Source: Nitrosomonas sp. Nm166 (GTDB lineage: Bacteria; Pseudomonadota; Gammaproteobacteria; Burkholderiales; Nitrosomonadaceae). From it: a DNA stretch of 41,845 nt. The stretch spans positions 1 through 41,845 of the forward strand of contig NZ_FONE01000031.1 of the NCBI RefSeq assembly GCF_900112825.1. The letters are read 5' to 3'. How positions within the stretch are numbered: the first letter of the stretch is position 1; every line of letters starts with the position of its first letter. A program made the translations under genes and the position numbers. The notes below the pieces were generated by a model. It searched no databases and had not been told where the DNA came from. It saw only the letters and a list, made by a program, of their open reading frames with translations. This document shows, one piece after another, positions 1 through 41,845 of this stretch.

Positions 1-106
1 GGGCGATTGCTTTTTCTACCGGTGTCCAATCAATCAGGTGATCGATTTGTTTGAGAAAGTTTCCTTTGCGAGTGCGGCGGGTGACATCAAATTCCGAAAA
101 GCTCAT
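1..106 (-). CDS. IS5-family transposase, N-terminal fragment cut by window edge
   Basis: Reading the minus strand from the ATG at 106 gives a 35-residue open stretch beginning MSFSEFDVTRRTRKGNFL and continuing with KQIDHLIDWTPVEKAIA. This is the characteristic start of IS5-family transposases (MSFSEFD...LIDW...). The catalytic DDE region is outside the window, so intactness cannot be judged. A TATAAT-like hexamer lies upstream at about 144-149 on the minus strand, consistent with the IS carrying its own promoter. Confidence 0.8.
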   Translation of the reverse strand, partial: MSFSEFDVTRRTRKGNFLKQIDHLIDWTPVEKAIA

Positions 107-189
107 ATCAATTAACTCAATTGTATGATTAAAAACACTATTATATCATTAATCGCATCTGAAACTGGCTCTGACCGTGCAAAGTTCTC
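1..189 (-). mobile_element. End of an IS5-family insertion sequence (partial)
   Basis: The window opens inside an insertion sequence whose transposase reads leftward off the edge. The IS terminus should lie upstream of that gene. On the minus strand a stretch starting near position 189 reads GAGAACTTTGCACGG, which resembles the GAG..CTTTGCA termini I associate with this IS5 subgroup. This boundary is a guess because the other end is outside the window and no target duplication can be checked. Confidence 0.45.
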
Positions 190-280
190 TATTCATCTAT
201 AAATCTAATTTGTTTTTCATAAGAAATATAAGTTAATGAGTTTAAATATAAAAATTATTTCTGTTTAAATTAATTAAAAA

Positions 281-336
281 TGTGAATATAATGTGAATTA
301 AGTGTGAACTTTTTGTGAAGAAAATTATCTTATGTT
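281..336 (+). promoter_or_regulatory. Four phased TGTGAA direct repeats plus candidate -10, upstream of the small membrane protein
   Basis: TGTGAA occurs at 281, 292, 303 and 314, exactly 11 bp apart, in an otherwise AT-only background. Tandem half-sites with one-helical-turn spacing are the layout bound by OmpR/PhoB-type response regulators. A TATGTT hexamer at 331-336 sits about 12 bp after the last repeat, where a -10 box would lie if the repeats replace a -35. Transcription would then start near 343, leaving room for the AAGGAG at 368-373. The repeats are seen directly; the regulator is inferred and its identity is unknown. Confidence 0.5.
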
Positions 337-379
337 CGCAAACTTAATAACACTAATAAATTTATTTAAGGAGATTTTA

Positions 380-598
380 GTGAAAACAAGTCAAATATTT
401 GCAATTTCGGCATTAGTTATTAGTGGTACTTTTTTTGGTATTTTATCGCTGTTTGAGTTGCCATATTCTATGATGGAATGGGTTATTTCAGATGTCATTC
501 TCGGAGCTATCCTTTATCTGAGCTACTTGACGATTACGCTGGCATTTGGTTCATCCAAGACTAAAGTAGATTATCGCGGAAAGAAAATTACGGTATAA
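380..598 (+). CDS. Small two-helix inner-membrane protein, function unknown
   Basis: I do not recognise this 72-residue protein. Two hydrophobic segments are visible (about residues 6-26 and 35-56), followed by a short basic tail (SSKTKVDYRGKKITV), suggesting a hairpin-like inner-membrane protein with a cytoplasmic C-terminus. I chose the GTG at 380 because AAGGAG lies 6 bases before it. The upstream in-frame ATG at 332 has no ribosome binding site and would overlap the likely -10 box. It stands alone between an IS5 end and the convergent metallo-hydrolase gene. The four phased TGTGAA repeats upstream suggest regulated expression. It could be an accessory gene brought in with, or stranded by, the adjacent IS. 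Confidence 0.6.
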   Translation: MKTSQIFAISALVISGTFFGILSLFELPYSMMEWVISDVILGAILYLSYLTITLAFGSSKTKVDYRGKKITV

Positions 599-612
599 AG
601 ATTCTTAGATTA

Positions 613-652
613 ATGGGTTCTGTGTTTATTCAATTATCCACACAGAACCCAT
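613..652. terminator. Bidirectional hairpin between convergent genes
   Basis: ATGGGTTCTGTGT at 613-625 pairs perfectly with ACACAGAACCCAT at 640-652 (13-bp stem, 14-base loop). It lies between the end of the small membrane protein gene and the end of the convergent metallo-hydrolase gene. U-tracts are weak on both sides, so termination efficiency is uncertain. Confidence 0.6.
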
Positions 653-708
653 CTAATATTTTCTAAAATACTTGTCTTTTCTTCAGCAAAAGTTAACAGC
701 CCATCAAA

Positions 709-1677
709 TCATATTTTTTTGAACCTATCAGTCGGATGCTCAAGCCAGTAAATCAATCCTTGCGCATTAAGCTTAATATCAGAACGAAGTAGCTCATTGA
801 TTTCTGCTTGTGGTAATTGACAACCATGTTTCGATAATTTTTGCATCAATAGCGACTTCAAAGCTTCTGAGATCACTAACTGCTTATCAGCTCCAGCGTC
901 TTTTGCTTGTTGAGCAATATCTACATGGGCATCAACCAGCTTGTGCATAGATTCAGCGTGGTATGGTAAATGACCAATGCGGCTATAGTGTGTCAGATAA
1001 GCATAATGTGGTTTATAGCTCATGATAAGATCGATTGAGACATGCGCCGCATCAGGATCAAATTGTACGGGTGAAGTAGTAGGAAATACGAATTCCAATC
1101 CATTGACATCCAGTTCCCGATACGAAACACCAAAAGTATCGCCTGTAAAAAAAGATCGGCTGCGCTCATCATAAATACAATTATGATGGCGAGCATGGCC
1201 GGGAGTGTCGAGGAACAGTAATGAGCGACCATTAAGGTCAATACGACTTTCATCAGGTGCTTCAATAATCCGACTGGCATCAATCGGGTGAATCTCACCA
1301 TACACCCGTTTAAATTCCACCTCCCCGTACACACTCATTGCGCCAGCTACAAGTCGCACAGGATTTGCCATATGGCCGGCACCACGCGGATGAACAACCA
1401 ATTTGGCATTCGGGAAAAGACGCATGCACTCACCTGCTCCACCGGCGTGGTCAAGATGGATATGCGTCAATATGACATAAGCAACATCTTCAGTTGAAAT
1501 ATTCTTTTGCTTAAGTGATTCGATGACACCGGGAATGGAAAAGGATGTGCCGGTATCAATGAGCGCAGCCATGCCTTTTTCAACGAGCAGGTGAATCGCT
1601 GCTCGTTTGGGACGATGAAATTGTGCGTCAATGGCGCTGATGCCATGCTCATAATCGGTAACAAGTGGTAATGACAT
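709..1677 (-). CDS. MBL-fold metallo-hydrolase
   Basis: This 322-residue protein has the metallo-beta-lactamase fold signature THIHLDHAGG, with the metal-binding HxHxDH at residues 72-77. Further ligand candidates are H161 in DTPGHARHH, D180 in FFTGDTFG and H229 in YLTHYSR. It resembles the ST1585-like branch of soluble dinuclear-zinc hydrolases; the substrate is unknown. The start codon lies 47 bases after the acs stop on the same strand, with no terminator seen between, so it is probably co-transcribed with acs. A role in thioester hydrolysis or acetate metabolism is only suggested by that linkage. The 613-652 hairpin follows it. Confidence 0.8.
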   Translation of the reverse strand: MSLPLVTDYEHGISAIDAQFHRPKRAAIHLLVEKGMAALIDTGTSFSIPGVIESLKQKNISTEDVAYVILTHIHLDHAGGAGECMRLFPNAKLVVHPRGAGHMANPVRLVAGAMSVYGEVEFKRVYGEIHPIDASRIIEAPDESRIDLNGRSLLFLDTPGHARHHNCIYDERSRSFFTGDTFGVSYRELDVNGLEFVFPTTSPVQFDPDAAHVSIDLIMSYKPHYAYLTHYSRIGHLPYHAESMHKLVDAHVDIAQQAKDAGADKQLVISEALKSLLMQKLSKHGCQLPQAEINELLRSDIKLNAQGLIYWLEHPTDRFKKI

Positions 1678-1724
1678 GATTCTCTGGTTTATTCGCAGGC
1701 TGTCTGTAGTGACCGTGCTTAACG

Positions 1725-3695
1725 TTATTTGGATGGATGTTTCAACTGTTCAAGAATGGCTGGATTTTCCAACGTAGAAATATCCTGGGTTATTTCTTCG
1801 CCTTTGGCGAGTGCGCGCAATAATCGGCGCATAATTTTACCAGATCGGGTCTTCGGTAGATTTTCTCCAAAGCGGATTTCTTCAGGCCTTGCAATTGGAC
1901 CAATTTCTTTTGTCACCCAATCACGCAATGTCTCGGTAATTTGAACAACTTCTTCTCCCTGCGGATACTGTCCTTTTAATACAACAAAGGCAATGACTGC
2001 TTCACCCTTGATCTCATGTGGCTTACCGACCACGGCAGCTTCGGCGACCAATGGATGAGCCACCAGGGCGGATTCGATTTCCATCGTCCCTAAGCGATGC
2101 CCGGAAACATTCAGAACATCATCAATGCGTCCCATAATCCAGAAATAACCATCCGTATCACGGTATGCAGAATCACCTGCCAGATAATATTTTCCACTAC
2201 CCATTTCTTCTGGAAAATAAGTTTTTTGGAAGCGTTCCGGATCACCCCAGAGTGTGCGGATTTGGGAAGGAAAAGGCTTTTTGATCACTAAAAAGCCACC
2301 TTTGCCATTTTCCACTTCATGACCTGCTTCATCTACAATAGCTGCAAAAATTCCTGGCAACGGAAAAGTACATGAGCCAGGCTTGAGTGCAACAGCGCCC
2401 GGCATTGGTGCGATCATATGGCAGCCTGTTTCAGTTTGCCACCAAGTATCAACAATAGGACAGCGAGATTGTCCTACCTTTTCATAAAACCATATCCAGG
2501 CTTCGGGATTAATGGGCTCACCTACTGAACCCAGTAATCGTAGTGAAGATAAGTCATATTGCGCGGGTAGATCAGCTCCCTGCTTGATCAATGAACGAAT
2601 TGCAGTGGGCGCGGTGTAAAAAGTAGTTACGCGATGCTTTTCGATAATTTCCCAAAAACGTCCGGCATGCGGATAAGTGGGAATTCCTTCAAAAATTACC
2701 TGAGTAGCCCCCACGGCAAGAGGTCCGTAAGCAACATAACTGTGGCCAGTAATCCAACCCACATCCGCGGTGCACCAAAATATATCAGTAGGTTTGTAAT
2801 CAAAAACCCACTGCATACTCACTTTGGCTCCTAGTAAATAACCTGCGCTGGAATGTTGAACGCCCTTGGGCTTACCTGTTGAACCAGAGGTATACAAAGT
2901 AAACAAAGGATGCTCAGCATTGACCCACTCCGGTTCGCAATGTGCGCTGGCATTTTGTGTAATTTCATGCCACCAGACATCTCGTGTTGGATCAAATGAT
3001 ATTGCTGCACCACTTCGTTTATAAACAACGACGAGCTTGACAGATGCCGTATCGCCCATAGCCATAGCTTCATCAACGGTAGCTTTGAGCGGATTGTGTT
3101 TGCCGCCGCGTAACTGCTCATCGGCCGTGATGACTGCTATTGCACCAGCATCGGTGATGCGCTCATGCAAGCTTCTGGCAGAAAAGCCACCAAATACCAC
3201 CGAATGAATTGCACCAATGCGCGCGCAAGCCTGCATGGCCACCACCGCTTCGATGCGCATGGGCATATAGATAATGACACGATCCCCTTTTTTTATATTT
3301 CTTGATTTCAGCGCATTGGCAAGCTGACAAACACGCTGATGAAGATCCCGATAAGTTGCTTGTATGACTTCGCCATTATCAGATTCAAAAATAATAGCAA
3401 TCTTATCGGCTTGTGTTGCTAAATGTCGATCAAGGCAGTTATATGAAATATTCAATACACCATCATCAAACCATTGATAAAACGGCGGAGTTCGATCATC
3501 CAGTATTTTTGCAAAAGGCTTATGCCAGACAATCTGCTCTTTCGCTTGCTTGGCCCAGAAATTCTGATAATCCAGTTCTGCTTCTGAACATAGCGCTTGA
3601 TATGTTTGCATATCGGGTATATTTGCTTTTTGAGCAAATATACCGGAAGGTGAAAAAATACGAGTTTCGTTTAGAACTGACTCAATGGTTGGCAT
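1725..3695 (-). CDS. acsA: Acetyl-CoA synthetase
   Basis: A 656-residue, full-length AMP-forming acetate:CoA ligase. It activates acetate through acetyl-AMP to acetyl-CoA in the cytosol. The adenylate-forming P-loop motif [11 protein letters not shown] is at residues 268-278, WWQTETG is in the middle, the A8 hinge region is [15 protein letters not shown], and the C-terminal [11 protein letters not shown] contains the conserved catalytic lysine (K620), known in this family as the target of reversible acetylation. The ATG at 3695 is preceded by GGAG. An MBL-fold hydrolase follows in the same direction. The promoter region carries an 11-bp tandem repeat. Identification is secure. Confidence 0.97.
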
Positions 3696-3732
3696 GCTAT
3701 TTCTCCGTATTTTGTTCGATAAGCTGAAACGG

Positions 3733-3773
3733 ATTGTATCATTGGCACGCTTTGTAATTTGCTTGTAATTTGC
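3733..3773 (-). promoter_or_regulatory. Candidate acs promoter with an 11-bp tandem direct repeat
   Basis: Upstream of acs the 11-mer TTGTAATTTGC is repeated back to back at 3752-3762 and 3763-3773 (plus-strand reading). On the acs strand a good -10 hexamer, TACAAT, lies at 3738-3733, and no recognisable -35 is present. The repeat occupies the -35 region, as expected for an activator-dependent promoter. The repeat is observed; its regulatory role is inference. Confidence 0.4.
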
Positions 3774-3907
3774 ACCTCCTACTTTGCATATACTTTTTCA
3801 TATTTTTAGTGGTTAGATTAAATTAATTATCAGAAAAATAAGAATTAATAGCGATAGTTAATATCGGCATTAGAATCAAGTAGATATTTCATCTATCGAA
3901 CTTTGTG

Positions 3908-3936
3908 TTTCATATTTTATAAATTTTTGATAGAAT
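3908..3936 (+). promoter_or_regulatory. Possible promoter of the rimP-nusA-infB operon
   Basis: TAGAAT at 3931-3936, extended as TTTTTGATAGAAT, resembles a -10 element. A weak -35-like TTTCAT lies 17 bases upstream at 3908-3913. Transcription would start near 3943, just ahead of the leader hairpin. The -35 match is poor, so this is tentative. Confidence 0.3.
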
Positions 3937-3951
3937 TTAACAATAAATGCG

Positions 3952-3975
3952 ATGGGCTTTTTTAGCCCATTTTTT
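3952..3975 (+). terminator. Hairpin plus U-tract in the rimP leader (possible attenuator)
   Basis: ATGGGCT at 3952-3958 pairs with AGCCCAT at 3964-3970 across a five-T loop and is followed by a run of six T (3970-3975), the form of an intrinsic terminator. It sits directly before the rimP ribosome binding site (GGAG at 3985-3988) and just after the possible promoter. Terminator-like leaders have been reported before rimP operons in proteobacteria. The operon encodes NusA, which itself affects termination, so feedback attenuation is a reasonable hypothesis. An open frame could start at 3952, but the hairpin is better read as RNA. Confidence 0.55.
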
Positions 3976-3990
3976 ATTTGTGGCGGAGCT

Positions 3991-4419
3991 ATGACACTTG
4001 AAGAATTACTAGAGACAACTCTGAAAGGAATGGGTTATGAGTTGGTTGAAGTGGAACAACTAGCGCACAGCAAATTATTAAGAATCTTTGTAGATAAAGA
4101 AGGTGGCATCAGCATTGACGATTGTGTTGCAATCAGTAACCATTTGAGTCGGCTGTTAGCTGTTGAGAATATTGATTATGGTCGATTAGAAGTTTCTTCG
4201 CCCGGGCTTGATAGGCCTTTGAGGAAAGAAGCAGATTTTCTCCGTTTTAAAGGAGAAACGATTAAATTAAAACTGCGCGTTCCTATCCAGGGGCAAAGAA
4301 ATCTTGTGGGAATTTTGCGGGAAGTAAATGATGGCATAATAAAACTTGAAGTCGAAGGAAAATTGTTAGACCTTGAATTGAGTAACCTTGGAAAAGCTCG
4401 TTTGGTTCCAAAATTGTAG
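3991..4419 (+). CDS. rimP: Ribosome maturation factor RimP
   Basis: A 142-residue RimP, the assembly factor for the 30S subunit. The family signature is visible in [20 protein letters not shown] and in [17 protein letters not shown] (N-terminal domain), followed by the Sm-like C-terminal domain. I chose the ATG at 3991, preceded by GGAG at 3985-3988. An upstream in-frame ATG at 3952 would translate through the leader hairpin and add an atypical N-terminus. It is the first gene of the conserved rimP-nusA-infB-rbfA-truB order; nusA begins 26 bases downstream. Confidence 0.95.
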
Positions 4420-4445
4420 GTAAATAAAAATTTGGCTGGAGGACT

Positions 4446-5918
4446 ATGAGCCGCGAGATTTTACTGTTAGTTGATGCACTAGCACGTGAAAAAGCTGTTG
4501 AAAAAGAAGTTATTTTCACAGCCTTAGAGCTTGCACTAGCGTCTGCTACAAAGAAACGGTTTGAAGAAGATATTGAAACACGTATTTCCATTAATAGAGT
4601 AACGGGAGATTATCAATCTTTTCGTCGTTGGTTAGTGGTAGAAAACGGTGCTGTGGAGGATCTTGCCCGCCAAATTTCTTTAGTTGATGCTCAAAAAATC
4701 AATGCGGATATTCACCTAGGTGGTTATATTGAAGAACCATTAGAACCCATTGAGTTCGGACGTATTGGTGCGCAAGCAGCGAAGCAGGTAATATTCCAGA
4801 AGATACGTGATGCAGAGCGTGAGCAAACACTGAACGATTTTCTTGAAAGAGAGGATTATCTGGTCAGCGGAACAATAAAGCGCATGGAACGCGGCAATGC
4901 CATTATTGAATCCGGAAAAATTGAAGCTGAATTGCCACGCGATCAAATGATACCTAAAGAAAACTTGCGGGTGGGGGATCGAGTTCGCGCGTATTTATAT
5001 AAAATTGACCGTGCTTCGAGAGGACCGCAATTAAAGCTTTCCCGTATTACTCCCGAATTTCTGATGAAACTGTTTGAACTGGAAGTACCGGAAATAGAGG
5101 AAGGCTTGTTAGAAATTAAGGTAGCTGCACGAGATCCGGGATCGCGCGCTAAAATTGCAGTTAAATCAAATGATCAGCGCATTGATCCGATTGGCACTTG
5201 CGTAGGTATGCGTGGATCTAGAGTACAGGCAGTTATTAGTGAGCTGGCCGGTGAACGTGTAGACATTGTCTTGTGGGCAGATGATCCAGCTACTTTTATT
5301 ATTAACGCGCTGGCACCTGCAGAAATTAGCAGCATCATGGTCGATGAGGAGAAACACAGCATGGATATTGTGGTAGATGACGATAATCTGGCACAAGCAA
5401 TCGGCCGCGGTGGGCAAAATGTTCGACTTGCCTCAGAGTTAACGGGCTGGGAGTTGAACATCATGACAGTGGAAGAGTCTAAAGCCAAGCATGAAAAAGA
5501 GGCATCACAGACTTGCCAGCTTTTTATGCAAAAATTGGATGTTGATGAAGAGATCGCAGAAATACTTGTCCAGGAAGGCTTTGCTACATTGGAAGAAGTA
5601 GCTTACGTGCCATTAAATGAGATGCTGGAAATTGAATCATTAGATACAGAAACTGTAAATGAAATCAGGAATCGAGCCCGTAATGTACTTTTAACAGATG
5701 CTATTGCTAATGAAGAGAAAGTAGAACATGTCGCTGAAGATTTGCTTTCATTAGAGGGTATGGATATCAATATTGTTCGGGAATTGGCATCCCGAGGTAT
5801 TAATACGCAAGCTGACCTGGCTGATTTAGCTGCTGATGATTTGGTAGAAATGACCGGTATCGATACGGAACGTGCAAACCGGCTGATTATGAAGGCCCGT
5901 GAACCGTGGTTTACTTGA
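4446..5918 (+). CDS. nusA: Transcription termination/antitermination factor NusA
   Basis: A 490-residue NusA, which binds RNA polymerase and modulates pausing, termination and antitermination. The order of domains is an N-terminal polymerase-binding domain (about 1-125), an S1 domain (about 135-200, [18 protein letters not shown]), tandem KH domains (about 205-345, including [15 protein letters not shown] and [13 protein letters not shown]), and two C-terminal acidic helix-hairpin-helix repeats ([17 protein letters not shown] and [17 protein letters not shown]), as in proteobacterial NusA. GGAGG at 4438-4442 precedes the ATG. It lies between rimP and infB in the standard operon. Confidence 0.97.
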
Positions 5919-6007
5919 TTTAAATCATGAATATCAATTATAAAGTGTAGTTGACTATTTACTTTGATGAAAACCTGCTTGAAGTTTTAATTGCTGAAAG
6001 GTTATAA

Positions 6008-8653
6008 ATGGCTCAAATGAGTGTAGAACAATTTGCTAATGAACTGGGGTTGTTGCCAGCAGTCTTGCTGGAACAGCTTAAAGCTGCTGGCGTAAAAAAA
6101 ATGTTAGCGGAAGACAGTCTGACAGAGCAAGATAAGGCTCAACTACTTGATTATCTTAGAAGAACTCATGGATCCACTGAAACCAAAAGCAAAGTTACTT
6201 TAACTCGCCGTCAAACTTCAGAAATCCGAAAATCTGATAGTACTGGTCGAGCGCGAACCATTCAGGTGGAAGTTAGAAAAAAACGTGTCCTGACAAAACC
6301 AATTCCTGGAGATCTGGAATCCATCCCAATAGCAGCAACCAGATCTGAAACAATTCATCCACCAATTAGAGAATCGGTCATTGATGCGGAACAACTGGCA
6401 TTACGTAATGAAGAAGCAAGAAAACAAGCAGAATTAATTGCACGTCAGGCTGAGGAAATTAGACAAAAAAGAGCACGTAAAAGAATTGAAACTGCTGAGG
6501 AAACAAACAAGAGTGAACAGGTAACAGCCCCTGCTGAAGCAGCAGAGTTGGCTAAACCAGTACCCCTTGTAGCTGCAGAACCGGAAGTTAATATTCAATC
6601 AGAGCCTGTCAAAAAAACTGAGCCTGAACAGCAAAGTGAAGCTCAGTTGCCCGCTACTTCTACTGATGGAACACTGCACAAGCTTGCTGGAAAATCTGAA
6701 GAAAAAACAGAGAAAAAAAAGAAACAAGTCAAGCAGCAAGTGATGTGGAAGGATGAAAGTACCAAGAAACGAAGCGTTAAAACTCGCGGCGATCTTTCCG
6801 CTGGCCTAGGATGGCGTACAACCCGCAGAGAGAAGCATAGTAAGCCCACCCATGTAGAAGATCAGAATATTCATGGCTTTTCTGCACCTACCGAACCTAT
6901 TGTGCGCGAGATTATGGTGCCAGAAACAATTTCTGTGAGCATGCTGGCTCAAAAAATGTCAGTTAAAGCGGCTGATGTCATTAAAGTGCTCATGAAAATG
7001 GGCAGCATGGTAACCATTAATCAAATGCTGGATCAGGATACCGCCATGATTGTCGTTGAAGAAATGGGCCATATTGCCAAATATGCAGAAATGGATAATC
7101 CTGAAAGCTTCCTTGTTGATAGTGAAGCATCTATCGCTGAGGCAGAATTGTTTCCTCGGGCACCCGTGGTAACAGTGATGGGACACGTTGATCATGGCAA
7201 AACTTCTTTATTAGATTACATTCGTCGTACTCGGGTTGCAGGGGGCGAGGCAGGTGGTATCACACAGCATATTGGCGCTTATCATGTAGAAACGGGTCAT
7301 GGCATGATTACTTTTCTGGATACACCGGGACATGAAGCATTTACTGCAATGCGCGCACGCGGTACCAGAATTACCGATATTGTCGTTCTGGTAGTGGCTG
7401 CCGATGATGGTGTCATGCCTCAAACCATCGAGGCCATTCATCATGCAAAAGCAGCAAAAATTCCTATCATTGTTGCGGTAAATAAAATAGACAAGCCGGA
7501 AGCAAATGTCGAGCGAATCAGGCATGAACTGGTTGCACATGAAGTGGTTCCAGAAGATTGGGGGGGTGATACGATGTTTGTCGAGGTATCTGCCAAAACC
7601 GGTCAAGGGATCGATGCCTTACTGGAAAGTATATTGCTGCAAGCTGAAGTGTTGGAATTAAAGGCACCCACAAAAACACCAGCTAAAGGTGTGGTGATCG
7701 AATCTCGCCTGGATAAAGGACGTGGTCCGGTAGCCACTATTCTGGTGCAGTCGGGAACTTTAATACGCGGTGATATTTTATTGGCTGGCGCAGTCTACGG
7801 TAAGGTGCGTGCCATGAATGATGAGAATGGTAAAGCGATCAAGCAGGCAAGCACATCCATTCCGGTTGAAATTCAGGGTTTATCAGAAGTACCTGAAGCC
7901 GGTGAGACCGTTTTTGTGCTGGATGATGAACGCAAGGCGCGAGAAATCGCCCTCTTCCGACAAGGTAAATATCGTGATGTGAAACTTGCCAAGCAGCAAG
8001 CTGCAAAACTTGAGAATGTTTTTGATCAACAAGAAGATGTTAAGGTTTTATCCTTGATAATCAAGACAGACGTCCAAGGCTCTTGTGAAGCTCTGGCCTA
8101 CGCATTGCAGAAACTCTCAACCGATGAAGTAAAGGTAAATATTATTCACAGCGGGGTTGGTGCAATTATTGAATCAGATATCAATCTATCGCTTGCTTCA
8201 AAGGCGGTTGTGATAGGCTTTAATGTACGTGCAGATGCAAGTGCTCGCAAGTTGATCGCATCAACCGGCGTGGATGTACGATATTACAACATTATTTATG
8301 AAGCCGTCGATGAGATTAAAGCTGCACTTTCAGGCATGATGGCGCCTGAACGTAAAGAACATATCATCGGTCTGGTTGATATTCGTCAGATTTATCGCAT
8401 TCCTAAGGTAGGCGCAGTTGCTGGATGTTATGTTGTGGATGGTATCATTAAAAGGAATTCACTGATCAGAGTATTACGAGATGGTTTGGTAATACACAGC
8501 TGTGAGTTGGACTCACTGAAACGCTTTAAAGATGATGTTAAAGAAGTCAGAGAAGGATTTGAGTGCGGCTTGTCCTTAAAAAACTTCAGTGATATTCAGG
8601 TGGGTGATCAACTGGAAGTTTATGAAATTGTTGAAACAGCCCGGTCTTTATAA
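6008..8653 (+). CDS. infB: Translation initiation factor IF-2
   Basis: An 881-residue IF-2, the GTPase that brings initiator fMet-tRNA to the ribosome. An IF2_N domain lies at about 1-52, followed by a charged Lys/Glu/Ala-rich linker (about 55-290). A second IF2_N module is at about 305-355. The G domain has G1 GHVDHGKT at 392-399, the G3 motif DTPGH and NKID. Beta-barrel and C-terminal domains follow ([18 protein letters not shown]). AAAGG precedes the ATG. The 89-base gap after nusA holds no terminator or convincing promoter, so the operon continues. The length is typical for Betaproteobacteria. Confidence 0.97.
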
Positions 8654-8680
8654 CACATGCTTTAAGCAGAGACAATCTTA

Positions 8681-9064
8681 ATGCCTAAAGACTATTCTCG
8701 CACATTACGCGTAGCTGATCAGATCCAGCGTGAATTAGCAGATCTGATACAGCACGAAATCAAAGATCCGCGTGTTGGGCAAATTACAGTCACTGCTGTC
8801 GAAGTGACGCGTGATTATAGCCATGCCAAGGTTTTTTATACGATGCTAGGAAGTAAAGAAGAGAAATTGCTGGTAGAAAACGGACTTGAGCATGCGAAAG
8901 GTTTCTTGCGCTCAAATCTATCTCATCGGATGAAATTAAGAGTTACGCCGCAGCTACAGTTTATTTATGATGAATCAGTTGAACGTGGCGTTCGTTTGTC
9001 GAAATTGATTGATGAAGCAATCGCTCAAGATAACATTACCCGCCCAACAGACTCTGACAGTTAA
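8681..9064 (+). CDS. rbfA: Ribosome-binding factor A
   Basis: A 127-residue RbfA, a KH-fold cold-shock-associated factor needed for 30S maturation and 16S 5'-end processing. Characteristic stretches are ADQIQRELADLIQHEIKDPR, VTAVEVTRDYSHAKVF and RVTPQLQFIYDESVERGVRL. It starts 27 bases after infB and ends 8 bases before truB, in the conserved operon order. No strong Shine-Dalgarno is seen, suggesting coupling to upstream translation or transcript read-through. Confidence 0.95.
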   Translation: MPKDYSRTLRVADQIQRELADLIQHEIKDPRVGQITVTAVEVTRDYSHAKVFYTMLGSKEEKLLVENGLEHAKGFLRSNLSHRMKLRVTPQLQFIYDESVERGVRLSKLIDEAIAQDNITRPTDSDS

Positions 9065-9072
9065 AACAAAGC

Positions 9073-10029
9073 GTGCACATGCTGCAGGCTAAAATCCCGC
9101 CGAGCAAGACGATTAAATCTATTAAACGAAATATCAGCGGTGTTCTCTTATTGGATAAACCATACGGTATTTCATCCAATAAAGCTGTGCAAATCGCAAA
9201 ACGAATTTTTTCTGCTGCCAAGTGTGGTCATACTGGCACACTCGATCCGATGGCAACCGGATTGCTGCCACTCTGCTTTGGCGAAGCGACCAAATTTTCA
9301 TCGGTGTTACTGGGTGCTAATAAAACCTATGAAGCGACATTAAGACTTGGTTTTATAAGCACGACAGGAGATGCGGAAGGTGAAATCAGCCAATTCACAG
9401 CAAATGCTGGAAATCCAACGCCGTCTCAGTGCGAGCAAGTGCTTAAATGCTTTATTGGCAGAATCAGACAAGTGCCGCCGATGTACAGTGCGCTGAAACA
9501 TCAGGGAAAGCCATTATACGTTTATGCAAGAAATAACAAAGTGATTGAACGTCCAGCACGTGAAGTTCTCATTCATGACATACAAATTAAGTCATTGATA
9601 GACAATGAGTTACAATTGCATATTGAATGCGGAACTGGTACTTATATCCGAACCTTGGCAGAGGATATTGGTAGAGCGTTAGGCTGCGGCGGTGCTTATT
9701 TGACGCAACTGCGGCGCACGACTATCGACAGTTTTGATTTGTTTCAGGCTCAAGCTTTATCGACATTGGAAGCAATGGATACAATGGATCGGGATGACTG
9801 TTTACTACCGGTTGATTGTTTATTACAAGAATTTCCAGCCGTTATTTTGAATGAATCAGCAGCACTACACATCCGGCAAGGGCGTATCATCTCTAACCCA
9901 CCGGATGTCCACAGTATGCCCGAAGGAAATATCGTGCGTTTATACGATCACCAGCAACAATTCCTGGGGTTGGGCGAAATTACCGACAAGCAGAAAATAG
10001 CCGCAAAACGCCTATTGGTAAATCCTTGA
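9073..10029 (+). CDS. truB: tRNA pseudouridine(55) synthase
   Basis: A 318-residue TruB, which forms pseudouridine 55 in the T-loop of tRNA. The catalytic motif GHTGTLDPMATGLLP carries the nucleophile Asp58. GVLLLDKPYGISSN (motif I), YEATLRLGFISTTGDAEG and GTYIRTLAEDIGRALG are also typical. The start may be the GTG at 9073 or the ATG two codons later (9079); neither has a clear ribosome binding site. It is the last gene of the operon and ends 3 bases from the convergent DUF486 gene, with no evident terminator between. Confidence 0.96.
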   Translation: MHMLQAKIPPSKTIKSIKRNISGVLLLDKPYGISSNKAVQIAKRIFSAAKCGHTGTLDPMATGLLPLCFGEATKFSSVLLGANKTYEATLRLGFISTTGDAEGEISQFTANAGNPTPSQCEQVLKCFIGRIRQVPPMYSALKHQGKPLYVYARNNKVIERPAREVLIHDIQIKSLIDNELQLHIECGTGTYIRTLAEDIGRALGCGGAYLTQLRRTTIDSFDLFQAQALSTLEAMDTMDRDDCLLPVDCLLQEFPAVILNESAALHIRQGRIISNPPDVHSMPEGNIVRLYDHQQQFLGLGEITDKQKIAAKRLLVNP

Positions 10030-10032
10030 TGG

Positions 10033-10377
10033 CTAGCGAGTGCGAAACATAAAGTAAACCGCACCCACCATACACAGCGCAGCCCATAAATAATCCAGTT
10101 TCAGGGGCTCCTTTAAATACAGCAGAACGAATGGAACGAATACAGTCAGTGTAATCACTTCCTGCAGTATCTTGAGTTGTGCAACCGATAGGACAGTATA
10201 GCCAATCCGGTTGGCGGGAACCTGTAACATATATTCAAGAAATGCAATGCTCCAACTGATCAGGGCAGCAATAATCCACGGTTTATGATTCAGTTCCTTC
10301 AAATGGGCATACCAGGCAAAGGTCATGAATATATTACTGAAGGATAAAAGAATGATGGTGTGCCAAATCTCGCGCAT
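10033..10377 (-). CDS. DUF486/DMT-superfamily small membrane protein
   Basis: A 114-residue protein with four hydrophobic helices, resembling the DUF486 family of small drug/metabolite-transporter-like proteins. Recognisable stretches are NIFMTFAWYAHLK and a C-terminal half containing FVPFVLLYLKEPLKLDYLWA. The substrate is unknown. It begins 3 bases after the ubiD stop on the same strand, so it is the fourth gene of a ubiC-ubiA-ubiD transcript. A link to ubiquinone synthesis is only suggested by position. It converges with truB. Confidence 0.8.
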   Translation of the reverse strand: MREIWHTIILLSFSNIFMTFAWYAHLKELNHKPWIIAALISWSIAFLEYMLQVPANRIGYTVLSVAQLKILQEVITLTVFVPFVLLYLKEPLKLDYLWAALCMVGAVYFMFRTR

Positions 10378-10380
10378 CTA

Positions 10381-11844
10381 TCAAACTCCCAACTCCTGCC
10401 ATATTGCATCTACCCGCTTCTTAATTGCATTATCCATCACAATCGGCATCCCCCACTCCCGGTTCGTCTCACCCGGCCATTTGTTCGTTGCATCCAGTCC
10501 CATCTTTCCGCCCAATCCAGAGATCGGACTGGCAAAATCCAGATAATCGATCGGTGTGTTTTCAACAATCAGGGTATCGCGCGCAGGATCAACGCGGGTG
10601 GTAATGGCCCAGATCACTTCTTTCCAGTCGCGCACGTTGATATCGTCATCAGTGACAATAATGAATTTGGTGTACATGAACTGACGCAAAAAACTCCAGA
10701 TGCCAAACATTACGCGCTTGCTATGCCCGGCGTACTGCTTTTTCATGCTCACCACTGCCATACGGTATGAACATCCTTCCGGTGGCAAGTAAAAGTCAGT
10801 GATTTCCGGAAATTGTTTTTGCAGTAATGGCACGAACACTTCGTTTAGTGCTACACCGAGAATCGCAGGTTCATCGGGTGGTTTGCCGGTATACGTGGAA
10901 TGATAAATCGGGTTACGGCGCATCGTGATCCGCTCGATGGTAAACACTGGGAAAGTCTCCTGTTCATTATAGTAACCAGTGTGATCACCATAAGGTCCTT
11001 CCAATGCAGTTTCACCGGCACTAATCGCGCCTTCCAGCACAATCTCCGCACTCGCTGGCACTTGCAGGTTATTACCGATACATTTCACTACCTCTGTTTT
11101 GGCCCCGCGCAATAAGCCGGCAAACTGATATTCGCTTAAGGAATCCGGCACCGGCGTCACAGCACCCAAGATGGTTGCCGGATCAGCACCGAGAGCAACC
11201 GCCAATGGATACGGTTTGCCCGGATTCAGCAAACTGAATTCACGAAAATCCAGTGCCCCTCCTCGATGCGCCAGCCAGCGCATGATGACTTTATTCGGAG
11301 CGATCACTTGTTGGCGGTAAATGCCTAAATTCTGCCGGGTTTTATTCGGCCCGCGAGTTACTGTCAAACCCCACGTGATTAGCGGCGCAACATCGCCTGG
11401 CCAGCAGGTTTGAATCGGAATCCGGCGTAGATCGACGTCACCACCCTCCCACACAATCTCCTGGCACGGCGCACTGTTCAATTGCTTTGGCGCCATATTC
11501 AGCACTTGCTTCAACACCGGCAATTTATCCCAGGCGTCTTTCAGTCCTTTCGGCGGATCAGGTTCTTTCAAATAGGCTAGTAACTTACCGACTTCGCGCA
11601 ACGCTTCGACTGTTTCCTGCCCCATCCCCAACGCCACTCGTTTGGGTGTGCCGAACAGATTGCCCAGCACCGGTATCGTGTGCCCCTTGGGATGTTCAAA
11701 TAATACCGCCGGGCCCTGCGCCTTCAGAATACGATCACAGATTTCCGTCATTTCCAGTGCCGGATCAACTTCCGTTTTGATGCGCTTAAGCTCACCCATC
11801 GCTTCCAGTTGCGCAATAAAATCGCGCAGATCTTTATATTGCAT
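10381..11844 (-). CDS. ubiD: 4-hydroxy-3-polyprenylbenzoate decarboxylase UbiD
   Basis: A 487-residue UbiD, which removes the carboxyl group of polyprenyl-hydroxybenzoate in ubiquinone synthesis and needs prenylated FMN made by UbiX (not in this window). It is full length and shows family stretches [21 protein letters not shown] at the start, [20 protein letters not shown] in the middle and [20 protein letters not shown] near the end. It starts 12 bases after ubiA on the same strand. The gene is noticeably richer in G and C than the flanking intergenic DNA. The call is secure. Confidence 0.96.
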
Positions 11845-11856
11845 GGGAAATATCCT

Positions 11857-12726
11857 TTAGCTCGGAAAAATGACAAAATCGAGCGCAATGCCAATAAACA
11901 CGACCATACCTACCCAGTTATTGTGCAAAAATGCCTTAAAACACAGCGCTCGGTCACGATTGCGAATCAGTGTGTATTGGTATGCAATCAATCCTACTGC
12001 AATCATCAACCCCATGTAATACGCCAGGTTCATTTGCTGCATTTGCCCGATCACCAGCATGATTGCGAGAAAGCAGGCATGGCACAGCATTACACCCAGC
12101 ACATCGAATTGTCCGAAGGTGATCGCAGAAGTTTTGATGCCAATCTTCAGATCATCCGGTTTATCGACAATCGCATACGCCGTATCATAGGCAATTACCC
12201 AAAATAGATTAGCAAACATCAATATCCAGATAACTGCCGGCAGACTGTTGGTCTGCGCAGCAAAAGCCATCGGAATGCCGAAACTGAATGCAATACCCAA
12301 ATAAGCCTGCGGCATGGCAAAAAAACGTTTGGTGAACGGATAGGTTCCCGCCAGAAAAAGCGCTGGTACTGAGAGCAAAATAGTTAATTGATTTAAAGGT
12401 TGAATTAGTAAGAATGCAATCAAACTCAATCCCGCCGCCAGTAATAAAGCTTCTCTAGTACTGACTTGACCAGCCGCCATGGGGCGATTTTTGGTGCGTT
12501 CGACGTGCGGGTCGATTCTCCGATCGGCAAAATCATTGATGACGCAGCCAGCCGAGCGCATCAATATCGTACCCAGAATGAAAATGATGAGAATGTGCCA
12601 ATCAGGCAATCCTCTCGCTGCAAACCACAGCCCCCACAGCATCGGCCATAGCAACAGCAATATTCCGATCGGCTTGTCCAGACGCATCAATTGCGCGTAA
12701 ATTTTAATTCGATCTGCAGTGCTCAC
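11857..12726 (-). CDS. ubiA: 4-hydroxybenzoate polyprenyltransferase UbiA
   Basis: An integral-membrane prenyltransferase joining the polyprenyl chain to 4-hydroxybenzoate. The first Asp-rich motif NDFADRRID is at residues 64-72 of the 289-residue form, followed by HVERTKNRPMAAG. The second, YAIVDKPDDLKIGIKT, lies further on, and several transmembrane helices are evident. The frame stays open upstream to 12846, but that extension overlaps ubiC in another frame. I chose the GTG at 12726 because its GTGA overlaps the ubiC stop and gives the usual N-terminus (RIKIYAQLMRLDKPIG). This arrangement implies translational coupling. Co-operonic with ubiD downstream. Confidence 0.93.
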   Translation of the reverse strand: MSTADRIKIYAQLMRLDKPIGILLLLWPMLWGLWFAARGLPDWHILIIFILGTILMRSAGCVINDFADRRIDPHVERTKNRPMAAGQVSTREALLLAAGLSLIAFLLIQPLNQLTILLSVPALFLAGTYPFTKRFFAMPQAYLGIAFSFGIPMAFAAQTNSLPAVIWILMFANLFWVIAYDTAYAIVDKPDDLKIGIKTSAITFGQFDVLGVMLCHACFLAIMLVIGQMQQMNLAYYMGLMIAVGLIAYQYTLIRNRDRALCFKAFLHNNWVGMVVFIGIALDFVIFPS

Positions 12727-13265
12727 AATGGTAAATCCAAAATACTTGGTAAAAATACTTCCGTTACTAAAATCGATTGTCCATGCAGCGTAAACAATGA
12801 ACGCCGCGCCCACAGATTTGCCGGTTTTGCTGGCAATTGGGCGCACGCACGATCATAAAGAAAATGGCCGCGACTGACTTTCTTAAATTCCAGCGGTGTG
12901 CGTTTGATCTTGGGATTAGTAAACAAAACCGTTCCTAAAGATTTATTGCCTAATCCGCTTAACCCTCGCCACGCACCGCGCAAATCCTTGCGCGCCACAA
13001 CGGAATGTGCAAACACTACCGGCATACTTCCACAATAAAGATAAACTTCCCGCACCATCGCCAGCTCACACTGGCGCAATCCCATAATATCTAATTCATC
13101 GTCATATATTTTGTTAAGCGACTGAAATACCGGCTGAACACGAAAGTGAGTGCAGCGATCTTGGATACGGCGCGTCAGTGAGCCGCAATCCTGCAGCCAA
13201 TTGCGTTGGCGGTATGAAACAGATACTAAAGTAGCATTCCACGCCGACGAAGAAGCGCTGTTCAT
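12723..13265 (-). CDS. ubiC: Chorismate--pyruvate lyase UbiC
   Basis: A 180-residue divergent UbiC, which converts chorismate to 4-hydroxybenzoate and pyruvate, the first committed ubiquinone step. Supporting stretches are WLQDCGSLTRRIQ, CELAMVREVYLYCGSMPVVFAHSVV, LGNKSLGTVLF and the C-terminal WARRSLFTLHGQSILVTEVFLP. The frame can be extended to a TTG at 13325, but the ATG at 13265 gives the usual family length. No good ribosome binding site is seen for either. The product feeds UbiA, encoded directly downstream with a 4-base overlap. Confidence 0.9.
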   Translation of the reverse strand: MNSASSSAWNATLVSVSYRQRNWLQDCGSLTRRIQDRCTHFRVQPVFQSLNKIYDDELDIMGLRQCELAMVREVYLYCGSMPVVFAHSVVARKDLRGAWRGLSGLGNKSLGTVLFTNPKIKRTPLEFKKVSRGHFLYDRACAQLPAKPANLWARRSLFTLHGQSILVTEVFLPSILDLPL

Positions 13266-13431
13266 CGAGGCAAAGCGAGCAAATGGGATTGTTGCATGTG
13301 AAATTCTTATATGAAGAAAGGACAAGCAAAGTTGTTTTGAGAAAATATTGGAATGGGATTATACAATCAATTGATACTTGAATGTTCGAAGTGCAGAGAA
13401 AGACTATCGGCGGTTACATGCTTTTGTATTA

Positions 13432-14364
13432 TTACATCAAAATACCATCCTCAGGTTTGATAGGTTCCGAACGATCAGGATCGTTAATCAATTCAAGCAA
13501 GTTAATTTCAATATTCCTAGAAATTGCTTTCAGTGGCAAATCGTTTGGTTGCAAGCCAAACGGATCCTCAATTTCATCACCAATGGCATCTAACTCAAAG
13601 AACGCATAAGAAATCAGCAGCACAACCACCGGTGTCAGCATGCCGGTCGTTTCAACCAGCCCAAACGGCAGGAATAAACAATAGGAAGCCACGATGCGGT
13701 GAATCAAAACGGAATAGCTGAACGGTATTGGCGTATTTTTGATGCGCTCACAGGCACCAAGAATATTGGATAGTTCATTAAGCTGGTTATTCATCAATGG
13801 AAAATTAAATTCATGTAGCCAGCTTCGGTTGCGTGCAACCGCAAGATCACGACCCAATTGCTGCAAAATAGCAAGCGGTCGATGTGTGGATTTTAGAACA
13901 CTAACCCAATCTTCGTTTGGTAAAAATTTTTTAATTTCCTCTGCAGGATTTTCATTGCGCAGGTGACAACGCAACGCATGCGCAAACGCAATCACGCGTT
14001 TGACAAAAACTTGCCGGAAATGCTGCAATTCCTCACTGCTATTCGAAGAATTTAAAACAAAGCAGGCTTGGCGTGTCAGACTACGCGATGTGTTGACCAC
14101 TCCCCCCCAAAGTTTGCGCCCTTCCCAGAATCTATCGTAAGCAGCATTATTACGAAAACCCAAAAAAATACCGAGTGCTACGCCTATTAGAGTGAAAGGT
14201 ATTGTTGTAAGGGTATATTCTTGGATACTGTAGTACAGCTCGACATAAGTAACGACGATTGCGACTACCGTAGCGGTAAGAATCCGCGGCCACGTTTCCA
14301 TAAAACTGCTGCCCCTGAAATGAAACAGCAAGCGTATCCATGAAACTTTACCTTTAACAATCAT
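13432..14364 (-). CDS. Bestrophin-like anion channel (UPF0187)
   Basis: A 310-residue membrane protein of the bestrophin/UPF0187 family. The hallmark GIFLGFRNNAAYDRFWEGRKLWGG lies at about residues 65-88, following the first membrane helices (about 25-70). An RFP-TM-type core continues to PFGLQPNDLPL near the C-terminus (DEIEDPFGLQPNDLP is typical). Bacterial homologues form pentameric ion channels in the inner membrane; the transported ion here is unknown. AGAGGAA precedes the ATG by about a dozen bases. It sits between recG and ubiC on the same strand, 93 bases after recG, an insertion into an otherwise conserved gene order. Confidence 0.88.
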   Translation of the reverse strand: MIVKGKVSWIRLLFHFRGSSFMETWPRILTATVVAIVVTYVELYYSIQEYTLTTIPFTLIGVALGIFLGFRNNAAYDRFWEGRKLWGGVVNTSRSLTRQACFVLNSSNSSEELQHFRQVFVKRVIAFAHALRCHLRNENPAEEIKKFLPNEDWVSVLKSTHRPLAILQQLGRDLAVARNRSWLHEFNFPLMNNQLNELSNILGACERIKNTPIPFSYSVLIHRIVASYCLFLPFGLVETTGMLTPVVVLLISYAFFELDAIGDEIEDPFGLQPNDLPLKAISRNIEINLLELINDPDRSEPIKPEDGILM

Positions 14365-14457
14365 GACAGCTAATCATTCCTCTTTGATCGAAGCATTGAT
14401 CCATCCTTTAACCAGCAAGCAATTGCAGCGCTTATTACCCTTCTTTAAATTCATGAC

Positions 14458-16497
14458 TTATACCCGCAAATATTCGGTTTTATCCCCCAGCCAGCGCTCA
14501 ATATGCCGTTGCGCCAACTCAGGATAGTCGTTGAGTATTTCATCTGCTGCTGCTTGTACTGCCGTAAGTAACTCATCATCTTGCTCCAGATCAGCGAAAC
14601 GTAGCATTGGCACTCCGCTCTGACGCGCACCCAGGAATTCACCGGGGCCTCTTAACTGTAAATCCTGGCGGGCGATTTCAAAGCCATCGGTATGTTCAAA
14701 AATGATTTTGAGTCGTTTGCGGGCAATTTCCGACAAGGGTTGCTGAAACATCAGGATGCAAATGCTGGCCTCTGACCCACGCCCCACGCGGCCGCGCAAT
14801 TGGTGTAATTGTGACAACCCCATGCGTTCGGCATTTTCAATCACCATCAAAGACGCATTCGGCACATCCACACCCACCTCAATAACAGTCGTAGCGACTA
14901 ATAATTGAATGTCTCCTTGCTTAAAGCACATCATTACCTCAGTTTTTTCCTGGGTAGGCAAGCGCCCATGCACTAAGCCAATACTTAAATCCGGAAATAT
15001 CTTGCTCAAGCTTTCATGGGTTTCGATAGCGGTTTGAAGCTGCAATGTTTCGGATTCTTCGATCAGCGGGCACACCCAGTACACTTGTTTACCTTGCTGG
15101 CAGGCCTGCTGGATACGTGTAATGATTTCGTCACGGCGACAGTCAGCGATCAATTTGGTCACGATAGGCGCTCTGCCAGGTGGCAATTCATCAAGGATTG
15201 ACACATCCAGATCGGCAAAATAACTCATCGACAGTGTGCGCGGGATCGGTGTAGCACTCATCATTAACTGATGCGGTACAAAATCGGATTGTGAGCCTTT
15301 CATGCGCAGCGCCAAACGCTGATGCACGCCAAAGCGATGCTGCTCGTCAATAATCGCCAGGCCCAATTGGTGAAATAACACCTGATCCTGAAACAAGGCG
15401 TGCGTACCTACGGCGAGTTGCGCAGTACCAAGTGCAATCTCATCCAATATCGCTTGCTTGTGTTTCTTTTTCTGGCTACCGGATAGCCAGACAACGCGTA
15501 TCCCCAGTGGATCAAACCAGCTGGATAATTTGTGAAAATGCTGCTCAGCAAGAATTTCAGTCGGTGCCATAATGGCTACCTGAAAACCATTCTCGATTGC
15601 TTGCAAGGCAGCCAGTGCAGCCACGATGGTTTTGCCGCTGCCGACATCGCCTTGTAGCAGGCGCTGCATTGGATAAGGTGCTGCCAGATCACGGCTGATT
15701 TCTGCAGATACTTTGGTTTGCGCGGCAGTCAGTTTAAAGGCAAGTTGCTCAATAAATTGATTCGTCGATTGATTCTTTTTCGCAAGCACTGGTGCACAAC
15801 GGCTACGCCGCTGCCGGTAATGCAGACGCATGGATAACTGCTGCGCCAACAATTCATCAAACTTGATACGCCGCCATGCAGGATGTGTGCGTGCTTGCAG
15901 GGCTTCCACCGACACATCGGGAGGTGGATTGTGCAGGCACATGATGCTGTCCTGAAAACCTGCCAGCCGGTATTTTGTTATGATTTTGTCAGGCAGCGTT
16001 TCGACCAACACTTGCACATGGTGCACATCCTGCAAAACTTTTCTAATCAGCTTGCCCAGAATCTTTTGCGTTAAGCCGGCAGTAGTAGGATAAATTGGCG
16101 TCATGGTATCGGCAAGTAACTCGCCTTCATGCACAATACGACATTTAGGGTGAACCATTTCTGTACCAAAAAATCCCCTCCGAATCTCGCCCAGCAGCCG
16201 TACTCGCTTTCCGACGGCATAAGTTTTGATCTGATTGCCGTAGAAATTCAGAAAGCGCATGATGAGGATACCGCTACTATCTTCTACTTGACAGACGAAT
16301 TGCCGTCTCGGACGAGTTACTACTTCGCTATGAATGATGATACCCTCAACTTGCACCACCTGGCCTTGGGGAGCATCATTAATCGGAAACAGATGAGTTT
16401 CGTCTTCATAGCGAATGGGTAAGTGCAAAATCAGATCCAGCTTATTTTGAATGCCTAAACGGGATAATTTTTCCTGCACATTGCTGCTGACAGTCAT
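14458..16497 (-). CDS. recG: ATP-dependent DNA helicase RecG
   Basis: A 679-residue RecG, the branch-migration helicase acting on stalled replication forks and recombination intermediates. The N-terminal wedge/OB domain occupies about residues 1-200. Helicase motif I is GDVGSGKT at 283-290, the DEQH box (AIIDEQHRFG) is at 384-387, SATPIPRT is motif III, and the C-terminal helicase lobe contains LHQLRGRVGRG and LRGPGEFLGARQSG. Full length for the family. ridA lies just upstream (45 bases) and a bestrophin gene downstream. Confidence 0.97.
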   Translation of the reverse strand: MTVSSNVQEKLSRLGIQNKLDLILHLPIRYEDETHLFPINDAPQGQVVQVEGIIIHSEVVTRPRRQFVCQVEDSSGILIMRFLNFYGNQIKTYAVGKRVRLLGEIRRGFFGTEMVHPKCRIVHEGELLADTMTPIYPTTAGLTQKILGKLIRKVLQDVHHVQVLVETLPDKIITKYRLAGFQDSIMCLHNPPPDVSVEALQARTHPAWRRIKFDELLAQQLSMRLHYRQRRSRCAPVLAKKNQSTNQFIEQLAFKLTAAQTKVSAEISRDLAAPYPMQRLLQGDVGSGKTIVAALAALQAIENGFQVAIMAPTEILAEQHFHKLSSWFDPLGIRVVWLSGSQKKKHKQAILDEIALGTAQLAVGTHALFQDQVLFHQLGLAIIDEQHRFGVHQRLALRMKGSQSDFVPHQLMMSATPIPRTLSMSYFADLDVSILDELPPGRAPIVTKLIADCRRDEIITRIQQACQQGKQVYWVCPLIEESETLQLQTAIETHESLSKIFPDLSIGLVHGRLPTQEKTEVMMCFKQGDIQLLVATTVIEVGVDVPNASLMVIENAERMGLSQLHQLRGRVGRGSEASICILMFQQPLSEIARKRLKIIFEHTDGFEIARQDLQLRGPGEFLGARQSGVPMLRFADLEQDDELLTAVQAAADEILNDYPELAQRHIERWLGDKTEYLRV

Positions 16498-16542
16498 TGC
16501 TAAGACTGATGATACTGCGTCATTTAGTTGATTGAAAATTTA

Positions 16543-16929
16543 TTATTGCAATACCATCACTGCATCCATTTCTACCAAAGCGCCCCGCGGTAGGGCTTTA
16601 ACACCGATGGCTGCGCGTGCTGGATAAGGTTGAACGAAATAATTGGCCATTATTTCATTGACCAAGGCAAAATTATCGAGATCGGTTAAGAATATATTTA
16701 ATTTCACAATATCATTCAAATTACCCCCACTGGCTGTCGCCACCGCTTTCAGATTCGAGAATACTTGCTGAATTTGTGCTTCAATTCCGCTGACCATTTG
16801 CATACTTGCAGGATCCAGCCCAATCTGACCCGACAAATAGACGGTATCACCACCGCTGACTCGAACAGCCTGGGAATAAGTACCGATTGCTTGAGGAGCA
16901 TTCGTGGCCTGGATGATTTTTTTTGTCAT
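16543..16929 (-). CDS. ridA: RidA family 2-iminobutanoate/2-iminopropanoate deaminase
   Basis: A 128-residue RidA (YjgF/YER057c) protein that hydrolyses reactive enamine/imine intermediates from PLP enzymes. Conserved positions include R105 in [20 protein letters not shown] and E120. The family signature is visible in AIGTYSQAV and GQIGLDP. CAGGAG precedes the ATG. It is upstream of recG on the same strand, an association common in Betaproteobacteria, and divergent from murA across a 162-base spacer. Confidence 0.95.
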
Positions 16930-17079
16930 TTTTTCTCCTGAAAAATTTATTCATACTTTTTGTTTTCATAGATACTTGCGCTATGATGCAGTGAACTTTT
17001 ACATATTTCAACCGATTAGATACTGTTTGTCCCTTGATATTAAGTAATCCGGGCGAGGTTTAATTAAATTTTTATTTAA

Positions 17080-18345
<1,266 letters not shown>

Positions 18346-18349
18346 AAAG

Positions 18350-18380
18350 AAAAAGCCTTTGGGTTTATCAAAGGCTTTTT
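18350..18380. terminator. Intrinsic terminator after murA
   Basis: AAAAAGCCTTTG at 18350-18361 pairs with CAAAGGCTTTTT at 18369-18380 (12-bp stem, 7-base loop). The stem ends in T or A runs on either strand, so it can serve both murA and the convergent minus-strand gene. Confidence 0.9.
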
Positions 18381-18413
18381 AAGTAATTGCTGAACTGGTA
18401 TTTGATTAAGTTC

Positions 18414-19028
18414 TTATAATTTTGTTTGTTTATAACTTACCACAACCGTGGCAATTTTCTTGTTCAATCCCATTACTGGAACAACCAGAACCTTTTTGCC
18501 ATCCACATCTGACTTGACGGTTATTTTCTGAAGATTCAGAATTTCCTTAGGAAAAATTTCCGTTCCGTTTGCTTCTTCAAGTCGTTTATCCGTTGAAACC
18601 AGTAATTGACCGTCATCATTAATCAGCACGACTCTTTCCGTGTCTCTCATTTTTACGATTTCGCTCAAATACTGATCAATTTGATCAATATTGTTACGAA
18701 TCAGCTCACCGCGCACTGCCCAGGATAAAACCTGTCCAAAACGCTCTTCTTCCTTAATATATTGCTTATCAGCATATTCACGGGCTTGTTGGGTAATTAA
18801 CAGACGCTCGTTTTCAAGTTTCTTGGCCATGTCAGATTCTACTTTACTAACAGCGATGATCTTCCAAGCAAAGGCTATTACGATGAGTCCCATCAGCACT
18901 GCAACATACTTGGCGGGCAATTGCATAGTTGGAATTTTATTTACCCATTCAAACTTAGCATTTAATAATGAAAATAAGGTATCAGCCTTAGGTTGTTGAT
19001 TTTGGTTTTGCTTGTTCTGATCCGTCAT
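18414..19028 (-). CDS. Membrane-anchored protein with a sensor-like extracytoplasmic domain, function unknown
   Basis: I do not recognise a named family. The 204-residue protein has a Gln/Asn-rich cytoplasmic N-terminus (1-20) and one transmembrane helix (about 41-60). A charged helix follows (about 61-105), then an alpha/beta domain (about 110-200; ERVVLINDDGQLLVSTD ... VLVVPVMGLNKKIATVVVSYK) that looks like a PAS/Cache-type periplasmic sensor domain. No kinase, cyclase or methyl-accepting domain follows, so it is a sensor-like module without its own output. AAGGAG at 19035-19040 (minus strand) supports the ATG at 19028 over a longer frame to 19076. It is monocistronic and shares the terminator with murA. 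Confidence 0.65.
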   Translation of the reverse strand: MTDQNKQNQNQQPKADTLFSLLNAKFEWVNKIPTMQLPAKYVAVLMGLIVIAFAWKIIAVSKVESDMAKKLENERLLITQQAREYADKQYIKEEERFGQVLSWAVRGELIRNNIDQIDQYLSEIVKMRDTERVVLINDDGQLLVSTDKRLEEANGTEIFPKEILNLQKITVKSDVDGKKVLVVPVMGLNKKIATVVVSYKQTKL

Positions 19029-19308
19029 GGATAACTCCTTGTGATATGTAGCAAAGTAAAAACCCAAATTATCCACTAATACTTACTGAAGGAAAAGTAG
19101 AGCATATTAATAAAATTTTTTATCTCACTGCATAGTTAAAATTTAATCTAAATGATGATCATGGCTCTTAAGATATAAGATTTATAAAACAGATAGATAA
19201 CTATTTAAGCCTGAAGTACTGCTTGACTACAACATCACCGGGTTTTCATTTATGTTTTATAATCGCATCTATTTAAGTAGCAGTAAAACAAGAAAGCATA
19301 GCAATCCG

Positions 19309-20739
19309 ATGGATAATAGTTCAGCATTGAAAAATAACAAGAAAACCTGGTCAGGGCGATTTAATGAGCCGGTTTCTGAGCTGGTAGCACGATATACAGC
19401 TTCAATAGACTTTGATCAACGATTAGCCGAGTATGATATCCAAGGATCGTTGGCCCATGCACAGATGCTTTCAGCTCAAGGAATTATTAGCAATAAAGAT
19501 TTAATAGCGATTGAGCAAGGCTTAAATCAAATTCGTGATGAAATCCGTAATCAACAATTTTCTTGGCTCGTAGAGCTGGAGGATGTTCACCTAAATATTG
19601 AGAAACGCCTGACCGCCTTAATCGGTGACGCTGGCAAGCGATTGCATACCGGCCGATCACGCAATGATCAAGTCGCTACTGATATTCGCTTGTTTTTACG
19701 GGCTTCGATTGATGAAATTATTCATTTGATCAAAGCCATGCAGCATGCTTTACTAAATCTGGCAGAGCAACACGTTCATACTGTTATGCCAGGTTTCACC
19801 CATTTGCAAGTGGCGCAACCTGTATCGTTTGGTCATCATCTGATGGCTTATTTTGAAATGTTGAAACGCGACATTGGACGATTGATTGACTGCAGAAAAC
19901 GCGTGAATCAGTTACCGTTGGGCGCTGCTGCACTGGCAGGCACCAGTTATCCCATTAACCGTGAACTGGTGGCTGAAATATTAGGTTTTGAAGGAATTTG
20001 TGCGAATTCGTTGGATGCAGTTTCAGATCGAGATTTTGCTATTGAATTTAGCGCCTGCGCAGCACTCATCATGACGCATTTATCTCGTATGTCGGAAGAA
20101 TTTATTATATGGATGAATCCATCGTTCGGTTTCATTCAATTGGCCGATCGATTTTGTACCGGTTCTTCCATTATGCCGCAGAAAAAAAATCCAGATGTGC
20201 CCGAATTGGTGCGAGGAAAGACGGGCCGTATCAATGGCCACCTGATTGCACTGCTGACACTGATGAAAGCGCAGCCGCTTGCCTATAATAAAGATAATCA
20301 GGAAGACAAAGAACCCCTTTTTGATACGGTCGATACATTGATGATTACTTTAAAAATTTATGCCGACATGCTCACGGGCGTTCAGGTTAACCAAGAAGCC
20401 ATGCGTCAGTCGGCATTACGCGGCCATGCGACAGCCACTGATTTGGCTGACTATCTGGCTAAAAAAGGCATTCCCTTCCGCGATGCGCACGAAATTGTGG
20501 CAAAAACCGTACAGTTTGCAGAACAAAAAGGCTGTGATCTTAACGACCTTGAATTAAATGAGCTGCAACAATTTTCTGCTCAAATCGAATCCAATGTTTT
20601 TGCTGTCTTATCGCTGGAAGGTTCCTTGAAAAGCCGAAAACATATCGGTGGCACCGCACCTGAACAAGTACAAGCAGCTATCCATCAAGCCAAACAATGG
20701 TTAGCCATAGAAGATCCGAAACATGCATGCCTGGCATGA
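19309..20739 (+). CDS. argH: Argininosuccinate lyase
   Basis: A fumarase-superfamily enzyme splitting argininosuccinate into arginine and fumarate, the last step of arginine synthesis. With the ATG at 19309 it has 476 residues. HTGRSRNDQ is at about 113-121, the catalytic His region [10 protein letters not shown] at about 162-171, and the signature loop [12 protein letters not shown] at 285-296. The frame extends to an ATG at 19252, giving an atypical basic N-terminus. A TATAAT at 19258-19263 would be a -10 box inside that extension, which favours the later start. The last 17 bases overlap the next gene. Confidence 0.94.
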
Positions 20740-21607
20740 AATTAGCGCACAAATTTCTGCTGCTATCAATAGTCACTTCAAGGTAAAAGAAAGCCAAGCA
20801 ATCGGTGGCGGCTGTATTAATCAAGCTTACCGTATCACAGATGGCAATCGATGTTATTTTGTCAAATTAAATACATCTGACAGTCTTGCCATGTTTGAAG
20901 CTGAAGCTGCTGGCTTAATGGAAATTCATCAGTCGCATACCATACGGGTACCACTGCCTATTTGTTATGGGCAAGACGAACATACCGCATGGTTAGTTCT
21001 GGAATATCTGGACATTCACCGTAGTATGCGTGGCAATGCATCAGAGTTAGGGATACAACTTGCTTCCATGCATCGCATCACGGCTAGGCAGTTTGGCTGG
21101 GTCCGCAATAATACGATCGGACAAACCCCACAAATAAATACAACATCTTCAGATTGGGTCTATTTCTGGAAAACGCATCGCTTAGGTTATCAGTTAGATC
21201 TCGCCCAAAAGAATGGTTTTGACGGTAAACTGCAGAAGCTAGGAGAACGGCTATTAATTGATCTGGATAAATTTTTTCCGGGTGTAACGCCACTTCCCTC
21301 GCTTTTACATGGCGACTTGTGGAATGGCAATTACGCTTATAGGGAAATGGGGAATCCGGTTTTATTTGATCCTGCGGTGTATTATGGGGATCGTGAAGCT
21401 GACATCGCCATGACCGAACTTTTTGGGGGATTCTCAGTCGATTTTTATTCTGCTTATCGAAATGATTATCCCTTGGATTCGGGGTATAATTTGCGCAAGA
21501 TAGTTTATAACCTCTATCACATCCTCAATCATTTAAATCTTTTTGGCAGTGGTTATCACCATCAAGCTGAACAAATGATGAGTTTATTACTTGCTGAGAT
21601 TCACTAA
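20723..21607 (+). CDS. Fructosamine/ketosamine-3-kinase family protein
   Basis: A 294-residue kinase-like protein of the fructosamine-3-kinase family (protein-kinase/APH fold), which phosphorylates sugar-derived ketosamines on glycated proteins as part of deglycation repair. The ATP-binding lysine is probably K48 (CYFVKLN) with E60. The catalytic loop [10 protein letters not shown] is at about 194-203, and the metal-binding [21 protein letters not shown] at about 216-236. It starts inside the end of argH (17-base overlap), so expression is tied to argH. The actual substrate of bacterial members is mostly undetermined. Confidence 0.88.
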
Positions 21608-21694
21608 TAACCATTGGATAATACTGTCCGCTCAAATGTTATACAAAAACTATCTGATTATTTCTTTAGATTATTCTGCTTTCTGTTTCTGTAG

Positions 21695-23377
<1,683 letters not shown>

Positions 23378-23474
23378 TGGATCAGGAAAATTCATGATCC
23401 ATACCGAGAATAATATCCAGCTATCTATAGCTATACCCAGGATAGCAAAAATAACACTAACTTAACAACAGTAA

Positions 23475-24775
<1,301 letters not shown>

Positions 24776-24776
<1 letters not shown>

Positions 24777-25090
24777 TGAAGATTCTGGCTTTTATACTGC
24801 TTCTGCTGATAGCCCTCATGCAATATCCATTATGGTTTGGTAAAGCAAGCTGGAGAAAAGTCTGGCAAGTAGATCAAGATGTCATTGCAGCGCGTGAAAA
24901 TAACTTGATACTTCAGAATCGTAATAACATGCTTGAAGCGGAAGTTAATGATCTGAAACAGGGCCTTGAGGCAATTGAAGAACGTGCTCGCAATGATCTG
25001 GGCATGACTAAACAAGATGAGATATTATTTCAGATTGTTAAAAGTACACAGTCCAAAATTTCCAATATCAGCCAATCAACCCAGCATTAA
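24776..25090 (+). CDS. ftsB: Cell division protein FtsB
   Basis: A 104-residue bitopic divisome protein. It has a short cytoplasmic start, one transmembrane helix (about 3-20), a leucine-zipper-like coiled coil (about 33-75; VIAARENNLILQNRNNMLEAEV) and the conserved ERARNDLGMTKQDEILFQIV. FtsB links FtsL and FtsQ and helps activate septal peptidoglycan synthesis. The ATG overlaps the eno stop by one base, the classic eno-ftsB arrangement. Confidence 0.94.
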
Positions 25091-25233
25091 TTAAATTACT
25101 TTTATTCTGAATTTCTTCTATCAGGCTAATCTGAACTCTCTTAAAAATTTTATACCTAATTATCAGGCGATAGCCCTTTATCATAAGCGGAGTAAGCTGA
25201 ATCATACGAATACGATAATCTAAGCCTTGATCT

Positions 25234-25261
25234 CTTGAAAATAGGCAATTCAATCCTATAT
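25234..25261 (+). promoter_or_regulatory. Candidate sigma-32 (heat-shock) promoter of htpX
   Basis: CTTGAAA at 25234-25240 is an exact match to the sigma-32 -35 consensus. Thirteen bases later TCCTATAT at 25254-25261 matches most of the CCCCATNT -10. Transcription would start about 30 bases before the htpX ATG. HtpX is a known heat-shock membrane protease, which makes the match meaningful, though it has not been tested. Confidence 0.5.
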
Positions 25262-25299
25262 ACCCCACTTCAGTTTGGACTATACCATGGAGTAAATAA

Positions 25300-26184
25300 A
25301 TGAAAAGAATTATTCTCTTTTTAGCAACTAACTTAGCTATTATCGTTGTTTTAAGCATTACACTACGATTGCTGGGCTTTGAAAGAATCCTTGATGAACA
25401 GGGAACTGGCCTGGACATTAATTCCTTACTATTATTTGCTTCAGTATTTGGATTTGGTGGTTCGCTGATGTCATTGATGATGTCAAAATGGACTGCAAAG
25501 AGATTCACTGGTGCACAAGTCATTGAAATACCTCGTAATGCTCAAGAACACTGGTTAGTCACTACGGTGCAACGACAGGCAAAAATAGTAGGTATCAATA
25601 TGCCAGAAGTAGCCATTTATAATGCGCCAGACATCAATGCCTTTGCAACAGGTATGTCAAAAAATGATGCATTGGTAGCTGTAAGTACCGGTTTGCTAAA
25701 TAGTATGAATCAAGATGAGGCTGAAGCTGTTCTGGCTCATGAAATCAGTCATGTGGCTAATGGCGATATGGTGACATTGGCGTTGATTCAAGGTGTTGTC
25801 AATACCTTTGTTATCTTTCTGTCACGCGTTATCGGCCATACCATCGATCGTGTCGTATTCAAAACAGAAGAGGGTCACGGCCCTGCTTTCTGGATTACTA
25901 CCATTGTCGCAGAAATTGTCTTGGGCGTACTGGCCACTATTATTGTGATGTGGTTTAGCCGTCAGCGTGAGTTTCGTGCTGATGCGGGCGGAGCCAGCCT
26001 GGCAGGGAAAAATAAAATGATATCGGCCTTGCGTCGCCTGCAATTAAGCAGACAGGAAGTTCATTTGCCCGACCAGTTAGCCGCTTTTGGTATCTCAGGA
26101 AAAATTGGTTCTGGCTTAGCAAGCTTATTTATGTCTCATCCCCCATTAGAAGAAAGAATCGCAGCTCTTGAAGCTCAACGCTAA
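25300..26184 (+). CDS. htpX: Membrane zinc metalloprotease HtpX
   Basis: A 294-residue M48-family protease of the inner membrane that degrades misfolded membrane proteins together with FtsH. Two N-terminal membrane helices (about 5-25 and 40-60) precede the zinc motif HEISH at 147-151. A further helical pair (about 155-175 and 190-215) and [16 protein letters not shown], with the third zinc ligand Glu, follow. The C-terminal [13 protein letters not shown] is typical. A CTTGAAA-type promoter lies upstream and a strong terminator downstream. Confidence 0.96.
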
Positions 26185-26206
26185 TATTTTCTAATTTTTC
26201 ACCAAT

Positions 26207-26240
26207 AAACGCCGCATTTTCCCATGCGGCGTTTGTTTTT
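26207..26240 (+). terminator. Intrinsic terminator after htpX
   Basis: AAACGCCGCAT at 26207-26217 pairs with ATGCGGCGTTT at 26224-26234 (11-bp stem, 6-base loop), followed by GTTTTT. It lies 22 bases after the htpX stop. Confidence 0.92.
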
Positions 26241-26336
26241 ATAATTTAATTTTTTGATGTTGTAATAAACAATTTTTCTAGAACTGTATTACTTAAGATA
26301 AATTAATACAATACAATCAATAATACTATCTATTGA

Positions 26337-26681
26337 TTAATAAGAAGTTTCTCTTGAGAAATCTTGCCAGATAAAAGGCGGATTAACAGATGGTTTAGTC
26401 GGAATAAAAAAAGTGGCCGCGTCCAGGACACCTATCAAAGTACGACCCACTGTATGCATGATACCCATTGCTGTTCCAATTGAAACGCCATAAAGTGGTC
26501 CCTCATTTTGGCTGGTCAAAATGATATTCTTGGGTAACTCCACCCACCCAGTAACTGCATTCGTAACGCCACTAACAAATTTCTCAGCCGAGTTACTAAA
26601 ATAGCTGTCAGCAGCAATTGCTTGGGACGAGAAAAGGAAGAGCATGGATAATATTAAAGAGAATTTAACAATTCTTTGCAT
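26337..26681 (-). CDS. Exosortase system-associated protein, TIGR04073 family
   Basis: A 114-residue secreted protein with a clear Sec signal peptide (about 1-24, ending SSQAIAAD). The mature part resembles the TIGR04073 family found in genomes with exosortase/PEP-CTERM systems: SAEKFVSGVTNAVTGWVELPKNI, a Gly-rich hydrophobic stretch (GVSIGTAMGIMHTVGRTLIGVLDAATFF) and a Pro/Phe-rich end (IPTKPSVNPPFIW). The molecular role is unknown. AAGGAG precedes the ATG. It is a single gene with no exosortase or PEP-CTERM substrate nearby. A 12-bp inverted repeat lies 33-71 bases upstream of its start. Confidence 0.75.
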   Translation of the reverse strand: MQRIVKFSLILSMLFLFSSQAIAADSYFSNSAEKFVSGVTNAVTGWVELPKNIILTSQNEGPLYGVSIGTAMGIMHTVGRTLIGVLDAATFFIPTKPSVNPPFIWQDFSRETSY

Positions 26682-26713
26682 CAGGAAAACTCCTTATTCG
26701 GTGGTAAGATTAT

Positions 26714-26752
26714 TAAATTTCTGTTTCCGGTTAAGCAGTGAACAGAAATTTA
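26714..26752. repeat. 12-bp perfect inverted repeat upstream of the TIGR04073 gene
   Basis: TAAATTTCTGTT at 26714-26725 and AACAGAAATTTA at 26741-26752 are perfect inverted copies separated by 15 bases. No U-tract follows on the minus strand, so it is not a terminator. It could be an operator or a 5'-UTR hairpin for the minus-strand gene starting at 26681. Confidence 0.5.
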
Positions 26753-27061
26753 TCCGAAGTTTACCTCTTCATAACTAAACAGACAATTTCTGATTCAATA
26801 CTCAGAAAGGATTAAATAAATCATAGTTAAGGATTAGAAATTATCCTGCTTCAGTTACCATATCTACCAAATAAAACATAGCATAGCGAATAAGGCGCGC
26901 TTTCAAAGACTATCACTTTCACATAAAAATAAGAAAATGTTACAAAAGTATTAATTCAAAATTTCACAATAAAATACACTAACCTAGCTTTAGGTATGAA
27001 CGATATTTCTCAATTATCCAATTTACAAAAATCCTATCTTCTTACTTGAAGTCAATACCAA
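26753..27061. other. AT-rich spacer upstream of ureD
   Basis: About 310 non-coding bases separate the inverted repeat from the urease operon. The stretch is strongly AT-rich and should carry the urease promoter, but I find no convincing -35/-10 pair. A single GTATGA at 26995-27000 matches a NikR half-site, but no TCATAC mate follows at a suitable distance. A short AGGAT/ATCCT inverted pair occurs near 26830-26850. Nothing else recognisable. Confidence 0.4.
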
Positions 27062-27886
27062 ATGCTACAGGCAAAATTATCGCTCAAGTTCGCCAAAATT
27101 GATGGAACAACACGCCTAGTGGCGCGAGATCACTTCGGTCCGCTAGTAGTACAAAAACCGCTTTATCCGGAAGGACGAGAGATTTGCCATGTAGTAATTA
27201 TCCATCCACCGGGCGGCGTTGTAAGCGGCGATCAATTGGAAATTACGACTCATATTGATGCATTCGCAAATGCGCAAATTACGACCCCAGGCGCTACTAA
27301 ATGGTACAAAGCCAATGGGCGCACCTCGCAGCAAACGATCAGAATTAATATAAATAAAGGCGGCGCACTTGAATGGGCGCCTCAGGAAACTATTTTTTAT
27401 AACAACGCCAATATAGAAATCGATCATCAAGTTACCTTGAAAGATGATGCAACCTACATTGGTTGTGAAATATTATGTTTTGGCCGCACTGCTTCAGGAG
27501 AAACATTCAATAACGGACAAATCAAGCAACGTACCAGCATCCAACGAAATGGAAAAATGATTTGGTTAGAACAAATTCGGCTACAAGGCGAAAGCACAGC
27601 CATGCATGGCTCCTTAGCCCTATCAGGCAAAACAGTGTGCGCTACGCTTATTCTGACAGGAAAAACGATCCCTCAACCATTGATTGATTTGGCAAGAGAA
27701 GAAGCAGAAAAGATTGCCAAGGGTAGCGGCCAAATCGGCATCACGCAGCTTAAATCGATTGCCGTAGCGCGCTATTTAGGTAACTCGAGTGAAATAGCGC
27801 GGCACGTCATGCTATGCATCTGGGGCCTGTTTCGCCCGGAGATTCTCGGACGCTCTGCAATCATTCCCCGCATGTGGAATACCTGA
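27062..27886 (+). CDS. ureD: Urease accessory protein UreD
   Basis: A 274-residue UreD (UreH), a scaffold that binds apo-urease with UreF and UreG during nickel insertion. Family stretches are VVIIHPPGGVVSGDQLEI, NAQITTPGATKWYK, LEWAPQETIFYNNANIEI and a C-terminal VARYLGNSSEIARHVMLCIWGLFRPEILGR. No good ribosome binding site precedes the ATG at 27062. It heads the ureDABCEFG cluster; the 95-base gap to ureA is the largest in the operon and shows no terminator. Confidence 0.95.
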   Translation: MLQAKLSLKFAKIDGTTRLVARDHFGPLVVQKPLYPEGREICHVVIIHPPGGVVSGDQLEITTHIDAFANAQITTPGATKWYKANGRTSQQTIRININKGGALEWAPQETIFYNNANIEIDHQVTLKDDATYIGCEILCFGRTASGETFNNGQIKQRTSIQRNGKMIWLEQIRLQGESTAMHGSLALSGKTVCATLILTGKTIPQPLIDLAREEAEKIAKGSGQIGITQLKSIAVARYLGNSSEIARHVMLCIWGLFRPEILGRSAIIPRMWNT

Positions 27887-27981
27887 TTCATTACTTGTTA
27901 ACATAAGGTAATTTTTAAAATATCAGATGCTGCAGTAACTTATAAGAAATAAAACATGTTATTTTATCCAGGAGAAAAACT

Positions 27982-28284
27982 ATGGACTTGACACCGAGAG
28001 AAAAAGACAAGTTGCTGATATTTACTGCCGGATTACTTGCTGAAAGGCGTAAAGCCCGCGGCCTGCGGCTTAATTACCCAGAAGCTGTTGCGCTGATCAC
28101 TTGTGCGATTTTGGAAGGAGCCAGAGATGGCCGGACAGTAGCAGAACTGATGACCGCCGGTCAGAAAATATTGACCCGCGCTGACGTCATGGAAGGTGTT
28201 CCCGAAATGATTCCGGACATTCAAGTTGAAGCAACTTTCCCAGACGGAACCAAGCTGGTTACTGTGCATCATCCGATTATCTAA
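27982..28284 (+). CDS. ureA: Urease gamma subunit
   Basis: A 100-residue UreA, the small structural subunit of the three-subunit bacterial urease. It begins [23 protein letters not shown] and has the conserved [21 protein letters not shown] and [26 protein letters not shown] precedes the ATG. It is followed by ureB after 25 bases and ureC, so the subunits are separate (not the fused Helicobacter form). Confidence 0.97.
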
Positions 28285-28309
28285 CTGATCAGAATTACAG
28301 GAGATCTAC

Positions 28310-28630
28310 ATGAGATTACCATTAGTGCCAGGCGAAGTATTTACTGAACCGGGTGAAATCGAGCTGAATGCTGGCAGAAAAACCAAAACCTTAACCGTTT
28401 CTAATGCAGGGGATCGCCCAATACAGATTGGCTCTCATTTTCACTTTTACGAAGTTAATTCTGCCATGAAATTTGATCGGGAAGCTGCTTATGGCATGCG
28501 CTTGAATATTATGGCCGGCACGGCTATTCGCTTTGAACCGGGACAAGAAAGAACCGTTGAACTCGTTGAGCTTGCGGGGGACCGGATCGTTTATGGATTC
28601 AATCAAAAAGTGATGGGGAAACTGAAATAG
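28310..28630 (+). CDS. ureB: Urease beta subunit
   Basis: A 106-residue UreB structural subunit. Typical stretches are [62 protein letters not shown] and [26 protein letters not shown] lies before the ATG. It sits between ureA and ureC with short spacers, consistent with stoichiometric co-expression of the (UreABC)3 core. Confidence 0.97.
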
Positions 28631-28662
28631 TTAATATCACGTTGATTTCACAGGAGTAAAAA

Positions 28663-30369
28663 ATGAGCTTAAAAATTTCCCGGCACATCTATGCTGAAAT
28701 GATGGGTCCAACGACTGGCGATCGCGTCCGTCTAGCCGATACAGAACTTTTTATAGAAATTGAAAAGGACTTCACCACGTATGGGGAAGAAGTGAAGTTT
28801 GGCGGTGGAAAAGTGATTCGCGATGGCATGGGCCAGTCCCAGCGTAATCATGCAGACGTTATGGATACCGTCATCACCAATGCAATCATTATTGATCACT
28901 GGGGGATTGTTAAAGCGGATATCGGCATCAAGAATGGCAAAATCGCAGCGATCGGCATAGCCGGGAACCCGGACATTCAGCCTGACATTACCATGAATAT
29001 TGGTGCTGCTACTGAGATTATAGCGGGTGAAAATCTGATCGTTACAGCCGGGGCTGTCGATACGCACATTCATTTCATCTCACCACAGCAAGCTGAAGAA
29101 GCGATGATGAATGGCATCACTACCATGCTCGGCGGCGGCACAGGCCCTGCGACTGGTACAACAGCAACAAGCTGTACATCAGGACCCTGGCATATTCATT
29201 CAATGTTAAGAGCATCGGATGGATTGGTCATGAATACAGGCCTTTTCGGTAAGGGTAATGCCAGCTTGCCAACACCGCTGGAAGAACAGATTCTGGCTGG
29301 AGCATGCGGCATGAAACTACATGAAGACTGGGGTTCCACTTATGCGGCCATCGATAATTGCCTGACTGTTGCAGATAAATATGATGTCCAGGTTGCTATT
29401 CACACAGATACCATCAATGAAGGCGGCTATCTGGAAAACACCATCGCTGCCATGAAGGGCCGGACTATTCATACCTTCCATACCGAAGGCGCTGGCGGGG
29501 GTCATGCGCCGGATATCATTGCAGTTGTAGGTCAGGATAACGTTTTACCTTCATCGACCAATCCAACCCGCCCTTATACTGTAAACACACTTGATGAGCA
29601 TCTGGACATGCTGATGGTGTGCCATCATTTGCACGCTCATATTGCAGAAGATCTTGCCTTTGCGGAATCACGCATCCGGAAAGAAACGATTGCCGCCGAA
29701 GATATTTTGCATGATATGGGCGCTATTTCGATGATGTCTTCTGATTCTCAAGCAATGGGACGCATCGGTGAAGTTGTCCTGCGTACCTGGCAAACGGCGC
29801 ACAAGATGAAAATACAGCGGGGCACATTGCAAGAAGATAATTCCAAACATGATAATTTCCGGGTGAAGCGCTATATCGCCAAATACACCATCAATCCCGC
29901 CATTACGCACGGCATTTCGCATGCAGTCGGCTCTATTGAGGTCGGCAAGTATGCTGATCTGGTGTTGTGGAGACCTGCTTTCTTCGGTGTAAAGCCATCC
30001 ATGATCTTAAAGGGCGGAATGATCGCTGCAGCGCTGATGGGTGACCCCAATGCTTCGATATCAACACCGCAACCGGTGCATTACCGCTATATGTTTGGCG
30101 GCTATGGCGGAGGGATCAAAACATCGTGTTTCACCTTTGCTTCACAAGCAGCGCTCAGTGCTGACCTAGTCGATCAGCTAAAGTTGGATAAAAATATCAT
30201 TCCCGTAAAGAATACCCGGAATCTGCGCAAGAAAGACATGATTCACAACAGCGCAACGCCTAAAATGGAAGTTGATCCGGAAACCTACGAAGTACGTGCT
30301 GATGGACAATTATTGACATGTGGTGCAGAAGATGTGCTGCCTATGGCGCAGCGCTATTTCCTGTTCTAG
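28663..30369 (+). CDS. ureC: Urease alpha (catalytic) subunit
   Basis: A 568-residue UreC carrying the dinuclear nickel site that hydrolyses urea to ammonia and carbamate. All expected ligands are visible: H135 and H137 in DTHIHFI, the lysine to be carbamylated, K218, in [10 protein letters not shown]247 in VAIHTDT, H273 in [10 protein letters not shown] and D361 in SSDSQAMG. The mobile flap has C320-H321 in MVCHHLHAH. Length and motifs indicate an active enzyme. CAGGAG precedes the ATG. In an ammonia oxidiser this would supply both ammonia and CO2, but the ammonia-oxidation genes are not in this window. Confidence 0.99.
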
Positions 30370-30382
30370 GAATAAAAAATAA

Positions 30383-30913
30383 ATGCTTACGCTGAATACT
30401 AAAATAGATCACACAGAATCAGTTTTTGCGCAACTCATTCTACCCTACGAAATGCGCGAGAATAGCCGGCTAAGAACGGTACTTGCGTCGGGTGAGGAAG
30501 TTGCGATTTTTACCGTACGGGGCACCATATTGCGCAACAATGATCTGCTCAAAAGCAATGATGGACGCGTAGTGCAAATCATCGCTGCCCGCGAACCTGT
30601 TTACCGGATTACCTGCCGCACACCTCATGATTTACTGCGCTGCGCCTTTCATTTGGGAAACCGCCATACACAAACCCAGGTTGGTGAAGCTTTCTTGCGG
30701 ATTCACCAAGATACGGTATTAAAGCAAATGCTGGAAGGTTTAGGTGCTACTGTCGTAGCAGAAAATGCACAATTCGAGCCGGAATCAGGCGCTTATGGTG
30801 GCGGAGGACATCATCACCATGGCGATGGTCATTATCATGCGCATGGCCCCCTTGCACCCATACCCGCACGACAAAAGATTCATCGACCTTCCGATACACA
30901 ATCCAAGGAATAA
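30383..30913 (+). CDS. ureE: Urease accessory protein (nickel metallochaperone) UreE
   Basis: A 176-residue UreE that delivers nickel to the UreDFG-urease complex. The conserved dimer-interface histidine is H95 in HLGNRHTQTQV. The C-terminal tail is Gly/His-rich (H143-H146, H150, H152, H154), a nickel-storing tail found in some but not all UreE proteins. It starts 13 bases after ureC, with AGGAA upstream. The ureF start follows two bases after its stop. Confidence 0.95.
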   Translation: MLTLNTKIDHTESVFAQLILPYEMRENSRLRTVLASGEEVAIFTVRGTILRNNDLLKSNDGRVVQIIAAREPVYRITCRTPHDLLRCAFHLGNRHTQTQVGEAFLRIHQDTVLKQMLEGLGATVVAENAQFEPESGAYGGGGHHHHGDGHYHAHGPLAPIPARQKIHRPSDTQSKE

Positions 30914-30915
30914 TC

Positions 30916-31593
30916 TTGCAATCTGCCCTATTGCTTCGCCTGCTGCAACTGGCTAGTCCATCATTACCCATCGGTGCCTATACCTATTCGCAAGGCCTGG
31001 AATCAGCTATTGAAAAAGGTACAGTCTATGATGAGCGCTCGGCGCGCGCGTGGATTACTGAGTCTTTAGGTATTGTTGCAGATTTTGAAGCACCCATCGT
31101 ATGGCGCCTGCTGAGAGCTTTTGCGGCACGTGATGCTGCAACGGTCAATTATTGGACCGAATGCTTTATTGCCGCACGTGATACTGCCGAGTTTCGTGCA
31201 GAAACCATTCAGATGGGATATTCCTTAGGCAAACTCATCATGGATTTGAAGATTGCAGACGAATCACTGCAGGCGATATTGGCAAGCCAATCAGAAATCC
31301 CTTTACCCACTGCCTTTGCTTGTGCTGCAGAAGCGCTTGCTGTACCGCATGAAGCTGCATTGCTGGGCATGCTATTTTCTCTGGTTGAAAATCAAGTGTT
31401 AGTTTGTGTTAAGTCCGTTCCACTCGGCCAAGTCGCCGGGCAACGCCTTTTATTTTCCCTGCACGCCATGATTGAAACCGCATCGTTACGCGCGCAGCAG
31501 CTCAAGGATGATGAATTATCCAATTGGTCGCCGGGGTTGTCATTGCTGTCCATGCAACACGAAACGCAGTACAGTAGAATTTATCGATCGTAA
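30916..31593 (+). CDS. ureF: Urease accessory protein UreF
   Basis: A 225-residue UreF, which with UreD and UreG forms the activation complex and gates GTP hydrolysis by UreG. Family stretches are [21 protein letters not shown] near the N-terminus and [15 protein letters not shown] towards the C-terminus. The start is a TTG at 30916, supported by AAGGAA at 30905-30910 and by the family N-terminus. It lies two bases after ureE, so translation is probably coupled. Confidence 0.95.
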
Positions 31594-31610
31594 TTTTTTG
31601 GAATGGAAGC

Positions 31611-32246
31611 GTGAACAAACAATCAAATCCTCTTCGCGTTGGCATCGGTGGTCCCGTTGGATCGGGAAAAACTGCTTTATGTGAAGCATTGAGTAAAAAA
31701 ATGCGCGATCGCTATGAAATGGCTGTCATCACCAATGATATCTACACCAAAGAAGATATGGAGATCCTGTTGCGCGCCAATGCCCTGCCGCCTGAGCGTT
31801 TGATGGGCGTAGAAACAGGTGGATGCCCGCATACGGCGATCAGGGAAGATGCATCTATCAACCTTGAAGCCATTGCGCGCATGACTGCCGATTTTCCCGA
31901 TCTTGATCTTATTCTGGTCGAATCTGGAGGTGATAATCTCGCCTCTACCTTCAGCCCCGAACTGTCCGATCTGACCATTTATGTAATCGACGTTGCCGCC
32001 GGTGAAAAAATACCGCGCAAAGGCGGCCCCGGCATCACGCGCTCAGCACTTCTTGTCATCAACAAAACCGATCTTGCTCCTTACGTCGGTGCAAGCTTGG
32101 AAGTGATGGCGCAGGATGCAAAAAAAATGCGCGGAGACCGGCCATTTGTATTTACAAATTTACATACTGGCGAAGGCGTTGAGCAAATTGTGGATTTCAT
32201 TGTGAAACAAGGGCTACTGGAAGAAGTAAAACAACAGCGAAGCTGA
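31611..32246 (+). CDS. ureG: Urease accessory GTPase UreG
   Basis: A 211-residue SIMIBI-class GTPase powering nickel insertion into urease. P-loop GGPVGSGKT is at residues 13-21, the nickel-binding Cys-Pro-His motif is in [17 protein letters not shown], the switch region is [13 protein letters not shown] and the base-recognition motif is VINKTDLA. It starts with GTG at 31611 after GGAAG. It is the last gene of the urease operon and converges with nikR. Confidence 0.97.
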
Positions 32247-32390
32247 TTGACTTCTTTCATTAACTAAATTGATAGATATTGATTCAATTGGATGATGTTT
32301 TAATCGATAACTATTTAAAAACCAATAAATACATGGCATTACTCATACGATCTGCATGAAAACTTCACGCAGCCGGGTCAATAGTAATCG

Positions 32391-32852
32391 TTAAGTGAGC
32401 GGACTGCTATGTATATGAGGTACAGATGAATGCTCGTGCATTTGCTGTGAGAGTTCGATTGGCACAATATGCAGCTTGCCGTGCCGTACACCATTGGTTG
32501 CAATCACCTGATTGGCGAAACGTCTGACATCCTGAATGGTGCCCCGCAGAATAACGACTTCAAGGCAGTTATCGTGATCCATATGAACATGCATACTCGA
32601 CAGCGTCAAGTCATGATGCTGGTGCTGTACAGACGTCACATGACTGGCCAGATCCCTTTGATGGTGGTTATAAATATAGCTAAGGGTAGCAATACAATAA
32701 CCTTTATTATCTTTCTGCAACCGGGCAGTCTCAAGATAGTTACGGATAAGATCGCGGACTGCCTCTGAGCGATTAATATAACCCTGTGCATGCGCCATCT
32801 TGTCGAATTGCTCAAAAAGCTGATCATCCATCGAAACAGTAAAACGTTCCAT
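32391..32852 (-). CDS. nikR: Nickel-responsive transcriptional regulator NikR
   Basis: A 153-residue NikR. The ribbon-helix-helix DNA-binding domain is at 1-45 (MERFTVSMDDQLFEQFD ... NRSEAVRDLIRNYL). The ACT-like nickel domain keeps the high-affinity square-planar ligand set H77, H88, H90 and C96 (QHQHHDLTLSSMHVHMDHDNC region), aligned one residue later than in E. coli. AGGGGA supports the ATG at 32852 over a TTG one codon earlier. It lies 93 bases downstream of the TonB receptor gene on the same strand and converges with ureG. Its likely target is the inverted repeat at 35082-35120. Confidence 0.95.
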   Translation of the reverse strand: MERFTVSMDDQLFEQFDKMAHAQGYINRSEAVRDLIRNYLETARLQKDNKGYCIATLSYIYNHHQRDLASHVTSVQHQHHDLTLSSMHVHMDHDNCLEVVILRGTIQDVRRFANQVIATNGVRHGKLHIVPIELSQQMHEHSSVPHIHSSPLT

Positions 32853-32945
32853 CAATAATTTCCCCTGAATCTACTTACAAAATTTCCCACCTAATAACCC
32901 GATTTTATCCACCAATGAACAGAAATTGTAAATTCATTTACTGAC

Positions 32946-35024
32946 TTAATAATTAGCCACCAAATTGACGCGAAATGAGCGGCTTTCAATCGGATGAAAA
33001 TGCAAATCAGCTACCCCAGCAGCAGGCTCACCAGGAAGCCTGGAAGTGTAGTAATAGTCGATTGCATGCGCATGCGTATTCAATAGATTGAATCCTTGCA
33101 ATAACACACGTACATTTTTGCTGATCTTGTAACCGATCTGACCATTCAGCGTCACGGTGTGATTGGATTGCACGCTGTTATCCTCGATGAGCGGGCGCTT
33201 GCCAAAATAGCGCAGTTGCATGCTCCCCAGAAAAGGGCCAGTGTTGTCTACTGAAATTGCCAGCTTACCTACCCCTCTGATTGCCCCGGGTATGTGATCA
33301 CCATTCGGATCGGAATCACTAAAACGCGAACGTGCCAGCGCATAGTCCAAATCGATCATTAACCAATGAGCTGGCATATAGAATGCTGATAGCTCAAACC
33401 CTTCCCGCTTGCTCGGGCGGCTTGCTTCAGTCGTTCCGGCATCGCCAACGAATAGCAGTTCTGAATCCAAATCCAGACGAAACAAGGCGAAGGAAGCCTG
33501 CAAGCCGGGAACAATGGCAGTGCGCAGTCCGACTTCATAGCCCGTCGAACGTACCAGCGGGTTTACTCTGTTAATGGGGTCACCTGATTTGGGGTCCACA
33601 GTGGAGGTTGTTCCTCGCGCATCATTACTATGAAAGCCACTGCCATAATTAAAATAAAATTCAGTTTGTGCCCAAGGCCCAAAAATCAAGCTCAGCTTGG
33701 GATTCGTCATACTGTCATAGCGATTACCCGAGTTAGCGCTTTGTTGGCTGTTGACGTCAAACCAATAATAGTCCGAGCGTACACCCGCCACGCTGCGAAA
33801 TTTTTCCAGCCACTGTATGCTGTTCTGATAATAGATTCCCACACTATTCTGGTTAATATGATCCTTGCGAGTAGTCGATAGTGTCTGGCGCTGTTTTGTG
33901 CTGAGCAGGCCATTGTCGATTACATCGTTCTGGAACTGAGCACCCACCGTATTTTCAACTTCAAACCCAGCAATTTTATTTACCCACAGGTGACTCAAAT
34001 TTATGGCAGACTGAAAACGCTTATCAACTTGGGAAAATTGATCCCCATTTACAGGATCATCCAGGAAATAAGTAAAATTTGAAAATAATGCCAGATTGGT
34101 ATGGAGCGTATACAGGTTTAGTTGCGTAACACCGAAACGGCTAGTATGCTGCAGCGCACTTGAAAGACTGAAGCGATGCGCTTCACCACCATCACTCGGA
34201 TCAATGGTGCCCAATCGGGAAACCAAGCCGCTTGCTTCTGCCCGCTGTGGAATCTGATCAGTTGAATTCCAGTTTCCACCATAGCCCATTGCCGTGATGT
34301 TGAATTTGGTCGATCCCGCTTCCTGGCTATAGCGTAATACCGCGTTAAACTTCTTGAAATCCTCATGCTTGACCCAAGGGCCATCTTTAGTGAACAGTTC
34401 CATAGCATACAGAACATTGCCACTTCCCACTGCATGTGATTTTGCCACTAAACCCCGCATGAATCCCTGCTGTCCTAGGCCATAACTGGCAATGCCCTTT
34501 GGCAGCTTATCAACGTAATTCATGCTGACGGCGCCGGCTGAGGAGAAATCGCCTTGATCCGCATAATACGGTCCCTTCAAATACTGCATATTGCCGGCCA
34601 GTTCCGGAATAATAAAATTAGTATCTGCCCAGCCCTGCCCATGGCCATGCGAACGCTGATTGACCAGCATGCCATCGACGGTAATGCGCAAATCGGTGCC
34701 ATGATCAAGATTAAACCCACGCAAGAAATACTGATTAGCCTTCCCTTCACCGCTATGCTGGGTAACGATTAGGCCGGGCACACTTTCCAGCAATTCTCCT
34801 GGCCGATAAACTGTGCGCAGATCGAGTTGCTGCTTCAGAACAGTGCCTTCATTGGCAGAATTTGCACTGCCTATCAACTCTTTCGCATTGGCACGTACCG
34901 TTACCTCTCTAAGTGCCGGTACGCCCGCAGCATTAACTAAAGAAGGCACTTCGACCAGCGCAAGAACACTGCATAAAATTATCGTTCGAAATAGTGCTGT
35001 AGCAAATCCTGTCGCTTCTTTCAC
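32946..35024 (-). CDS. TonB-dependent outer-membrane receptor, probable nickel uptake
   Basis: A 692-residue TonB-dependent receptor. A signal peptide (about 1-32, ending SLVNA) is followed by a TonB-box-like REVTV and a plug domain (about 70-165; GELLESVPGLIVTQHSGEGKANQYF and LRGFNLDHGTDLRITVDG). A His-containing RSHGHGQGWAD lies in the plug, and a 22-strand-type barrel ends in ...VNLVANY. The GTG at 35024 has GGGAGAA upstream. It is transcribed towards nikR, and the candidate NikR operator overlaps its promoter region (TAATAT -10-like at 35078-35073). Nickel specificity is inferred from context, not from the protein sequence. Confidence 0.88.
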   Translation of the reverse strand: MKEATGFATALFRTIILCSVLALVEVPSLVNAAGVPALREVTVRANAKELIGSANSANEGTVLKQQLDLRTVYRPGELLESVPGLIVTQHSGEGKANQYFLRGFNLDHGTDLRITVDGMLVNQRSHGHGQGWADTNFIIPELAGNMQYLKGPYYADQGDFSSAGAVSMNYVDKLPKGIASYGLGQQGFMRGLVAKSHAVGSGNVLYAMELFTKDGPWVKHEDFKKFNAVLRYSQEAGSTKFNITAMGYGGNWNSTDQIPQRAEASGLVSRLGTIDPSDGGEAHRFSLSSALQHTSRFGVTQLNLYTLHTNLALFSNFTYFLDDPVNGDQFSQVDKRFQSAINLSHLWVNKIAGFEVENTVGAQFQNDVIDNGLLSTKQRQTLSTTRKDHINQNSVGIYYQNSIQWLEKFRSVAGVRSDYYWFDVNSQQSANSGNRYDSMTNPKLSLIFGPWAQTEFYFNYGSGFHSNDARGTTSTVDPKSGDPINRVNPLVRSTGYEVGLRTAIVPGLQASFALFRLDLDSELLFVGDAGTTEASRPSKREGFELSAFYMPAHWLMIDLDYALARSRFSDSDPNGDHIPGAIRGVGKLAISVDNTGPFLGSMQLRYFGKRPLIEDNSVQSNHTVTLNGQIGYKISKNVRVLLQGFNLLNTHAHAIDYYYTSRLPGEPAAGVADLHFHPIESRSFRVNLVANY

Positions 35025-35081
35025 GCTTATTCTCCCGTCAATTCAGATATTTTTAAAGCTGCGTGAATCTTTATATTAGCC

Positions 35082-35120
35082 CAGAATGTATGATAAATTT
35101 ATTTATTTTCATACATTCTG
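35082..35120. promoter_or_regulatory. Candidate NikR operator in the divergent promoter
   Basis: Perfect 12-base arms, CAGAATGTATGA at 35082-35093 and TCATACATTCTG at 35109-35120, flank a 15-base AT-rich centre. The inner hexamers GTATGA and TCATAC are the E. coli NikR half-sites, which are separated there by 16 bases; here the gap is 15. The site lies between the divergent receptor (GTG at 35024) and ABC transporter (ATG at 35212) genes, with nikR itself in the receptor transcript. The repeat is seen; binding is inferred. Confidence 0.8.
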
Positions 35121-35211
35121 AAATAAGCCTCTGTGAACTGTGAATAGGGATTTCTCACTCAGCACACGACTTGCAATATATATTTTTGAAGAGAGAAATC
35201 AGGGAACCGTG

Positions 35212-36180
35212 ATGAGAATGCCCATTAACTATATTGCAATTTTCTTATTATTCTTAATAACTTTCTCCTTTCAAACTGCAGTTTCTGCATCGAATAAGCA
35301 TAAGAAGCTCGAAATCGTGACCACCGTTTCTCCCATCACCAATATGGTGCAAAATATTGGCGGAACTTATATTAATGTAACCGGCCTTGTGCCCGCTGGA
35401 ACCGATTCTCATACATATGAACCTGCTCCTTCCGATGTAAAAACGCTGCGAGCAGCCGACATGATTATTGTTAATGGCCTTGATCTGGAGCTACCCACTT
35501 TAATATTGGCAAAGAAAATAAAAAAAGCCGGAACTCCAATCCTGCAACTGGGAAACCGTGTACTCAAGGAAGAAGACTGGCAGTACGATTTTAGTTTTCC
35601 GCGCGAACACGGGCATCCCAATCCTCATTTATGGTTAAACATCGAACTGGTCATGCGGTATGCTGAAATAATCAAGGAAAATCTTATTGCGCTTGATCCG
35701 GCGAACAAGCAAGGATATCTGGCAAATACGGCAACTTATCTCGCCAAGCTGCAGAAACTGGATCAAGCAATTTTTAAATGTGTTGCAACAATTCCCGAGA
35801 GCAATCGAAAACTGATTACCTATCATGATTCCTTCGCTTATTTCGCTCCCCGGTATGGCATGACAGTGATTGCGGCCGTGCAGCCTGCTGATTTCTCCGA
35901 ACCTGGTCCGCAGGAAGTCATTAGTATCATTAAGCAAATCAGAAAAACAGGCGTGCCGGCAATATTCGGTTCCGATGTCTTTCCCAGTAAAGTAATGGAA
36001 CAAATTGCGCGCGAAGCGAATGTCAAATTCATTGATCAACTCTCTGATGATGAGTTACCTGCCCCACCCAATCATTCTTTCATTGGCATGATGGTCAGCA
36101 ACATGACTGTCATGACAGAGGCGCTCAGCGGCAACCCAACCTGTATGGCCAATGTTGATGCAAGCAATAGCGCCTTCTGA
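35212..36180 (+). CDS. Metal ABC transporter periplasmic binding protein (TroA/ZnuA family)
   Basis: A 322-residue cluster A-I metal-binding protein. It has an N-terminal signal peptide (about 1-26, no lipobox). Metal ligand candidates are H67 in GTDSHTYEP, H139 in NPHLWLN, H205 in TYHDSFAYFAPRYG and D275 in FIDQLSD, a His3Asp set like TroA or ZnuA rather than the His2GluAsp manganese type. There is no long His-rich loop, only HGHPNPH (133-139). The ATG at 35212 follows AGGGAA; the frame is open from 35140 but lacks a good start there. The gene overlaps the ATPase gene by 29 bases. The NikR-type operator upstream suggests nickel as the cargo; zinc remains possible. Confidence 0.88.
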   Translation: MRMPINYIAIFLLFLITFSFQTAVSASNKHKKLEIVTTVSPITNMVQNIGGTYINVTGLVPAGTDSHTYEPAPSDVKTLRAADMIIVNGLDLELPTLILAKKIKKAGTPILQLGNRVLKEEDWQYDFSFPREHGHPNPHLWLNIELVMRYAEIIKENLIALDPANKQGYLANTATYLAKLQKLDQAIFKCVATIPESNRKLITYHDSFAYFAPRYGMTVIAAVQPADFSEPGPQEVISIIKQIRKTGVPAIFGSDVFPSKVMEQIAREANVKFIDQLSDDELPAPPNHSFIGMMVSNMTVMTEALSGNPTCMANVDASNSAF

Positions 36181-36976
36181 TTTGCAATTGCATTCTGTCG
36201 TCAATTTAAGCAATGTTACTGCCGCTTATGAGCAAAATGTGGTATTTACAAATCTCTTCCTGGAAATCACCGCAGGTCAATTTGCCGGTATCGTAGGCCC
36301 TACTGCCTGTGGCAAAACTACTCTTCTCAAAACTATCTTAGGTGTACACCCTGTTATTTCCGGTCAAGTACAATTGCACCAAGATCATCCAATAAAAGCA
36401 AAGCCAGGGACTGTTGGTTATGTGCCGCAACTTAGCAGTGTCGACTGGAATTTTCCGGTGACTGTAGAAGAAGTGATCATGATGGGACTCTACATCAGTA
36501 GGCGTATCTGGCCTTGGCTCAGCAAAGAGGAGCGCAGAAGTGTTCATGATCTGGCTGATCGATTGGGCGTTGATGACTGCCTGAAACAGCATATTAGCAA
36601 TATATCAGGCGGCCAGCGGCAGCGTGCATTCCTTGCACGTGCCCTAATCAGCAATCCCAAACTTCTGATACTTGATGAGCCCACTTCGGGAGTCGATATC
36701 AAAACCCAGCATGAGGTATTGCAGCTATTGAGTGATATCAACAATGAAGGGATCACCATTTTATTGACCACTCATGACCTCAATGCGGTCGCTTCTCACC
36801 TGCCCTGGGTTATCTGCTTTAATAGAGGCGTTGTCGCGCAAGGCCGGCCTTATGACATTTTTACCAATGAAATCCTAACTCAGACCTATGGCGGTAACAT
36901 TGTCATCGTTAAACACGAAGGGCATCTTTTGATCGCCAATAGCACCCCTCTCAACTTTGAGAATCAAAATCAATAA
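36152..36976 (+). CDS. Metal ABC transporter ATP-binding protein (ZnuC/MntA type)
   Basis: A 274-residue ABC ATPase of the zinc/manganese importer family. The Walker A motif GPTACGKTTLLK is at about residues 49-60, the Q-loop VPQLSSVDWNFPVTVEEV is typical of this family, the signature is ISGGQRQR, Walker B is LLILDEPTSGVD, and the switch histidine is in TTHD. It starts 29 bases inside the binding-protein gene and ends overlapping the permease start (TAATG), so the three genes are translated as a unit. Confidence 0.92.
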   Translation: MLMQAIAPSDLQLHSVVNLSNVTAAYEQNVVFTNLFLEITAGQFAGIVGPTACGKTTLLKTILGVHPVISGQVQLHQDHPIKAKPGTVGYVPQLSSVDWNFPVTVEEVIMMGLYISRRIWPWLSKEERRSVHDLADRLGVDDCLKQHISNISGGQRQRAFLARALISNPKLLILDEPTSGVDIKTQHEVLQLLSDINNEGITILLTTHDLNAVASHLPWVICFNRGVVAQGRPYDIFTNEILTQTYGGNIVIVKHEGHLLIANSTPLNFENQNQ

Positions 36977-37806
36977 TGGAATTTCTTCTCGAACCATTCG
37001 AGTATGAATTCTTTCGTCGTGGCTTGCTTGCAGCACTGATGGTTGGCGCTTCAGGCGGCTTGATCGGTGTCTATGTAGTGCTGCGTGGCATGAGCTATGT
37101 CGGTCATGGTTTATCTCACGCGGCAATTGGCGGAGCCGTGCTAGGCTTCGCGCTGAACCTCAATTTCTATGCCGGTGCATGCACGATAGGTTTACTCGCT
37201 GCCCTGGCGATCGACAGAATTACTAAAAATAACAAGATTAAATTGGATGCCGCAATCGGGATTGTCACAACCGCCATGTTTGCGTTGGGTGTGGCAATCG
37301 TAAGCAAGCTGCGAAATTTTAGACAAAACTTCGAGGCTGCCCTGTTCGGCAATATCCTTGGAATCACTGAGCAAGATTTGGTGGTTATCGGGCTTGTCAC
37401 AACCCTCACACTGATCACAATGTTTTTTTTGTATCGGGCGCTGCTTTTTTCTACATTTGATAGCGAAGCTGCCCACATATTTGGAATCAGAACCGAGTCG
37501 GTACAACTGCTATTCTTGTTTTTACTTACTCTCTTCGTTATCGCGTCCCTAAACGTAGCTGGTGTCACCATGGTTGCTGCGACACTCATTGCGCCTGCCA
37601 TGACTGCGAGAATGCTGACAGACAGTTTTAGCAAAATGATCATTTATTCAGCACTGATAGGTTCTGTAACAGGTATGACCGGTATGTATTTAAGCTATAT
37701 TTTTAATGTAGCTTCTGGTGCAACCATCGTTTTGTTTGGCGCATTGTTATTCAGTCTATCCCTATTCGCAAAACCGCTTCGTAATTGCCAAAAAGGTACC
37801 GAATAA
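36976..37806 (+). CDS. Metal ABC transporter permease (ABC-3/ZnuB family)
   Basis: A 276-residue inner-membrane permease of the ABC-3 family with seven to nine hydrophobic helices. Family stretches are GVYVVLRGMSYVGHGLSHAAIGG near the N-terminus, ALFGNILGITEQDL centrally, and NVAGVTMVAATLIAPAMTARML towards the C-terminus. It pairs with the ATPase and binding protein encoded just upstream; its start overlaps the ATPase stop by one base. A short CTGCT/AGCAG hairpin follows. Cargo is predicted as nickel from the NikR-type operator. Confidence 0.92.
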   Translation: MEFLLEPFEYEFFRRGLLAALMVGASGGLIGVYVVLRGMSYVGHGLSHAAIGGAVLGFALNLNFYAGACTIGLLAALAIDRITKNNKIKLDAAIGIVTTAMFALGVAIVSKLRNFRQNFEAALFGNILGITEQDLVVIGLVTTLTLITMFFLYRALLFSTFDSEAAHIFGIRTESVQLLFLFLLTLFVIASLNVAGVTMVAATLIAPAMTARMLTDSFSKMIIYSALIGSVTGMTGMYLSYIFNVASGATIVLFGALLFSLSLFAKPLRNCQKGTE

Positions 37807-37825
37807 ATCTGGCACTACAACGTTT

Positions 37826-37846
37826 CTGCTGCATAGCAGGGCTTTT
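37826..37846 (+). terminator. Weak hairpin after the metal transporter operon
   Basis: CTGCT and AGCAG flank a GCAT loop at 37826-37839, followed by GGCTTTT. The stem is only 5 bp, so this is a weak terminator candidate. Confidence 0.3.
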
Positions 37847-38029
37847 AATAAATATCCTGTTAGTTCATAAAGTTATCTGATAATTTGTAAGACTTCTTCT
37901 GTTTTCTTCATCATTTCCGAAAAAATTTCCCTAAAAAATTCAATCGTTATGTCGCTATCAAAACATGAGTTTTTGCAGCGAAACGTTTGATCTTACGGAC
38001 AGCCAAATTTTGGCAATTAAAGGAGAAAT

Positions 38030-39313
38030 ATGGAAGGACTTATTGTTGAACCATCCAGAATGTATCAAAAACTTTTATCGTCTGCGATTGAATTGGGAGG
38101 ACTTGAAACCAAACAAGCTTCAACTGGCAGTGAAGCATTGATGCTGCTGCAAAAACAATCTTTTGACGTTGTGTTTGTGGCGATGCATTTGCAAGATATG
38201 GATGCACCCAAGTTTTCATCGCATCTTCGAGCTGATTTGCGCACTCGGCAAATACCAGTCATTATGGTTACTTCAAATGAAGATAAAAAATTACTTGATG
38301 AGGCATTCTCAGCAGGCGTAACTGAAATATTTGCCAAACATGAATTGGATAAAATCACAAGCTATACTGCACAATTTTTCAGAAAAAAAGGCAGTAAAAC
38401 GATATCTGGGCATATCTTGTATATTGAAGATAGCCCATCAGCTGCAAGCTTGACCTCAGCAGTACTAAGAGACAACGGCTATACAGTCGATCACTTCGCA
38501 ACTGGCGAGGAAGGTATAGAAGCGTTTCAGAAAAATACTTACGATTTAGTGCTCACGAACATATTGCTCAAAGGCAAATTAAATGGCCATGGCACTGTAA
38601 AAGCAATACGTCATTTAGAGGATGACAATAAAAGATTTGTACCCCTACTGGTGTTCTCGGTCCTGAATGATACTGCGCACAAGATCGAATTGCTGCGCCT
38701 GGGAGCCAGTGATTATGTTACCAAGCCATTAATTCAAGAAGAATTGCTTGTCAGAGTCAGTAACCTGATTACCAGCAAAAAATTAATAGACAAGGCAATC
38801 GCACAACAAGACCTGTTACAAGAGCTAGCAATTAAAGATCCATTGACCGGTTTATATAATCGCTATTATCTCATGGAGATTGCACCGTCAAAATTAAGTG
38901 AAGCGTTTCGGCATAGCATTCCATGCAGCCTGATCATGGTCGATATAGACCGGTTCAAATCAATCAATGATCATTATGGTCATGCAAGCGGTGACATTGT
39001 GCTAAAGGAAATTGCTTCTGTAATGACCAGATCTACCCGTAAAGAAGATATCCTTGTCCGTTATGGCGAGGAGAAATTCGTACTGCTGATGTCTCACTGC
39101 GATATATCCAATGCAACAGCTATTGCGGAAAAAATACGCCTATTAATTGAAAGCTTGCGACTCGCAGACTTGGATGTCACCGCAAGTGTGGGAGTTACTG
39201 AATTCCGCCGAGATTGGCAAGGTGATTTTTCCGGATTATTAAGAGTTGTTACAGAAACCGTCTATGAAGCAAAATCAGATGGCGGCAATAAAGTCATTAC
39301 CCGTTATCGTTGA
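38030..39313 (+). CDS. PleD-like REC-REC-GGDEF protein with degenerate sites
   Basis: A 427-residue protein: receiver 1 (about 1-118), receiver 2 (about 127-250) and a GGDEF domain (about 262-425), the PleD layout. Receiver 1 has Ala51 (VVFVAMHL) where the phospho-acceptor Asp should be, although T81 and K103 remain. Receiver 2 has Asn177 (LVLTNILL) at that position, with E133-D134 and K232 kept. The GGDEF signature reads RYGEEKF (346-350 GEEKF) instead of GGDEF/GGEEF. DPLTGLYNRYYL and VDIDRFKSINDHYGHASGD are intact. Phosphorylation and cyclase activity are therefore both doubtful; a c-di-GMP- or protein-binding role is possible. AAAGGAG precedes the ATG. It is a single gene with no kinase nearby. 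Confidence 0.88.
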   Translation: MEGLIVEPSRMYQKLLSSAIELGGLETKQASTGSEALMLLQKQSFDVVFVAMHLQDMDAPKFSSHLRADLRTRQIPVIMVTSNEDKKLLDEAFSAGVTEIFAKHELDKITSYTAQFFRKKGSKTISGHILYIEDSPSAASLTSAVLRDNGYTVDHFATGEEGIEAFQKNTYDLVLTNILLKGKLNGHGTVKAIRHLEDDNKRFVPLLVFSVLNDTAHKIELLRLGASDYVTKPLIQEELLVRVSNLITSKKLIDKAIAQQDLLQELAIKDPLTGLYNRYYLMEIAPSKLSEAFRHSIPCSLIMVDIDRFKSINDHYGHASGDIVLKEIASVMTRSTRKEDILVRYGEEKFVLLMSHCDISNATAIAEKIRLLIESLRLADLDVTASVGVTEFRRDWQGDFSGLLRVVTETVYEAKSDGGNKVITRYR

Positions 39314-39336
39314 TAAAATATTTATAAGACATGAGA

Positions 39337-41094
39337 CTATGCGGTATTCAAATTCCGCATAGCGGTTGCATGGCTTTCAATGTAGCGCTGATATTTCTTT
39401 TCTTTAATAGTATTGATATGCACCAGAATCAAGCCATCAATACAATTTGAAAATTTGGGGTCAACATTAAAACCGAAAAATTCGCAGCCTCCCGGCTGAC
39501 ATAATTCTACATATTGCTTATACAGAACAGGCACTTTGACATTCAGATCATCCATTTTTTCCTTAAAAATGCTAAAAGCCTTCTTATATTCAACTTCATC
39601 TGTAACATGCCTGAATGGTACAAAATCTTTAATCTGATCAAAATTAAAAGGCATTCTAGGTTTAGCAATCGATCTGTCATTGCCAAAAAGCGTTGTGTAA
39701 AAACTTGCGATCACTTTTTGAGCGGGTTCAGGCCAGGAAGTACTCAGTGAAACCGGACCAAACAAGTAGCGTACCTCTGGATGCTGATAAAGATAAGCAC
39801 CAATCCCATACCAGAGATAATCCAGGCTGCGCTTTCCCTGATATCTGGGTTGAATAAAGCTGCGCCCTAACTCAATCGCATGTTCAAGATAAGGCATAAA
39901 TGTCTTGTTGAAGGTAAATAAGCTATTGGTGTATAAACCTGTTTCCCCATATTCCTTAAGGATTCTAGAGGCTTCTCCGATTCGATAAGAGCCGATAATC
40001 TCCAGTTCGTCTTCGTCCCAGAGAATCAGGTGACGGTAATAGCGATCATAGCTATCGATATCCAGGGCATTGCCTGTTCCTTCCTGCACCTGCCGGAAGG
40101 ATAATTCGCGCAGCCGCCCTATTTCACGCATTACACTGGAATTTGGCAGATAGTCAAACAGATAGATATGCTTTCCATCCTGGGTTTTACCGATCAATTG
40201 CGAGGCTTTCATTTCCTTGCGGATTGATTGGGTACGAACTGGATGGATAATATTTTCAATCGGCTTGAACAGTTCTTTTTTCTTTTTCTTGCCTAATAAA
40301 TAGACCTGCTTGCGCATTAATTTTGCCACGGCTTTTTTGGATAAATCCATGGCTGCGATAGATTCCCATGGAATCGGTTTGCCGATCCTGAATAAAATTT
40401 CGCTGCCTTTTTTATTGAACATTTCATTGATCAGCATCATCGTTCCCAAGGGCTTGTAAATACTTGAAAGGCCATAAAACAGTGTTGAATTCTTACCGCC
40501 AATATAGACTGGAACAATGGGTGTCTTGGTTTTCTTAGCCAAAGATAAGAAACCGGTTTTCCATTTACCATCGCGAATACCCATCGGAGAAATCCGTGAA
40601 ACTTCTCCGGTTGGAAACAGAATAACCGCCTGATCTGCTTCCAGTGCTTCGATGATTTGATTCATGCTGCCGCGATGATTGGCCGATTTTGACAAATTAT
40701 CGACCGATAAAAGCAAGCTTTGCAGTGGATCAATACAATTCAACATCGTCGTTGCGACAATCTTCACATCGCTCCTGATCTCTGATATCAACTTAAGAAG
40801 CGCCAACCCATCCAGCGAACCCAGCGGATGATTAGCAACAATCAATACACGACGCTGATCTGGAATGCGTGCCCGGTCTTTACTGGAAACTTGAAAAGTA
40901 AAATTAAAATGCTCCAGCACGGCATCGTTAAATTCCAATCCTTCCAGATGCCGATGCGTTTCAATAAAAGAATTAATCTCTTCCTGATGCAGCAGCTTCT
41001 TTAATAACGAAGAAGCGGTCTTCATCAAAGGCTTATCACTGTTCTCATCCGTATGCTGAAAATAATCTTTCAGCAAAGCATCCACATCAAGCAT
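39337..41094 (-). CDS. Two-domain acyltransferase, OlsF-like (ornithine-lipid type)
   Basis: A 585-residue fusion. The N-terminal half is a PlsC-type acyltransferase: NHPLGSLD with H89 and D95 (an H-x5-D spacing), FPTGEVSR at about 160-167 and IVPVYIGGKN. The C-terminal half (about 320-585) is a GNAT-like N-acyltransferase resembling hemolysin/OlsB proteins (RELSFRQVQEGTG, SLDYLWYGIGAYLYQHPEVRYLFGPVSLS). This matches bifunctional OlsF, which N-acylates ornithine and then O-acylates lyso-ornithine lipid, making phosphorus-free membrane lipids. I chose the ATG at 41094 (GGAG nine bases upstream); an ATG at 41109 is also possible. It converges with the GGDEF gene 23 bases away. Confidence 0.82.
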   Translation of the reverse strand: MLDVDALLKDYFQHTDENSDKPLMKTASSLLKKLLHQEEINSFIETHRHLEGLEFNDAVLEHFNFTFQVSSKDRARIPDQRRVLIVANHPLGSLDGLALLKLISEIRSDVKIVATTMLNCIDPLQSLLLSVDNLSKSANHRGSMNQIIEALEADQAVILFPTGEVSRISPMGIRDGKWKTGFLSLAKKTKTPIVPVYIGGKNSTLFYGLSSIYKPLGTMMLINEMFNKKGSEILFRIGKPIPWESIAAMDLSKKAVAKLMRKQVYLLGKKKKKELFKPIENIIHPVRTQSIRKEMKASQLIGKTQDGKHIYLFDYLPNSSVMREIGRLRELSFRQVQEGTGNALDIDSYDRYYRHLILWDEDELEIIGSYRIGEASRILKEYGETGLYTNSLFTFNKTFMPYLEHAIELGRSFIQPRYQGKRSLDYLWYGIGAYLYQHPEVRYLFGPVSLSTSWPEPAQKVIASFYTTLFGNDRSIAKPRMPFNFDQIKDFVPFRHVTDEVEYKKAFSIFKEKMDDLNVKVPVLYKQYVELCQPGGCEFFGFNVDPKFSNCIDGLILVHINTIKEKKYQRYIESHATAMRNLNTA

Positions 41095-41283
41095 AACGCT
41101 GTACTCCATCCTGCAAATTGAATGCGGTCAAGATATAGGATTAATATGACAAAAAAATGACGTTAAGTATTTCCTTGTTTTTCTAAAATAAGATGAATTA
41201 ATAGAAACATCTGAGTGGCATATTCGCATACAGCTACGCAACTCTAATCTATTCTTCGCGCAGACAGACTTAACACACTAAGC

Positions 41284-41668
41284 ATGCGTAAGCAATATCA
41301 CTTCTGGAAAAGCACCAGAGGACTCCTGGCATGGGATGTGCATCCTCTCGTTAAGCTAGCGCATGTGCTTATACCCTATCCGGTTGCACTTTCTTCCATT
41401 CGAGAGATTGACGAACCATATTAGTTTGATGCGAAAGACTCATTACCGACTTGTCGTGACTTGATTGAGCACATGAGACTTGTAAAAGACAGACCTGATT
41501 TATCCCATCATTCTTTCCGCAGATGGCCGAGTTATGGATGGAATGCATCGTGTTGTTAAAGCTATGCTACAAAATCAATCTCACATTATGGCGGTACAGT
41601 TCATAAAAACGCCGGAGCCAGACTATATTGGGATAAATCCAGATGATTTGCCCTATGATGATCCCTAA
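41284..41668 (+). pseudogene. Decayed gene of a small uncharacterised family (stop plus frameshift)
   Basis: From the ATG at 41284 a frame reads MRKQYHFWKSTRGLLAWDVH ... IREIDEPY and stops at a TAG at 41422-41424, where I expect a Trp (TGG) in homologues. The same frame continues FDAKDSLPTCRDLIEHMRLVKDRPDL. It then shifts frame near 41495, and the rest reads LIYPIILSADGRVMDGMHRVVKA ... PEPDYIGINPDDLPYDDP to a TAA at 41666. Spliced, this is a protein of about 128 residues of a family I recall as widespread but uncharacterised, with a ParB-like ADGRVMDGMHR stretch. The total length is off by one base, consistent with a single indel. An IS630 element lies just downstream. Confidence 0.7.
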
Positions 41669-41795
41669 AGCAATCAAACCCAGACTTCTACCAAATGGCA
41701 GAGAAAGTACTAGAGCATTCTGCACTTAAATAGAGTCGATAAGGATTCTCAAAGGATGAGATATAGTTGATGATCTTGCTATGAGGAGGTGACAT

Positions 41796-41845
41796 ATGCC
41801 AAAACCCTTATCGAATGATCTCAGGAAGCGTCTGATCAAGGCGGT
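41796..41845 (+). CDS. IS630-family transposase, N-terminal fragment cut by window edge
   Basis: The ATG at 41796 opens a frame reading MPKPLSNDLRKRLIKAV to the window end, the usual start of IS630-type (Tc1/mariner superfamily) transposases, which begin with a helix-turn-helix. AGGAGGT at 41784-41790 is a near-ideal ribosome binding site. Only 16 codons are visible, so intactness and the IS boundaries cannot be judged; the left terminus should lie between about 41669 and 41780. Confidence 0.7.
   Translation, partial: MPKPLSNDLRKRLIKA

Follow-up and report, generated by a model that had tools for sequence, protein, structure and literature searches.

A predicted NikR operator between a TonB-dependent receptor gene and a ZnuABC-type importer points to nickel uptake for urease in Nitrosomonas sp. 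Nm166

The NikR operator of Escherichia coli is GTATGA-N16-TCATAC, as given in an excerpt of PMC7055735, and according to a portion of PMC545781, NikR signals are inverted repeats with a length of 27-28 bp, which in enterobacteria take the form GTATGAT-[N13/14]-ATCATAC. NikR-controlled nickel receptors are already known: passages of PMC11247825 list the outer-membrane receptors FecA3, FrpB4, Bll6948 and Daro_3944 as nickel transporters, and FecA3 and FrpB4 as repressed by NikR. The binding proteins of cluster A-I importers are described, in an extract of PMC7463823, as serving zinc, manganese or iron.

We analyzed a stretch of 41,845 nucleotides from Nitrosomonas sp. Nm166 (hereafter the window), in which a palindrome with GTATGA and TCATAC half-sites lies between a TonB-dependent receptor gene, followed by nikR, and a three-gene ABC importer of cluster A-I. 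Sequence comparisons make it very probable that this palindrome is a NikR operator repressing both the receptor-nikR unit and the importer, and that the importer brings in nickel for urease.

The palindrome and its gene neighborhood

The palindrome at 35082-35120 reads CAGAATGTATGA TAAATTTATTTATTT TCATACATTCTG, with perfect 12-base inverted arms at 35082-35093 and 35109-35120 on either side of a 15-base spacer. We predict that it is a NikR operator, annotated without strand, whose core, GTATGA-N15-TCATAC, occupies 35088-35114. GTATGA-N12..18-TCATAC has a single exact match in the 41,845 bases of the window against 0.03 expected, and three of 100 shuffles had one. When up to three mismatches were allowed at N15, the window held 22 matches against 17.7 expected; the palindrome has no mismatch, whereas all others have two or three. 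The operator starts 58 bp from the start of the receptor open reading frame and ends 92 bp from the start of the binding-protein gene. A promoter scan found two candidates against 1.0 expected, and we drew no conclusion from it.

The window operator is one of three places in the whole genome (3.2 Mb in 126 contigs) that match GTATGA-N12..18-TCATAC, and one of two with N15. For the second N15 site (G000:C116:3600-3626; L003:1501-1527), we estimate that about 0.2 exact sites are expected per such genome for 12 fixed bases. The second site lies between two small-protein genes, with no metal gene recognized alongside among the open reading frames inspected, and is probably due to chance. The description of the locus as a complete nickel uptake regulon is fair for the one operator of this genome, but the operator does not stand ahead of urease here.

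On one side of the palindrome, a TonB-dependent outer-membrane receptor is encoded at 32946..35024 on the minus strand (PF07715 and PF00593), with nickel or a nickel chelate as its predicted substrate. The gene for the nickel-responsive ribbon-helix-helix repressor NikR (32391..32855, minus strand) follows 90 bp behind it on the same strand, and its product scores 201.1 bits against the NikR equivalog NF002815 (cut-off 83). No terminator-like site was found in 32200-33000, which includes the gap between the two genes; judging from this arrangement, nikR and the receptor gene are probably co-transcribed. NikR of the window aligns with E. coli NikR (1q5v) over residues 2-134, and the His and Cys positions of the His/His/His/Cys nickel site are kept. 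Its C-terminal tail is rich in histidine, as is that of the importer permease of Nitrosomonas marina Nm22 (L067:7700-8629).

On the other side, the plus strand encodes a ZnuA/TroA-type periplasmic binding protein, proposed here to bind nickel (35212..36180; PF01297, 244 bits), an ABC ATPase (36152..36976; PF00005) and an ABC-3 family permease (36976..37806; PF00950, 235 bits), a combination that places the importer in cluster A-I (ZnuABC/TroA). The binding-protein gene most likely starts at the ATG at 35212, not at the GTG at 35140 that opens the longest reading frame. The urease operon ureDABCEFG (27062..32246, plus strand) lies 2.8 kb from the operator, and all seven products match their own families (UreD, PF01774; UreF, PF01730; UreG, TIGR00101; UreA, UreB, UreC and UreE above NCBIfam cut-offs). 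Urease is the presumed nickel consumer at the locus. The window also encodes a bifunctional ornithine-lipid synthase, OlsF, at 39337-41109 (796 bits; cut-off 620).

The initial annotation, made from the window alone, had described perfect 12-base arms, flanked by divergent genes for a receptor (with nikR behind it) and a TroA/ZnuABC-type importer, about 3 kb from a complete urease operon; our reading of both arms, the family matches and the measured distance agree with it on each of these points. It had also called the gap of 15 rather than 16 bases worth noting. The inverted half-sites of the window span 27 bp and the published signals span 27-28 bp (in the portion of PMC545781 cited above), so the gap falls within the known range and we dropped unusual spacing as a finding. 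By its sequence, the predicted NikR operator is an ordinary, conventional one.

Recurrence of the operator in related loci

We compared 41 named loci that carry the binding-protein gene, 35 from Nitrosomonas, Nitrosospira or Nitrosovibrio and six from MAGs with broader labels; near-duplicate loci were dropped only for the 17-site alignment below and are still present in the other counts. Two arrangements dominate. In the divergent type, the binding-protein gene lies opposite the receptor gene and nikR, often with urease genes close by. In the ureE type, which accounts for nine of the 41 loci (L062, L063, L066-L071 and L075), the gene next upstream on the same strand is ureE, which encodes the urease nickel chaperone. 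Its distance is 8-21 bp in six loci; in L063 it is 92 bp, in L075 about 0.2 kb and in L062 480 bp. UreE of L066 and L067 scores above a UreE equivalog cut-off, and none of the nine loci has a receptor match or an operator site. The gene context of remote relatives with 32% identity (L107 and L108) offered nothing informative.

Across the 41 named loci and the window (512,773 bases), half-sites matching at 11 or more of 12 positions occur 32 times at N15 and 0-5 times at each of 17 other spacings between N8 and N25. With the single exception of L041:12618, these N15 sites are all found upstream of the binding-protein gene. Outside the ureE type there are 32 loci, two of which, L065 and L074, come without upstream sequence and were set aside; 25 of the remaining 30 carry the site, at the same position upstream of the same genes, as befits a NikR operator. 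A good site is missing from L043, L056, L059 and L061, where nikR is present and the best match is 9-10 of 12, and from L072, which has none of the named neighbor genes; L049, L051, L057, L060 and L064 have two sites each.

Beyond GTATGA and TCATAC, the 19 sites examined in 15 other loci have zero to three further pairs, compared with six in the window. The outer six arm bases are thus variable and the conserved unit is GTATGA-N15-TCATAC, so that the 12-base arms proposed for a search of related genomes are retained there in their core and not in their outer halves. In an alignment centered on 17 sites, taken from 26 loci with one, identity to the consensus is 80% in the spacer against 43-46% in the flanks; these sites were chosen for having the motif, which makes their half-site identity (98%) partly circular, whereas the spacer identity and the spacing control were not chosen in this way.

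A palindrome that arose by chance, or one that serves another regulator, might show outer arms that are not conserved and an A/T-rich core, as this one does, and some exact N15 sites in relatives do fall within open frames, apparently by chance. Such sites in L081 (in ureC), L096 and L084 were not counted as operators. However, the recurrence at a single spacing upstream of the importer led us to reject a chance palindrome, both half-sites are identical to those in the E. coli operator (per the excerpt of PMC7055735), and nikR belongs to the same cluster, leaving this reading very improbable. The NikR operator put forward in the initial annotation, and its shared control of receptor and importer, both gain support from this comparative evidence.

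In a tree of the binding protein, a single branch (support 99/95) separates the operator-bearing loci from those of the ureE type, so the operator arrangement may have arisen once and then been kept. Among genus genomes, an exact N15 site is present in 17 of the 26 with nikR and in 2 of the 23 without it, some of these sites being inside open frames; the reversed control pattern was seen in 0 of 49. Exact N15 sites also occur upstream of ureD in two genomes (L102:12255 in G006 and L089:432 in G004), with nikR found in G006 and not in G004, which is 75% complete. This suggests that NikR could also control urease in some Nitrosomonas.

Outside the genus, receptors 51-52% identical to that of the window adjoin nikR in three genomes of other families (G063, G070 and G076); G063 has an exact N15 site between receptor and nikR, and none was found in G070 or G076. 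Within the genus, G047 has such a site (L099:10020) some 110 bp ahead of a TonB receptor gene that is followed by a NikABCDE-like set of binding-protein, permease and ATPase genes, an importer of the SBP_bac_5 type. Nickel models are among the better NCBIfam matches of this set, but the scores (nikA 173-192, nikB-type 216-252 and nikE 267 bits) are all below cut-off; the same genome also has a ZnuABC-type importer. At L038:3219-5888 and L106:4570-7083, the receptor beside the operator looks chimeric, with an N-terminal piece resembling the window receptor (read by eye) joined to a receptor of about 39% identity that has its own plug domain.

The metal carried by the importer

Judged by its sequence alone, the binding protein is zinc-like. 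H67, H139, H205 and D279 are invariant in alignments of 17 and of 28 sequences and align with the ligand positions of 5kzj, the zinc protein AztC. Two AztC zinc ligands, His138 and His204, are named in the extract of PMC7463823. The predicted ligands are therefore of the His3-Asp type of ZnuABC/AztABC, and among proteins of solved structure, those closest in sequence carry manganese, zinc or iron annotations. Because the predicted site aligns with that of a zinc protein, it does not single out nickel, and with a sequence that looks zinc-like the case for nickel is built on regulation and context. The binding protein reaches the cut-off of none of the eight NCBIfam models listed, and none of the zinc equivalogs is reached by the importer (score/cut-off in bits: AztC 192.7/350, ZnuA 90.3/268, AztB 202.6/280, ZnuB 134.1/284, AztA 174.3/220 and ZnuC 112.3/306).

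We next consider the distribution of the importer in 49 genus genomes, this one and 48 others, many of them drafts (75-100% complete). Close relatives of the binding protein (E <= 1.1e-55) are found in 30, the urease alpha subunit in 28 and nikR in 26; G021, with only a 28%-identical PF01297 relative, was left out of the first count. Urease and importer occur together in 28 genomes, urease alone in none, the importer alone in two and neither in 19. The Fisher p of 1.1e-11 makes no correction for kinship and overstates independence, because the genomes are related and many are drafts. The two genomes with the importer and no urease alpha match are G002, whose locus (L068) carries ureD, ureA and ureB, and G005, a 91%-complete draft that also has nikR. 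The co-occurrence that the initial annotation proposed to look for is borne out, in that all 28 urease genomes and all 26 nikR genomes have the importer, which is found without nikR in four (G002, G004, G010 and G037), and nikR is present in 24 of the 25 genomes with a receptor at least 73% identical. The exception is G011, whose receptor (L103:3357-5441) is 80% identical; it has no nikR, urease or importer match and no exact N15 site in the locus. In G028 and G029, nikR is accompanied by a receptor that is broken or more distant.

Neither NiCoT (NicO) nor CbiM/NikM has a match in any of the 49 genomes, HupE/UreJ has none in this genome, and no recognizable NikA is encoded here: the sole PF00496 protein (748 aa) scores 60.5 bits against nikA (cut-off 393) and matches OppA best (66.1 bits), and at least one PF00496 match is present in 20 of the 21 genomes without urease too. 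The nickel-importer families tested were these four. Neither HupE/UreJ (22 of 49 genomes; p 0.40) nor ZIP (46 of 49; p 0.25) is associated with urease.

In six genomes (G010, G015, G031, G034, G041 and G046), a HupE/UreJ match and a 44-50% identical receptor lie together in one open frame of 900-960 residues. Pfam confirmed both parts in the single case examined (L100:1615-4410; G041:C24), and G028 has a shorter version. A stretch resembling a signal peptide, read by eye, lies between the HupE/UreJ domain and the receptor and suggests that cleavage could release the receptor from the product. No urease match was found in G015 and G046 of these six, so the fusion may serve another nickel or cobalt enzyme.

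The importer could instead carry zinc or manganese, as annotated, with the operator serving receptor-nikR only and NikR merely sharing the promoter region. This would agree with the predicted zinc-type ligands and with the source names among the 120 homologues listed (zinc, zinc/manganese or unspecified metal transporter). Moreover, this genome yielded no other PF01297 protein, so the binding protein could also serve zinc or manganese. Yet the importer is missing from 19 of the 21 genus genomes without urease and adjoins ureE in the nine loci above, and two ZIP-type genes in this genome, from a family matched nearly throughout the genus, are candidate zinc routes. A long His/Asp/Glu-rich loop near the site indicates zinc according to the extract of PMC7463823, and no such insertion was seen by eye in the binding-protein alignment. 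A Zur-like 18-base palindrome gave 0 matches with up to three mismatches, a weak point, as the consensus used may not be that of the host. As to an operator for receptor-nikR only, both sites of L057 lie between nikR and the importer in a locus with no receptor match. We consider a zinc or manganese importer improbable.

A site with zinc-like ligands, in an importer that is under nickel-type regulation and linked to urease, would also suit a broad divalent-metal importer (nickel with zinc and/or cobalt) that was recruited for urease and owes its selectivity to NikR regulation, not to the binding site. This possibility overlaps with a nickel importer, and since genomes that lack urease also lack the importer, selection seems to have acted on nickel; taken by itself, we find it rather unlikely.

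A nickel importer for urease remains the reading we prefer. The importer is linked to nickel enzymes or to the nickel regulator, and urease co-occurrence and ureE linkage uphold the suggestion of the initial annotation that nickel is its likely substrate, the metal itself being what we infer. With sufficient cytoplasmic nickel, Ni-NikR would bind 35082-35120 and repress both divergent units, receptor-nikR on one side and the three-gene importer on the other, and repression of the former would amount to feedback of NikR on itself. When nickel is short, both units would be expressed. Powered by TonB, the receptor would then bring nickel or a nickel chelate through the outer membrane. In the periplasm, the nickel ion would be bound by the ZnuA-type protein, and the ABC transporter would deliver it to the cytoplasm, where UreE, UreG and urease would receive it.

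Comparison with known systems

Extended to relatives, these comparisons suggest that a whole branch of 'zinc' ABC importers in ammonia-oxidizing betaproteobacteria is probably a dedicated nickel importer of cluster A-I. Such an importer would have kept its zinc-type His3-Asp site, would stand under NikR control or beside ureE, and would be the main nickel route to urease in a genus where NiCoT and NikM/CbiM were not found. What appears new is the strong comparative evidence for a cluster A-I importer as the nickel importer of ureolytic Nitrosomonadaceae; no earlier report of it as a nickel system was found in the literature searched, the scope of which did not extend to Rodionov et al. 2006. 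If true, a nickel member would correct the annotation of this importer across a genus and supply the missing nickel entry for urea-based nitrification. The pocket looks zinc-like and the control looks nickel-specific, so the system would also allow a direct test of whether metal choice sits in the binding pocket or in the regulator.

Compared with E. coli NikR/nikABCDE, the locus has the same GTATGA and TCATAC half-sites, a nikR gene near its target and a NikR above the equivalog cut-off. It differs in the gap (16 bases in E. coli, 15 here), in an importer of the ZnuABC class, not the peptide/nickel class, and in a TonB receptor that shares the operator. With ZnuABC, AztABC and TroABCD it has in common the set of PF01297 protein, ABC ATPase and PF00950 permease, and the His, His, His and Asp positions that align with 5kzj. 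It differs in that the importer is below the NCBIfam cut-offs for ZnuABC and AztABC and is linked to nikR, ureE and urease, and that no Zur-like site was seen with the consensus used. By description, the receptor resembles the NikR-linked TonB receptors FecA3 and FrpB4, and also Bll6948 and Daro_3944, from which the system differs in the partner importer. The NikABCDE-like set of G047 likewise has a GTATGA-N15-TCATAC core upstream of a TonB receptor gene, but its importer is of the SBP_bac_5 type whereas that of the window is of the ZnuABC class.
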